Assembly: GCA_003210075.1 (NCBI GenBank) | Contig: QCNR01000001.1 | Span: 62,001-126,000 of the forward strand | Direction of reading: 5' to 3' | DNA: 64,000 nt | Source of the DNA: Pelagibacteraceae bacterium AG-426-G09 | GTDB lineage: Bacteria; Pseudomonadota; Alphaproteobacteria; Pelagibacterales; Pelagibacteraceae | In this document: positions 1 to 64,000 of the stretch, piece by piece | How the letters are laid out: every line of letters starts with the position of its first letter | Position numbering within the stretch: position 1 is the stretch's first letter | Made by a program: the position numbers and the translations under genes | Notes under the pieces: generated by a model | Told to the model about the DNA's origin: nothing | The model's database searches: none | The model's input: the letters and a program-made list of their open reading frames with translations, nothing else

Positions 1-2813
1 TTTTTATCTCCATAAACATTGTCAACTCTCGCTACTGGTGGCCAAAATTTATTTTCTTTTAAATATCCAGACGGATATGCTGCATCTTCTCTTGTGTATT
101 TATGGTTCCATTCATTTGAAACTAATTCTACATCTGTATGGGGTGCGTTTTTAATTGGATTGTCAATTTTATCGTAATCTCCAGATTTCACTTTATCTAT
201 TTCTTTTTTTATTTTTATTAAAGCATCACAAAATCTATCTAATTCTCTTAAACTTTCACTTTCAGTTGGTTCAATCATCATAGTTCCGGCTACAGGCCAA
301 GACATTGTTGGGGCGTGGAATCCAAAATCGATAAGTCTTTTAGCAATATCTTCCTCTGTAATTCCTGTATCATTTTTAATTGGTCTAACATCAATTATAC
401 ATTCGTGTGCTACATTTCCATTTTTTCCTTTATATAAAATTGGAAAGTGGTCTTTAAGTCTATGGGCTATATAATTAGCATTAAGAATTGCATTCTCTGT
501 TGCAATTCTTAAACCCTCTGAACCCATCATTTTAATGTACATCCATGAAATAGCTAAAATACTAGCGCTACCCCATGGGGCGGCTGAAATAGATCCAATT
601 CCTGATACTGGTCCACAATCTTTAATAACTGGATGGTTAGGAAGAAATGGTTCCAAATGTCTTTTACAAGCAATAGGTCCCATTCCTGGTCCACCTCCAC
701 CGTGTGGAATACAAAAAGTTTTATGCAAGTTAATATGACAGACATCTGGTCCAAAATTACCAGGCCTTGCTACACCAACAAGGGCATTTAGATTAGCTCC
801 ATCCATATAAACTTGACCACCATTTTTATGAATTAAATCACAAATTTCGGTAATTTTTTCTTCAAACACTCCGTGTGTTGAAGGGTAAGTAACCATTAAT
901 GCTGCTAAATTTTCAGAATATTTTTCAGCTTTATTTTTTAAATCTTCAATATCTACATTTCCCTCTTTATCACAATTGACTACTACAACTTTCATACCTA
1001 CCATTTGTGCACTCGCAGGGTTTGTGCCATGAGCAGAACTTGGTATTAAACAAACATTTCTACTAGTATTGCCATTCTCTAAATGAAATTTTCTAATGAC
1101 CATCAATCCTGCATACTCGCCTTGTGCACCTGCATTGGGTTGTAATGATACACCAGAAAAACCAGTAATAGATCTCAGCCAATTCTTCATGTCAGTAAAT
1201 AAATTTCTATAACCATTCATTTGTTCTACTGGGGTAAAAGGATGTGGTTCTGAAAACTCTCTCCATGATACCGGTATCATTTCTGCAACAGCATTTAGCT
1301 TCATCGTACAAGAGCCTAAAGCAATCATAGATCTATTTAGTGCAATATCTTTATCCTCTAACTTTTTTAAATATCTAAGCATTTCTGTTTCTGAATGGTA
1401 ATTATTAAATACTGGATGATCTAAATAACTCGAGGTTCTAAGTAGATTTTTTGGTAAGTTCGGTAAACTTTCAGTTGGATTTTCTTTGATAGACTCTGCT
1501 GAATTAAATATTTTTAATAACTGATTAGCTCTGTAAACATTTTTTTTCTGATCAAATGAAACTGCTAACATATTTGAATTTACTTTTCTTATATTTACCT
1601 TTTGATCTAATGCGTTCTGAAAAATTTTATCAGTCTTATCACCTGTTTTTATAGTTACTGTATCAAAAAAATTTTCAGAATATAATTCATAACCAGACTG
1701 TTTTAATTTATTAGCAAAGTTATTTGCTAGTTGTGAAACTCTTTCTGCAATATTTTTAATGCCTTCGGGTCCATGATAAATTGCATAAGCCGCCGCAACT
1801 ATTGCCAGAAGTGCTTGAGCTGTACATATATTGCTTGTCGCTTTATCTCTTCTTATATGTTGCTCTCTAGTTTGTAATGCTAATCTGAAAGCTTTATTTC
1901 CATGCCTATCAACAGATACACCTACTATTCTTCCTGGCATAGATCTTTTGTATTCATCTCTTGTGGCAAAAAACGCTGCATGAGGTCCGCCATAACCCAT
2001 AGGAATACCAAATCTCTGTGAACTACCAACTGCAATATCTGCTCCAAGTTCACCTGGTGTTTTGATTAATGCTAAAGATAAAAGATCACATATCAATATG
2101 GCTTTTCCATTTTTTTTATGAACTTTACTGATCATCTCACTTGGATCTTTTAATTCACCTAGACTACCCGGGTACTGAATTATTCCACATACTATATCTC
2201 CTGCAATATTTTCCAAATCTTTTTCATTGTTTCCTGTGATTACTTTTAAACCTAAAGGTTCAGCCCTTGTTTTAACAACATCAATAGTTTGTGGATGACA
2301 ATTTTCTGATAAGAATACTATTTTACTATCTTTTTTATTTAATCTATGACTCATGCCCATCGCTTCAGCTGCGGCTGTTCCTTCATCTAAAAGTGATGCA
2401 TTAGCTATGTCCATACCAGTAAAATCAGTGATCATTTGTTGAAAATTTAATAACATTTCCAATCTACCTTGAGCTACCTCTGGTTGATATGGTGTATAAG
2501 ATGTATACCAGCCTGGGTTTTCTAAAATATTTCTCAAGATTACATTAGGTATGTAAGTTCCGTAATAACCCATTCCTATAAAGTTTGAATAAATCTTGTT
2601 TTGTTTAGATATATTTTTAAGTTTTCTAAGTGCCTCATACTCCGAATTTGGTTCACCAATTGTTAAAGGCTCTTTGAAGTGAATATTGCCAGGAACAGTG
2701 TTTGATATTAAATCTTTAATATTCTTATAGCCAAGCTGATCAAGCATTTTTTGTTGCTCTTGTTCAGAGTTTCCAATGTGTCTTCTAAAAAAACTTCTAT
2801 TATTTTCTAACAT
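1..2813 (-). CDS. gcvP: Glycine dehydrogenase (aminomethyl-transferring), GcvP; nearly complete, stop lies just beyond the left edge
   Basis: Not in ORF track (open at window edge). Reverse strand from ATG at 2813 reads [30 protein letters not shown]...; ...YTPYQPEVAQGRLEMLLNFQQM...; left edge reads FWPPVARVDNVYGDK, typical of the GcvP C-terminus. Start overlaps the gcvH stop. Confidence 0.96.
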   Translation of the reverse strand, partial: MLENNRSFFRRHIGNSEQEQQKMLDQLGYKNIKDLISNTVPGNIHFKEPLTIGEPNSEYEALRKLKNISKQNKIYSNFIGMGYYGTYIPNVILRNILENPGWYTSYTPYQPEVAQGRLEMLLNFQQMITDFTGMDIANASLLDEGTAAAEAMGMSHRLNKKDSKIVFLSENCHPQTIDVVKTRAEPLGLKVITGNNEKDLENIAGDIVCGIIQYPGSLGELKDPSEMISKVHKKNGKAILICDLLSLALIKTPGELGADIAVGSSQRFGIPMGYGGPHAAFFATRDEYKRSMPGRIVGVSVDRHGNKAFRLALQTREQHIRRDKATSNICTAQALLAIVAAAYAIYHGPEGIKNIAERVSQLANNFANKLKQSGYELYSENFFDTVTIKTGDKTDKIFQNALDQKVNIRKVNSNMLAVSFDQKKNVYRANQLLKIFNSAESIKENPTESLPNLPKNLLRTSSYLDHPVFNNYHSETEMLRYLKKLEDKDIALNRSMIALGSCTMKLNAVAEMIPVSWREFSEPHPFTPVEQMNGYRNLFTDMKNWLRSITGFSGVSLQPNAGAQGEYAGLMVIRKFHLENGNTSRNVCLIPSSAHGTNPASAQMVGMKVVVVNCDKEGNVDIEDLKNKAEKYSENLAALMVTYPSTHGVFEEKITEICDLIHKNGGQVYMDGANLNALVGVARPGNFGPDVCHINLHKTFCIPHGGGGPGMGPIACKRHLEPFLPNHPVIKDCGPVSGIGSISAAPWGSASILAISWMYIKMMGSEGLRIATENAILNANYIAHRLKDHFPILYKGKNGNVAHECIIDVRPIKNDTGITEEDIAKRLIDFGFHAPTMSWPVAGTMMIEPTESESLRELDRFCDALIKIKKEIDKVKSGDYDKIDNPIKNAPHTDVELVSNEWNHKYTREDAAYPSGYLKENKFWPPVARVDNVYGDK

Positions 2814-3193
2814 TACTGATTACTTTCTTTTGCAAACTTATCATACTCATCTTTGTTCATTAAAGTATCTAGCTCTTTAACATCTTTAATTTTTAATTTA
2901 AAAAACCATGCTTCTCCCTCAGGGTCAGCATTAATTTTTGAAGGATCATCTACTATTGTTTGATTAGTATCAACTACTTCGCCGCTTATCGGAGTATAAA
3001 CATCACTTGCGGCTTTTGTAGATTCTACAACTCCCGCAGTACCATCTTTCTCTACATTCGAACCTTTTTCTGGTAACTCAGCAAAGACGATATCACCTAA
3101 CATTTCAGTTGCATGTTTTGTAATTCCAATGGTAGCTATATCTCCATCAAGCTTCAACCATTCGTGTTCTTTTGAATATTTTACATCAGACAT
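2813..3193 (-). CDS. gcvH: Glycine cleavage system H protein
   Basis: 126 aa; [20 protein letters not shown]...[18 protein letters not shown] lipoyl domain. Confidence 0.97.
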
Positions 3194-4289
3194 TTATTTC
3201 TCCTTTGACATAGTTTTTTTTGTAAAATGGTAAATTACATACATTTGCAGGTATTTTTTTACCTCTTACCTCTAAAAATAATTTTGTATTTAAATCTGAA
3301 TACTGGTTATCAACATAACCCATCGCTATTGAATGATCAACACTTGGACCAAAAGTGCCACTTGTAATTTTTCCGATTTCTTTATCATCATTGTTAAAAA
3401 TTTTTGTATTTCCTCTAGCTATTACTCTATTCTCTGGCTTTATACCTACTCTAATTTTTTCTACACCTGATTGAATTTGTTTTTTAATAATTTTTGATCC
3501 AGGGTATTCTGTATCAATTCTGTTTTTGGAAATTGCCCATTTAAGATTTGCTTCTATAGGAGTTGTGTTCTTATCGAGATCATTACCATAAAGACATAAT
3601 CCTGCTTCCATTCTAAGTGTATCTCTTGCTCCTAATCCAATCATTTTAGATCCATTGCTAAGCATTTCCTCAACAAATTTTTCTGCATAATTATTTTTTA
3701 TAGAAATTTCAAAACCATCTTCACCCGTATATCCTGATCTTGTAATAAATATATTAATATCTAAAAATTTAAAATTTCCTCCGTTCATAAATTTTAATTT
3801 ACTTACTCCCTCCACTTTTTTTTCTAGAATATCTTTCGCTTCTGGTCCCTGTAGAGCAATTAATGAAAGTTCTTCATTTAATTGTAAATTATATTTATTA
3901 TTTAATTTTTTCTTTATTATTTTTAAGTCATTTTCTTTACACGCAGCATTAAGTATTATTAAATAACCATCTGAGATTTTAGTTATTATTAAATCGTCGT
4001 AAATACATGCATTTTCATCCATTAGAAAAGAGTATTTGCTTTGATTTAGATTTAATTTTTTTAAGTCTATTGGGAAAATATTTTCAAGGTCTTTGGTAAG
4101 ATTTTCTTTGCCATAAATAAATAGTTGTCCCATGTGAGATACGTCAAAAATTCCACAATTAGATCTTGTAAATTTATGTTCTTGTATAATTCCATCTTTA
4201 TACTGAATTGGCATTTCATAGCCAGCAAACTCGACAAGCTTAGCATTATGCTTTTTATGAAGATTATATAACGATGTTTTTTTTACCAT
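3186..4289 (-). CDS. gcvT: Aminomethyltransferase (glycine cleavage T protein)
   Basis: 367 aa; [35 protein letters not shown] motifs; operon with gcvH/gcvP. Confidence 0.96.
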
Positions 4290-4297
4290 ATTAACTC

Positions 4298-4450
4298 TTT
4301 CGCCCCCTCTGTCTATTGGCCTGAGAGTTTTGCTCCTTCGGCAAGAACTTTGGTTCTTTTTCCAGAGTTAATATGCGCGGTCCTTTTGCCTGAGAGATTC
4401 CGGGGTGGTTGCTCCTTCGGCTCTACATCGAAGTAGTCTCTTCCGCAATC
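4298..4450 (-). promoter_or_regulatory. Tandem glycine riboswitch (two aptamers) in the gcvT leader
   Basis: Minus strand: GGAAGAGACTAC...GCCGAAGGAGCAACCACCCCGGAATCTCTCAGGCAAAAGGACCG followed by TCTGGAAAAAG...GCCGAAGGAGCAAAACTCTCAGGCCAATAGACAGAGGGGG; the GCCGAAGGAGCAA...CTCTCAGGC core occurs twice. Confidence 0.95.
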
Positions 4451-4469
4451 TCAATATAGCATAAATTTA

Positions 4470-5342
4470 TTAATTTACTTCTTTTTTTATAAAGAATTTG
4501 CTTCCAAATTGTAGCAAAACAGCAAATAAAACAATTGATCCACCAATCAAAACAATTAGAGGTGGCTGCTCATTTATAAATACCCAGGCCCAAAGGGGTC
4601 CAAAAATTGCCTCTGACATCATAATGATTCCCACTACAGCAGAAGGAGTTGTTCTTGCGCCAATAGTTATAAAAATAAAACCAAAACCGACCTGAAAAAA
4701 ACCTGCTAAAAAACCTAAAAATATATCATGCAAAGAAATATCTACTCTTTCAGCTACTACATATCCTATAATCATTGCAACAATACCAGCAATGAGTTGT
4801 AGAGGTATCATATCTACACTAGGATATTTTCTAACAATAATAATAAGTATAGCAAAAGAGATTGGCATTATAAATGCAATAAAATTTCCGATCATTTGTC
4901 CTGAGGTCAAAGAATCTCCCAACATAAGTGTGATACCAGAAATAGCTAATATTATTGAAACTAAAGTAATTTTAGAAATAGTTTCTTTAAGAAAAATATA
5001 TCCAAAGATAGCAAGAAATAAAGTTTGTGTTTGAATTATAAAATTAGCATTCGCAACAGTTGTATTATACATGGCAAATACATAACTAAAAAAACCACAT
5101 CCTAAAATAATTCCACCTATTACACCTGGAATTCCAGAATTTATAAAAGCTTTAAAAAATTTTCTTTTATATGTGATTGTTAAAAAAATAATTATAACAA
5201 AGCAAAAAAATACAGATCTCCAGAATAAGATTTGCCATAGGTTTGCACCTTCAAATGATTTTACAATCAATCCACCAAAACTTAATGTGATTGCACCTAA
5301 AAGAACTAAAATAAATCCAGGAATTTTAAATATTATTTTCAT
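4470..5342 (-). CDS. DMT/EamA family transporter
   Basis: 290 aa, about 10 TM segments, two EamA-like repeats. Confidence 0.85.
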   Translation of the reverse strand: MKIIFKIPGFILVLLGAITLSFGGLIVKSFEGANLWQILFWRSVFFCFVIIIFLTITYKRKFFKAFINSGIPGVIGGIILGCGFFSYVFAMYNTTVANANFIIQTQTLFLAIFGYIFLKETISKITLVSIILAISGITLMLGDSLTSGQMIGNFIAFIMPISFAILIIIVRKYPSVDMIPLQLIAGIVAMIIGYVVAERVDISLHDIFLGFLAGFFQVGFGFIFITIGARTTPSAVVGIIMMSEAIFGPLWAWVFINEQPPLIVLIGGSIVLFAVLLQFGSKFFIKKEVN

Positions 5343-6304
5343 TAAATCTGATTAATTAAGTTATCAGTTTCTAAATTATAAAATTTAAATAATTTCTCAG
5401 CTTCTTCTAAACTAACTTGTTTAAATTTTATGGCTGAGCCCGGTATCATTTGAACAAGTTTATCAAAGTCTGCACTTATTACGTTTGCAATTTTTGGATA
5501 ACCGCCTATCGTACCATGATCGGAGAGCATAATTATTGGATTACCATCACTTGGAACTTGGATTACCCCTTTTACTAGACCTTCAGATTTAATATTTGAA
5601 TTAACAACATTTTCTAAAACTTGACCTTTTAGCCTCATTCCCATCCTGTCTGATAACTTTGTAACCTTAAACTCTTTATTAAAAAAAATATTTTTTGATT
5701 TTTCAGAAAAAAAATCAAAGTGCATTGATCTTAAAACTCTTATATACTCAATTTTAGAATTTACATAATTTAAATTAGTGATTGTTAAATTTTTTTTTTT
5801 ATGATCGATATTGATTTTTTGATTGTTAGATAGTTTTTCTCCATTGTTTGGACCAATGTTTGCTTTGGTATTTATTGAATAGCTACCCCAAGTTTTATCT
5901 AAAATAAAATCCTCACTGACTGAAATATAACCATAAACTGATTTGTTTGTAGATTGTATATCAATTTTATCATTATTTTGGATAAGATATACTTGGTATG
6001 GTTCCCCAATTATCTTTTTATTATTATCTCTAACAATTTGAAATTTAACATCTCCTGTAAGAACAATAAATATTTCCTCACCTTTATATTTCAATAATGG
6101 ACCTTGATAAGCAAATTCAATAACAGGTGAATTTAAATCCTTTTTTAACAAAGCATTAGCAAGTATATAGTTTCTTTTATCCATCACTCCACTTACTGGA
6201 ATACCAATATGATTAAGATTTTGTCTTCCACGATCTTGAAAAGTTGTATTTACCCCTGCCCTCTCAACTTCGAAATAACTATTTTTTGATTTTATCATAT
6301 TCAT
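5342..6304 (-). CDS. pxpC: 5-oxoprolinase subunit PxpC / biotin-dependent carboxyltransferase family (KipA-like)
   Basis: FEVERAGVNTTFQDRGRQNLNHIGIPVSGVMDKRNYILAN; overlaps pxpB. Confidence 0.9.
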   Translation of the reverse strand: MNMIKSKNSYFEVERAGVNTTFQDRGRQNLNHIGIPVSGVMDKRNYILANALLKKDLNSPVIEFAYQGPLLKYKGEEIFIVLTGDVKFQIVRDNNKKIIGEPYQVYLIQNNDKIDIQSTNKSVYGYISVSEDFILDKTWGSYSINTKANIGPNNGEKLSNNQKINIDHKKKNLTITNLNYVNSKIEYIRVLRSMHFDFFSEKSKNIFFNKEFKVTKLSDRMGMRLKGQVLENVVNSNIKSEGLVKGVIQVPSDGNPIIMLSDHGTIGGYPKIANVISADFDKLVQMIPGSAIKFKQVSLEEAEKLFKFYNLETDNLINQI

Positions 6305-6953
6305 CTTCTGATATTTGTTTAAATTTAACTGTATCTCCTGGATTAATTAAAGCTGGATTTTTTTGATTATCTTTATTGAAGATTTCTAGAGGTGTGTTGC
6401 CAATAATATTCCAGCCACCTGGACTTTCATAAGTATAAATATTGCAAAACTGTTCTGTTAATCCTATAGATCCTTTTGGAACTTTTACTCTAGGTGTCTC
6501 TAATCGTTTTGCCCTAAGTTTTTCACTTATATCCCCTAAAAAAGGCATACCCGCAATGAAACCAGTCATATAACAAAAATATTCTTTACTAAAAAAAATT
6601 TCTAATATTTTGTCATATTTAATCTTGAGGAGATTTTCTAACCGACTATGATCTAGTGTGAATTTTTTTTCATTACATATTGGTATTTCAATAAATTTTT
6701 TTTTGTTTTCATTTTTCTTTTTGACTTCTAAATTTTCAATTATTTTTTTTATTTTAAGAAAATTTGTAATATCTAAATCGAAAGAAATAATTAGCTTATT
6801 ATATGAAGGCGTAATATTTGTAATTCCTTCAATCTTTTTATCCTTAAGATTATTAAAGTAGTTTATTACATTAGTATTTATTTCTTTATTAACATCTTTA
6901 CCAAAGTCACAATAAACCGACGCATCCCCAAGATTTAATATATTTTTAATCAT
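6279..6953 (-). CDS. pxpB: 5-oxoprolinase subunit PxpB (KipI-like)
   Basis: CYMTGFIAGMPFLGDISEKLRAKRLETPRVKVPKGSIGLTEQFCNIYTYESPGGWNIIGNTP. Confidence 0.92.
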   Translation of the reverse strand: MIKNILNLGDASVYCDFGKDVNKEINTNVINYFNNLKDKKIEGITNITPSYNKLIISFDLDITNFLKIKKIIENLEVKKKNENKKKFIEIPICNEKKFTLDHSRLENLLKIKYDKILEIFFSKEYFCYMTGFIAGMPFLGDISEKLRAKRLETPRVKVPKGSIGLTEQFCNIYTYESPGGWNIIGNTPLEIFNKDNQKNPALINPGDTVKFKQISEDEYDKIKK

Positions 6954-6981
6954 CCTATGTTATAATGAATTTTTAAAAGCT

Positions 6982-7761
6982 ATGGAAATTAATATCAACT
7001 GTGATTTAGGAGAAAAATCGAAGCTCCATAATAACGAAAATGATCCCTTTCTTTTAAGTATTGTTAATTCTGCTAGTGTAGCTTGCGGGTATCATGCGGG
7101 TGATGAGGAAACTATGGATCAAGTTGTAAAAATATCAAAAGAAAACAACGTTAGTATTGGTGCACATCCATCATTTAATGATCCAGAAAACTTTGGCAGA
7201 AAAAGAATGAATTTATCTTCTTCGGAAATAAGAAAATTAATAATTGATCAATATGAAATACTTCAAAGAATTGCATTTAACCATAATGAAAACGTCACGC
7301 ATATCAAACCTCATGGTGCATTAAATAATATGGCTTGTGAGGATTTAGAGTTAGCTTTAACTGTTGCAAAAGCAGTAAATGAAATTGGTAAAGATATAAT
7401 TTATCTTGTCCCGACTGGATCCAAAATGGAATTAGCTGCAAAAAAACTAAATATGAGAATAGCTTGCGAAATATTTGCAGATAGAAATTACGAGGATAAT
7501 GGGAATCTTATATCAAGATCTAACCGAAATGCCTTAATTACAGATCCAGAGCAAGCTAAAAGACACGTTTTAAGCATGGTTAAAAACCAAGCGATAAATT
7601 GTCTCTCCGGGAAGCAGATACCTTGTGAAATAGACTCTGTGTGCATACATGGTGATAATGTTAGTTCATTAGAAACTGCAAGATCTATTAAAGATAATCT
7701 AGTTAAAAATGGATTGATACTTAAACCTTTAAATAAAATGGAGAAATTTAAACAAATATGA
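6982..7761 (+). CDS. pxpA: 5-oxoprolinase subunit PxpA (LamB/YcsF family)
   Basis: MEININCDLGEKSKLH...SVACGYHAGDEETMDQ...GAHPSFNDPENFGRK. Confidence 0.95.
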   Translation: MEININCDLGEKSKLHNNENDPFLLSIVNSASVACGYHAGDEETMDQVVKISKENNVSIGAHPSFNDPENFGRKRMNLSSSEIRKLIIDQYEILQRIAFNHNENVTHIKPHGALNNMACEDLELALTVAKAVNEIGKDIIYLVPTGSKMELAAKKLNMRIACEIFADRNYEDNGNLISRSNRNALITDPEQAKRHVLSMVKNQAINCLSGKQIPCEIDSVCIHGDNVSSLETARSIKDNLVKNGLILKPLNKMEKFKQI

Positions 7762-8243
7762 GAAATTTATTATTAGCAAGTCTACTCGTTTTAACATTTA
7801 TTCAACCATCTTTTTCAGCTGGTTCAAGTGGAGACAGTAGTGCTTCGAAAACCGACTACGAAAAAGCTGTTAAGTACGTAAAACAAGCTAAAAAATATGA
7901 GGAAAAAGGTAAAACTGATAAAGCTCAAAAAAGATATCAAAAGGCGCAAAAACTTTTAATTGCATCAAATGCAGAAATTCCTAATAAAGCAGACACTTTA
8001 AATTATCTAGGCTTTACTACAAGGAAGCTTGGTGATTTTGAAGCTGGGGAAAAATATTATTTAGAAGGCCTCGCAATTGAACCTAATCACATTGGAATTA
8101 ATGAATATTTAGGAGAATTATATGTTGTAACAGGTAGAATAGACCTGGCAAAAGAACGTTTAGATATTCTGAAAAGTTGTAATTGTGAAGAATTTCAAGA
8201 ATTAAAAGAAATTATTGAAGGAAAGAAAAAATCTAAGTATTAA
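7758..8243 (+). CDS. Secreted tetratricopeptide-repeat protein
   Basis: Signal peptide followed by TPR-like repeats (NYLGFTTRKLGDFEAGEKYYLEGLAIEPNHIGINEYLGELYVVTG). Confidence 0.75.
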   Translation: MRNLLLASLLVLTFIQPSFSAGSSGDSSASKTDYEKAVKYVKQAKKYEEKGKTDKAQKRYQKAQKLLIASNAEIPNKADTLNYLGFTTRKLGDFEAGEKYYLEGLAIEPNHIGINEYLGELYVVTGRIDLAKERLDILKSCNCEEFQELKEIIEGKKKSKY

Positions 8244-8252
8244 TTAGGAACT

Positions 8253-8864
8253 TTGGTTGAAGAACTTGTTATAATTACACAAATTATATTTATAGATATA
8301 ATTTTAGCTGCGGATAATGCAATTATAATTGGATTAATTGCTGCCAACTTTGTTCCCAAAAATAGGAAACAAATAATTTTATGGGGAGTTGGTGGAGCAT
8401 TAATTTTTAAAATTATATTTGCTTTATTTGCAACTTATTTATTTAAATTTTACTTTATTAAAATATTAGGTGGATTACTTTTAATTTGGATTGTTAATGA
8501 TTTAAGAAAAGATTTATTTGAAATTAAAAAAATTAAGTCTCCGACTAAAAAATCTAAAGAACCATCTTACATTCAAAGTGTATATAAAGTTTTATTTGCT
8601 GATATTACAATTAGCTTTGATAATGTAATTGGAGTAGTTGGTGCATCTAAAGGTTATTTTGAGTACATGATATTTGGTCTTGTATTATCAGTAATATTGA
8701 CTGGTGCTCTAGCAACATACTTAGCAAATTATATTCAAAAACATTTATGGATTGCGTATGTGGGTCTTGCTTTCATTTTAATTGTTGCATTACAGTTAGT
8801 AATAGGTGGATTGGCAGATTTAGAAATATTGAAAATTAATGAGCGATTTTTAAAATACTTTTAG
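8253..8864 (+). CDS. TerC/YjbE-family integral membrane protein
   Basis: IIFIDIILAADNAIIIGLIAANFVPKNRK...DITISFDNVIGVVGASKG; starts at TTG/GTT region after TPR gene. Confidence 0.85.
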   Translation: MVEELVIITQIIFIDIILAADNAIIIGLIAANFVPKNRKQIILWGVGGALIFKIIFALFATYLFKFYFIKILGGLLLIWIVNDLRKDLFEIKKIKSPTKKSKEPSYIQSVYKVLFADITISFDNVIGVVGASKGYFEYMIFGLVLSVILTGALATYLANYIQKHLWIAYVGLAFILIVALQLVIGGLADLEILKINERFLKYF

Positions 8865-9637
8865 TAGGAATATTTTTTTGTTGGATACTTGCCTGATTTT
8901 ACTTCTTTTTTGAACTTTAATACCGCAGAATTAATCACTTTTTTAATATTTATATATTTTTTTACAAATTTAATTTTTGCATTAGTTAAACCAAGTATAT
9001 CATCGGTAACCAAAACTTGACCATCGCAATTTACTGAGGCACCTATGCCAATTGTAGGTATATTAATTAAATTTGTTATTTTTTTTGAAATATCACCATA
9101 AATACATTCCAAAACTATACCAAAAGCACCACTTTCTTCTAGTGCTTTAGCATCTCTAATTAATTTTTTTTTTTCAGTTTCAGTTTTGCCTTTTGATTTA
9201 AATTTTCCTTTTACCGTTTGAGGCGTTATACCTATGTGACCTAGGACAGGAATATTGTGTTTTACTAAATAACTAACTATATGTTTCACTCTAGTTCCTC
9301 CTTCTATTTTAACCGCATCACACTTAGTCTCTTGGATTACTTTTTTTGAATTATTAAGAGCTTCTGATTTATTTCTGTAAGTGTTAAATGGGAGATCAAT
9401 AACTAAAAGACTTTTTTTTACACCCATTCTTACACTTTTAGTATGCTCTATCATCATATTAAGATCTACTTTTCTTGTAGTATTATAATTATAGAGTACT
9501 GAACCAAGTGAGTCCCCAACTAAGATTATATCTGTATGTTTGTCTATTATTTCTGCAATATTTTTTGAGTATGCAGTTAAACAAACTAACTTAGATTTAT
9601 TTTTTTTATCAATAATTTTTTTAATTTTGTTATTCAT
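8861..9637 (-). CDS. panB: 3-methyl-2-oxobutanoate hydroxymethyltransferase
   Basis: LTAYSKNIAEIIDKHTDIILVGDSLGSVLYNYNTT...GHIGITPQTV. Confidence 0.93.
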   Translation of the reverse strand: MNNKIKKIIDKKNKSKLVCLTAYSKNIAEIIDKHTDIILVGDSLGSVLYNYNTTRKVDLNMMIEHTKSVRMGVKKSLLVIDLPFNTYRNKSEALNNSKKVIQETKCDAVKIEGGTRVKHIVSYLVKHNIPVLGHIGITPQTVKGKFKSKGKTETEKKKLIRDAKALEESGAFGIVLECIYGDISKKITNLINIPTIGIGASVNCDGQVLVTDDILGLTNAKIKFVKKYINIKKVINSAVLKFKKEVKSGKYPTKKYSY

Positions 9638-11211
9638 TATTCTAGTTCTATAGTACTTGGAGGTTTAGAGGTTACATCGTAAACTACTCTATTTATACCT
9701 TTAATATTATTAACTATTTTATTAGAGACAAGTTGCATAAAATCTTTTGAAAAACTAAAAAAATCAGCTGTCATACCATCCTCAGATGTAATTGCTCTCA
9801 GTAAACACATATATTCATAGGTTCTATTATCACCCATAACACCAACAGTTTTAACTGGCAGTAAAGCTGCGTAGGCTTGCCATATCTTATCATATAGTTT
9901 GTGTTCTCTTAATGAATTTATGAAAATACTATCCGCTTCCTTCAAAATATTAATTTTATTTTCTGTAATTTCTCCTGGCATTCTTATTGCTAAACCCGGG
10001 CCAGGAAATGGATGTCGTAATACAATATCTTTTGACAGTTTAAGCTCTAAACCTAATTTTCTAACTTCATCTTTAAAAAGTAATCTCAAAGGTTCAACCA
10101 ATTTAAGTTTCATTTTTTTGGGCAACCCACCAACATTATGATGAGATTTAATTTTAGATGTTTGACTTCCTGTAACTGATTTGCTTTCAATTAAATCTGG
10201 ATAAAGAGTGCCTTGAGCTAAAAACTTTACATTTTTTATTTTCTTTGCATATTTTTCAAAAATTTTAATAAATAAATTTCCAATTATTTTTCTTTTCTTT
10301 TCAGGATCTTCAATATTTTTAAGTTTATTTAAAAATAATTTTTTAGCATCAACATAAATTAGATTAATATTAAATTTCTTTTTAAATGTTTTAACAACTT
10401 GAATTTCTTCATTTTTTCTTAATAAGCCTGTATTTACAAAAATACATGTTAATTGCTTGCCTATGGAATTGTGGATTAACTTAGCGACTACACTACTATC
10501 AACACCTCCTGATAAAGCGCAAATTACTTTTGATTTTCCAATTTTTTTTTTTAATTCTTTATTTAACACCTGTTTTTGATTTTTTGATGTCCAGTTTCTT
10601 TTCATTTTACAGATAGAAAAAATAAAATTTTTGATTATAACTTTTCCTTTTTCTGTATGTGAAACTTCTGGATGAAATTGAATTCCATAATATTTTTTTA
10701 TTCTATTTTCTATTATTGAAAACTTCGATGTATTTGTTTTTGCAATAACTTTAAATCCTTTTGCCAGTTTTGTAACCTCATCAGCATGACTCATCCAGAC
10801 ATTATTTATTCCACTTTTGTTAAAAAAATTATTTATAAGTTTGCTTTTATTTAATCTTTTAAGTTTTGATAAGCCAAATTCTCTATGTTTTGCTCGTTTA
10901 ACTTTACCACCGAGTTCCTTTGAAATTATTTGGTGTCCAAAACAAATTCCTAGGATTGGTTTGTTCCATTTAAATATTTCCTTATTAAATTTTATTTTTT
11001 TTGATTGGTAAACATTTAAGGGGCCTCCAGATAGAATTATCCCTCTGATTTGCTTTTTATTTAATTCCAAATTAATTTTTTTATGATTTATGATCTCAGA
11101 ATAAACACCAAATTCCCTAACTCTTCTTGCAATTAGTTGTGTAAACTGTGAACCAAAATCTATTATTAAGATTTTAGATAAATCATCTTTAAGATTCATT
11201 TTTTGTATCAA
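9637..11211 (-). CDS. guaA: GMP synthase (glutamine-hydrolysing)
   Basis: [54 protein letters not shown]. Confidence 0.98.
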
Positions 11212-11620
11212 AATTTTTCAGTTTCTCATTTATAGAGGAAATTTTCGGACACAATTTTGAGCATACTTTTTCAAAATTTTGTTTAAGATCTTTTACTTTT
11301 GCAAAATTTGATCTCTCTATTTCAATATCCATTAAAAGATATATAGCCTCTTCATTTTTTGGATCCAATAATAGAGTTGTTATAAGATTTTTTTCTTCTT
11401 CTTTTGAATTTTCTTCTATTTTGAAAATTTTAGCTAAATACAAATATGATCCTGCTTCTTTTGGATTAAAAACTATATCTCTCTGAAATAGAAACTTCGA
11501 CTCCTCATATTTTTCTTTATCAAAAAGTTTTTTAGCCTCATCGTAAAAACTTTCTTTTGAATACGTGTTACTAATTAAGAATAAACTTAATACTAATGTT
11601 ACAAAAATTTTTTTGATCAT
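11189..11620 (-). CDS. Small secreted TPR-like protein
   Basis: N-terminal signal peptide, TPR-like helices; lies between guaA and guaB. Confidence 0.6.
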
Positions 11621-12685
11621 TTATCTAATTACTTTATCGATGTTATGTACCATACTTTCATAGAAACCAGCTTTTGTTATTTTAACAAATTTGGGTTTAT
11701 TTTTAAGATTCTTTATTTGCTTACAACCTAGATAACCCATTGATGATCTTAATCCTCCTACTAATTTATAGACAATTTTTGATACTGATCCTTTATATTT
11801 TATAAAACCTTCCACTCCCTCAGGAACATATTTTGAACTATCAATTTGTTTTTTTTGAAAATATCTGTCAGCTGAACCTTTATTCATTGCTCCAATGGAT
11901 CCCATACCTCTAAAGCTTTTAAATAATTTTCCATCTTTTTTAATAATTTTCCCTGGCGCTTCATCTGTCCCAGCAAATAAAGATCCTATCATTACAGCAT
12001 CCGCTCCAGCTGATAAAGCTTTAGCAATATCACCTGAAAATTTGATTCCACCATCTGCGATTATTACAGTATTTCTTTTTCCTAAACCGTTTCTAACATT
12101 TAAAATTGCACTCAGCTGAGGAACGCCAATTCCTGCAACTAATCTTGTTGTGCAAATTGATCCTGGTCCAATTCCAACTTTTAAAATATCAACCCCCAAT
12201 TTAATTAAAAATTTGGCAGCTTCTGCAGTTGCGATATTTCCTGCACATAATGCTGTCTTTTTTGCTTTAATTTTTTTTATTTTTTTTATTATATCTGCAA
12301 CTTTTCTTGTATGACCGTGAGCTGTATCAACAACAATTAAATCTATATCTTCTTTTAAAATATTTTTTGCTCTCTCAAATTCATTTATTCCAGCGCCAAC
12401 AGCTGCGCCCACTAATAAATTTTGCTTTTTTACTTTTCTTATTTCGGCTACTTGTTTTTTAATATCTAGATTTCTATGAATTACTCCAATCCCTCCTGCT
12501 TTGGCTATTGCAATACACATTTTAGATTCGGTTACTGTGTCCATAGCAGATGATAATAATGGGACTTTAAGCTTTATATTCTTAGTAATTTTTATGCTTG
12601 TATCTACATCAGATGGTAAAACCTCAGAGTACTTTGGAGCCAAGGTGACATCATCAAATGTTAGTGCTTCTTTAATGGTATCCAT
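11621..12685 (-). CDS. guaB: IMP dehydrogenase lacking the CBS (Bateman) module
   Basis: 354 aa; [21 protein letters not shown]..., catalytic [36 protein letters not shown], flap [10 protein letters not shown]-like [19 protein letters not shown]; no CBS insert. Confidence 0.95.
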
Positions 12686-12723
12686 AATCTTTTATATACG
12701 ATTCTTTCATAAATAAAAGTGAT

Positions 12724-13335
12724 CTATCTTAATTTTTTACAAATTATAAAACTTTCCTTTGACTCTTTTCTGCTTGAAGGTGGTTTATAAATGTTTGTTT
12801 CCTTAAAGGTCAATTTTGCCTCACCTACAATTTCATTGAATGTAGATCCCATAAATATCTTAGATACAAAAGATCCATTTGGTTTAAGTTGATCTTTTGC
12901 AAATCTAAGAGCTTCAAGACACAACTCTCCAGTGACAACAGCATCTAAATTTTTATTTCCAGTAGTATTTACAGCCATATCAGACATAACAAGATCAATT
13001 TTTTCTTTAAAATAATTAATTATTTTTTCCTTAGAACTTTCTAGATTAAAATCACCAATAATTTGAAAGGAATTTCCAATTGGTTCTATTTTTTTTAAAT
13101 CAATGGAGAGAAGTTTACAATTTTTATATTTCTCAATTACAAATTGTGACCATCCTCCTGGTGCCGCTCCCAAATCAATTACTGATAAACCGTTTTTAAG
13201 AATTTTGTATTTATCGTTAATTTCCTTTAGTTTATAAACTGCTCTTGATCTAAACCCTTCTTGTTTAGACTTTTTAACATAAATATCTCTGTGCTGTCTA
13301 TTAATCCACTCTTTTGATATTTTATTTTTTTTCAA
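12724..13335 (-). CDS. rlmE: 23S rRNA (uridine-2'-O)-methyltransferase RlmE/FtsJ
   Basis: FRSRAVYKLKEINDKYKIL...VIDLGAAPGGWSQ...DLVMSDMAVNTTGNK. Confidence 0.94.
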   Translation of the reverse strand: MKKNKISKEWINRQHRDIYVKKSKQEGFRSRAVYKLKEINDKYKILKNGLSVIDLGAAPGGWSQFVIEKYKNCKLLSIDLKKIEPIGNSFQIIGDFNLESSKEKIINYFKEKIDLVMSDMAVNTTGNKNLDAVVTGELCLEALRFAKDQLKPNGSFVSKIFMGSTFNEIVGEAKLTFKETNIYKPPSSRKESKESFIICKKLR

Positions 13336-14246
13336 TTAACTGGATACCTTAAACTTTTAGAAATTTTATTTTTCTGTAATGTTTCAATATCTATTTTTAT
13401 AGATTTGTCTATTCTCATGTCTTTACCATCTCTCCAAATACCAGCGGCAAGATGCATAATACCTATTGGAATATTTGGTAGAAAAGGTTCTACAAATTTA
13501 CTTTTATTTTCGTCAAACTTTGGAAGTAAATTACTAGCAATCCAATTACAGTTTATTGGTAAAAACTCTGTTTCAACTTCATCAATATAAACACTTATGT
13601 TTATTGCTAAGCCTTCTGATCCAAAAATTTGACCTGCGCTTAAGGTTTGTTTTAAATTTTCTTGCCAAACTTTCCAACATTTCGAATTTTTTTCTAAAGA
13701 AAAAACACCGATGTTGATATGTGGAGCAAATGCTAATTTTCTAGCCTTTTCAATTCCAATTTTAGAACTGACTGCATGCTTAAAGTTTTGAGATTTTATT
13801 ACCGCTAATTTACCAAAGAGCCATTTTACTTTTGACGTTATTCTATAACCAGGAGCCATGGTTTGAGTAATACCAAGCTTACCATCCTCACATGCTTTAA
13901 AATATAGTTCAACTGATGACCACTCTTGAACCCAGGCATCGCAATCAATCCATAAATACTTTTTATATTTTGGGAAATAGTTAGGTAGAAAAGCTCTTGA
14001 AACTTGGCTTTTTAACCATTCTTTCCCTCTAACTTTAAATCCGGGTACTTCTATATCCCATTCTGCATTTTTTATTTCATCAACTTTTTCTGACAATATT
14101 TTTTTTTGTTCTTTTGTTAGTCCAGCATCAAGTATGCAAATAGCAAAAGATTTTGATTGATCAAATTTTTTAATTGAATCAATTAATTCATTTAAAAGTT
14201 CAAAATAATTTGAGTCAGCTAGTGAAACTATCGTATTTTCTTTCAT
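13332..14246 (-). CDS. Glycosyltransferase-like protein (GT8-like)
   Basis: 304 aa; YLWIDCDAWVQEWSSVE DxD-like motif; family assignment tentative. Confidence 0.55.
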   Translation of the reverse strand: MKENTIVSLADSNYFELLNELIDSIKKFDQSKSFAICILDAGLTKEQKKILSEKVDEIKNAEWDIEVPGFKVRGKEWLKSQVSRAFLPNYFPKYKKYLWIDCDAWVQEWSSVELYFKACEDGKLGITQTMAPGYRITSKVKWLFGKLAVIKSQNFKHAVSSKIGIEKARKLAFAPHINIGVFSLEKNSKCWKVWQENLKQTLSAGQIFGSEGLAINISVYIDEVETEFLPINCNWIASNLLPKFDENKSKFVEPFLPNIPIGIMHLAAGIWRDGKDMRIDKSIKIDIETLQKNKISKSLRYPVN

Positions 14247-15040
14247 TAAAGTATATCTTCATGATCATCACTATCATCAAATTGTGTCGAAAATTTTTTC
14301 TTTAATGAAAGATAATGCATTGAACTTATAGGTATAATCAAAAGATATATTAAAGCTGAAATTAAAATAGTATTAAATGTAAAGATAAGCAGTAACCCAA
14401 AAAACAACACTATACCAAACAATAAAAATATTGTTGTACTTCTTTTAACCACAATTTTCTTTAGTGAATATGTTGGAATTTTACTTATTAAAAGCACAGA
14501 TATAGTTAAAAATAAAATTGGAACAAATATATTGTAATTTAAGTTAAAAAATTGAATTTCACTAAAACTATATATTAATGGTATTAAAACTAAAATACCT
14601 CCTGCTGGTGAGGGCACCCCTTCAAAAAAATTATCTCTCCAGGATGGTCCTGCATTGGAACTTACATTAAATCTTGCTAGCCTCAATGCTACACAAATAA
14701 CATAAATTAATGAAATTAACCAACCTACTCTCCCCAAATCTTTCATGACAAAAAAATACATAATAAATGCAGGAGCAACGCCAAAACTAATTACATCTGT
14801 AAGTGAGTCTAATTCTTTTCCAACTTTTGATGCTCCGCCAATTAATCTTGCTATTCTTCCATCTAAGCCATCAATGATACCTGCAACAATAATTGCTATA
14901 ACCGCCATTTCAAATCTGCCATCAAAAGCAAATTTAATTGATGTAAGTCCAATACAAACACCTACTAAAGTAAAAATATTAGGTAACAGCACTCTTGGAT
15001 TTTTTGGTTGTACAATTTTAAAATTTTTTTTTGTTTCCAT
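14246..15040 (-). CDS. pssA: CDP-diacylglycerol--serine O-phosphatidyltransferase
   Basis: IIVAGIIDGLDGRIARLIGGASKVGKELDSLTDVISFG (CDP-alcohol phosphatidyltransferase motif). Confidence 0.95.
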   Translation of the reverse strand: METKKNFKIVQPKNPRVLLPNIFTLVGVCIGLTSIKFAFDGRFEMAVIAIIVAGIIDGLDGRIARLIGGASKVGKELDSLTDVISFGVAPAFIMYFFVMKDLGRVGWLISLIYVICVALRLARFNVSSNAGPSWRDNFFEGVPSPAGGILVLIPLIYSFSEIQFFNLNYNIFVPILFLTISVLLISKIPTYSLKKIVVKRSTTIFLLFGIVLFFGLLLIFTFNTILISALIYLLIIPISSMHYLSLKKKFSTQFDDSDDHEDIL

Positions 15041-15688
15041 TTATCTTTTTGCTAATAAAGTTTCTCCTGCTAACGATCTTTGCTCTAACTTAACAAGAGG
15101 TTTATAATTCTCAAAATATATATCTGCTCTACTTCCAAATCTAATCATGCCAATTCTTGATCCTTGCTGAATAACATCATCCTTAGAACATTCGGTCACA
15201 ATTCTTCTCGCAATTAGACCTGCTATTTGAACTACAATTACATCCTCACCAAAAGAGTTATTAATTTTGTAGTAACATCTTTCATTATCTTCGCTAGCTT
15301 TATCCATAGAAGCATTAATAAATTTTCCTGCTACATAATTTATTTCTGAAATTGAACCTGAGCATGGAGATCTATTAACATGACAATCAAATACATTCAT
15401 GAAAACACTAATTTTTGTCATTTTTTTATTTTCTAAACCTAATTCTTTTGGTCCATTAACCTCTTCCACTTTAATTATTTCTCCATCAGCTGGACTAACA
15501 AGATAATTTTCACTATTAATTGATTGTCTTTCTGGATCTCTAAAGAAATAATAACACCAGATAGTTAACACTAAACCTATTAGTCCTAGAAAAGAACTAA
15601 TAAAATATAATACCATTGTTACTAAGCCGAATATAACTATAAACTTATATCCTTCAGCGTGTATTTTTGGAAAAACTTTACTTATCAT
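15041..15688 (-). CDS. psd: Phosphatidylserine decarboxylase (archaeal-type short form)
   Basis: YFFRDPERQ..., VSPADGEI, FMNVFDCHVNRSP, GMIRFGSRADIYF. Confidence 0.95.
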   Translation of the reverse strand: MISKVFPKIHAEGYKFIVIFGLVTMVLYFISSFLGLIGLVLTIWCYYFFRDPERQSINSENYLVSPADGEIIKVEEVNGPKELGLENKKMTKISVFMNVFDCHVNRSPCSGSISEINYVAGKFINASMDKASEDNERCYYKINNSFGEDVIVVQIAGLIARRIVTECSKDDVIQQGSRIGMIRFGSRADIYFENYKPLVKLEQRSLAGETLLAKR

Positions 15689-15756
15689 AACCTTTATTGC
15701 TAATTTTTTTTAAACATGTATATAAATCACTGTCTATTAAAAGATATACCTAAAAT

Positions 15757-16971
15757 ATGAGCAAAATTAAGGTTAAAAACCCTGTCGTCGAGTTGGATGG
15801 CGATGAAATGACTAGAGTTATTTGGGAATTTATTAAGAATAAGCTTATCCTTCCTTATCTAGATATAGGTATCGAATATTATGATCTTGGCATGGAAAGT
15901 AGAGATAGAACTAATGACCAGATAACTGTTGATAGTGCCAATGCTATAAAAAAAACTGGAGTTGGAATTAAATGCGCAACAATAACGCCTGATGAGGGAA
16001 GAGTAGAAGAATTTAAATTAAAAAAAATGTGGCGTTCGCCAAATGGTACAATAAGAAATATAATTGGTGGAACAGTATTTCGAGAACCAATTATTTGTAA
16101 AAATATACCAAAATTAGTTCCTTCTTGGACAGATCCAGTTGTTATTGGAAGACATGCTTTTGGGGATCAGTATAGAGCAACAGATTTCCTAGTCCCAGGA
16201 AAAGGTAAATTAGAACTTAAGTGGACATCTGAAGATGGCGGTGATGAAAAAAAATTTGAAGTATTTAATTTTACAGGACCAGGAGTAGCATTATCTATGT
16301 ACAATTTGGATAAATCAATTGAAGATTTTGCGAGATCTTGTTTAAATTATGGATTGATTAAAAAATGGCCAGTTTATCTTTCGACTAAAAATACAATTTT
16401 AAAAAAATATGACGGTAGATTTAAGGATATTTTTGAGAAAGTTTTTCATGAAGAGTTTAAGTCTGATTTTGAAAAAAATAAAATAACTTACGAACATAGA
16501 TTAATCGATGATATGGTTGCGTGTGCTATGAAATGGAGTGGAAAATATATTTGGGCATGTAAAAATTATGATGGAGATGTTCAATCAGATACAGTTGCAC
16601 AAGGTTATGGATCATTAGGATTAATGACAAGTGTATTGTTAGCTCCTGATGGAAAAACAATGGAAGCTGAGGCAGCACATGGAACTGTCACAAGACATTT
16701 TAGAATGCATCAACAAGGTAAAGAAACTTCAACAAATCCAATTGCATCAATCTTTGCGTGGACAAGAGGTTTAGCACATAGAGGAAAACTAGATAACAAT
16801 AACGAATTAATTAAGTTTTCAGATACTCTAGAAAAAGTTTGTATAGATGCAGTTGAAGGTGGATCAATGACAAAAGACCTAGCAATTCTACTAAGTCCAT
16901 CAACGAAATTCTTAACTACTAATCAATTTTTAGATGAATTAGATGGTAGATTAAAAAAAAAATTAAATTAA
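15757..16971 (+). CDS. icd: NADP-dependent isocitrate dehydrogenase (eukaryote-like type)
   Basis: [27 protein letters not shown]...[22 protein letters not shown]...[12 protein letters not shown]. Confidence 0.98.
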
Positions 16972-19626
16972 AGATTTAAGATTATCTAAAGCTTCATCTA
17001 TTTTTGAGCTATCAACTCCACCGGCTTGAGCAAAATCTGGTCTTCCACCACCACCTTTTCCTCCAATTATTTCTGAACCTTTTTTAGCAAAATCAACTGC
17101 ATTATATTTTTTTGTTAAAGTATCTGTTATACCTACTGCCAAACCTATTTTATCATCTTTACTTGCAAAAATAATTACAATTCCTTCACCTAACTCTTTT
17201 TTTCCTTTATCAACTAATTTTCTTAATTCTTTTGGTGGAAGGTCTTTAATTTTTTGTAATCTAACCTTGGTTCCACTTATATTTTCATCTTTAATAATAT
17301 TTTTTGTTTTATCATCTAAAATTGATCCAACAGACAAATTATCTAATTGCTTTGTTAATTCTTTAATTATTTCAATTGGATTTTTTTTCTCTAGATTTGG
17401 TTTTGCGCCAAGTTTAATTATTTTTTCTGAAAGTTCTTTTATAGTTTCCTCATTTTTTTGAGCAGAAAGATCAGAGAGTTTTTCTTTATTTTTTAAATAA
17501 TCATTTAATTGTTTTTCTCTTAAAGCCTCTACTCTTCTAACTCCAGCTGCAATTGATGATTGGCTTACAATTTTAAATTTACCAATATCAGCTGTATTTC
17601 TTACATGGGTACCTCCACATAATTCTGTGGAAAAATATTTGTTTTTTTCATCTCCCATGGATAAAACTCTTACTTCATCACCATATTTTTCTCCAAATAA
17701 TGCTAAGGCACCATTATCTACAGCCTCTTTTGGTGTCATAAGTCTTGTTTTAACATCAGATTTGGTCTCAACCATTGAATTAACAAAGCTTTCAATTTTC
17801 TCTATTTCTTCAGGTGAAATTGGCTTCATATGACTGAAGTCAAATCTTAATCTATCTGCCTCAACTAAAGATCCTTTTTGTGTCACGTGAGTTCCTAAAA
17901 CTCTTCTCAATGACTCATGTAATAAGTGCGTTGCTGAATGATAAGCTCTTATATTTTCTCTTCTTTCAACGTTAATTTTTAATTCAACACTTTCATTAAT
18001 TTTAATTTCACCAGAAATTACCTTTCCATAATGAACAAACAGATCTCCTAATTTTTTTTGAACATCTGAAACTTCAAATTTACAATTGTTTGTTATTATT
18101 GCTCCAGTGTCACCAACTTGTCCTCCAGATTCTCCATAAAAAGGTGTTTGATTTAAAATAATCATACCTTCATCACCAGCCTTTAAAGACTCTACTTGTT
18201 CGTTATTTTTTAACAAAGATTGAACAACACCCTCTGCTTGATCAGTTTCATATCCAAGAAACTCTGTTGCTCCCAATTTGTCTCTAATTGCAAACCAAAT
18301 ATCATCAACCGCACTATCTCCAGAACCTCTCCAATTTTTCTTTGCAAGTTCCCTACTTTGTTTCATTAGTTCATCAAATTTTTTATTATCTATTCCAAGT
18401 GATTTATTTTTTAAAATGTCTTGTGTTAAATCTAATGGAAATCCATAAGTATCGTAAAGTTTAAAAGCAACTTCACCTGGTAAAACTTTGTCTATTTTTG
18501 TAATTTCTTCATCTAGTATTTTCATTCCTCTTTCAAGAAGAACTAAAAATTTTTCCTCTTCCATTTTTAAAGTTTCTTTAATTAAAGCTTCTGCTCTTTT
18601 GAGTTCTGGGTAGTTTCCGGACATCTCGTCCATTAACGTTTTAAAAATATTATAAAAAATTGGTTCTTTAGATCCAAGTAAATGAGAGTGTCTCATTCCT
18701 CTTCTCATTATTCTTCTAAGAACATATCCTCTTCCTTCGTTTGAAGGTAAAACTCCTTCAGCAATTAGAAATGAGCTTGCTCTTAAATGGTCAGCTATAA
18801 CTCTAAAACTTGATAAATTATTTTGATTTGGCATCTTTTTAACGGCTTCAGATGTAGCACTAATAATTTTTTTAAAATGATCTGTTTCATAGTTGTCGTG
18901 AGTTCCTTGTAATAAGGCTGCAATTCTCTCTAAACCCATACCAGTGTCTACAGATGGTTTTGGTAAATTAATTCTTTTATCTTTTGTAATCTGCTCAAAC
19001 TGCATAAATACGAGATTCCATATTTCTATGTAACGATCGCCATCTTGATCTTTTGTACCTGGCAAACCACCTTTTAACTTATCTCCATGATCAAAAAAGA
19101 TTTCAGAACAAGGACCGCATGGACCAGTTTCCCCCATCGACCAAAAATTATCTGAAGTTGGTATTCTAATTATCTTGTTTTCGCTTATGCCTGCAATTTT
19201 TTTCCAAAAGTTAAATGCTTCATCATCCTGGTGAAAAACTGTTACATAGAGCTTATCTTTATCAATTCCAAAATCTTTAGTAACTAAATTCCATGCTAAT
19301 TCTATTGCTTGATCTTTAAAATAATCGCCAAATGAAAAATTACCAAGCATTTCAAAAAATGTATGATGTCTAGGTGTATAACCAACATTTTCTAAATCGT
19401 TATGTTTTCCGCCAGCTCTAACACATTTTTGTGAGGTAGTTGCACGAACATAATCCCTTTTTTCAAGTCCTGTGAACACATTTTTGAACTGGACCATTCC
19501 TGAATTAGCAAACATCAATGTAGGATCATTATTAGGAACTAAATTACTAGACTCCACAATAGTGTGATTATTTTTCTCAAAATATTTGAGAAAAGTAGTT
19601 CTTATTTCATTTAGTGTTTTTGCCAT
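16963..19626 (-). CDS. alaS: Alanyl-tRNA synthetase
   Basis: [66 protein letters not shown]. Confidence 0.99.
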
Positions 19627-19676
19627 ATTCTCTAAAAATACAGCTTTTTTTTTCTATGTCTATATGTCTATATGGG

Positions 19677-19705
19677 AAAAAGGCGCCCTTTCGAGCGCCC
19701 TTTTT
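19677..19705 (-). terminator. Rho-independent terminator of recA
   Basis: Minus strand AAAAAGGGCGCTCGAAAGGGCGCCTTTTT: GC-rich stem (one bulge, GAAA loop) followed by a T tract, 20 nt after the recA stop. Confidence 0.85.
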
Positions 19706-19724
19706 AACAACTAAAAGTTATCTG

Positions 19725-20843
19725 CTAATTTTTTTTGGAAGGTGCTTCTTCTTCAACAGGTGCCACTTTCTCTTTTTCGATAGGATTTCCTTCGATTTTT
19801 TTAGAAATTAAACCAGCTTTTTCTCTTATGGTCATTTCAATTTCAGCAGCTGCTTTTGGATTTTGTTCAAGATATAGTTTCGCATTTTCTTTACCTTGTC
19901 CGATTTTCTCACCTTTATAAGCATACCAAGCGCCTGATTTTTCAACTATTTCAGCTTTAACACCTAAATCAATCAACTCACCTGTTTTGCTAATTCCTTT
20001 TCCATACATTAGGTCAAATTCAACAACTTTAAATGGTGGTGCAACTTTGTTTTTCACAACTTTTACTCTTGTTGTGTTTCCAATTACTTCATCTTTATCT
20101 TTAATTGCTCCAGTTCTTCTAATATCCATTCTAACAGAAGAATAAAATTTTAAAGAGTTACCACCTGATGTGGTTTCTGGACTACCAAACATAACACCAA
20201 TTTTCATTCTGATTTGGTTAATGAAAATAACCATTGTATTTGTTCGTGAAATTGAGCCTGTTAACTTTCTTAAAGCTTGACTCATTAATCTAGCTTGAAG
20301 ACCAACATGATGATCTCCCATATCACCTTCTATTTCAGCTCTTGGAGTTAGCGCTGCAACAGAGTCGACAACAAGTACTGACATTGAGCCTGATTTAATT
20401 AAAGTATCAGTAATTTCTAACGCTTGTTCACCAGTGTCTGGTTGGGAAATTAATAGCTCTTCAGTATCTACACCTAATTTTTTTGCATAAACTGGATCTA
20501 AAGCATGCTCTGCATCAACAAAGCCACAAATACCACCAGCTTTTTGAGCTTCTGCAACTACTTGTAATGCTAATGTTGTTTTTCCAGATGACTCTGGTCC
20601 ATAGATTTCAATAATTCTTCCTTTTGGAAGTCCGCCTATACCTAGTGCTAAGTCTAAACTTAAAGATCCTGTAGAAACAGACTCTACATCCATAGCTTTT
20701 TGCTGGCCAAGTTTCATTACAGAACCTTTTCCAAAATTATCTGTAATTTGGCTTATTGCTGCGTCTAAAGCTTTATTTTTTTCTTTATTTTCCAATTCTT
20801 TATCTTTTGTGGATTTCACCACTTTTAAGTTATTTTTCGTCAT
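19725..20843 (-). CDS. recA: Recombinase A
   Basis: [27 protein letters not shown]...[24 protein letters not shown]. Confidence 0.99.
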
Positions 20844-20893
20844 TTTTTGCCTCTTTTTTTACGTTTTTTAACAGTCGAATCATGTTTTATTAT

Positions 20894-20908
20894 GTACTAC
20901 TTTTGTTC
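20894..20908 (-). promoter_or_regulatory. Candidate LexA/SOS box upstream of recA (one mismatch)
   Basis: Minus strand GAACAAAAGTAGTAC, i.e. GAAC-N7-GTAC versus alphaproteobacterial GAAC-N7-GAAC (GTTC-N7-GTTC); about 50 nt upstream of the recA ATG. Confidence 0.5.
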
Positions 20909-20950
20909 TCATTTGCAATATAAATATTTTTTTAGTTAAAAAGGGTTGAT

Positions 20951-22246
20951 TTACTTGAGGTTTAGATAGCTGCTTGTAAGCAGTCCAATTGATTTTAAAA
21001 GATTATACTGAGCAAGAAGATAATTTCTCTCAGCATTTGTTAGAGAGATTTGTGCATTTAATAATATTGAGTTGGATTGAATTACATCTAATGTAGATCT
21101 TGACCCTGCTCCACTTAAATACTCTGCTGTAATTCCCTCGTTTGCTATTTCAGAGGCTTTAACTTGTGCTCTTACAGAATTTAAAAAACTTTCAGATGAT
21201 TGAAGATTTGCCCAGGCGCTTGTAACTTCAGTTAAGTTATTTTTAATTGCATTATCTAAAAGTAATCTTTGCCTTACTTTAATGCTTTGATTTTTATCTA
21301 TTGTCGCAAACTTTTTTCCACCAGAATAAAACGGCCAACTGACTGTTGCTTTTAAAACATCTTTTTCTCTTTCATCATAAGTAGTACTCAGATCTTCGGT
21401 ATAGGATCTTTCAAGAGATAAGCTTGCTGTTGGAGCTAAATCTGATTTTGCAATTATAATATCTTTTTCAGCCTGCTCTAACTCTAATTCAGCAATTTTA
21501 ATATCATGATTATTTGTTTTTGATAATTCAATTGCATTTTCCAAACTCGTTGGAATATTTACAATTGCCTGTATTGATTTCATTAAAGTATTTATATCTA
21601 TTCTTCCAATTACATTCTCATAATTTAATTTACTAGTAACAACTTCATTTTGAGATTGAATGTATTGAGCCTCTGCACCTGCTAATGAAGACTCTGATTG
21701 TGCAACATCAGATAATTTAACCTCTCCTCTTTCTAATCTTATTCTATCTGTTTCCAATTGAGATATTTTTAGTTCAACATTTTTTCTATTAATTTCTTCT
21801 TTTTCTTTTGCTGCGACAAGACCAGAATAAGCATCAATTGCTTTATATAAAATATCTTGTTCTTTATTCAGTAATTTAGCTCTAGCTAAATCAATTCCAA
21901 TTTTTTTCTTTTGATAATCTGCTCCTCTTCCAAAATCAATTAAAGTTTGCTCTAATTTTATTGAAGTTGAAAGTGGATCAACATCATTTATTGATGCATC
22001 TCCACCAGATTGATTTGTAAGCTTTTTTGTATCCTCTTGACTTTTTGAAGTTGTAATAGTGGCACTTGGAAGATATTCACTTCTTATAATTTTTAGATCT
22101 TGTTCAGATACAATTAAATTCTCCCTTTCGGCATTTAATTCTGCATTACTTTTATATGCTGCCTTCAAAGCCTGCAGAATTGTTTGTGCTGAAGCATTTC
22201 CAATCAATAAAAGTGATAAAAATATAACTGTTAATATGTTTCTCAT
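20951..22246 (-). CDS. tolC: TolC-family outer membrane efflux protein
   Basis: 431 aa, signal peptide, coiled-coil TolC repeats (TSIKLEQTLIDFGRGADYQKKKIGIDLARAKLLNKEQDILYKAIDAY). Confidence 0.9.
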   Translation of the reverse strand: MRNILTVIFLSLLLIGNASAQTILQALKAAYKSNAELNAERENLIVSEQDLKIIRSEYLPSATITTSKSQEDTKKLTNQSGGDASINDVDPLSTSIKLEQTLIDFGRGADYQKKKIGIDLARAKLLNKEQDILYKAIDAYSGLVAAKEKEEINRKNVELKISQLETDRIRLERGEVKLSDVAQSESSLAGAEAQYIQSQNEVVTSKLNYENVIGRIDINTLMKSIQAIVNIPTSLENAIELSKTNNHDIKIAELELEQAEKDIIIAKSDLAPTASLSLERSYTEDLSTTYDEREKDVLKATVSWPFYSGGKKFATIDKNQSIKVRQRLLLDNAIKNNLTEVTSAWANLQSSESFLNSVRAQVKASEIANEGITAEYLSGAGSRSTLDVIQSNSILLNAQISLTNAERNYLLAQYNLLKSIGLLTSSYLNLK

Positions 22247-23172
22247 TTTTTTTTATAAGTAGCTGAATTGATTTGATGTTTACTGTCTAATTTAAAAATA
22301 ATCGAGGCATATTTTGGCGCGTCTTTAAACATATTTTGAGTAATTCTTTGGTAAGTTTGCATAAAATTAATTACATCGCCTTTACTCATAATTTTAAGGT
22401 TCTTTTTCTTTTTAGAATTAATCCATAATTTCTTTTCCTGCTTTATCCTCCATTGTTGAAGGATTTTAAAATTTTTTGCTTTTAAATAAATTAAAGAATT
22501 TAATTGAGAAAATATTTTTTTATATTCTCTCTTCAGTTTTAAATTAACAAACTTTCTCCATTTCAAATTATAATCTTTAGTTCTTTCTAATGAGTTAATT
22601 GGTTTTTTAATTCTAGATATGCTTTGAGCTCTTGCACCAACACACCAACCTTCTAAAATAACAACATCTGGTTTTGAATTAACTTTATACCATTTATTTT
22701 TTGAAAATCTATCATCTACAGATTTATCAAAATTTGGAACCTTAATTTTTTTAAATTTATTTTTTTTAACTGATTTTAAAAATTTTAAAATTATTTTAGC
22801 ATCATGTGTGCCAGGAACACCTCGCGTCATTAGTAAGGGATGTATTTTTTTTGACAGATTTAGTCTTTCTTTCCTTGTTTTGTAAAAATCGTCTATTGAA
22901 ATCTTAAATACATTTAAATTAAAATATTTTTTAAGTATAATTGTAACAATCGATGTCACTGTAGTTTTGCCAGTTCCTTGTCCACCTGCTAGACCTAAAA
23001 TAAAAGTTTTTTTATTTTTAACTTTTGAGTGTATCCAAAAACAAAAAGGAATTAAAAATTTCTTTAACATCCTATCTTTGTTTTTAAATTTATTTTCTTT
23101 TGTTTCTTGCGAAAAGATAAATTTAAAACAATTAGATTTTACTTTTTTGTAGCAGTCTTCAACAGATTTCAT
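22243..23172 (-). CDS. P-loop kinase resembling plant/cyanobacterial-type D-glycerate 3-kinase
   Basis: FILGLAGGQGTGKTTVTSIVTIILKK...ISIDDFYKTRKERLNL...HPLLMTRGVPGTHDAKI...PDVVILEGWCVGAR. Confidence 0.75.
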   Translation of the reverse strand: MKSVEDCYKKVKSNCFKFIFSQETKENKFKNKDRMLKKFLIPFCFWIHSKVKNKKTFILGLAGGQGTGKTTVTSIVTIILKKYFNLNVFKISIDDFYKTRKERLNLSKKIHPLLMTRGVPGTHDAKIILKFLKSVKKNKFKKIKVPNFDKSVDDRFSKNKWYKVNSKPDVVILEGWCVGARAQSISRIKKPINSLERTKDYNLKWRKFVNLKLKREYKKIFSQLNSLIYLKAKNFKILQQWRIKQEKKLWINSKKKKNLKIMSKGDVINFMQTYQRITQNMFKDAPKYASIIFKLDSKHQINSATYKKK

Positions 23173-23179
23173 AATTAGA

Positions 23180-23545
23180 TTATTTTTTTTGATCTAGTGG
23201 ATGATTGTTGCCATCGTTTACTGAAACATTTTCATACTCAAACGGATCAACTCCTTCAATACAAGCTATATTAATCATGTGAAGTTTTGGATTAATTCTT
23301 GGTCTAGTGTGTGTGAAGATTCCACATATTGAGCAAAAATAATGCTTAGCTGTATTTGTGTGGTATTGATATAAAGTTAATTTATCTTCACCTTTTATAA
23401 TTTTCATATCATTTTCACCAATTGGTGACATCACATATCCTTTTCTTTTACATATTGAACAATTACACCTTATTACCTTTTCAAATTTTTCAGGCACATT
23501 AACCTCAGCCTCTACTACTCCACAATGACATGATAATTTTTTCAT
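23180..23545 (-). CDS. GFA family protein (glutathione-dependent formaldehyde-activating enzyme-like)
   Basis: CHCGVVEAEV...RCNCSICKRKG...HYFCSICGIFTHTRPR cysteine pattern. Confidence 0.88.
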   Translation of the reverse strand: MKKLSCHCGVVEAEVNVPEKFEKVIRCNCSICKRKGYVMSPIGENDMKIIKGEDKLTLYQYHTNTAKHYFCSICGIFTHTRPRINPKLHMINIACIEGVDPFEYENVSVNDGNNHPLDQKK

Positions 23546-23554
23546 AGTTTCTCC

Positions 23555-24112
23555 TTATATTTTTCTTTCAATTTCAAACATTACTTCATTTCTTCGCAAC
23601 ATGGGTAAAGTAAATGGTGAATTGTAAGTTGCCCTTATAGGTGGGCTCAATATTGTTATTTCGTCTTCTTTTAATTGATTTTCCAAAATTTCTTTATGTT
23701 TAAAAAAATTTTTGTCAGATGCTCGTCCAGAATAAGTAATAGTAGCAAAATAACCACCTTTCATATTTAAAACTTTTACCTCTGAGTTAGATGGAATTGG
23801 CGTGTTATTTTCATCAAATTCTGATGGTAAATAAAATTGCATTGTCATATTGCCATTTTTTTCTATTTGAGTAACAGGTGCTGTCATTTTAATTTCTTGA
23901 TTTTTTTCATTGCTTCCGGAAATGTAATTAAATAATTTTCTAAAACTACTATTTTGATTAGAGGTTACTGTTTCAATAACCAAACGATCAGAATATTTTC
24001 TAATTTCATAAACTTCATTTACATCTATTGTCTCATATTTAAGTTGCTCAGTTGCCATAGAATTGGAAGTTATAATTAAATTAAAGATAATAATTGATAA
24101 AATTTTTTTCAT
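23555..24112 (-). CDS. SOUL family heme-binding protein
   Basis: LKYETIDVNEVYEIRKYSDRLVIETV...FRKLFNYISGSNEKNQEIKMTAPVTQ. Confidence 0.9.
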   Translation of the reverse strand: MKKILSIIIFNLIITSNSMATEQLKYETIDVNEVYEIRKYSDRLVIETVTSNQNSSFRKLFNYISGSNEKNQEIKMTAPVTQIEKNGNMTMQFYLPSEFDENNTPIPSNSEVKVLNMKGGYFATITYSGRASDKNFFKHKEILENQLKEDEITILSPPIRATYNSPFTLPMLRRNEVMFEIERKI

Positions 24113-24142
24113 TTTAATATGTTTTTAAACTACCTTTGGTTT

Positions 24143-24250
24143 AAGTTATCCACAATAGCACAATATGTAGTTTCAATGTTCACGTTTTGATTCACTTTTG
24201 ATTCACTTACAGACTCAAAATACAACCTAATTGACACTAGTGGATAACTT
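24143..24250. repeat. 11-bp perfect inverted repeat (AAGTTATCCAC / GTGGATAACTT) flanking a tandem 11-bp direct repeat (TTTTGATTCAC x2)
   Basis: Arms 24143-24153 and 24240-24250; direct repeats 24185-24195 and 24196-24206; left arm plus A gives a consensus DnaA box TTATCCACA. Confidence 0.7.
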
Positions 24251-24257
24251 CTATAAT
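24231..24257 (+). promoter_or_regulatory. Candidate sigma70-type promoter of umuDC
   Basis: TTGACA (24231-24236), 15-nt spacer, TATAAT (24252-24257). Confidence 0.55.
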
Positions 24258-24266
24258 AATATATGA

Positions 24267-24281
24267 GAACAAAATAAGAAC
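24267..24281 (+). promoter_or_regulatory. LexA/SOS box of umuDC
   Basis: GAACAAAATAAGAAC = GAAC-N7-GAAC, perfect match to the alphaproteobacterial SOS box (GTTC-N7-GTTC complement), just downstream of the -10 and 4 nt before the ATG. Confidence 0.8.
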
Positions 24282-24285
24282 ATTT

Positions 24286-24681
24286 ATGAAACTAACAATA
24301 CCATACTATTTACATAAGGCTGGCGCGGGTTTTCCGTCTCCCGCAACGGACTATATTGAGGAAGATATAGATCTAAATGTTCATTTAATAAAAAATGTTC
24401 CGGCGACCTTCATTATTAGAGTTCAAGGAAAGTCAATGGTGGATGTGGGAATTAATGATGGTGATTTGCTGGTAGTTGATAAAAGTTTAACACCAAGAGA
24501 ATTTTCAACTGTTATTGCAAATGTTCATGATGAACTTGTGGTTAAAACATTGGTCCAAGAAAGAGACAAAAAATTTTTAACATCAGGTTCTAAAAACTTT
24601 GATGATCGAATTTTAATTAATGAAGAAGAAGATATTTTTATATGGGGAGTAGTTACTTATGTCATCCACTCAGTATACTAA
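24286..24681 (+). CDS. umuD: UmuD-like S24 (LexA-type) autoprotease, Pol V subunit
   Basis: FPSPATDYIEEDIDLNVHLIKNVPATFIIRVQGKSMVDVGINDGDLLVVDKS; overlaps umuC. Confidence 0.93.
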   Translation: MKLTIPYYLHKAGAGFPSPATDYIEEDIDLNVHLIKNVPATFIIRVQGKSMVDVGINDGDLLVVDKSLTPREFSTVIANVHDELVVKTLVQERDKKFLTSGSKNFDDRILINEEEDIFIWGVVTYVIHSVY

Positions 24682-25936
24682 AAAAATAGCACTAGTTGAT
24701 TGTAATTCTTTTTATGTTTCTTGTGAAAGATTATTCAATCCTAAAATAAGAAAAAAACCTGTTGTTGTTTTGTCTAATAACGATGGCTGCATAATATCAA
24801 GATCTAACGAGGCAAAAGCTTTGGGTATTAAAATGGGCGAGCCTTATTTTAAAGGAAAAGATATTATCATAAAAAATAATGTACAAGTTTTTTCATCTAA
24901 CTATTCATTATATGGGGACATCTCAAGAAGAGTTATGAGAACTCTCAAAAGATTTAATTCTGATATTGAAATTTATTCAATTGATGAAGCTTTTTTAGAT
25001 TTATCTAATTTTACTGATCAAGAAGTTGAAAAAGTAGGAAAAGAGATTAGGGCTACAGTTTTACAATGGACGGGTATACCAACTAGTATCGGAATTGCTA
25101 AAACGAAAACCTTAAGTAAAGTTGCAAACCATATCGCAAAGAAAACACAATCAGGTGTGACTAGTTTAATTGGAATTGAAAATATTGATCCAATTTTAGA
25201 GAAAGTAGAAATTAACGATGTTTGGGGAGTTGGAAAGCAATTAACTAAATTTTATCAAAAAAATGGAATTTATAATGCTAAACAACTTAAGAATAAATCT
25301 AATACGTGGATTAAAAAGAGTTCAAATGTTTTAAGTTCAAGAACTGCAATGGAGCTTCGTGGAATTCCTTGTATTGATTTAGAAACCACAACATCAAAAA
25401 GAAAAAGTTGCGTTGTATCTAGATCGTTTGGAAAAAGAGTTGAAAAATTTCAAGAACTAAGGGAAGCGGTTGCAAATTATTGTTTGAATGCGTCTGAAAA
25501 AATTAGATCAGAGTCTTTAGTTGCTAAAGCAATTACAGTTTTTGTCAGAACAAGTCCATTTCAAAGAAACTTTGGTTACTATTCAAATTCAAAAACAGTT
25601 GATTTTCCAATTGCAACAAATAATAGTATTGAAACTGTTAAAGTTGCAATGTCAATTTTAGATAGTATTTTTAAAAATGGATACCGTTATCAAAAAGCAG
25701 GCGTGATGCTTACAGGTTTATCAAATGCCGAGGGTAAGAAAAATTTATTTTCATCTGAAAAAGATGAAAAGATAAATAGTTTAATGAGATCTATTGATAA
25801 TACTAATTATAGATATGGAAGATCAACCTTAAGTCTTGCAAGTGCAGGTGTTCAAAAAAGATGGAACATGCGAAGACAATATTCTTCTAAAATAGATACT
25901 GCTGATTTTTATTTTCTGCCAACAATTAGAACTTAA
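24659..25936 (+). CDS. umuC: DNA polymerase V subunit UmuC (Y-family)
   Basis: IALVDCNSFYVSCERLFNPKIRKKPVVVLSNNDGCIISRSNEAKALGIKMGEPYF...IEIYSIDEAFLDLS. Confidence 0.97.
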   Translation: MSSTQYTKKIALVDCNSFYVSCERLFNPKIRKKPVVVLSNNDGCIISRSNEAKALGIKMGEPYFKGKDIIIKNNVQVFSSNYSLYGDISRRVMRTLKRFNSDIEIYSIDEAFLDLSNFTDQEVEKVGKEIRATVLQWTGIPTSIGIAKTKTLSKVANHIAKKTQSGVTSLIGIENIDPILEKVEINDVWGVGKQLTKFYQKNGIYNAKQLKNKSNTWIKKSSNVLSSRTAMELRGIPCIDLETTTSKRKSCVVSRSFGKRVEKFQELREAVANYCLNASEKIRSESLVAKAITVFVRTSPFQRNFGYYSNSKTVDFPIATNNSIETVKVAMSILDSIFKNGYRYQKAGVMLTGLSNAEGKKNLFSSEKDEKINSLMRSIDNTNYRYGRSTLSLASAGVQKRWNMRRQYSSKIDTADFYFLPTIRT

Positions 25937-25937
25937 T

Positions 25938-27179
25938 TTATTGACCAAAAGCAACCTGACTTGAGTAATGAACATAACAGCCTTCTTTGTTTTTATTAGT
26001 GCACTCTTTCATGGCTTTTTCGGTTAATTTATTTTTATCAAAGCCTCTTAATTTAATTAAAACATCTTTATCAATTTTATTTTTTACAATAACCACATAT
26101 TCCTGAGGGTTATGCCTGAATACACTGTAGGGTCTAGTCAAATCATTCGATTGGCCCTCTAAATCTTCACATGAATAACCTAGTCGTTCTAATTTAAGTT
26201 CTTCGCACTTTTTTTTAGCCCATATTTCATCGTAAAACATAATGGTTGGCGTATCTTTCATTTGCTGCAATGTCCCAGTTTTTCCTTTAAAGGTCTTTGC
26301 TTCTTTACTTTGATAGATGCCAAATTGCATAACTGTTAAGCCAACATCCCACATGGACTGACCTTCATAGTGTAATTTTTTTTTTCCATTAAGAAATACT
26401 TCAATCATGCCTTTATTTTTTTTATCATCAGATGAACGTTTGTCCCAATTTGCATGTATTACTAAATCAGTCCATTTACCTAAACTATCCTCTAACTCAT
26501 CAGGACTCATAATCAAATAATCAAGTGCCGCTTTTTCACAATAATTTATTTTTTGTTTAACACTTCCTCCGCAAGCATTTTCTGTATCTTCGTAAACTCC
26601 CTCTGAAGTACTAATTTTAGCCATCAAACCCTCTCTAGGAAAAATTTCTAAATGAAATGGAGGGTGATATGGCCCTTCACTTGAGTGAAATTGAAATACC
26701 GATTGTTTGCGATAAAATTTGTGTTCTTTTGGAAAATAAAAAGAGGCAGTATACCAGTAATCTTGTTTGTGCTTAAATCCTAGGCTTAATTTTTTATTAT
26801 GGCCTTGTCCTAATTCAACTCGATGATGGGGCGTTGGTCTAATACAATCTCTTTCCTTGCCATCCATATATAAAAAACCACAATCATCATAATGAAGTTC
26901 AAATCTTATAGCTGTATCACCAAATCTCACTGGTGACCCATCTGTAGAACTTACAACTTTAATTCCATATCTTGTCCAACCATAATTTTTTTTTACAGAA
27001 TGTTTAAAAGCTTCAATTTTTGTAATGGGTTTAAGTTTAATTCCTTGAATAGTGGTATCCTTTTTGTTTAAACCTAAATTATAACTTTCACTTTTATATA
27101 CCATTTTTTTAATCTCTTCTTGGTTTGCAAATACATTGTTAGTGAAAAGGATTAAAAGTAAAATTAGAATTTTTTTCAT
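25938..27179 (-). CDS. Secreted heparin-lyase-I-like / polysaccharide-lyase jellyroll protein (paralog A)
   Basis: 413 aa, signal peptide; TAIRFELHYDDCG...HHRVELGQG...YWYTASFYFP...WTDLVIHANWD...EVFLNGKK...MQFGIYQ...IMFYDEIW. Confidence 0.65.
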   Translation of the reverse strand: MKKILILLLILFTNNVFANQEEIKKMVYKSESYNLGLNKKDTTIQGIKLKPITKIEAFKHSVKKNYGWTRYGIKVVSSTDGSPVRFGDTAIRFELHYDDCGFLYMDGKERDCIRPTPHHRVELGQGHNKKLSLGFKHKQDYWYTASFYFPKEHKFYRKQSVFQFHSSEGPYHPPFHLEIFPREGLMAKISTSEGVYEDTENACGGSVKQKINYCEKAALDYLIMSPDELEDSLGKWTDLVIHANWDKRSSDDKKNKGMIEVFLNGKKKLHYEGQSMWDVGLTVMQFGIYQSKEAKTFKGKTGTLQQMKDTPTIMFYDEIWAKKKCEELKLERLGYSCEDLEGQSNDLTRPYSVFRHNPQEYVVIVKNKIDKDVLIKLRGFDKNKLTEKAMKECTNKNKEGCYVHYSSQVAFGQ

Positions 27180-27181
27180 TA

Positions 27182-28018
27182 TTATTTTGAAAACTTTTCA
27201 TCTTTTTTAGGTTTTCTAAATATAATGCTATCCAAATATACTCTTTGATCTGGTAAACTTTCCCAATCAGAATTCCAATAACCAATAGTACGATGTCTAT
27301 AAATTCCAAATTTCATATAACCACCTGTACAAGTGTCAGCTAAAGTTTTTATATTTTTAAGATCAGCTATAACTTCATTATTTTTATAAATTTTAAATCT
27401 TCCAGTTTCGTCAAGCTTCCAAAGAACATGAAATTTTAAGTGTGTCCACTTACCCTTTAAGTCTTCAATCTTTCCTATAATAACAGGCTCTGATGAATAA
27501 GCCGCTTTACTCGCCCAACTGTAATAATGTTCGCCTTTATATTTGAAATCTTGAGCCCAAAAATGACAACAACTATGACACCCTTTAGCTTTGTTATCGG
27601 TATGCATTTGACCGATTATAACTACTGCGCCTTTCTCTAAAGGTTCGTAACTTTCATCAAAGTATACTGCATATTCAAAAATATGTTCTTTATTTTTTAG
27701 TTTCATTTCGCCAAGGTGTATTTCTTGTCTACTTCTATTACCCTTGCCATCACATTGAATTTGGGTTGTTTGTGCTTTTCCTTTTCCACAACCAGCATCT
27801 TCTCTATTAACGGTGACTTGAATACTTGTTTTCCCCTCATAAACTGGGAAACCATCCGAAGCTTTTACTTCTTTTATTCTATTTACCTTTTTCTCTGACA
27901 TAGAAAGAAATTGCTTCTTATATCCCTTTATATCTTTGAAGTTTGTTTTATGGTTGTCAGAAAATGCTATTCCAGAAAATACAAACAATATTGAAATAGT
28001 GAGTAAAATTTTTTTCAT
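27182..28018 (-). CDS. Secreted heparin-lyase-I-like / polysaccharide-lyase jellyroll protein (paralog B)
   Basis: 278 aa, signal peptide; RSRQEIHLGE...EYAVYFDESYEP...WTHLKFHVLW...FKIYKNNEVI...MKFGIYRH...VYLDSIIFRK. Confidence 0.62.
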   Translation of the reverse strand: MKKILLTISILFVFSGIAFSDNHKTNFKDIKGYKKQFLSMSEKKVNRIKEVKASDGFPVYEGKTSIQVTVNREDAGCGKGKAQTTQIQCDGKGNRSRQEIHLGEMKLKNKEHIFEYAVYFDESYEPLEKGAVVIIGQMHTDNKAKGCHSCCHFWAQDFKYKGEHYYSWASKAAYSSEPVIIGKIEDLKGKWTHLKFHVLWKLDETGRFKIYKNNEVIADLKNIKTLADTCTGGYMKFGIYRHRTIGYWNSDWESLPDQRVYLDSIIFRKPKKDEKFSK

Positions 28019-28851
28019 TATTTTTGAATTAATTTTATAAGCTTTTCTTTGCTCTTTGTTCTAAATAAATTATCGTAATAAACAACTTGTGTTGGATATT
28101 TGCCGTGCACTTTATCCTTCCATCTACTAATCCAGCTATGATAGATACCAAATTTATTAAAAAATCGACCTCCATAACCTGTTCTTCCATCATAATCATT
28201 ATAAAGAACATTATTTACATACATTTTTGAAAATCCTTCTCCAGGCGCTTGTCCCATTTTTGTATGAAATATTATCGTAGTCCACTTATCTTTCATCTCA
28301 TCAATAAAAAGATTTTTGATTATTTTTCCTGAAACATCATGTCCATTTACAGGAAAATATCTAGGTTCCAAAACCCCATTTTTTACTCTCAACATCATCC
28401 TTGGATGTCTTTGTTTATTTGTATTTCCCCACTCGTATATTTGAAAAAGAGAAGTGCTTACAGGTTCAACTGATTTAAAGTCTACTGGCAAATAAATACT
28501 TACAGAAATCCATCTTTCTCCAGTGTACCTGTTGCCTGATGTGGAATATTCACTTCTAGCTCTATCTCCTCCCCCATGTCCAACAACAGCATCTCTGCCA
28601 TTATTTTTGCAATCAGAATAATCTCCGTCTTTATCTCTTCCACAATCTCTTGGTAACAATGTTATCTTCCAAGCTTTTTCACCTAAAGCTGGAGAAGTAA
28701 CAGTTTCCCTAAATTTATAAAGCTCCTTGCCATAAGCGACACTTTTTTTCCATTGTAGATTTGTAATTTCTCTTGCACTGGCTTCTTTAGAAAAATTTGT
28801 ACTTTCTATAATTAACAAACTAAAAACTATTGATACGAAAAATTTTTTCAA
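28018..28851 (-). CDS. Secreted heparin-lyase-I-like / polysaccharide-lyase jellyroll protein (paralog C)
   Basis: 277 aa, signal peptide; RARSEYSTS...WISVSIYLPVDF...WTTIIFHTKM...KMYVNNVLYND...NKFGIYHS...VYYDNLFR. Confidence 0.62.
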   Translation of the reverse strand: MKKFFVSIVFSLLIIESTNFSKEASAREITNLQWKKSVAYGKELYKFRETVTSPALGEKAWKITLLPRDCGRDKDGDYSDCKNNGRDAVVGHGGGDRARSEYSTSGNRYTGERWISVSIYLPVDFKSVEPVSTSLFQIYEWGNTNKQRHPRMMLRVKNGVLEPRYFPVNGHDVSGKIIKNLFIDEMKDKWTTIIFHTKMGQAPGEGFSKMYVNNVLYNDYDGRTGYGGRFFNKFGIYHSWISRWKDKVHGKYPTQVVYYDNLFRTKSKEKLIKLIQK

Positions 28852-30140
28852 TTTATTTGTTTACCTTTTTTGAATGGATCGTGTAGTAGCTTTTTGTGAT
28901 TATATTTATATTTTTTATTATTATAATGGAGAGAATTAACAACCAGTATTCTTGAGTTTTCTACATCAATTAAAATCATATTCCCACCATAGCCGCCCAT
29001 ACCAAATATAATTTTGTCTTTTAATCCTGGAAAATCCATATGAAATTGACCCCCGTATGATTTTGTACGATTAAATAAGGGCTCTTCTTTTTCTTTGCTT
29101 CCTTTTGGTATTCTTCTTTTATAAATTTCTTTTAAATATTTTCCAACACAATTATCATTCTGATAATCATCCATTATAGCTTTTGCAATTCTAAGATAAT
29201 CAAATCTTGTTGCCATTATGTTGGGATGTCCATTTCCCCAATTTTCATTTAAACTAGTGTAGCCATAACGAATGCTATTTTTGATCTTTATTTTATCGTT
29301 GAAAACTTTGCTATAAAATTTGTCATAATCTTCACCAATTTTAAATTTCATATAGTTTAAAATTAACTGAGTGACAAATCCATTGTAATTGTATCTTTCC
29401 TTAGATTTTTTTGTATTTTGGTTGTTAAAGTGATAGCGCATGGTTGTTGCAATATCTGTGTCTTCATATGGGCCTAATTTACTAGTACCATCTTCAAACT
29501 CGTCGATATATTTTTGATCACCAGTATTCATATTTAAAAAATTAATTAATTTTTGATTATGATAAAGAGAATCTTTTATTATAGGCCAGTCATTTACTCT
29601 AGCATCAACTCCATCAATATAACCCTCACATATTGCGTGACCTACTAAATAAGAAGTTACTGACTTACCCATTGACATTGAATAAAATTTTGTTTCATTA
29701 TTCAAAAACTCTCCCAGCATTTCTTTAGGAGAAAGTTCGTCAATTAATACTTCACCATCTTGATAATATAAATAACTAAGGATAGCTTTAGTTTTCATTT
29801 GCTTTTTTACAAATTTATCTTCAATTAAGTTGAATTTAAAATCGTAGGAACTATTTGTCGGTTTAAACTCTTTTAAATGTTGACTTCTATCTCTATATGA
29901 ATATTTCCATAAATAATAAATCAGCGTATCTCTGTTTGGGTTTGAATGATAGGCAATATTAGTAGCTGATAATGCTTTATTTTTTATTTTGATATTTAGA
30001 TTGTGAGATCCTTGCTCATTTAAATATTGATGATGTCCGTTTTCAGAAAGCCACTTATTAAAAAACCAATTTAAATTCTCAGCAAATAGATTGGTTGAAG
30101 TTAATAAGCTTAAAGCAATGATTAGTAATATTTTTTTCAT
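28848..30140 (-). CDS. Secreted serine hydrolase, beta-lactamase/esterase-like
   Basis: 430 aa, signal peptide; FYSMSMGKSVTSYLVGHAICEGYI (SxxK), GGYGGNMILIDVENSRILVVNS. Confidence 0.8.
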   Translation of the reverse strand: MKKILLIIALSLLTSTNLFAENLNWFFNKWLSENGHHQYLNEQGSHNLNIKIKNKALSATNIAYHSNPNRDTLIYYLWKYSYRDRSQHLKEFKPTNSSYDFKFNLIEDKFVKKQMKTKAILSYLYYQDGEVLIDELSPKEMLGEFLNNETKFYSMSMGKSVTSYLVGHAICEGYIDGVDARVNDWPIIKDSLYHNQKLINFLNMNTGDQKYIDEFEDGTSKLGPYEDTDIATTMRYHFNNQNTKKSKERYNYNGFVTQLILNYMKFKIGEDYDKFYSKVFNDKIKIKNSIRYGYTSLNENWGNGHPNIMATRFDYLRIAKAIMDDYQNDNCVGKYLKEIYKRRIPKGSKEKEEPLFNRTKSYGGQFHMDFPGLKDKIIFGMGGYGGNMILIDVENSRILVVNSLHYNNKKYKYNHKKLLHDPFKKGKQIN

Positions 30141-30244
30141 AGATTATGCTCATTTTTTGTTGTCCCTTTTTTTACAAGTGAGCACAACCACACTTAGTAT
30201 AAAAAAATAATATCTTTTTTTTGTTTTTTTTTAAAGATTTAATT

Positions 30245-31114
30245 CTATTTAATTTCATCAATATTCTTAATATTTGATAAAGAATCATTTAATTCACTTA
30301 TATTTTCTCTTTTTGAAATTGCTAAAACTGAAATTGCTAAAGCTAAAACTCCTATTAAAGGTATCGAGGTTACATAACTTAGATTTTCAGAAATTAAAAA
30401 TATATAAATTAAAAAGAATAAAATTGACCTAATAATCACATTTGTTTTAAATACAGCTATAATTGATAGAGAATGTTTAATTAAATTAAAGAAACTCATT
30501 TTTGATGGTCCAAAATATCTACTCCCCCTTATTGATGGAATTGTAGATCTATTTTTTTCTACTTTTGCTAAAGATCCTGAGAAACTGCTCCATGTAGCCT
30601 TTTCATTTATCATTTTTTCAACAGTTGCTTTTGGTAAACAAGTATAGTTTCCAAATTTAATTGATTGCCCTGTGAATATATAAGTAATTAATTTATGAAT
30701 ATTATAAGAAAGTGTAAAAATGAAACCTTCAGATCTTTTTATTCTTTCACCAACTATTGGTTTAGTATTATCATATTTTAAAAATTCTACGAATTTTTCA
30801 ATTTCTTCTGGTCTATCTTCTCCATCTCCGTCCATAGGTATAATGTAATCAAATTCTTGATTTTCAAAAATATATTTCAAACCTGATGCAATGCACCTTG
30901 CATGTCCCCTGTTTTCATTCATTTTTATAATTTTAATTGATTTAATTTTATCAGTACTAGAAATTTCCACTTCACTTTTATCTGTTGAAGCATCATTTAT
31001 AGCTATTATTGAAAACTCATGTTTTAGATTTGAAATAACTGAATTAATATCCTCAATTAATTTTGATGCTGATTGAAAATCATTATAAACAGGTATTAAA
31101 ATTATAATTTTCAT
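30245..31114 (-). CDS. Glycosyltransferase family 2 with C-terminal TM segments
   Basis: IILIPVYNDFQSASKLIEDI...IINDASTDKSE-like...DYIIPMDGDGEDRPEEIEKFV. Confidence 0.88.
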   Translation of the reverse strand: MKIIILIPVYNDFQSASKLIEDINSVISNLKHEFSIIAINDASTDKSEVEISSTDKIKSIKIIKMNENRGHARCIASGLKYIFENQEFDYIIPMDGDGEDRPEEIEKFVEFLKYDNTKPIVGERIKRSEGFIFTLSYNIHKLITYIFTGQSIKFGNYTCLPKATVEKMINEKATWSSFSGSLAKVEKNRSTIPSIRGSRYFGPSKMSFFNLIKHSLSIIAVFKTNVIIRSILFFLIYIFLISENLSYVTSIPLIGVLALAISVLAISKRENISELNDSLSNIKNIDEIK

Positions 31115-31133
31115 TAGGTTTTTTTTATTAAAT

Positions 31134-32135
31134 TTATATCTTACTCAACCAACTATTTTTAGTACTTTCATCTAAAAATGAAGATTTAAAGGAGTTCTCA
31201 ATTAGAATTTTTACATCTTCTAAGCTTAGATTTAAAGCTTTGGTAGTTTCAATCAAATTTGTATTTAAATATCCTCCAAAATAAGCTGGGTCATCTGAAT
31301 TTACCATTACCCTTAAACCTTTATCTAACATTTTTTTTAAATTATGGTTTTCAAGTTTATCAAAAACACAAAGTTTAATATTTGATAATGGACAAACTGT
31401 GAGTGGAATATTTTTTTTTATTAATGTTTCAACAAGTTTTTTATCTTTTAAACATTGAACTCCATGATCTATTCTTTTTACTTTGAGCAAATTTAAACTA
31501 TCCCATATATATTCAGGTGGACCTTCTTCTCCAGCATGCGCTACTGTTACAAAGCCTTCTTTAATAGCTGCCTCAAATAAATTTTTAAATTTTTGAGGTG
31601 GGTTACCTTTTTCTGAGGAATCAAGTCCTACGCCTACAATTTTATCTTTGTGATTTAAAGCTTGTTTTAATATATCAAAACAAGATTCTTCCTCTAAATG
31701 TCTTAAAAAACACATAATAATTTTTGAGGTTATACCGAATTCAGAATTTGCTTTTTTTAAAGCCTTATCTATTCCATTTATGATCGTGTTAAATTTGATG
31801 CCTCTTTCAGTGTGAGACTGGGGGTCAAAAAAAATTTCTGTATGCACAATATTATCTTGATTACATCTCAAAATATATTCCCATGTTAAATCAAAAAAAT
31901 CCTCCTCTGTAATTAGTACATTTGATCCTTGATAATAAATTTTCAAAAAGGAGTCTAAATTTGAGAAATTGTAAGCTGATTTGATTTCTTCTATAGATTT
32001 AAACGGAATTTCAATTTTATTTCTTTTTGATAGTTTGAACATAAGTTCAGGCTCTAAACTTCCTTCTATATGCAGATGTAGTTCAGACTTTGGAATTTTG
32101 TTTATATAATTAATTATATCTTTAGAATTTTTCAT
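31134..32135 (-). CDS. add: Adenosine deaminase
   Basis: IPKSELHLHIEGSLEPELMFKLSKRN...VTVAHAGEEGPPEY...VNSDDPAYFGGYL. Confidence 0.93.
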   Translation of the reverse strand: MKNSKDIINYINKIPKSELHLHIEGSLEPELMFKLSKRNKIEIPFKSIEEIKSAYNFSNLDSFLKIYYQGSNVLITEEDFFDLTWEYILRCNQDNIVHTEIFFDPQSHTERGIKFNTIINGIDKALKKANSEFGITSKIIMCFLRHLEEESCFDILKQALNHKDKIVGVGLDSSEKGNPPQKFKNLFEAAIKEGFVTVAHAGEEGPPEYIWDSLNLLKVKRIDHGVQCLKDKKLVETLIKKNIPLTVCPLSNIKLCVFDKLENHNLKKMLDKGLRVMVNSDDPAYFGGYLNTNLIETTKALNLSLEDVKILIENSFKSSFLDESTKNSWLSKI

Positions 32136-32138
32136 AAA

Positions 32139-33467
32139 TTATTTATATGTTCCTACACAAATTTCATCTATGCAAATATATTCTTTAGCCTCATTGAGAA
32201 TATTATTATTTCTTACAAAGCCTTCCCATTTAGGTCTAGATTTAAGATGATAAGAAAGATTTCCCGCTTTCCATTCATCGCCAATTACAAATTGAATTGG
32301 TTCATCAAAATCTTGATCCCATTCTAATTGCACTTTTTGAGCTATTTGTTTACCAGGATAGTCTGTTCTTTTATTATCTTTTGATATTGAAACGTAGCTA
32401 TAAACAAAAGGAGAAAATAAAAATAAAAATATAAAAACGATTATAAAATTATTTAATTTTTTAAGGTTAATATTTTTTCTTAAAATATAAACTGCAAATA
32501 AACCAATAAATAAATAAAATGGAGTCATCCACATAGTTCTTATTTTTGATCCCATAAATAATGATGTACATAACACTAAAATTAAAGGCACTATGTTAAT
32601 AAAAATTAAAAAAATTAATTTTTTATCTTTAAAATTTATTTTAAATTTTAAATTTTTTGTCAATAGGTAAGCTAGAAAGAAAAATGGTATTAAAATTCCA
32701 ACTTGTTTTAAAAAAAATAAGAAAGGATTTACTAAATGATTAATAATATTAAAATCTGCCGCGCCTGTCCTTGCAAGTCCATAGGTAATTGTGACAAAAT
32801 CATTATTTGTTAGCCAAATTAAATGTGGGATTAATAATAATAAAAATACCTCTAAAGAAATTAAATATGTAAATTGAAACTTTCTCTCTTTCTTAAAGAA
32901 GATTAAATAGAAAAATAATAAATCAATAGAAATTAATAGATATAAAAATAAATATTTTGATAGAAAACCTGCGGCTGCAAAAACTCCTAATAATATTAAG
33001 TCCAATACTTTAGGCTCTTTTTTATTAAAAATTCTCCAAGTAAAATAAACTGTTAAAGCCCAAAAAGGTAATTGACTGACATTTACGTTAAATTCTGGAG
33101 TAGTAAAATTATAAAAATAAATCGATTCTAACAGTAAAACGCTTATAAAACTTAATTTTATACTGTCTAATAATTCATAGGATAGTTTAAATACAAAATA
33201 AAAAGCAACGATAACAAATATTTGACTTAAAAAATAATATGCCCAATCTTGAGATCCAAAAATTGTAAAAAAAATCTCTGCAAAGAATGCGCTCAAGGGT
33301 GGATGTTTATTGAATCCCCAATCTAAATTGCTTCCCCATGCTAAAGCTTCGATTGTATCGAGTGGTAAGTTTTGATTCACTAATGATGGCACAACCGTCC
33401 ATAGAACCAAATGTGTGGTAATAAAAATATAAAATAAATTCAATAATTTTTTTTTATTTTGTCCCAT
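32139..33467 (-). CDS. ArnT/GT39-like membrane glycosyltransferase
   Basis: 442 aa, multi-TM; ALAWGSNLDWGFNKHPPLSAFFAEIFFTIFG. Confidence 0.8.
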   Translation of the reverse strand: MGQNKKKLLNLFYIFITTHLVLWTVVPSLVNQNLPLDTIEALAWGSNLDWGFNKHPPLSAFFAEIFFTIFGSQDWAYYFLSQIFVIVAFYFVFKLSYELLDSIKLSFISVLLLESIYFYNFTTPEFNVNVSQLPFWALTVYFTWRIFNKKEPKVLDLILLGVFAAAGFLSKYLFLYLLISIDLLFFYLIFFKKERKFQFTYLISLEVFLLLLIPHLIWLTNNDFVTITYGLARTGAADFNIINHLVNPFLFFLKQVGILIPFFFLAYLLTKNLKFKINFKDKKLIFLIFINIVPLILVLCTSLFMGSKIRTMWMTPFYLFIGLFAVYILRKNINLKKLNNFIIVFIFLFLFSPFVYSYVSISKDNKRTDYPGKQIAQKVQLEWDQDFDEPIQFVIGDEWKAGNLSYHLKSRPKWEGFVRNNNILNEAKEYICIDEICVGTYK

Positions 33468-33545
33468 TTACAACAATTTATACAATTAATGCATTCTTGA
33501 CAGTACTTAATTGATGAATATATTCACCAGATTTTAAATATTGAA

Positions 33546-33962
33546 ATGGTTAAAATTTCTAAGACATACACTCCTAAAGAAACTGAAAAATATATGTGTC
33601 CAAAACACTTGGCATTTTTCAAAAAGAAACTTCAAGATTGGAAATCTGAGTTAAAAAGAACAAGTAATGAGGCAATCTACAATAGTTCATTAGATGATAA
33701 CAGTACATCTGCAGATATCGTTGACCAGGCAAGTTCCTATACTGAAAAAAATGTTGAGTTTCGAGCAATAAACAGACAGATAAAATTAATAACTAAAATT
33801 GACTCGGCTTTAAAAAAAATTGAAAATGGAACCTATGGTTTTTGTGAAGATACTGGTGAACCAATCGGCTTAAAAAGATTAATGGCAAGACCTGTCGCAA
33901 CACTATGTATAGCAGCTCAAGAAAAACATGAAAAAGAGGAAAAGGTATACGCAGACGACTAA
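33546..33962 (+). CDS. dksA: RNA polymerase-binding transcription factor DksA (zinc-less variant)
   Basis: 138 aa; SADIVDQASSYTEKNVEFRAINRQ...GTYGFCEDTGEPIGLKRLMARPVATLCIAAQE. Confidence 0.93.
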   Translation: MVKISKTYTPKETEKYMCPKHLAFFKKKLQDWKSELKRTSNEAIYNSSLDDNSTSADIVDQASSYTEKNVEFRAINRQIKLITKIDSALKKIENGTYGFCEDTGEPIGLKRLMARPVATLCIAAQEKHEKEEKVYADD

Positions 33963-34588
33963 GGTTTGGGAATTTCAGAATTTTTATCCATAAATTTATA
34001 ACCTCTAATAACAGCTGGTCTTTCTGATATCATTTCATACCATTTACTTAAATTTAAGTAATTCTTTAAACCAATATCGTGCCAATGATGTCTTGCTATC
34101 CATGGCCATGTAGCAATATCTGCAATAGTATAATTTTCACCTGCTAAAAACTTATTTTCATCTAGATGATTATCTAGAACTTTGTATATATTTTGGGTAA
34201 TCTCAAAATATCTTTTTTCTCCTATTTCGCTCAATCCTTTATTAAAACGATAGAAAAAATGGTATTGACCAATAAAAGGTCCTATTGAACCCATCTGCGC
34301 CATGAGCCATTGATCAATTTTTAATTTATTTTTTTTATCATAAAATTTTCCACTTTTTTCGGCTAAATAAATTAAGATTGCTCCAGACTCAAATACAGCT
34401 TCTTTTTTATTTGAGTGATCTACTATTGCAGGAATTTTTGAAAAAGGACTTATTTTTTTAAAATCAGATTTAAATTGATCTCCTTTGGATAAATCTAACT
34501 TTATAACTTTATAATTAAAGTCTATCTCCTCAAGCATAATGCTTACTTTCTTTCCATTTGGTGTGTCAGATGAAAAAAGATCAATCAC
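33959..34588 (-). CDS. Glutathione S-transferase family protein
   Basis: MIDLFSSDTPNGKKVSIMLEEIDFNYKVIKLDLSKGDQ...SKIPAIVDH. Confidence 0.9.
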   Translation of the reverse strand: MIDLFSSDTPNGKKVSIMLEEIDFNYKVIKLDLSKGDQFKSDFKKISPFSKIPAIVDHSNKKEAVFESGAILIYLAEKSGKFYDKKNKLKIDQWLMAQMGSIGPFIGQYHFFYRFNKGLSEIGEKRYFEITQNIYKVLDNHLDENKFLAGENYTIADIATWPWIARHHWHDIGLKNYLNLSKWYEMISERPAVIRGYKFMDKNSEIPKP

Positions 34589-35601
34589 TCTTTTTTTCCA
34601 AGTCTTTTTAATAAATTGGTTGAAGTTGTAGTAAATTCAAATCGATATTTTTCATTTGGTTTTGCTAATTTAAAACAAGCTCTAGCCGCAAGTGCACCTT
34701 CATGAAATCCAGAGAGTATAAGTTTTAATTTGCCAGGATATGTACATATATCTCCTACAGCATAAATGCCTTTTTGATTAGTCTCAAATTTTTCTGTGTC
34801 GACTTTAATTGTTTTTTTATCTAAGTTTAAGCCCCAATTAGCTATAGGACCTAATTTCATAATTAAACCAAAAAAACCCAAGACGAAATCAGTTTTAAGA
34901 TTTTTAGTTTCTTTATTGTCATGAATAATATCTATATTTTCTAGCTGTTTATTGCCAGTCACTGCTTTAAGTTGATATTTAGTATATAGATCAATAATTC
35001 CATTCTTTTGTAGCTCCAGAACTTTATTATAAGTTGATTGTGCTCCTCTAAATTCATCCCTTCTATGTATTAAATTTACCTTTGAGTCTTTTGATAATTC
35101 TACCGCCCAATCTAAAGCACTATCTCCACCTCCAAAAATAGAAACTGTTTTTCCTTTAAAAATAGATTTGTCTTTAACTGAGTAAAAAATAGATGTATTT
35201 TCGTATTTTTCACATTCCTTAGGAATAAACTTTCGAGGCTCAAAAGATCCGACCCCACCAGCTATAATAATATTTGGAGTATCAAACTCAGTTCCTTTAT
35301 TTGTTTTTACTTTCCATTGTCCATTATTTTTTTTAACTTCTTCAACTCTTTCGCTTAAATGAAATTTAATATCAAAAGGTTTTAATTGATTAATTAAATT
35401 GTTCGTCAGTTCTTCGCCTGTACATTCGGGAACTGCGGGAATATCATATATTGGTTTATCTGGATATAATTCGATACATTGTCCACCAATTTTATCTAGG
35501 TTATCAACTATATCACAACTTAGGCCAATTAATTTTAATTGATGAGCTGTAAACAGTCCTGTGGGTCCCGCCCCTATTATTAGCGCATCAGTTTTAATCA
35601 T
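34585..35601 (-). CDS. Ferredoxin--NADP reductase (thioredoxin reductase-like)
   Basis: TDALIIGAGPTGLFTAHQLKLIGLSCDIVDNLDKIGGQCIELYPDKPIYDIPA...GIYAVGDICTYPGKLKLILSGFHEGALAA. Confidence 0.94.
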   Translation of the reverse strand: MIKTDALIIGAGPTGLFTAHQLKLIGLSCDIVDNLDKIGGQCIELYPDKPIYDIPAVPECTGEELTNNLINQLKPFDIKFHLSERVEEVKKNNGQWKVKTNKGTEFDTPNIIIAGGVGSFEPRKFIPKECEKYENTSIFYSVKDKSIFKGKTVSIFGGGDSALDWAVELSKDSKVNLIHRRDEFRGAQSTYNKVLELQKNGIIDLYTKYQLKAVTGNKQLENIDIIHDNKETKNLKTDFVLGFFGLIMKLGPIANWGLNLDKKTIKVDTEKFETNQKGIYAVGDICTYPGKLKLILSGFHEGALAARACFKLAKPNEKYRFEFTTTSTNLLKRLGKKE

Positions 35602-35921
35602 TAAACTTGTTTCTCAGGTAAATTAATTATTAATCCATCCAAATCATCCGAAACTGTTATTTGACAGCTTAGTCTACTACTTGGTTTAGGATCATAAGCT
35701 TGGTCTAACATATCGTCCTCACCTTCAGTTTTTGATGATATTTTATTAAACCAATCTTCTTTGACATAAACATGGCAAGTAGCACAAGCCATAGAACCTC
35801 CACAATCAGCATCAATTCCAGGTATATCGTTTTGAACGGCTCCTTCCATAACAGTTAAACCATTTTTTACATCTATAGTATGGGATTTTCCATTATGTTC
35901 GACGTAAGTTATTTTTGCCAT
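35601..35921 (-). CDS. 2Fe-2S ferredoxin
   Basis: [17 protein letters not shown]...[21 protein letters not shown]. Confidence 0.95.
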
Positions 35922-35940
35922 TCAATTTATATAGTGATTA

Positions 35941-35979
35941 AAAAAAATAGGGCAAGTATGTAAAAACATACTCGCCCTA
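35941..35979 (-). terminator. Rho-independent terminator of proteorhodopsin gene
   Basis: Minus strand TAGGGCGAGTATGT-TTTT-ACATACTTGCCCTA followed by TTTTTTT. Confidence 0.9.
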
Positions 35980-36002
35980 ATATTTAAAACTAGATAATTT
36001 AA

Positions 36003-36773
36003 TTATCTTGCTCTAGCCGATGTATTTTGCATCGCTGCAGCCCAAATAACTAAACCAAATGCGATTTTGTTAATAAAGTCTGCAAGGTTGTAAATCACGT
36101 TAAGTGAATTTGCATCTACTCCACCTGTTAGGTAACCAAATACATAACCTAATGGGTAAATCGCCCAACCTATTGTTACGATCATTCTCATTGCGCTAAA
36201 TGCAGTTGACAAACCCTTGTTACCACTTTTAGCCGCCGCTTTACCAGCTTCACCTGAGAATACTTCATATAAGATGTAGAACCATCCAGCCATACCGATT
36301 ATGAAACCAAGTAGTGCGTTGATGTATCCTGCTTCTCCTAAGTATCCACCGATTAGCATCACTAAAGATCCAATTAATAATCTCCAGAAGATACCACCTG
36401 GTACTTTTCTTACAGCTGCAAGAATTAAATAGAATTCAATCATCTGTAATGGCACAGTGATTAGCCAGTCAATGTATCTGTATACAGTTGGTGACTCACC
36501 AGTTTGTACCCATACACCTCTCATGTACATATAGTGGATAAATGCAATACCAGTTACAAGACCTGCAACCGTTACTGAAGTTTTCCAACCAGATGCAACT
36601 GATCCTCTTTCCATGAAAAAGAATGCAGTAGCAGCTAACATACCCATAGAAATTACCCAGAAAGAAATTCCAACGAAGTCATCAGCGGCTAAGAGAACAG
36701 TTTCTGCGTTTGCAACACCTGTTAAGCCTAATAAAGCAACAGTAGCTACCGCAAAAAGTTTAAGTTTTTTCAT
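36003..36773 (-). CDS. Proteorhodopsin, blue-tuned type (Gln at the spectral-tuning site)
   Basis: 256 aa, signal peptide, 7 TM; YRYIDWLITVPLQMIEFYLILAAV (D97, Q105, E108 equivalents), FIHYMYMRG (H75), ADFINKIAFGLVIW (retinal Lys). Confidence 0.98.
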   Translation of the reverse strand: MKKLKLFAVATVALLGLTGVANAETVLLAADDFVGISFWVISMGMLAATAFFFMERGSVASGWKTSVTVAGLVTGIAFIHYMYMRGVWVQTGESPTVYRYIDWLITVPLQMIEFYLILAAVRKVPGGIFWRLLIGSLVMLIGGYLGEAGYINALLGFIIGMAGWFYILYEVFSGEAGKAAAKSGNKGLSTAFSAMRMIVTIGWAIYPLGYVFGYLTGGVDANSLNVIYNLADFINKIAFGLVIWAAAMQNTSARAR

Positions 36774-36988
36774 ATTAAAAACTCCCTCTTTTGTTTATTT
36801 ATAGTTTAAATTTAAACTACAGAACAACCATTATGGTCATTCCTAAGTTATGGGCTTAATAACAAAATTACTCACTTATTAAAAGTTTTTTTGAGCATTA
36901 AAAAGTATTGATTTTACTAACTTTTTAAAATTAAATACAACCTGTAACATAAAATCTATATTAAAATGGTTCTTATTAACAAATCATA

Positions 36989-38884
36989 ATGGGTCAAAAC
37001 TTTAAACAAATTTACGATAATTCTATAAAAAATCCTGAAGTTTTTTGGAAAAATCTATCTGAAGATATCTTTTGGTTTAAAAAACCAACTAAAATTTTAA
37101 ATAAATCTAATCCACCATTTTATAAATGGTACGAAGATGGCATTACAAATACTTGTTACAATGCTTTGGATCATCATATTGATCAAGGCAAAGGTGAAAG
37201 GATTGCATTAATATACGATAGTCCAATTACAGGTAACAAAGCTCAATTCACATTTAACCAACTAAAAGCAAAAGTTTCTAAATTTGCAGGAGTGCTTGAC
37301 AATCTTGGTGTAAAAAAAGGGGATAGAGTTATTATTTATATGCCAATGATACCAGAGGCTGTGGTAGCTATGTTAGCTTGTGGAAGAGTTGGTGCTATAC
37401 ACTCGGTTGTTTTTGGTGGTTTTGCTTCTAATGAGTTAGCGAGTAGAATTGATGATAGTAAAGCTAAACTTTTGATTACAGCATCATGTGGTTTTGAACC
37501 TGGACGAACTGTAGAATATAGACCATTAGTAGATGGAGCTTTAAAAATTGCAAAGCATCAAGTAGAAAAAGTAATTTTTTTTCAAAGAAAAGGTCAAGAA
37601 ATCAAATTAAATGTACCAAAAGAAATAAGCTGGGACGAAGCTTTATCAAATGCAAAAGATAAGGATTGTGTTGAGGTAGGTTCAAACGACTTTGCCTACA
37701 TACTATATACATCTGGGACGACAGGAATACCAAAAGGAATTGTAAGAGATACAGGTGGTCATATAGTTGCGCTTAAATGGACTATGAAAAATATATATAA
37801 CATTGATGAAGGTGATGTTTGGTGGTCAGCTAGCGATATTGGATGGATTGTTGGTCACTCATATATAGTTTACGCGCCATTATTCAAAGGATGTACAACA
37901 GTTTTATTTGAAGGCAAACCTGTGGGTACCCCTGATGCTGGTGTTTTTTGGAGAATGATTTCAGATTATAAAATTAAATCATTATTTACAGCACCTACCG
38001 CTTTTAGAGCTATTAAAAAAGAAGATCCTGAGGGGAAGTTTTTTTCTAAATATGACTTAAGTTCATTTAAATCTTTATTTTTAGCCGGAGAGAGAGCGGA
38101 CCCAGATACAATTAAATGGGCAGAAAATTTATTGAAAGTTCCAGTAATTGATCATTGGTGGCAAACTGAAACTAGCTGGTCAATAAGTGGAAATTGTACA
38201 GGAATTGAAATGCAAAAAACTAAATATGGGTCAGCTTGCAAACCTGTCCCAGGATATGATGTAAAAATAATTAAACCAGATAATACTTTAGCAAATCCAA
38301 ATGAAATGGGAGATATAGTTGTTAAACTTCCATTGCCTCCAGGAACCTTTCCTACTCTTTGGAATGCTGACCAAAGATATAAAGAAAATTATATGACAAA
38401 TTATGAAGGATACTATCAAACTTATGATGCAGGACATATTGATGAAGATGGATATGTTTGGATCATGTCCAGAACAGATGATATTATAAACGTTGCTGGT
38501 CATAGATTGTCTACTGGCGCAATAGAAGAAGTTTTATCAGAAAATCAATCTGTAGCGGAATGCGCAGTAATTGGAATTAAAGACCAGTTGAAAGGTCAAT
38601 TACCTATTGGTCTTATTGCATTAAAAGCTGGTGTTACTAAAAAAAATGATATTATTTCAAAAGAATGTATTCAAATGGTTAGAGATAAAGTTGGCCCAGT
38701 TGCTGCATTTAAGACTGTAATTGTTGTTAAAAGGTTGCCTAAAACAAGATCAGGTAAAATATTAAGAGGCACTGTAAGAAAGATTGCTGATAGAGAGGAA
38801 TATAAAATGCCAGCAACAATTGATGATCCAGCTATTTTAGATGAAATAAAAGAAAATTTAATTAAAAATAATATTTTAAAATAA
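36989..38884 (+). CDS. prpE: Propionyl-CoA synthetase (acyl-CoA ligase, PrpE/AcsA family)
   Basis: 631 aa; AYILYTSGTTGIPKGIVRDTGGH...DVWWSASDIGWIVGHSYIVYAPL...KTRSGKILRGTVRKIA. Confidence 0.9.
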   Translation: MGQNFKQIYDNSIKNPEVFWKNLSEDIFWFKKPTKILNKSNPPFYKWYEDGITNTCYNALDHHIDQGKGERIALIYDSPITGNKAQFTFNQLKAKVSKFAGVLDNLGVKKGDRVIIYMPMIPEAVVAMLACGRVGAIHSVVFGGFASNELASRIDDSKAKLLITASCGFEPGRTVEYRPLVDGALKIAKHQVEKVIFFQRKGQEIKLNVPKEISWDEALSNAKDKDCVEVGSNDFAYILYTSGTTGIPKGIVRDTGGHIVALKWTMKNIYNIDEGDVWWSASDIGWIVGHSYIVYAPLFKGCTTVLFEGKPVGTPDAGVFWRMISDYKIKSLFTAPTAFRAIKKEDPEGKFFSKYDLSSFKSLFLAGERADPDTIKWAENLLKVPVIDHWWQTETSWSISGNCTGIEMQKTKYGSACKPVPGYDVKIIKPDNTLANPNEMGDIVVKLPLPPGTFPTLWNADQRYKENYMTNYEGYYQTYDAGHIDEDGYVWIMSRTDDIINVAGHRLSTGAIEEVLSENQSVAECAVIGIKDQLKGQLPIGLIALKAGVTKKNDIISKECIQMVRDKVGPVAAFKTVIVVKRLPKTRSGKILRGTVRKIADREEYKMPATIDDPAILDEIKENLIKNNILK

Positions 38885-38894
38885 ATTAAATACT

Positions 38895-39791
38895 TTAAGA
38901 TTTTACTTTATTTTTTGAAGGTATAACAACTGCCAAAATCCCCCCAATTATTATCATTGAACTGCCAATAATTTCACGCCAACCAAATGGCTCATCTGTT
39001 AGTATGCTTGAGCTTATAACACCAACCAATATTTCGTTTAGAAATAAAATTGAGCACAATCCTGCACCTAGTTGTGTTGGTGCCCAGAGTATTATTATTC
39101 CAGATGGTATAAAATAAAAAACAGATAAAATAACTAAAAATATTGACATAGAAATAAAAGCTTTAAATAATGGTAGCTGACCTAAGTAGTCTGATAAAAA
39201 GAAACCGGCAACGATATTAAATAAAGCACCATAAAAAAAAAATGAAAATATAATTGGAAAAACACCATCAGTTTTAATTACTTCAAGTCTTATCATTCCA
39301 CCTGCAAAAATAGCACCTCCAACCAATGCAATAAAATCTCCAGCATTTTGTGGTAGCGGAAAAATTGTATTCTTGCTAAACACAATCCACAAACCACCAA
39401 TTGCTAAAGTCAAGGTAAAAACTCTTTCCCAACCATGTCTTTTTTTTAAAAACAAAGTCTCAAAAATAGTTGTCCATATAGGTGACATATAAAAAAGAAT
39501 TAATGCACGAACAACGTCTGTTAAAAGGAAACTTAAAGCATAACAAACAAAACCTCCTCCAAGAAGTAAACCAGTAAACGGAAGTTCAAAACCTGTATTT
39601 TTTCCTTTAACTGCTCTCCATATAGCAATTGGTAATAATAATAAAAATCCAATTACCATTTGTGAGATAGTTCCCCATCCGCCTGTTAGTCCTCCATCTT
39701 CAAGAATTCTTTGAGGCAACCAGTAAATTCCCCAAGCCCCTGCTGCTATTGCTAAAGCAATAGAAATTTTATAATGGTGAGGGTGTCTCAT
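38895..39791 (-). CDS. DMT/EamA family transporter
   Basis: 298 aa, about 10 TM segments. Confidence 0.85.
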   Translation of the reverse strand: MRHPHHYKISIALAIAAGAWGIYWLPQRILEDGGLTGGWGTISQMVIGFLLLLPIAIWRAVKGKNTGFELPFTGLLLGGGFVCYALSFLLTDVVRALILFYMSPIWTTIFETLFLKKRHGWERVFTLTLAIGGLWIVFSKNTIFPLPQNAGDFIALVGGAIFAGGMIRLEVIKTDGVFPIIFSFFFYGALFNIVAGFFLSDYLGQLPLFKAFISMSIFLVILSVFYFIPSGIIILWAPTQLGAGLCSILFLNEILVGVISSSILTDEPFGWREIIGSSMIIIGGILAVVIPSKNKVKS

Positions 39792-39808
39792 AACTATTAT
39801 TAATATTT

Positions 39809-41122
39809 TTAGTAATTGCTAAATTCTAAAGGTTTACCTTTTGGATTTCCAATTATTTTTCCATTCTTCATTTTCACTTCACCTCTTATAATTGTTGCTA
39901 CGGGAGTTCCTTTAAACTTATCTCCATTAAATGGAGACCATTTACATTTACTTTCAATATTTTCATTTTTAATTTCAATTATTTTATTCATATCAACAAT
40001 TGTAAAATCAGCATCATAACCTTCTTTGATAAATCCTTTATTTTTAATTCCGAAAATTTTAACAGGATTTTCGCAGACATAATTAATTAATTGTTTTAGC
40101 GTCAATCTTCCTTCATTTACATGGTTTAACATCACTGGGAGTATAGTTTGAACTCCTGGCATTCCTGATGGTGAATTAGGGTATTCTTTATCTTTGTTTA
40201 CCTTGAGGTGTGGAGCGTGATCAGAGCCTATTGTATCATTTAAATTATTTCTAACTGCATACCATAATCTATCATAATGGGATTTATCCCTTAATGGTGG
40301 ATTCATTTGAGCGTAAGTTCCAAGTCTATTGTAGCAATCAGGAGAATACATAGTTAAATGCTGGGGAGTAATCTCAAATGTTATATTTCCTTTATGTTGT
40401 GATAAAAAATCAATTTCCTCTTTCGTTGTAATATGAAGAACATGAGCTTTTTTGTTATAACGCTCAGCTATTTTTACAATTCTTCTTGTAGATGAAATTG
40501 CACATTCTACACTTCTCCAAACTGGATGGGTATGAACATCTCCTTTTTTGATCAATTTTTTATTTATATTTAAAATAGCTTCATCTTCAGAATGTACTGC
40601 AACAACTTTTGAACTATTTTGAAAAACTTTATCGATATCATTCTCTTCAGCAACTAGTAAATTGCCAGTTGATGAGCCTGCAAATAATTTGATACCACAA
40701 CATCCCTCTAAATCTTTCAAACTCGCTAGATCTTCAGAATTATCAGCTGTAGCTCCAAAATAAAAAGCATAATTGCAATACATTCTATTTTTTGCGAGAT
40801 CTAATTTTCTTTGAAACTCTTTCATGTTTGATGTAGGAGGATTTGTATTTGGCATCTCAAATACACTTGTTATGCCACCTACAATTGCTGCTCTACTGCC
40901 TGAATGAAGATCTTCTGTATCAGTTGACCCAGGTTCTCTAAAATGTGTCTGCGTATCTATACATCCTGGTAAAATAATTTGATCTTTAGCGCTTATTTCT
41001 TCTTTAGCTTTTTCTGAAATTTTACCTATATGCTGAATTTTTCCATCTTTTATAGCAACATCAAGATTTTTCAATTCACCATCGATGTAACATTGTCCAT
41101 TTTTGATTATTAGATCTAACAT
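39809..41122 (-). CDS. pyrC: Dihydroorotase (type I, amidohydrolase superfamily)
   Basis: LPGCIDTQTHFREPGSTDTEDLHSGSRAAIVGGITSVFEMPNTNP...IGSDHAPH. Confidence 0.9.
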   Translation of the reverse strand: MLDLIIKNGQCYIDGELKNLDVAIKDGKIQHIGKISEKAKEEISAKDQIILPGCIDTQTHFREPGSTDTEDLHSGSRAAIVGGITSVFEMPNTNPPTSNMKEFQRKLDLAKNRMYCNYAFYFGATADNSEDLASLKDLEGCCGIKLFAGSSTGNLLVAEENDIDKVFQNSSKVVAVHSEDEAILNINKKLIKKGDVHTHPVWRSVECAISSTRRIVKIAERYNKKAHVLHITTKEEIDFLSQHKGNITFEITPQHLTMYSPDCYNRLGTYAQMNPPLRDKSHYDRLWYAVRNNLNDTIGSDHAPHLKVNKDKEYPNSPSGMPGVQTILPVMLNHVNEGRLTLKQLINYVCENPVKIFGIKNKGFIKEGYDADFTIVDMNKIIEIKNENIESKCKWSPFNGDKFKGTPVATIIRGEVKMKNGKIIGNPKGKPLEFSNY

Positions 41123-41165
41123 TTGGTAAAAAAGTTACTATATTATATTTAATCGATAATCAATT

Positions 41166-42047
41166 ATGAAAAAAGAAAGTATTTATATTTTAGAGGATAG
41201 AGGAATTATTTATATTAATGGAGATGATACTTTCACATATTTACAAAATATAATTAGTAATGATCTAAAAAAAGTTTCAGATAGTCAGAGTTGTTTTTCA
41301 TATTTATTAACACCCCAAGGAAAGTACTTATTTGAATTTATTATTATTAAACACAAAAGTGGTTATTTTTTAGATTGTCCAAAATATCAAATGGAAAATC
41401 TCTACAAACAGTTAAACTTGTATAAATTACGTTCAAAAGTAGAAATTTCAAATCTATCAAATGAATTTGTAGTTGCTGCTCTTTCAAAGGAAAATTTTAC
41501 TGAATTTAATAAAAATAATAACTTGGGAGTAACTATTAAATTTAGAGAAGATCCTGTTATTTTAGATCCAAGATGTATTAAATTAGGTGCAAGAATAGTG
41601 ATAAACTTAGAAAAATTATACTTATCTGCAAAAAAATTAAATTTAAAAATTTCCAATATTGAGGAGTATTATCAGTTAAGTCACTCCCTTGGTATTCCAA
41701 ACTCAGATACAGAAAATTTTCAAAACAAAATATTTGGTTTAGAAACTAATTCAGAGGAATTAAATGCAATTGATTTTAAAAAAGGATGTTATGTTGGGCA
41801 AGAAAATACCTCTAGAATGAAACTTAAAGAAAAAATAAGCAGAAGAATATATCCTATTAAGATTATTGAAGGTCATATTGCTAATAATGAAGTGATTAAA
41901 ATAAATAATAGTGAAATAGGTAAAATAGTTAATAATTCCAAATTTTCATTTGGACTATTTAAATTTAAAGATCCTAACTTTAAATTGGATGAAATCTTTA
42001 ATACAGATAAAGCAAAAATTAAAGTTATAAAACCTTTTTGGTCTTAG
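41166..42047 (+). CDS. ygfZ: Folate-binding YgfZ/GcvT-like protein
   Basis: GDDTFTYLQNIISNDL...TPQGKYLFEFII...DFKKGCYVGQENTSRM. Confidence 0.92.
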   Translation: MKKESIYILEDRGIIYINGDDTFTYLQNIISNDLKKVSDSQSCFSYLLTPQGKYLFEFIIIKHKSGYFLDCPKYQMENLYKQLNLYKLRSKVEISNLSNEFVVAALSKENFTEFNKNNNLGVTIKFREDPVILDPRCIKLGARIVINLEKLYLSAKKLNLKISNIEEYYQLSHSLGIPNSDTENFQNKIFGLETNSEELNAIDFKKGCYVGQENTSRMKLKEKISRRIYPIKIIEGHIANNEVIKINNSEIGKIVNNSKFSFGLFKFKDPNFKLDEIFNTDKAKIKVIKPFWS

Positions 42048-42421
42048 TCTTTTGAAATAAATTTAGACAGGTTGGGTTTAAAATAATCTGGTCCCTTCAT
42101 AACTTTTCCATGCTCATTATAAATTGGTTTGCCATTATTATCTAATTTACTCATATTCGATTTTTGAACTTCATCAAAACATTTATCTAAATCAATTCCA
42201 AAAGCATGACCTGCTCCATAAGTAACATATAAAATATCTGTAAGAGCATCGGCTACTTCAAGAATATCATTTTCTCTCATTGCTTTATTCAATTCATCCA
42301 GTTCCTCTTTGATTAAATTAAGCCTAAGAGAATTAATTTTTTCACTTGAAAGTTCAGATTTTTTTTTAACTTCTTGCCCAAAGGTTCTCATAAATAAACC
42401 TACTTTTTCAAAATTAGTCAT
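42044..42421 (-). CDS. MazG/PRA-PH-like nucleotide pyrophosphohydrolase
   Basis: LIKEELDELNKAMRENDILEVADALTDILYVTYGAGHAFGIDL. Confidence 0.85.
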   Translation of the reverse strand: MTNFEKVGLFMRTFGQEVKKKSELSSEKINSLRLNLIKEELDELNKAMRENDILEVADALTDILYVTYGAGHAFGIDLDKCFDEVQKSNMSKLDNNGKPIYNEHGKVMKGPDYFKPNLSKFISKD

Positions 42422-42497
42422 TTTTTCTCCTTATTTTTTCAACTGCTAGGATTTTCAATTTTTTTAATGTATAACATTTAATACCTTTAATTATATT

Positions 42498-43886
42498 ATG
42501 AAAACTAGAAAAGAATACGATAGTATTGGAAAAATTAATGTTCCTGTGGATAAATATTGGGGTGCATCAACTCAAAGATCAAAAAAATATTTTGATATTG
42601 GAGAGTTCAAAGTAAGGCCAATATTAATCAAATCAATTGCAATTATTAAAAAATCAGCAGCAATCGTACATAAAAAAGAAAAACAAATAGATGCCAAAAT
42701 TGCAAATGCAATCATTAAAGCTTCAAATAATGTGATAAGCGGAAAGCTTAATGATCATTTCCCTTTAAAAGTTTGGCAAACTGGATCTGGAACTCAAACG
42801 AATATGAATGTTAATGAGGTTATTGCAAATAAAGCGATACAAATTTTAGGAGGAAAACTTGGATCAAAAAAACCTGTTCACCCAAATGACCACGTAAATA
42901 TGTCTCAATCTACAAATGATGTATTTCCGAGCGCAATGCATATTGCAATTGCTCTTGAGACTAGAGACAAATTATTACCTTCGCTTAAATTATTAAATAG
43001 AGAATTAAAGAAAAAAGTTTCACAATTTAGCAATATTGTCAAAGTTGGCAGAACACATCTTCAAGATGCTACTCCATTAACTTTAGGACAAGAATTTTCA
43101 GGATATCAGACTCAATTGGAAGATACCATTAATAGAATAACAAATACTTTAAAAGAAATAAACTTTCTTGCACAAGGGGGAACTGCTGTAGGGACGGGAA
43201 TTAACACAAAGAAAAAATTCGATATAAAAATATGTAAAGAAATAAGCAAGATAACCAAAATAAAATTCAAACCTGCTAGAAATAAATTTGCTGCACTTGC
43301 GGCGCATGATGCAATTGTCAGTTTTTCTGGTGCATTAAATACAGCTGCAGTTTGTCTTATGAAAATAGCTAATGATATAAGATATTTAGGATCAGGTCCA
43401 AGAGCTGGATATGGTGAATTAATAATTCCAGCTAACGAACCTGGTTCTTCAATTATGCCAGGAAAGGTAAATCCAACTCAATCAGAAGCGGTAACGATGG
43501 TTTGTGTAAAAGTTATAGGAAATCATACTGGAATAACAGTTGCAGGTTCACAAGGTCAATTTGAACTAAATGTTTTTAAACCTTTAATTGCACACAATAT
43601 ACTTCAATCAATAGATCTTTTGGCTGATAGTACAAATAATTTTGCAAAGTATTGCGTTAAAGGTATTAGACCAAACATAAAAAAAATGAAATATGACTTG
43701 GACAATTCATTAATGCTTGTTACAGCCTTAGCTCCAATAATTGGGTACGACAAAGCGGCAAAAATTGCAAAAGCAGCACTCAAAAATGGAACGACTTTAA
43801 AAGAAGAGGCAATAAAAAGTGGATTAATCAATGAGAAAGATTATTCAAAAATAGTAAATCCAAAAAAAATGATTAGTCCATCTTAA
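42498..43886 (+). CDS. fumC: Fumarate hydratase class II
   Basis: YWGASTQRS, HPNDHVNMSQSTNDVFPSAMH, GSSIMPGKVNPTQSEAVTMVC. Confidence 0.97.
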   Translation: MKTRKEYDSIGKINVPVDKYWGASTQRSKKYFDIGEFKVRPILIKSIAIIKKSAAIVHKKEKQIDAKIANAIIKASNNVISGKLNDHFPLKVWQTGSGTQTNMNVNEVIANKAIQILGGKLGSKKPVHPNDHVNMSQSTNDVFPSAMHIAIALETRDKLLPSLKLLNRELKKKVSQFSNIVKVGRTHLQDATPLTLGQEFSGYQTQLEDTINRITNTLKEINFLAQGGTAVGTGINTKKKFDIKICKEISKITKIKFKPARNKFAALAAHDAIVSFSGALNTAAVCLMKIANDIRYLGSGPRAGYGELIIPANEPGSSIMPGKVNPTQSEAVTMVCVKVIGNHTGITVAGSQGQFELNVFKPLIAHNILQSIDLLADSTNNFAKYCVKGIRPNIKKMKYDLDNSLMLVTALAPIIGYDKAAKIAKAALKNGTTLKEEAIKSGLINEKDYSKIVNPKKMISPS

Positions 43887-45276
43887 AAACATTTTCATCA
43901 ATTAATAAATTTTTTAATTGTTGTAGATTATTGAATTGATAAAATTCTGTATTATTTGTCAAACCATCACTAGATACATTTGATAAAAAATGTTTATTTG
44001 TGTTGGAGTTATATTGATATGTAAAATAAATATTATTATTTAAAATTTTATTTCTTCTATATTTAAATAAAAATCTATTAAATTTCTCTTCATCAATTAC
44101 ATTTATCTTAATTTTCATCTGTAGAACTTGATCAATTTCATTTAAATATTCATAGTCAATTATTTCTAACTTTGCAAAATCAGATAAATTAAATAAATTT
44201 TTATCAACGTTAAGGTATGTATCAGCAAAGTGAAGATTTAACAATCCTGATTGAAGAGTTTTGTTATCAATATCTTTAAAATTTATTTTTAAATTACCTG
44301 AGAGATTTTCGTATTTTAACTTTTTGTTAATAAAAATTGTATATAAAATTTTTTCTATATCAACTAAATCAATTTTTTTATGATCATACACCAAGTTAAA
44401 ATAAAAAGGTTTAAAATTAATAAGACCATTTAAATTGAAATCAGTATTTTTAGAATTCTTCTCTATAAATTTTATGCTGTTTTTTATTATTTCATAATTA
44501 ACAATATTTTTTTTAGTTAGAAATCTGATCGTAAAAGTACCTTCTTGTAAAAATTCCTTTGAATTCTTTTTTTCAATCAATTGATTTTCTAAAATAATAT
44601 TTGGATTTTTTAATTCAATATTAACATTTTGTATATTTGGAAAATTATAATCAATTAAATATTTAAATTCATAGTCTGAGTCAAATATGTTACCTTCTAT
44701 CTTTAAAATCTTTTTACTATTTACAAAGTCGATTTTGTAATTAAAATTTTTTATTTTTGACAATAAGATTATCTCATCGTTTTTATCTCTAAAAAAAATA
44801 GTACTTTTTTTTATTAAAAATTTTTTTACAATATTTTTTTTTAAGTTTTGTATAAAATTTTTTAACGATAAATCATTTAGATATAAATTTGCTTTATTAA
44901 CCTCTACTCTATCTATTTTAAAATTTTCATTTTTGTATAAATCTATTATTGAAATAAATACTTTAATATTTTCAAGTTTAGACACTACCTTAGTTTCATT
45001 TTCTCTAATTTTTAGGTCTGCTTTTTTTATTAATAGATGGGGAGATGGGATAAATCTAAAACTAATTTTCTCTAAATTCTCTATTTTTATTTTAAAATCT
45101 TTGTTAATTGTATTTTCGATTATTTGGTTGTATTTTTTATAATCATAAAATGTTGGTATTGAAAAAAAAATAGCTGTGCCAAAAAAGATTATAAAAAAAA
45201 TTAAAACAAGGTGAAAAGGATCTTGTTCTTTAAAAAAATTACTTTTAAAAGGTATTTTAAATGAGTCTTTTTTCAT
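43873..45276 (-). CDS. AsmA-like inner-membrane-anchored protein
   Basis: 467 aa, one N-terminal TM then beta-rich LENIKVFISIIDLYKNENFKIDRVEVNKANLYL; weak family call. Confidence 0.5.
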   Translation of the reverse strand: MKKDSFKIPFKSNFFKEQDPFHLVLIFFIIFFGTAIFFSIPTFYDYKKYNQIIENTINKDFKIKIENLEKISFRFIPSPHLLIKKADLKIRENETKVVSKLENIKVFISIIDLYKNENFKIDRVEVNKANLYLNDLSLKNFIQNLKKNIVKKFLIKKSTIFFRDKNDEIILLSKIKNFNYKIDFVNSKKILKIEGNIFDSDYEFKYLIDYNFPNIQNVNIELKNPNIILENQLIEKKNSKEFLQEGTFTIRFLTKKNIVNYEIIKNSIKFIEKNSKNTDFNLNGLINFKPFYFNLVYDHKKIDLVDIEKILYTIFINKKLKYENLSGNLKINFKDIDNKTLQSGLLNLHFADTYLNVDKNLFNLSDFAKLEIIDYEYLNEIDQVLQMKIKINVIDEEKFNRFLFKYRRNKILNNNIYFTYQYNSNTNKHFLSNVSSDGLTNNTEFYQFNNLQQLKNLLIDENVFKMD

Positions 45277-45311
45277 TATTATAAAAAGTACTTATACAAC
45301 TTAAATTTGAA

Positions 45312-47339
45312 ATGTTAAATTTTGATTACTTAAATAATTTAAACGAAAAGCAAAAAGAAGCTGTAACTTGTTTAAATGGACCCTTATTAATAGTAGCTGG
45401 GGCTGGATCGGGAAAAACTAAGGTATTAACTTCTAGGATTTGTCACATTGTTTTATCGAACAAGGCGACCCCGAATGAAATTTTAGCAGTAACCTTTACA
45501 AATAAAGCTGCGAATGAAATGCTCAGTAGAATTCTCTTTAATTTAAAGAAAAAAAAATTTGGTATGCCATGGGTTGGAACTTTTCATTCAATATGTGTAA
45601 AAATTTTAAGAAAACATGCTAAAGCTGCAGATTTAAATTATAATTTTACAATTCTAGATCAAGATGATCAAAAAAAATTAATTAAAAATATCTGTAAAGC
45701 AGAAAATATTGACATCAAAAAAATATCTCCAAACTATATTCTCAATGTTATTGAGAAATGGAAAAATAAAGGTTGGTATCCTGAGGATGTTATTCTTAAA
45801 AAAAGTGAAAAACTAGAGTCTTCCTTTCTTAAAATATATAAAATTTATCAAACAAAATTAATCGATCTAAACGCTTGTGATTTTAATGATTTAATACTTC
45901 ATTGTATAAAAATTTTTGAAAAAAATCCCGATATTACAAAAATGTATTCAAGAAATTTTAAATATATATTAGTTGATGAGTATCAAGATACAAATTTTAT
46001 ACAAAGTAAATGGTTAAATTTATTATCAAAAGAAAATAATAATATTTGTTGTGTAGGTGATGATGATCAATCAATTTATAGTTGGAGAGGGGCTGAAATT
46101 AAAAATTTTTTAGAATTTGACAAAATGTACCAAAATACAAAAATAATAAGACTAGAAAAAAATTATAGATCAACACAAAATATTTTAACTGTAGCTTCTG
46201 GTCTTATTTCTAATAATGAAAATAGAGTAGGAAAAAATCTTTTCACAGATGGAGAGGAAGGGGAAAATGTTTATCTAGACAGTTATAGAAGCGGGAAAGA
46301 TGAAGCTATAGGTATTGGTGAAAAAATTGAAAAATTAAAAAAAAAATTTAAGTTAAATAATATTACTATATTAGTAAGGGCAATATTTCAGACACGTGAA
46401 TTTGAAGAACGTTTTCTTAAAATTGGATTACCTTATAGAATTATTGGAGGTATTAAATTCTACGAAAGAGCAGAAATAAAAGATTGTATTGCTTACTTAA
46501 GAATTGTGTATCAAACTAAAGATGACTTATCATTTGAGAGAATTATTAATGTCCCAAAAAGATCAATTGGCGAAACTACTATTAAAACAATTTACGATTT
46601 TTGTAAGAAAAATAATTTATCACTTGAGGATGGTGCTAAAAAAATGATTGAACTTAATATGATTAAACCAAAGCCTAAATTAGGATTAAATTCAATTTTA
46701 AGTCTTCTACAGAAATGGAGATTTGATCATAGAAAAAAAGTTAATCACGTAAAATTACTTCAAATAATTTTGGATGAGTCTGGATATAGTCAAATGCTTA
46801 AAGATAAAAAAGATCTAGAAAATGAAAATAGACTTGAAAATATAAAAGAACTTTTAAATGCAATGAAAGAATTTGATAATATTGAAAGTTTTTTAGAACA
46901 TGTCGCTTTAGCTACTTCGATAGATCAAGATTGGGAGGGTCAAAAAGTAAATTTAATGACAATGCATTCTTCTAAAGGATTAGAGTTTGATGTAGTATTT
47001 TTACCAGGATGGGAAGAAGGATTGTTTCCACATCAAAAATCAATGGAGGAGAAAGGTCAAAGTGGATTAGAAGAGGAAAGAAGATTGGCTTATGTTGGTA
47101 TAACGCGTGCAAAAAAGATAGCATATATCTCTTTTTCCATGAACAGATTTTATCAAGGAGATTGGATAGACAGTATATCATCTAGATTCATTGACGAGTT
47201 ACCAGAAAAAAATGTTGAAAAAAATAATCAATTTTTAAAGGATGAAAGTGATGATTTTGAATTTAATCAAGATATAGATTATGAAAATGAAATAAAGAGC
47301 CCTGGATGGCTTAGATATCAAAAAAGAATTAAACAATGA
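45312..47339 (+). CDS. uvrD: UvrD/PcrA family superfamily I DNA helicase
   Basis: LNEKQKEAVTCLNGPLLIVAGAGSGKTKVL...AVTFTNKAANEM...VDEYQDTN...GDDDQSIYSWRGA...MTMHSSKGLEFDVVFLPGWEEG. Confidence 0.96.
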   Translation: MLNFDYLNNLNEKQKEAVTCLNGPLLIVAGAGSGKTKVLTSRICHIVLSNKATPNEILAVTFTNKAANEMLSRILFNLKKKKFGMPWVGTFHSICVKILRKHAKAADLNYNFTILDQDDQKKLIKNICKAENIDIKKISPNYILNVIEKWKNKGWYPEDVILKKSEKLESSFLKIYKIYQTKLIDLNACDFNDLILHCIKIFEKNPDITKMYSRNFKYILVDEYQDTNFIQSKWLNLLSKENNNICCVGDDDQSIYSWRGAEIKNFLEFDKMYQNTKIIRLEKNYRSTQNILTVASGLISNNENRVGKNLFTDGEEGENVYLDSYRSGKDEAIGIGEKIEKLKKKFKLNNITILVRAIFQTREFEERFLKIGLPYRIIGGIKFYERAEIKDCIAYLRIVYQTKDDLSFERIINVPKRSIGETTIKTIYDFCKKNNLSLEDGAKKMIELNMIKPKPKLGLNSILSLLQKWRFDHRKKVNHVKLLQIILDESGYSQMLKDKKDLENENRLENIKELLNAMKEFDNIESFLEHVALATSIDQDWEGQKVNLMTMHSSKGLEFDVVFLPGWEEGLFPHQKSMEEKGQSGLEEERRLAYVGITRAKKIAYISFSMNRFYQGDWIDSISSRFIDELPEKNVEKNNQFLKDESDDFEFNQDIDYENEIKSPGWLRYQKRIKQ

Positions 47340-49033
47340 AAACATATTTAAAAATTAAAAAGTATTTAAAATCATATGAACTAGATGCTTACATTGTGCC
47401 TAAAAATGACGAATTTTTCAGTGAATATGCCTATCCAAATAGGCTTAAGACTATTTCTAATTTTTCAGGATCTGCAGGTTTTTGTATAATTACAAAATCA
47501 TTGAATTATCTATTTGTTGATGGAAGATATTTAATTCAAAGCAAAATGGAGAGTGGAAAATATTTTAAAATTATTGAAATTCCATACATTTTTCCAAAAG
47601 ATATTTTAAATTATAAACGGATTAATAAAATAGGATACGATCCTAAGTTATTTACATCTCCAACATTAAATAAATATTTTGGGTATAAATACCACCTAAT
47701 ACCGATTAAAAAAAATTTAGTTGATTGTATTTATTCTGAAAAAGAAAAAAAAATAGATCTTTTCTATAAACTAGAAGACAAAATTGTAGGCGAAAGTATT
47801 AAATCAAAACTTAATAGACTGCATAAAATTTTAAAAAAAAATAAATCAGATAGTATATTTATTTCTGCACCAGAAAATGTTGCTTGGTTGCTAAATATTA
47901 GAGGAAGGGATAATCCAAATAGTCCAATTCCAAATGCTAGATTAATAATTGATAAAGAAAAAAATATTTTTTGTTTTTGTGATTTAAAAAAAATAAATAA
48001 AATAAAAAAAATAAAATATAAAAAGGTAAAATTTCATAAATTTGAAGAAATATACGAGATTTTATCAAAGTTAAATTCATCTTTATTTACAATAGATGGT
48101 TTGACCTGTTCAATTTTTTACCAAAGTTTAATAGAATCAAGATTTAAAATTTCAAATTTTGAGGATCCAATTTATCATCTAAAATCTATTAAAAACAAAA
48201 TCGAAATAGAAAATATGAAAAAAGCTCATATAAAAGATGGTGTTGCTTTAACCAAATTTCTATTTTGGATTAAACAAGAGAAAAATTTTGGTTTTGACGA
48301 ATTGACTTTGGAAAAAAAGTTAGAAAAATTTAGAAAGCAAAATAAAGATTATATTTATCCAAGTTTTAATACAATTGCTGGATCGGGGCCCAATAGTGCA
48401 ATAATACACTACAGGTCCTCGAAAAAAACAAATAGGAAAATTAAAAAGGATGATATCTTCCTATGTGACTCTGGTGGGCAGTACAAGTATGGAACAACAG
48501 ATGTGACCAGAACTGTGTGTTTTAAGAAACCTTCAGAAAGAATAAAAAATATATTTACAAGAGTGCTTAAGGGCCACATAGCCGTTGCTACAAATAATTT
48601 AAATAAAATAAAAAAAGGAAATTTAATCGACAAAAAAGCAAGAGAGTCTTTGAACAAAGTTAATTTAGATTATGGCCATGGAACAGGTCATGGAGTTGGT
48701 TTTTTTTCGAATGTTCACGAAGGACCTCAAGCTTTATCAAAATTTAATTCACTAGAATTAAAAGAAGGAATGATTGTAAGTAATGAGCCAGGATATTATG
48801 AAGAAGGTAAATTTGGAATAAGAATTGAGAATTTGGTTTATGTTGATAAAATAAAAAATAAATTAGTGTTTAAAAATCTCACAATGGCACCAATAGATGA
48901 TGATTTAATAAATGAAAAATTATTAACAAAAAATGAAAAAAACTATTTATTAAAATATAAGTTAGAGATTTATAATAATATTTCTAAATTTTTAGGAAAA
49001 AATGAAAAAAATTGGTTACTTAAATCAATTTAA
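47336..49033 (+). CDS. pepP: Xaa-Pro aminopeptidase (M24)
   Basis: 565 aa; DIFLCDSGGQYKYGTTDVTRTVCF, GHGTGHGVGFFSNVHEGPQ, SNEPGYYEEGKFGIRIENL. Confidence 0.92.
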   Translation: MKTYLKIKKYLKSYELDAYIVPKNDEFFSEYAYPNRLKTISNFSGSAGFCIITKSLNYLFVDGRYLIQSKMESGKYFKIIEIPYIFPKDILNYKRINKIGYDPKLFTSPTLNKYFGYKYHLIPIKKNLVDCIYSEKEKKIDLFYKLEDKIVGESIKSKLNRLHKILKKNKSDSIFISAPENVAWLLNIRGRDNPNSPIPNARLIIDKEKNIFCFCDLKKINKIKKIKYKKVKFHKFEEIYEILSKLNSSLFTIDGLTCSIFYQSLIESRFKISNFEDPIYHLKSIKNKIEIENMKKAHIKDGVALTKFLFWIKQEKNFGFDELTLEKKLEKFRKQNKDYIYPSFNTIAGSGPNSAIIHYRSSKKTNRKIKKDDIFLCDSGGQYKYGTTDVTRTVCFKKPSERIKNIFTRVLKGHIAVATNNLNKIKKGNLIDKKARESLNKVNLDYGHGTGHGVGFFSNVHEGPQALSKFNSLELKEGMIVSNEPGYYEEGKFGIRIENLVYVDKIKNKLVFKNLTMAPIDDDLINEKLLTKNEKNYLLKYKLEIYNNISKFLGKNEKNWLLKSI

Positions 49034-51046
49034 TAGATTAATTAATTCGGTCTGATTTATAATTTTAACACCCAAATCTTTAGCCTGATTTACTTTTTTT
49101 GAGGTTGGTTTATCTCCAACTATTAAATAGTCTAGTTTTTTGCTTACAGAGCTTAATATCCTCCCAGAATTTTTTTCAATAACAGACTTGGCCTCTGCCC
49201 TGCTCATTTTTATTAATTTTCCTGTAATCAAGAAAGTCAGATTTTTAAGTTTTCCAGAATCATTTGTAATTTCATTTTGTATATTTAAATAATTAGAAAG
49301 ATCTCTAACAATATTTAAATTTTCTTTAATTGAAAAAAATTTTTTGATTGATGTAATTTGTATTTCTCCTATGCCATCTATATTTGTAAATGAGTTAAAA
49401 TCGTAATTTTTGTCAATTTTAATAAAATTTTTTATATTTTGCAGATGTTTGGCAATTAACTTTGCATTCTCTTGTCCTATGTGTCTAATGCCTAATGCAA
49501 ATATAAATTTATTAAGATAAATTTTTTTTGACTTATCAATTGAATATTTAAGGTTTAAAACTGATTGATTTCCCCATCCATCTAAATTTTCAATTTTTTT
49601 AAAATCCAGTTTAAAAATATCTTGTGGATATCTAATAAAATTTTTTTCCCAAAATTTTTCAACAACTTTTTTCCCAAGCCCATCAATATTAAGTGCCTCT
49701 TTTGATACAAAATGTTTAATTTTTTCTATTGCAATTTTTTCGCATGAAAATCCTTCTGATGAACATCTTTTTACTGCATCAAATTTCTTTGTTTGATTAT
49801 TAAATTCTTTTTCAACCTTTGAACCGCATGATGGACATTTGTCAGGAAATTTAAATTTTAAATTATTAGAAGATCGCTTTGATAAATCGACAGAAATTAC
49901 ATGTGGAATTACATCTCCTGCTCTTTCAATTTTTACTATATCTCCAACTCTTATATCTTTTTTTTTAATCTCATCTTCATTATGAAGTGTGGCATTTGAA
50001 ACTATTACACCGCCAATATTAACTGGTTTAACTTTTGCAACGGGGGTTAATGCACCTGTTCTTCCAACTTGAATTTCAATGTTTAAAATTTTAGAAAAAG
50101 ATGACGCAGCAGAAAATTTATGCGCTGCCGCCCATCTTGGAGCATTTCCAACAAAGCCTAACCTTTTTTGAAGTTTAAGATCATTTATTTTATAAACTAA
50201 TCCATCTACATCGTAATCTAATTCATATCTTTTTGCCTCGAAGCTTTGGTGATTTTTTATTAGATGGTCAACATTTGAAATAACACAATTATACTTGCTT
50301 GTTTTGAAACCCCATTTTTTTAAATAACTTAAAAATTCTGCTTGCTTATTGAATTTATTATTTTCAAATAAACCAAAAGTATACGCAATAAACATTAATG
50401 GTATTTTTTTTGTTTCAGCAGATTCTTTCTGTCTTAATGAACCAGAGGCAGCGTTTCTCGGGTTTGCAAATTTTTCTTTAAGACTTTCAAAATCATTTTT
50501 TTTTATATAAACCTCGCCTCTAATCTCTATATTTGATGGAAAATCTTTTGAGGTAATATTTTTTGGAATATCTTTTATTGTTTTTAAATTTTCTGTAATT
50601 ACTTCACCTTCATATCCATCTCCTCTGGACAGACCTAAAACTAAAACCCCGTTTTTGTAAGTTAAGGATGCAGATATACCATCTATCTTCGGCTCAACAC
50701 TATATTCAAAAGAATGTCTATCGCTTAGATCTAAATAATTTTTCATTTTTTTTTCAAAGTTAATTAAATCCTCTTTATTAAAAACATTAGATAGAGAAAG
50801 CATTGGGACCATATGTTTTTGTTTCTGAAAATTTTTTGATGGTTTAAAACCTACTTTTTTGGAAGGTGAATTTTTATGATTTAAAAAAATATATTGTTTT
50901 TCTAAATTTAGTATACTTCGTTTAAGCTCGTCATATTCTTTATCTGAAATTTTTGGTTTATCTTTGGAATAATAAAGTTCATCATTTTTTATAAGTTTAT
51001 TGATTTTGTCTAAATAGAATTTCTTGATCGAAACTTTGTTCACCAT
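49025..51046 (-). CDS. ligA: NAD-dependent DNA ligase
   Basis: YYSKDKPKISDKEYDEL..., EPKIDGISASLTYKNG, C-terminal BRCT LTFLITGKLIKMSRAEAKSVIEKNSGRI. Confidence 0.97.
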   Translation of the reverse strand: MVNKVSIKKFYLDKINKLIKNDELYYSKDKPKISDKEYDELKRSILNLEKQYIFLNHKNSPSKKVGFKPSKNFQKQKHMVPMLSLSNVFNKEDLINFEKKMKNYLDLSDRHSFEYSVEPKIDGISASLTYKNGVLVLGLSRGDGYEGEVITENLKTIKDIPKNITSKDFPSNIEIRGEVYIKKNDFESLKEKFANPRNAASGSLRQKESAETKKIPLMFIAYTFGLFENNKFNKQAEFLSYLKKWGFKTSKYNCVISNVDHLIKNHQSFEAKRYELDYDVDGLVYKINDLKLQKRLGFVGNAPRWAAAHKFSAASSFSKILNIEIQVGRTGALTPVAKVKPVNIGGVIVSNATLHNEDEIKKKDIRVGDIVKIERAGDVIPHVISVDLSKRSSNNLKFKFPDKCPSCGSKVEKEFNNQTKKFDAVKRCSSEGFSCEKIAIEKIKHFVSKEALNIDGLGKKVVEKFWEKNFIRYPQDIFKLDFKKIENLDGWGNQSVLNLKYSIDKSKKIYLNKFIFALGIRHIGQENAKLIAKHLQNIKNFIKIDKNYDFNSFTNIDGIGEIQITSIKKFFSIKENLNIVRDLSNYLNIQNEITNDSGKLKNLTFLITGKLIKMSRAEAKSVIEKNSGRILSSVSKKLDYLIVGDKPTSKKVNQAKDLGVKIINQTELINLLN

Positions 51047-51888
51047 TAGAATATTTTTGTTTTAATTTTTTCAATTAATGATTTCTTTTTACTTTTATCT
51101 TTTTTCATTTTAATTTTTTTTGGAGAATAGTTTTTATTGAAAACTTTGAAAGACTTTTCATACCATTGACTTGATTGATAATTATAACCTAAAACATAGG
51201 CGTATTTTTTTGCCTCATCTACTAAACCAATTTTATAATGAATTTCTACCAATCTGTGTAATGCTTCTTCAATAAAAATTGAATCATTGTAGTTTTCTAC
51301 GACAAGTTTAAATCTATTAATTGCTGGTATCCATTTTTCTTTTTCAAAATAGTATCTAGCTAAATACATTTCTTTTGAAACTAAAAACTCATTAATTAAC
51401 TCTAATTTAAATTTTGCATCTAATGCATAATCTGTATCAGAAAAATTTTTTATTACATATTCAAAATATTCTTTTGATTTTAAAATTGGATCCAAATCTT
51501 TTGTCTCATCGACTATTGTATCATAGTAGGTAATTCCTAAAAAATAGTAAGCATAATCAGTACGGGGATGTCTGGGATAGGTATTTATAAATCTCTTAAG
51601 TTCATAAATTGTGTCACTATAATAACCTTGTGAATAATATGAGTATGCTGACATTAGCGCGGCTCTTGGAGCCCATTCGGATTGTGGAAATAATAATTCA
51701 GCTTCACTAAATTTTTTTGCTGCGGTTAAACCGTCATTATTTTCAAGTGCTTTTAGCCCCGCCTCATAAGCATCTATCATTTGTAAATCTATTTCTTTTT
51801 TTTCGATAACCTCGACTAAAGTTTTTTCTTTTGTACAAGAAGTAAGAAATATTAATATAGTAAATAAACTTAATATGAAAAAACGCAT
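51046..51888 (-). CDS. bamD: Outer membrane assembly lipoprotein BamD
   Basis: Lipobox LTSC; SYYSQGYYSDTIYELKRFINTYPRHPRTDYAYYFLGITYYD. Confidence 0.92.
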   Translation of the reverse strand: MRFFILSLFTILIFLTSCTKEKTLVEVIEKKEIDLQMIDAYEAGLKALENNDGLTAAKKFSEAELLFPQSEWAPRAALMSAYSYYSQGYYSDTIYELKRFINTYPRHPRTDYAYYFLGITYYDTIVDETKDLDPILKSKEYFEYVIKNFSDTDYALDAKFKLELINEFLVSKEMYLARYYFEKEKWIPAINRFKLVVENYNDSIFIEEALHRLVEIHYKIGLVDEAKKYAYVLGYNYQSSQWYEKSFKVFNKNYSPKKIKMKKDKSKKKSLIEKIKTKIF

Positions 51889-51925
51889 ATATATTTATTA
51901 GCAGAAATAAAAAAAATTTCTATTT

Positions 51926-52846
51926 TTATGCAATAGATTTTAGATAAGATCTATCTAGGATTTGATAAGGTAAAGTCTTTTCTTTAATCTCTATAACTGT
52001 AAAGTTTGATTTATCAGAAAAAAGTTTTCTCAAAATTTTATTGGTTAATCCATGACCCCCTTGGGATGTAGTTAGTGATCCAACAATTCTGTAACCAGAT
52101 AAATATAAATCACCCATGCAATCGAGTATTTTATGATTAACAAACTCTTTTGAATTTCTTAATCCATTTTTATTTAAAATTTCATTTTCACTCACAACAA
52201 TAGCATTGTCTAAGCTTCCTCCTTTTGCAAAACCAGCTTTTTGAAGCTTCTCAACATCCTCATGTAAGCAAAAAGTTCTGGACTCAAAAACATTTTTTAA
52301 ATCGTCACTAAATATATTTACTTTATTTCTTTGTTTTGAAATTATTTTGTTTTTATATTCGATTTCAAAGTCAATTTCTGATGCTACTTTTGACTTATCT
52401 ATAGAAATATATTTGCTACCTTCTTTATATGAAACACTTTTATCTATTTTAATTAATTTTATAGGTGTAGAAGAAGATTTAATTCCTACCGCTAAAATCT
52501 TTTCTATAAATTTCTTTGCTGATCCGTCTAAAATTGGTAACTCTTGAGAATTTAATTCAACAACTAAATTGTCAATTCCTAAACCGTAAAGTGCGCCCAT
52601 CAAATGCTCTACCGTTGAAACCTTTGCACCATATTCATTTGATAAAGTCGTACATAGTGTAGTATCAACAACATTATCATAAGTTGGTATTACAATATTA
52701 TTTGTTTTTATATCAACTCTTTTGAATATAATTCCTGTGTTTGGTTCTGATGGCACGAGAGTTAAATCTACAAGCTTTCCTGAGTGAAGACCTATGCCGC
52801 TAAAACAAATTTTTTGATTAATCGTTTTTTGATTTAAAATAGACAT
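51926..52846 (-). CDS. lpxC: UDP-3-O-acyl-N-acetylglucosamine deacetylase
   Basis: QKTINQKICFSGIGLHSGKLVDLTLVPSEPNTGIIFKRVD; STVEHLMGALYGLGIDN; ELPILDGSA; HKILDCMGDLYL. Confidence 0.97.
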   Translation of the reverse strand: MSILNQKTINQKICFSGIGLHSGKLVDLTLVPSEPNTGIIFKRVDIKTNNIVIPTYDNVVDTTLCTTLSNEYGAKVSTVEHLMGALYGLGIDNLVVELNSQELPILDGSAKKFIEKILAVGIKSSSTPIKLIKIDKSVSYKEGSKYISIDKSKVASEIDFEIEYKNKIISKQRNKVNIFSDDLKNVFESRTFCLHEDVEKLQKAGFAKGGSLDNAIVVSENEILNKNGLRNSKEFVNHKILDCMGDLYLSGYRIVGSLTTSQGGHGLTNKILRKLFSDKSNFTVIEIKEKTLPYQILDRSYLKSIA

Positions 52847-52904
52847 ACAAAACTATATTAAAAAAAAAATGTCTTAAAAAAACAACTTATGTTACAAAAA
52901 ATTG

Positions 52905-54056
52905 CTATTTTTCTGTGAAATAATTGAATAATTTTTCAAAAATACCTTTGTTTTCTAAGCTAATAGGTGCTTTTTGAGAACGAATTTCCATTTCATCATT
53001 ACTATACTTTAATGCACTATCGCAACTATCTTTTGCAGTTTCATTTATAATTGACATTTCATTTAAAAAACTGAATTCAGGTCCAAACGATAGAAGATTT
53101 TCACTTAAAACTTTAGATCCATTCCCTATAAAATAAAGCTTTAAATCAGAATTAAAATTAAAATTATTTATTAAGGGACAGTTTAAAAACAAAAGTTCGA
53201 TTATTTCCTCCAAACGTGCATTAATTATTTTTTTAAGCAATTTATCATCTGATTTGTTAATTATAATATCTTCATATTTATTACTTTTAGAAAATTTAAA
53301 TTTTTCTGCTTCTGCTTTACGGTAATCTAAATTCAAAACTTTTGCTATATCATTGGTAATATGATGTCCTCCAATATAAGTATTATTTAAATATAAAAGT
53401 TTACTATCCTGAAAAATTGTAAGACTACTTTTTTTTAAACCTATATCTATAAAAGAAATATAGCCAGAAATTTCGTTTTTTTTAATTATATCTAAAGATT
53501 TTATATAACTAGTACAGTAAATACTTTTTAACGTTATATGTTTTTTTAAAAACAACTCTCTGATTTTATCACAGGTTTTTTTTTCTATTAAAACAAATTT
53601 TAAATCTATTATAACTTTTTGCGCTTCCACAGTGATTTCATTTTTTTCATCAAAAATCTTGTCATCAATCATTATTTGATGTTTTATAGTGTGTAAAATA
53701 TCTTTATCCTTATTATTTAATTTTATTATATTTTCACTTTCATTAATTAAATGATCAATGTCTGTTTTATTAATTATTTTCTTATCAAAATTTTTTTGTA
53801 TTGAAAAATCTAATGAATAAATACTTGAAGAGTCAATTAATAACAAAACTTCTTTTAGGTGTTGACTTAAATCATTTTCAGCTTTTGAAATTATATTGGT
53901 TATTGGTTGTTCATTTTTTGAATTTTTATTTCTAGTATAATCTATTTTTTCTTCATAAAAAGAACATTGGTTTAAAATTAGTTTGTCATAAACTGCAAGA
54001 CGTATGTGTGTAGAGCCAAATTCTAATATAGGGTATGGTGAATTAATTTTAGTCAT
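52905..54056 (-). CDS. ftsA: Divergent cell division protein FtsA
   Basis: Position in dcw cluster; YIGGHHITNDIAKVLNLDYRKAEAEKFKFSK; C-terminal amphipathic helix GIFEKLFNYFTEK. Confidence 0.8.
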   Translation of the reverse strand: MTKINSPYPILEFGSTHIRLAVYDKLILNQCSFYEEKIDYTRNKNSKNEQPITNIISKAENDLSQHLKEVLLLIDSSSIYSLDFSIQKNFDKKIINKTDIDHLINESENIIKLNNKDKDILHTIKHQIMIDDKIFDEKNEITVEAQKVIIDLKFVLIEKKTCDKIRELFLKKHITLKSIYCTSYIKSLDIIKKNEISGYISFIDIGLKKSSLTIFQDSKLLYLNNTYIGGHHITNDIAKVLNLDYRKAEAEKFKFSKSNKYEDIIINKSDDKLLKKIINARLEEIIELLFLNCPLINNFNFNSDLKLYFIGNGSKVLSENLLSFGPEFSFLNEMSIINETAKDSCDSALKYSNDEMEIRSQKAPISLENKGIFEKLFNYFTEK

Positions 54057-54733
54057 GATAAAATTATCTTATCTTTTATTCTTAAATCAATTACTTTAAC
54101 TCCATTTGAAAGGGATATATTTATTATTTTTTTTAATAAATTTAGTGAAAAGTCTAAATTATTATTCGAAAGTTTAATTAGTATTTTATCTTGATAAAGT
54201 AAATCCCATCTATTTGATTTAAAAAAATATAATTTTTTAAAATCATTTATTTTAAAGCCATTTTTATTTAATTTATCGTTTAATTCTAAAAAGATTTTAA
54301 CATTAACATTTCCAACAATTAAAGGTAAATCCTCTTCTACAATTTTATTAATTATTTTTTTACCATTCAAACCAATATATGTTTTTTTATTATTATCGAA
54401 GTAATATGCTAAAATTTTTGTCTCCTTAAGTTCAATTTTAATAGCTGAAGGATATTCCTTTTTAATTTTATATTCTCCGATAATGTTAAAATTATTCAGA
54501 ATGTTTTGGATTTTTTTAGTTTTAATCGAAAATATAGTAGAATTATAAAATTCATTTAAGGACTCATAAATTTCATTATTAATTTTATTTCCTATATTGC
54601 TTTCAAGCGTAATTTTTTTTATCTTAAAAAAATCATTAATATAATTGATTGAATTTATATTATGCAGACTCAATAATATAAAAAGAAAAAATAAATATAA
54701 ATAAATTTTTCCTTTATCTATTAATTGAAGCAT
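54053..54733 (-). CDS. ftsQ: Cell division protein FtsQ
   Basis: 226 aa, single N-terminal TM, POTRA/FtsQ-like; NGKKIINKIVEEDLPLIVGNV; position between ddl and ftsA. Confidence 0.8.
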   Translation of the reverse strand: MLQLIDKGKIYLYLFFLFILLSLHNINSINYINDFFKIKKITLESNIGNKINNEIYESLNEFYNSTIFSIKTKKIQNILNNFNIIGEYKIKKEYPSAIKIELKETKILAYYFDNNKKTYIGLNGKKIINKIVEEDLPLIVGNVNVKIFLELNDKLNKNGFKINDFKKLYFFKSNRWDLLYQDKILIKLSNNNLDFSLNLLKKIINISLSNGVKVIDLRIKDKIILS

Positions 54734-55631
54734 CTTTTATTATCCAATTTATTAATTTGTAAAAACTAATGCCTTTATATTTTGCAATTTCTGGAACTAA
54801 TGATAGTTCTGTCATTCCAGGTTGAGTATTGACCTCCAACAAATAAAATTTATCGTCATAATATCTAAAATCACTTCTTGTTATTCCTCTGCAACCGGTT
54901 ATGCGATGAGCGTTTAATGCAATATTTTCAACTTTCTTTAGTTCTTTCTCTGAAAGATTAACTGGAAGAACATGCTTTGTTTTAGCATTTTTGTCATACT
55001 TTGCTTTGTAGTCATAAAATTTTCTTTTTGGTACCAATTCAATAGTACCAAGTGTTTTTTTACCCATAACCGCAACTTGTATTTCTCTACCTGGTATATA
55101 TTTTTCAATCAAAATTTCTCTTTCATTTTCTAATTTTTTGATATTTTTAATAAAGTTATTTTTGTTACAAATGTAAACTCCAACGCTAGAGCCTTCGTTA
55201 ATAGGTTTTACCACTACTGGGAATTTAAGTTTTGTTTTAACTGCGTTAAATATATCTTTATAATTTTTTTCAGAATTTGCCTTAAATATTAAATCTTTAG
55301 GAGTTAAAATTTTATTTTTTAGAAATATTTTTTTTGAAATAACTTTATTAATACAAATTGAAGACGCTTTAACACCTGAATGTGTATATTTTATTTTTTC
55401 ATTTTCTAAGATTAATTGAATGTATCCATCCTCACCGTATCTACCGTGTAGAGCATTAAATACAACATTTGGCCTAAATTTTTTTATTTCTTTAATAAAA
55501 CCATTTTTTGGATCGAGTATTTTGCAGAAATAATTATTTTTAATTTGTTTATAAACTGCTCTTGCTGTTTTTAAACTTATATCTCTTTCTTTAGAATAAC
55601 CACCAGCTAATATTAATACTTTCTTCTTCAT
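54714..55631 (-). CDS. ddl: D-alanine--D-alanine ligase
   Basis: LAGGYSKERDISLKTARAVYK...NALHGRYGEDGYIQ...LEVNTQPGMTELSLVPEIA. Confidence 0.96.
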   Translation of the reverse strand: MKKKVLILAGGYSKERDISLKTARAVYKQIKNNYFCKILDPKNGFIKEIKKFRPNVVFNALHGRYGEDGYIQLILENEKIKYTHSGVKASSICINKVISKKIFLKNKILTPKDLIFKANSEKNYKDIFNAVKTKLKFPVVVKPINEGSSVGVYICNKNNFIKNIKKLENEREILIEKYIPGREIQVAVMGKKTLGTIELVPKRKFYDYKAKYDKNAKTKHVLPVNLSEKELKKVENIALNAHRITGCRGITRSDFRYYDDKFYLLEVNTQPGMTELSLVPEIAKYKGISFYKLINWIIKDASINR

Positions 55632-55636
55632 TAAAA

Positions 55637-56554
55637 TTATGAAGTTAAAACTATTTCCAATTCAAGATTAACTCCAGTTTTCTTATATACATTTTCTTTT
55701 ATAAAATAGATAAGATTTTTCATATCTTTTGAAGAGGCTTTATCTTGATTAATAAGAAAATTACAATGCTTTTCTGAAAGCTTTGCGTCACCAAACATTT
55801 TATTTACTTCATTTATATTCACTGATTCTCGAATTAATTCCCAAACTTTTTTAGTGCTTTGATTTACAGGGTTTTTAAATGTACTTCCGCTTGTTTTTAC
55901 TCTAATAGGCTGAGAAAGTTCTTTCTTTTTTTTCAACTCCTCAATTTTTTTTTTTATAGTCTCTGCATTTGAGATTTTGCCTTTAAATGTAACACTAAGA
56001 TAAATTAAATTTTTAGGTAAATTTGTTGATCTATATTTAAATTGTATTTTTTGAGCAGGAATCGTTATAATTTTACCTTCTAAGTCTATAGCTTGAACTG
56101 AAACTACAATATCTTTAAATTCTCTACCATAACAACCGGCGTTCATTGTTATTCCGCCACCAACTGATCCTGGTATGCATGATAAAAACTCAAATCCTTC
56201 TATCTTATTTTGCATTGCAAATTCAGAAAGTTTTTTATCTAAACAAGAACTTCCTGAAATTATTAATTCTTCATCTAATTTTGAAATATTGTTAAAATTT
56301 TTACCAAGTTTTATTACGGTTCCGTTATAAATTTCATCATCAAATAATGTGTTAGATCCTGCTCCAATTACAAATAATTTTCCTCTATTTTGATATATTT
56401 TTAAAAATTTTGATAAATCTTTTAAGGAATTAGCAAAAAAAAAGGTTTTTGTTTTTCCTCCAATGTTAAACCAATTCAATCTGGATAAATCATGATTAAG
56501 ACTTAAACGAGATTTGTCATCAAATTCAAGTTTTTCTAAATCATCAAGTTTCAT
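55637..56554 (-). CDS. murB: UDP-N-acetylenolpyruvoylglucosamine reductase
   Basis: LNWFNIGGKTKTFF...GAGSNTLFDD...FEFLSCIPGSVGGGITMNAGCYG. Confidence 0.96.
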   Translation of the reverse strand: MKLDDLEKLEFDDKSRLSLNHDLSRLNWFNIGGKTKTFFFANSLKDLSKFLKIYQNRGKLFVIGAGSNTLFDDEIYNGTVIKLGKNFNNISKLDEELIISGSSCLDKKLSEFAMQNKIEGFEFLSCIPGSVGGGITMNAGCYGREFKDIVVSVQAIDLEGKIITIPAQKIQFKYRSTNLPKNLIYLSVTFKGKISNAETIKKKIEELKKKKELSQPIRVKTSGSTFKNPVNQSTKKVWELIRESVNINEVNKMFGDAKLSEKHCNFLINQDKASSKDMKNLIYFIKENVYKKTGVNLELEIVLTS

Positions 56555-57948
56555 TTAATTAATCTTGGTAAATTTCTAATCCAGTTAGAAATTGTCCCAG
56601 CACCCATACCAATCACAATTTTATCACCATAAATATTTTGTGTAGCAAACTTTGCCAATTCTTTTTCGCTATTGATCATTATTAATTCTACCTTAGAATT
56701 CTTAATAATTTCTTTGGCAAATTTATAATAATTTATTTTTAATTTAAGATTTTCTCCAGCTTTGTAAACTGGACATAACAATACTTGATCAGAATATTTA
56801 AAACACTTTGTGAAATTTTTATTTAGTGAATTTAATCGTGAAACCCTATGTGGCTGAAATACTGATATTATTTTTTTTGATTTATATACATCTTTTATAG
56901 ATTTAAGTAGTTCGTAAATTTCAGTAGGATGATGTGCGTAATCGTCATAATAAATACTTTTTTCATGTTCGAATATAAAATTAAATCTTCTTTGAACTCC
57001 TTTAAATTCTAAAACTGATTTTTTAATTAAATTAACAGAAATACCCATTAAAATTGCTATAGCTATAGATGCGCAACAGTTTTTTATATTATGAGTTCCA
57101 ATTAATGGAACCTTAAATGATTTAAATATTTTTTTTTTTTGATTAGGTAAATTAATTTCTAAATCAAATTTCGAAAATTGAGATTGAAGTTTAATATTTT
57201 TGATTTTGAAATTAGATTTTTCATTTAATCCATAAGTAATTATATTTTGATTTTTAATTTTACCTAAAATTGATCTGTTATTTGTATCATCCAAGCAGAT
57301 AAGTGTTTTTCCAAAAGTAGGTGTCTTTTCCGCAAAATTAATAAAACTTTTTTTTAAATTTTCAATTGATCCATAGTGTTCGAGATGTTCGTCATCAATA
57401 TTTGTTATAATTGAATATGTGAATGGAAGTTGTAAAAAACTACCATCAGATTCATCAGACTCTAATACACACCATTCGCCCTTTCCAAGTTTTGCCGAAT
57501 TACCAATCGAATTAATTACTCCACCATTAATTGTTGTGGGATCTAAATTAGATTTAGAAAAAATTGTTGAAACAATTGATGTAGTTGTTGTTTTGCCATG
57601 TGAACCAGCAACTACAACATTTTTATAAAGGGAAACTACATTTGCGAGCATATCCCCTCTTTTATAAATAGGTATTTTTTTTTTCTTTGCTTCTAGATAT
57701 TCAGGATTGTTTTTTTTAATTGCCGAGGAAATAACAAGAATTGTTGCATTTGATAAATTTTTTTTTTTATGTCCAATTTGTATAAATATTTTATTTTTTT
57801 TTAATCGATCAATGTTTTTGCTACTTTGCTGGTCTGAGCCTTTGACATTAAAACCTAAACCTTTCATTATTAGTGCAAGGCCACTCATTCCAATTCCACC
57901 GATACCTACAAAATGTATTATTTCTTTTTTTCCTAAACTAATTGTCAT
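56551..57948 (-). CDS. murC: UDP-N-acetylmuramate--L-alanine ligase
   Basis: IHFVGIGGIGMSGLALIMKGLGFNVKGSD; VAGSHGKTTTTSI. Confidence 0.97.
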   Translation of the reverse strand: MTISLGKKEIIHFVGIGGIGMSGLALIMKGLGFNVKGSDQQSSKNIDRLKKNKIFIQIGHKKKNLSNATILVISSAIKKNNPEYLEAKKKKIPIYKRGDMLANVVSLYKNVVVAGSHGKTTTTSIVSTIFSKSNLDPTTINGGVINSIGNSAKLGKGEWCVLESDESDGSFLQLPFTYSIITNIDDEHLEHYGSIENLKKSFINFAEKTPTFGKTLICLDDTNNRSILGKIKNQNIITYGLNEKSNFKIKNIKLQSQFSKFDLEINLPNQKKKIFKSFKVPLIGTHNIKNCCASIAIAILMGISVNLIKKSVLEFKGVQRRFNFIFEHEKSIYYDDYAHHPTEIYELLKSIKDVYKSKKIISVFQPHRVSRLNSLNKNFTKCFKYSDQVLLCPVYKAGENLKLKINYYKFAKEIIKNSKVELIMINSEKELAKFATQNIYGDKIVIGMGAGTISNWIRNLPRLIK

Positions 57949-59005
57949 TAAAATATTCTATTAATTTTTTATTTATTTTTTCCCAAGTATTATTTTCATT
58001 TAGCTTGCTAAGATTGCTTTTTTTTTTATTATAATCGTTTTTATTAACCATAATTTGATTAACTATTTTATATATATCACCAGAATTAAAGTTTTTTTCT
58101 TCTAATATCCAGCAACAATTTAAATCATAATATCTCTTTGCGTTTAAAAATTGATGATTATCAGTTGCAAAGGGGAACGGAACGGCAATAAAGGGAATAG
58201 TCATATGAGATAATTCGGCAAGTGATGATGCACCTGATCTTGATATTGCAATATCAAAATGGTTTTTATTGCATAAATAATCATGTTCAAAATAAAATAA
58301 ATTATTTGTGATATTATTTTTATCGTAATCTTTTTTGTAATTATCAATATCAAATCCCTTGGATAATTGCTGGTAAACAGAAATTTTGTATTTGTCTGCT
58401 AATTGAATTATTTCATGTTTCAATTTTTTTGTAAAAAATAACGAAGATTGACTTCCTCCAATTATTAATATTTTTAAAATATTATCGTTTTCATTATTAA
58501 TCTTTTTTTCATAAAAGCATTTATTCAAAATGGGTGGTATCTCAATAATTTTATTATTGTATGTTTTATTTATACCTTGTAGATTTTTGTCATAACAAAG
58601 AATTTTATTTGAAAATCTCAATAAAAATTTATTTGATCTTCCAATTATAGAGTTTGGCTCGAATAAAAATATTTTTTTGTTATATATTTTAGCTGCCAAA
58701 ACCACAGGAAAGGACATATAGCCCCCTGTACTGATAAGGATATCAAATTTTTTTCCATTTAAAGATAAAAGTGATCTAATGAAGGCATAAAAATAAGAAA
58801 TAATTTTTAAAGGAAGAAGATATTTATTTCCCAAAAACTGATTAACTTCAAAAATTGTTTTCTCGATTTGTTTTGGAAAATACTTTGAGCCTCTTTTGTC
58901 AGTATAAATACTAACATTAAAATTACTTTTTAAATGATTATACAAATTAATAGCAGGGATAACATGACCACCTGAACCACCAGTTGAAATTAAAATTTTT
59001 TTCAA
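57938..59005 (-). CDS. murG: MurG N-acetylglucosaminyltransferase
   Basis: ILISTGGSGGHVIPAINLYNHLK; SRSGASSLAELSHMTIPFIAVPFPFATDNHQFLNAK. Confidence 0.96.
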   Translation of the reverse strand: MKKILISTGGSGGHVIPAINLYNHLKSNFNVSIYTDKRGSKYFPKQIEKTIFEVNQFLGNKYLLPLKIISYFYAFIRSLLSLNGKKFDILISTGGYMSFPVVLAAKIYNKKIFLFEPNSIIGRSNKFLLRFSNKILCYDKNLQGINKTYNNKIIEIPPILNKCFYEKKINNENDNILKILIIGGSQSSLFFTKKLKHEIIQLADKYKISVYQQLSKGFDIDNYKKDYDKNNITNNLFYFEHDYLCNKNHFDIAISRSGASSLAELSHMTIPFIAVPFPFATDNHQFLNAKRYYDLNCCWILEEKNFNSGDIYKIVNQIMVNKNDYNKKKSNLSKLNENNTWEKINKKLIEYFNDN

Positions 59006-60123
59006 TCGGCAACTCTCCTTTTAGTCAAATTTAAAATTATACCAGAAATAATTGAAATACTTATAATTGAAGATCCTCCATAACTTAAATAAGGGAGTGT
59101 CATACCTGTAGTTGGTAATACTCTTAAATTAACACCAACATGTACAAAAGCTTGCATTAAAAGTAATGATATTAAACCTGTAAGTATCATCTTATATATA
59201 TTGTCATTTGAATCTCTAATTTTTTTAAAAATGTTGTATGAAAAAAACATAAAAGCCAACATTAATAAAAGAATTATAATTATTCCAAATTCCTCTGAGA
59301 TTACAGAAATGATAAAATCAGTATGTGCTTCAGGAATTTTTGAGTTTAAAGTTCCCTCGCCGATCCCTTTACCAAAAAAACCACCGTCGATTATTGCTTC
59401 GGATGCTTTTTCTGCCTGAGAATAATTATTAGATGAGCTATCAAAAAAAGAGGAGATTCTTATTTTAATATAATTAAATTTTTCAATAAAAAAAACTAAA
59501 TATGTGAGTATCAAAATAAAAAAGGCAAATAGTCCAAAAAATATAAACAAGTTTATTCCTGAGACAAAAATTAAAGCTAACCATGTAAAAATAATTAACA
59601 TGGATTGGCCTATATCTGGTTGAGATATTAAAAGTAAAACAATTGGAACAATTAATAATAAAGTTAATAAATATTTAAAATACAAATTATATTTTTTATA
59701 ATTTAATAATATTGCAATAATCACAACATAAAATGGCTTAATTAGTTCTATCGGTTGAAATCTTGGTAAAAATGGAAGATCTAACCATCTCTTTGAGCCC
59801 TTAACCTCTGCTCCTATAAATGGAACTGCTAATAATAGCAAAAATGAGAAAATAAATAAAATAATTGAAATTTTTATTAAAAAATCCTCTTTAATAAGTG
59901 AAAACAGAAACATTACAGATAAACCTAAAAGAATAAATATCAAGTGTTTTATAAAAAAATAATAAGAATTTGTATTAAGTCTGTCGGAAGCAATTAAAGA
60001 AGTTGAGGCGAGAGAAAAAAATAAACCAGCTATAAAAAAGGAAATAACAAAAATTAAAATGGTTTTATCAATATTTTTCCACCAGCTATAGTAATTATTA
60101 TAAATATCTAAATTATTAATCAT
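59002..60123 (-). CDS. ftsW: Lipid II polymerase/division protein FtsW
   Basis: SEDA family; FLPRFQPIELIKPFYVV, GGFFGKGIGEGTLNSKIPEAHTDFIISVISEEFG, TGMTLPYLSYGGSS. Confidence 0.96.
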   Translation of the reverse strand: MINNLDIYNNYYSWWKNIDKTILIFVISFFIAGLFFSLASTSLIASDRLNTNSYYFFIKHLIFILLGLSVMFLFSLIKEDFLIKISIILFIFSFLLLLAVPFIGAEVKGSKRWLDLPFLPRFQPIELIKPFYVVIIAILLNYKKYNLYFKYLLTLLLIVPIVLLLISQPDIGQSMLIIFTWLALIFVSGINLFIFFGLFAFFILILTYLVFFIEKFNYIKIRISSFFDSSSNNYSQAEKASEAIIDGGFFGKGIGEGTLNSKIPEAHTDFIISVISEEFGIIIILLLMLAFMFFSYNIFKKIRDSNDNIYKMILTGLISLLLMQAFVHVGVNLRVLPTTGMTLPYLSYGGSSIISISIISGIILNLTKRRVAD

Positions 60124-60125
60124 AT

Positions 60126-61421
60126 TTAATTTTTTATAATTGTTCTTCTTATTAAGTTATTAAAAATTTCTCCTCTTTCTTCAAAATTTTTAAATTGGTC
60201 AAAAGAAGCCGCGGAGGGACTAAACAAAATTGTTTTAGGACTTGTATCATTTTTTATTTCATTTTTTATAGCCAAAATAGTTTTTTTTAAATTTTTGAGA
60301 TACTTAAACCTAATTTTATTTTTAAATTGATTTGAAAAAAAATTTTTATTCAAGCCGATTATGTAGGCAGAAACATTTTTATAAAACTTTTTGTCTAAAT
60401 TAAATCTATCTCCTTTTTTATACATTCCGCCAACGATCCAATAAATATTTTTATAGCTAGACAAAAGTCTGTTTGAAGATGAAAAACTGGTCGATTTGGA
60501 GTCATTGATTATTTTCAAATTATTCTTATTATATATGATCTGTTTTCTGAATTTTAAACCTTTAAATTTATTTAATGATTTAAATATTTTGTTATCTGAA
60601 AAATTTAATTTTTTACATATAGTGTATATAAAATGAATATTGTTTAAATTATTTTTATCTAGTAAATAAATATTTTTAATTTTCCTTTTAAAGATGCTCT
60701 CCTTATTAAAATTCAATTTAATTAACTTTGATTTAATAAATTTATAATTGATATTTTTATTAATTATCTTATTATTTTTTTCAATATATGAATATTTATT
60801 CTTATCCTGGCTATAAATTAGTTTGAGTTTTATTTTTGCATAAGTATTTAGATTGCTATGTCTTTCTAAATGATCCGTACTTAAATTCAAAATTGCTGCA
60901 TGATCTGTCTTAAAATATTTATTATAAAAAATTTGATATGAAGAAACTTCAATAATAAAAATAGTTTTTTTATTTATTTTTTTTTCTAATAATGGCGGTT
61001 TTCCAATATTTCCTACTAATCTAACGTCTGATTTATTAGATTTAATTATATTGTATAACATTTGACAAGTAGTAGATTTTCCATTTGTTCCTGTAATTGT
61101 TATTGAAGTATTATTAGGATAAATTAAATAAAAAATATCTAGTTCTGTAATTATTTTCTTTTGGTTTTTTATTAAATATTTATTTAATTTGCATTTGTTT
61201 ATATCTATACCTGGGCTAATTACTATAAAATCAAAATTTTGTTTTGAAATTGCATTTATACTTGCAAATAAATTTTTATTTTTATTGTTTTTTAAAAATT
61301 TGTTGTCGTCAAAAATCGTAACTTTATTATATTTATTTAAATATTTTAAGCAGGATTTTCCGGAAAGTCCTAAACCATAAATTAATATTTTTTTGTTATA
61401 AAATGTTTCTTTACTAAACAT
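60126..61421 (-). CDS. murD: UDP-N-acetylmuramoylalanine--D-glutamate ligase (start corrected to MFSKETFYNKK)
   Basis: ILIYGLGLSGKSCLKYL; ITGTNGKSTTCQM. ORF track extends to 61508, but ATG at 61421 overlaps the mraY stop (TAATG-type) as in neighbours. Confidence 0.93.
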   Translation of the reverse strand: MFSKETFYNKKILIYGLGLSGKSCLKYLNKYNKVTIFDDNKFLKNNKNKNLFASINAISKQNFDFIVISPGIDINKCKLNKYLIKNQKKIITELDIFYLIYPNNTSITITGTNGKSTTCQMLYNIIKSNKSDVRLVGNIGKPPLLEKKINKKTIFIIEVSSYQIFYNKYFKTDHAAILNLSTDHLERHSNLNTYAKIKLKLIYSQDKNKYSYIEKNNKIINKNINYKFIKSKLIKLNFNKESIFKRKIKNIYLLDKNNLNNIHFIYTICKKLNFSDNKIFKSLNKFKGLKFRKQIIYNKNNLKIINDSKSTSFSSSNRLLSSYKNIYWIVGGMYKKGDRFNLDKKFYKNVSAYIIGLNKNFFSNQFKNKIRFKYLKNLKKTILAIKNEIKNDTSPKTILFSPSAASFDQFKNFEERGEIFNNLIRRTIIKN

Positions 61422-62506
61422 TATCTTAATTTTAATGTTGCAAGTCCTATCATTGCCAAAATTAATGAGATAATCCAAAATCTGATAACAACAGTAGATT
61501 CTGCCCAACCCTTTTTTTCAAAATGATGATGAATTGGTGCCATCATAAAAATTCTTTTTCCTGTTAATTTAAATGAAACAACCTGAACGATTACTGAAAC
61601 AGCTTCCAAAACAAACAGGCCTCCTGTTATTGCTAATACAATTTCATGTTTCGTTACTACTCCAACTGCGCCTAAAGATCCACCTAAAGCTAATGAGCCA
61701 GTATCACCCATAAAAATTTTTGCAGGCGGAGCATTAAACCATAGAAAACCTATTGATGCCCCTATTATTGCACCACAAAAAACTGCTACCTCTCCAACAC
61801 CTTCGATGTAAGGAATAAGTAAATATTCTGAAAAAATTATATTTCCAGATACATAACTGATAAATGCAAAACATCCAGCAACTAAAATTACTGGGACTGT
61901 AGCTAAGCCATCTAAACCGTCTGTTAAATTTACTGCGTTAGATGATCCAACAATTACAAATAAGTAAAAAGGTATAAAAAACCAGCCTAAGTTAATTACA
62001 AGGTTTTTAAAAAAAGGAAAATACAAATTAGTTTTAAGGTCAGACTCTATAAAGTTATAAAAAATAATTAATGAAATCAAACAAAGTAAAATTTGTATTA
62101 ACAATTTAAGTTTAGAAGATATTCCTCTTGAATTATTATTTTTAATTTTTTTATAATCATCAAATGCACCTAAAATCCCAAATGATAAAGTTATAAAAAT
62201 TAACAACCAGTTATATGGATTATATATATCAGCCCACAAAAATACACCTGAAAAGAGTCCAATTAGTATTAAAACACCACCCATAGTTGGAGTGCCAATT
62301 TTTTTGATAAGATGATCTTGTGGTCCATCTGAACGAATAGGATTTGTAATTTTTTTTGAAGAAAAATAATTTATAAATTTATCTCCAATTAGAAAAACAA
62401 TTAACATTGCTGTTATTACAGCTAATCCAGTTCTTACAGTTAAAAAATTGAAAAAATTTAGAAATGAATAAGTTTCTGAATAGCTTGAAAGTAAATTATA
62501 GAGCAT
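61421..62506 (-). CDS. mraY: Phospho-N-acetylmuramoyl-pentapeptide-transferase
   Basis: DHLIKKIGTPTMGGVLIL; VNLTDGLDGLA; FMGDTGSLALGGSLG; PIHHHFEKKGW. Confidence 0.98.
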   Translation of the reverse strand: MLYNLLSSYSETYSFLNFFNFLTVRTGLAVITAMLIVFLIGDKFINYFSSKKITNPIRSDGPQDHLIKKIGTPTMGGVLILIGLFSGVFLWADIYNPYNWLLIFITLSFGILGAFDDYKKIKNNNSRGISSKLKLLIQILLCLISLIIFYNFIESDLKTNLYFPFFKNLVINLGWFFIPFYLFVIVGSSNAVNLTDGLDGLATVPVILVAGCFAFISYVSGNIIFSEYLLIPYIEGVGEVAVFCGAIIGASIGFLWFNAPPAKIFMGDTGSLALGGSLGAVGVVTKHEIVLAITGGLFVLEAVSVIVQVVSFKLTGKRIFMMAPIHHHFEKKGWAESTVVIRFWIISLILAMIGLATLKLR

Positions 62507-62511
62507 TTTAT

Positions 62512-64000
62512 TTATAATTTTTGAATAATTTTATTTAAACCGGTTGAGTTTGATCCTTTTACCATTAAAAAACTATTATTTGGTAGTTCTTTATTTATTA
62601 AATTTAAAATATCCATGTTATTTCTCAACATTCTACCTCTCATTTGTGGTTTTAATTTGTTAAATGTATGTTTTGCGAGTTTTCCGTAAAAGTAAGCTTT
62701 ATTAATATTTGATTGGTTAATATACTTTCCTATTAATATATGAAGATTTTTTGAATATTTTCCAAGTTCTAACATATTTCCAACTAGAATATATTTTTTA
62801 TTACTTTTTTCATAAATTGTATCAAATTTGTCTAAAGCAAATTTAAAAGATAAAGGATTAGAGTTGTAACTCTCATCGATAATAGTTAACTTTCTTGAAC
62901 CTTTATTGTACTTTATTAAAGATCCTCTACTTTTTGGAATGACAAAGTTTTTAAATAAATTTTTATTTATTTTATCAACTTCAAAATAATTAGTAATAAT
63001 GCTCAATGACGCTAAAATATTTTCTTTATAATTTAATAATTCTTTTGCAATTATAAAAGATTTTATTAAATTGTTAATTTTGAAATTTAATTGGTATTTA
63101 TCTTTATATTTTTTTTGACTTAAGAAAGCAACATTTGCCTCTTTAGATTTTTTACTAAACGAAATAATTTTAAGTTTTTTATTTTTAGCTTTTTTTAAAA
63201 AATAACTATAGTATTTATCATCCTTATTGAGGACCATAGTTCCACCAGGAATAATATTTTCAATTATTTCGCCTTTTGCTTTAGCAATATGATTTAAATT
63301 TTTAAAATTTTCTATATGCGCATAGGAAATATTGGTTATCAATCCTAGATTGGGTTGTATTAAATTTGTTAAGTGGCCTATTTCTCCTTTCTTATTCATT
63401 CCTACTTCTAAAACTACAAATTTTGTAGATTGTGGTGTGTTAAACAAACTCAATGGAACACCATACTTGTTATTAAATGAATTCTTTGAAAAATATGTTT
63501 TCGCCAATTTGTTTAAACAAAATCCAGTCAACTCTTTAACAGAAGTTTTTCCAGAAGAACCTGTGATCGCAATGTTATTGGCGTTTAAGGATTTTCTAAA
63601 GTTTGAACTTAAGTCATTAAAAAAGTCTAAGGGTTCTTTTTTAAAAAAAATTTTTGAATTTTTGTATTTTCTATTACAAATAGATAAAATTGCTTTATTT
63701 TTAATCGCTTCCTCTGCATATACATTGCCATCAAATTTTTTTCCTTTGATGCCAATAAAAATTGAGTTTTTGAATATTTTTTTAGAATTGATAGATGCAT
63801 ATTTTATAAATTTATTTTTATCTATATTTTTATTTTTAATACTTTCTTTTAAAATATTTGTTTTAATAGATTTAGATAAATTTAAATTTTTTTTGTTTAT
63901 TGCCTTTAAGATTTCTGATTTATCAGAAAAAAATATTTTTTTTCTATATTCTTGATAAGTTTCGTGGCCTTTGCCCGCAACAATTAAAACATCTCCAGAA
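62512..64000 (-). CDS. murE-murF: Fused MurE-MurF ligase (C-terminal end of MurE plus complete MurF); open at the right edge
   Basis: Manual reverse-strand translation from 64000 is stop-free: SGDVLIVAGKGHETYQEYRKKIFFSDKSEILKAINKKNLNLSKSIKTNILKESIKNKNIDKNKFIKYASINSKKIFKNSIFIGIKGKKFDGNVYAEEAIKNKAILSICNRKYKNSKIFFKKEPLDFFNDLSSNFRKSLNANNIAITGSSGKTSVKELTGFCLNKL..., continuing in frame into the listed 62512-63531 MurF ORF. Confidence 0.9.
   Translation of the reverse strand, partial: SGDVLIVAGKGHETYQEYRKKIFFSDKSEILKAINKKNLNLSKSIKTNILKESIKNKNIDKNKFIKYASINSKKIFKNSIFIGIKGKKFDGNVYAEEAIKNKAILSICNRKYKNSKIFFKKEPLDFFNDLSSNFRKSLNANNIAITGSSGKTSVKELTGFCLNKLAKTYFSKNSFNNKYGVPLSLFNTPQSTKFVVLEVGMNKKGEIGHLTNLIQPNLGLITNISYAHIENFKNLNHIAKAKGEIIENIIPGGTMVLNKDDKYYSYFLKKAKNKKLKIISFSKKSKEANVAFLSQKKYKDKYQLNFKINNLIKSFIIAKELLNYKENILASLSIITNYFEVDKINKNLFKNFVIPKSRGSLIKYNKGSRKLTIIDESYNSNPLSFKFALDKFDTIYEKSNKKYILVGNMLELGKYSKNLHILIGKYINQSNINKAYFYGKLAKHTFNKLKPQMRGRMLRNNMDILNLINKELPNNSFLMVKGSNSTGLNKIIQKL

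Follow-up and report, generated by a model that had tools for sequence, protein, structure and literature searches.

A candidate polysaccharide-cutting operon with a conserved 5' leader in a umuC-GT2 gene-exchange hotspot of Pelagibacter

Here, we describe a compact operon of Pelagibacteraceae bacterium AG-426-G09 that carries a conserved 5' leader and encodes one SxxK hydrolase (SH) and three diverged PF14099 lyases (PLa, PLb and PLc), all four with export-type N-termini (coordinates in Table 1, given for a 64,000-nt stretch of contig QCNR01000001.1, assembly GCA_003210075.1, hereafter the window). We read it as an accessory operon for cutting polysaccharides, placed in a hotspot of gene exchange, and give that explanation, taken whole, a probability of roughly 0.6; judged from sequence and structure models, its most likely role is the predicted trimming of acidic, acylated polysaccharides. 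SAR11 bacteria, which rank among the ocean's most abundant cells, are modelled as consumers of small dissolved molecules. Should active, exported lyases be encoded in many of their genomes, this would bear on the SAR11 carbon diet, on the turnover of uronate-rich dissolved polysaccharides, or on the editing of their own phage-exposed surfaces. The leader is an undescribed, RNA-like element.

Operon architecture and conserved leader

The four genes follow one another on the minus strand (25938-30140) with no more than 2 nt between them: hydrolase and PLa share 4 nt (TTGA), PLa and PLb share 1 nt (TAATG), and a 2-nt gap separates PLb from PLc. Each product begins with a Lys-rich start followed by a hydrophobic, signal-peptide-like stretch (maximum 12-residue Kyte-Doolittle mean 2.5-3.0), from which we infer export to or through the periplasm. 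Open reading frames, junctions and hydropathy profiles bear out a preliminary description of this DNA as four tightly spaced genes with signal peptides, and correct its gene order: the hydrolase, taken there as the fourth gene after the lyases, is transcribed first and the three lyases follow.

Table 1. Features of the operon and of the rims of its hotspot (window positions)
Feature	Position	Strand	Details
umuC, left hotspot rim, conserved, convergent with operon	24659..25936	+	Comparative loci
PLc, PF14099 polysaccharide lyase	25938..27179	-	413 aa, ATG; R120, E122, Q163, H165, Y289
PLb, PF14099 polysaccharide lyase	27182..28018	-	278 aa, ATG; R97, E99, Q137, H139, Y240
PLa, PF14099 polysaccharide lyase	28018..28851	-	277 aa, TTG; R99, E101, Q137, Y237; Tyr139
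SH, predicted exported serine hydrolase	28848..30140	-	430 aa, ATG; S156-M-G-K159 (SxxK)
Conserved 5' leader, 44 nt, pseudoknot-like	30153..30196	-	Comparative alignment; no Rfam match
GT2 glycosyltransferase, right hotspot rim, conserved	30245..31114	-	Pfam and comparative loci

The leader comprises a 6-bp stem (AAGTG/CACTT core), a loop (GGTTGTGCT), an A-rich linker and ACAAC, complementary to GTTGT in the loop, with which it can form an H-type pseudoknot. It ends 12 nt upstream of the hydrolase ATG and, in the window, lies downstream of a -10-like TATACT. Copies sit 8-40 nt upstream of start codons and also precede DUF1800/DUF1501 operons, another PF14099 lyase and two solute-uptake operons; none was found in viral contigs. 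A known riboswitch or sRNA class was rejected after a search of Rfam 15 covariance models returned no match. The SAM-II and SAM-V riboswitches of Pelagibacter (PMC2704228, PMC6061858) are likewise small H-type pseudoknots near a start codon in the same organisms, but the leader matches neither in Rfam even at E 10 and precedes other genes.

The leader could instead be a DNA operator or promoter element (a palindromic transcription-factor site) with no structured RNA, a serious contender that falls only somewhat short of even odds. Its covarying stem doubles as an inverted repeat, two-sided changes occur in just two pairs, and the pseudoknot helix is nearly invariant, all of which would suit such a site; against it, the downstream ACAAC complements the loop in spite of lying outside the palindrome (98.6% pairing), and the element has a fixed place ahead of start codons and lies, in the window, 3' of the -10-like sequence. 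The leader also provides an experimental handle on the signal that induces the enzymes.

Relationships of the lyases and the hydrolase

All three lyases exceed the curated PF14099 cut-off of 29.9 (bit scores 79.6, 78.9 and 65.2; E 1e-17 to 4e-22), which excludes chance as the source of the motif pattern that the preliminary description had seen in them. Pairwise BLAST gives only weak matches among PLa, PLb and PLc (E 1e-5 to 2e-3), which marks them as diverged members of the family, as had been proposed, and not recent duplicates. The Cys-rich composition once ascribed to the products applies to PLb (6 Cys) and PLc (8 Cys, with a Cys-bearing C-terminal extension) and not to PLa or the hydrolase (2 each). 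Nor is PF14099 unusual for SAR11, in which a secreted glycan-modifying cassette had been supposed unusual: the family occurs in 113 of 297 Pelagibacteraceae genomes.

Searched against the PDB, the family profile matched the PL20 endo-beta-1,4-glucuronan lyase of Trichoderma reesei (2zzj; E 1.8e-14), while heparin lyase I (3imn/3ilr) reached only E 0.14-0.65. Foldseek with the predicted PLb structure (pTM 0.75, moderate pLDDT 74) placed 2zzj first (2.7e-11), PL36 and PL7 alginate lyases next and heparinase I 21st. Profile and model together suggest that the three lyases are closer to PL20 glucuronan lyase and to the PL7/PL36 alginate lyases than to heparin lyase I. The originally suggested heparin lyase I/polysaccharide lyase fold therefore stands in part: PLb is predicted to adopt a polysaccharide-lyase jelly-roll and not an unrelated fold, and heparin lyase I is not its closest relative. 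Membership of PL13 was rejected; what is shared with heparin lyase I is the fold class and local similarity around the KFGIYR strand.

The best match in profile and fold, 2zzj, is a eukaryotic, single-gene enzyme of ~15% identity. Of its residues H53, Q91 and Y200, which we take to be active-site positions, the last two are kept in PLa, PLb and PLc, whereas the H53 column holds Arg in all three; Ile93 of 2zzj aligns with His in PLb and PLc and Tyr in PLa. PL7/PL36 alginate lyases have the jelly-roll fold predicted for PLb, and PLb and PLc contain R, QxH and Y residues that may correspond to the key residues of PL7 enzymes, whereas PLa carries QxY. PF08787 (Alginate_lyase2) matched none of the window proteins in a Pfam scan and weakly matched 3 of 26 PF14099 relatives.

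Across 49 aligned PF14099 members, Q and the catalytic-position Tyr are kept in nearly all, R, E, Q and Tyr are nearly invariant in every clade, and Tyr replaces the active-site-region His of most members in PLa and its clade (9/49). This replacement, and a possible surface-type protein inside the hotspot of one relative (L037), would fit a loss of catalysis in some of the lyase-fold proteins, or in all of them, leaving them to bind glycans (lectin-like, for periplasmic binding or adhesion). We hold that to be quite improbable, since binding alone needs no such constancy of the four residues, and since the T. reesei enzyme has Ile in the column of PLa Tyr139 (profile alignment), so that His is not obligatory there.

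The hydrolase has no PF00144 match and received no name from Pfam or NCBIfam; among 39 relatives, PF00144 matches only 4 (best E 1.6e-4). Its predicted structure (pTM 0.89) matches PIB-1, Lsa45 esterase, NylB and EstG-type esterases (Foldseek E 1e-12 to 1e-7, best 1.6e-12), and S156 and K159 are invariant in the 39 relatives. As modelled, it is a serine hydrolase of the class-C-beta-lactamase/6-aminohexanoate-dimer-hydrolase fold with SxxK, in agreement with its first description as a beta-lactamase-fold enzyme with SMGK. Fold and SxxK are common to it and these esterases and amidases, from which it differs in identity (<20%) and an extra N-terminal region.

Gene turnover between umuC and GT2

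The operon fills a hotspot between the convergent umuC and GT2 genes. Genome comparison shows that the genes at this site, often lyases, are interchangeable between Pelagibacter species: among 60 unselected species, 15 sites are empty, with the GT2 end meeting or nearly meeting the umuC end, 24 arrangements occur, and 24 sites hold lyase-type genes. Fillings in other species include alginate-lyase-type genes of PF05426, an esterase of the dienelactone-hydrolase type and a GH10-like gene, and a sulfatase lies in the extended region. By the same comparisons, horizontal transfer has moved the operon genes, and for the hydrolase the transferred piece nearly coincides with the ORF: modules are 93-97% identical while core flanks are ~65% identical, and solitary hydrolase insertions, set against empty sites, begin and end almost exactly at the start and stop codons. 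Hydrolase relatives stand alone at several other chromosomal sites, and because this is their usual state there, the link of hydrolase to lyases is only statistical. Some hydrolase matches were flagged as having stops inside; they were not counted as pseudogenes because the listed open frames are full length.

Only two near relatives (L034 and L035) were found to have all the same genes in the same order, and in other relatives the genes shuffle independently; this shuffling and the variable filling rule out the fixed four-gene cassette or system that had been proposed. Of the suggestion that this is an accessory or surface-glycan region, the first half holds. The GT2 and umuC rims are kept in empty hotspots, therefore GT2/add/GT39 mark no functional surface-glycan unit, and a surface-glycan biosynthesis locus set by GT2/add/PMT was rejected, as both rims persist regardless of what lies between them.

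The hotspot resembles replacement flexible genomic islands, whose position is constant and whose genes vary between strains (PMC4033161, PMC11898729), and polysaccharide utilisation loci, in that predicted exported glycan enzymes are co-located; unlike both, its turnover is gene-sized and occurs at a convergent umuC-GT2 junction. A Pfam scan of the operon and flanking genes found no SusC/SusD-like pair and no dedicated oligosaccharide transporter, and oligosaccharide catabolism was likewise not seen among the operon genes. Being fixed, with empty and differently filled relatives, the hotspot offers natural comparisons. A wider reading, tentative and with the odds against it, is that Pelagibacter holds a hydrolase repertoire exchanged gene by gene, in which promoterless single-ORF modules spread almost exactly at stop/start overlaps and a new small pseudoknot RNA, perhaps a riboswitch, jointly regulates some solute-uptake operons and the secreted enzymes that act on glycans.

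Proposed activity and origin

In the polysaccharide-cutting explanation, the lyases would cleave uronate-containing polysaccharides or oligosaccharides by beta-elimination, with Arg and Gln neutralising the carboxylate and Tyr, plus His in PLb and PLc, abstracting and then returning the proton; in PLa, where Tyr stands in for His, chemistry or specificity may be altered. SH would strip acyl groups that obstruct lyase action, an exchange of lyase genes would match lineages to different acidic glycans, and the leader would couple expression to a signal common to some solute-uptake operons. Classical KDG catabolism of the lyase products was rejected, which weighs against this explanation, KDPG aldolase (PF01081) being found in 0/46 near-complete Pelagibacter genomes and GH88/105 in 0/31 relatives. 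PF07940 is present in 16/31 relatives, where we assume it to be housekeeping and no evidence for degradation.

Export (predicted) with no known uptake or catabolic route would also fit periplasmic enzymes that edit or shed the cell's own surface glycan in the manner of AlgL, for example in phage escape, their variability tracking the hypervariable SAR11 O-chain. PF05426, a family co-resident in the hotspot, is of the AlgL type (periplasmic alginate lyase), GT2 and PMT-type glycosyltransferases adjoin the operon, and O-chain clusters of Pelagibacterales are highly diverse (PMC11898729). However, these clusters are described as passed on mostly by vertical descent (PMC11898729), unlike the hotspot modules, the GT2 rim persists in empty hotspots, and solute-binding-protein genes have the same leader; we regard this alternative as unlikely.

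Phage tails commonly carry polysaccharide lyases, and the enzymes might be tail-spike-type depolymerases captured by the host. Neither IMG/VR scans nor tblastn of 50,697 phage records found relatives, the N-termini are of the export type, and no phage genes were seen at the site; such an origin was rejected and is given hardly any credence.

Unrelated hotspot genes in other species (urease, PEP carboxylase and TRAP/aromatic genes) were counted against a polysaccharide-cutting role, and lyase-type fillings in 24 of the 60 unselected hotspots, with the leader before another PF14099 lyase, were counted for it.

Operon layout and predicted enzymes

ORF calling on the window confirmed the positions and minus-strand orientation of the four genes in the preliminary description (see table), with the serine hydrolase (SH) gene promoter-proximal and followed by three polysaccharide lyase genes (PLa, PLb and PLc) at junctions that are, in order, a 4-nt overlap (TTGA), a 1-nt overlap (TAATG) and a 2-nt gap. 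All four translated products begin with a Lys-rich N-terminus and a hydrophobic stretch. Of the Cys-richness attributed to all the lyases, that of PLb and PLc was borne out and that of PLa was not.

Features of the operon and of other elements in the window
Feature	Position	Strand	Remarks
SH	28848-30140	-	ORF
PLa	28018-28851	-	ORF
PLb	27182-28018	-	ORF
PLc	25938-27179	-	ORF
Leader, 44 nt, pseudoknot-like	30153-30196	-	conserved, upstream of SH
SAR11_0636 sRNA, RF01827	24138-24227	-	102.5 bits; immediately 5' of SOUL heme-binding protein gene
Glycine riboswitch, RF00504	4368-4455	-	
Putative kinase	22243-23172	-	weak PRK/uridine-kinase similarity, E 0.002

Each lyase exceeds the PF14099 cut-off of 29.9 bits (65-80 bits), and a profile built from 26 SAR11 relatives matched the T. 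reesei PL20 glucuronan lyase structure 2zzj at E 1.8e-14. Heparin lyase I, the likeness initially proposed, is not the closest relative: this profile gave E values of only 0.14-0.65 for it. The AlphaFold model of PLb (pLDDT 74, pTM 0.75) is a jelly roll whose best structural match is 2zzj (2.7e-11), ahead of PL36/PL7 alginate lyases, with heparinase I ranking 21st. Near-invariant R (48/49 members), E (47/49), Q (47/49) and Y (49/49) align by profile with 2zzj H53 (Arg in the SAR11 lyases), E55, Q91 and Y200, and the Q-x-H histidine is His in PLb and PLc (37/49) and Tyr in PLa (9/49); we presume the roles of these five residues from PL7/PL20 enzymes. PF14099 is carried by 113 of 297 Pelagibacteraceae genomes (57 of the 127 of good quality), including at sites beyond the umuC-GT2 hotspot described below.

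A Pfam scan gave no match for SH of the window. Residues S156, K159 and Y252, among others, are invariant in 39 relatives, 4 of which reach PF00144. The SH model (pLDDT 86, pTM 0.89) has structural matches in PIB-1, NylB, EstG, class C enzymes and Lsa45, the last described as both penicillin-binding and active as an esterase, making it reasonable to regard SH as a predicted esterase or amidase.

Gene turnover and the umuC-GT2 hotspot

The four genes had been viewed as a fixed cassette; among related Pelagibacter loci they are instead present, absent or replaced separately. The complete SH-PLa-PLb-PLc order also occurs in L034 and L035, while the operon is without PLb in L083, PLc in L038 and both in L037; L099 has one additional SH-like gene, and L103 has another SH, a PF14099-like gene and a PLc remnant. 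In L037, a near relative, a 683-residue exported protein (10126-12174) lies where PLb and PLc would be; it matches the SHOCT domain weakly, has a C-terminus that looks repetitive and is possibly a surface protein. Gene identity to the window is out of step with that of the flanks in L043 (SH 95%, PLb 94%, core flanks 65%), L105 (SH 96%, flanks 65%) and L103 (SH 72%, flanks 85%). The site between umuC and a GT2 glycosyltransferase gene holds 46 of 95 SH-family copies, and the remainder lie at different core-gene junctions. The SH tree requires at least 29 site changes versus 36-42 with shuffled labels, a rough count because many forks are weak, and SH site is therefore partly inherited, yet frequently changed.

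At the thioesterase-MoaD site, empty in L182 and L184 (CTTAAAAAATGAAAATTAA, the moaD start overlapping the thioesterase stop) and filled in L036 and L045 (CTTAAAAAATGAAAAAAATA-SH...AAATTGAAAATTAAATTAG), the insert is the SH ORF alone and both edges carry [A/T]TGAAAA; SH insertions at the thioesterase-c16 site follow the same pattern. These sequences suggest that SH may insert via recombination at short homologies in Lys-rich start codons. We saw no recombinase gene among the mapped neighbours of the insertion sites, and a recombinase-free single-gene cassette mechanism is possible.

We surveyed umuC loci from 60 species, chosen irrespective of SH. The umuC-GT2 site is empty in 15; there, the convergent genes end overlapping or a few to ~20 nt apart, so insertion damages neither. 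The 56 closed sites show 24 arrangements, and lyase-type genes occur in 24/60. Among the genes occupying the site are PF05426 alginate-lyase-type genes (15 loci), DUF1501/DUF1800 (14), PF14099 (11), PEP carboxylase (11), urease (7), GH10-like and TRAP/aromatic genes (few) and, in the extended region, sulfatase (few). Genes for polysaccharide enzymes are thus repeatedly met at this accessory hotspot, in company with other genes. A urease operon lies there in L120, L126, L140, L144, L145 and L151, in some species adjoining TRAP/aromatic-degradation genes, and a DUF1800-DUF1501 pair recurs (L051, L055, L057, L086, L122 and others).

Leader element and proposed role of the enzymes

The leader has a core, GGTTGTGCTNACTT-N-AAAGGGACAAC, with zero chance matches in shuffled sequences, a 6-bp stem with CG-GC exchange in 9/20 sequences and a variable closing pair, and a loop whose GTTGT complements downstream ACAAC in nearly every sequence. 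Searching Rfam returned nothing noteworthy even at E 10. Present in 22 of 249 Pelagibacter genomes and absent from all other genera sampled, it precedes SH, the DUF1800-DUF1501 pair in several genomes (other leader loci include L213-L224), a PF14099-region gene in genome G290 (L247), a TRAP DctP-like solute-binding protein adjoining a dihydropyrimidinase-like gene (L225) and an amino-acid-type binding protein/permease (L233), the last two loci being named by eye and a weak blastp match. It is thus a hitherto undescribed element, a putative structured RNA or DNA operator, common to operons for the hydrolase, a lyase and DUF1800/DUF1501 and to two for solute uptake.

The simplest reading is that exported lyases and a de-acylating SH act on acidic polysaccharide. 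Foraging fits the nutrient-gene company and the leader in common. Neither KDPG aldolase (0/46 near-complete Pelagibacter genomes) nor GH88/105 (0/31 relatives) was found, so use of the lyase products stays hypothetical and editing of the cell's own glycan a serious rival to foraging. A metagenomic survey describes a narrow glycan niche for Pelagibacter, with sugar ABC uptake of low specificity (PMC10322874). In the open-access literature that we searched, no paper reports PF14099 or alginate-type lyases belonging to SAR11 itself, and SAR11 island papers treat O-chain, phosphate and purine islands with umuC and lyases unmentioned (PMC7542561, PMC7318151). Elsewhere in the window, the putative kinase gene adjoins a TolC-like gene, an arrangement kept in relatives.
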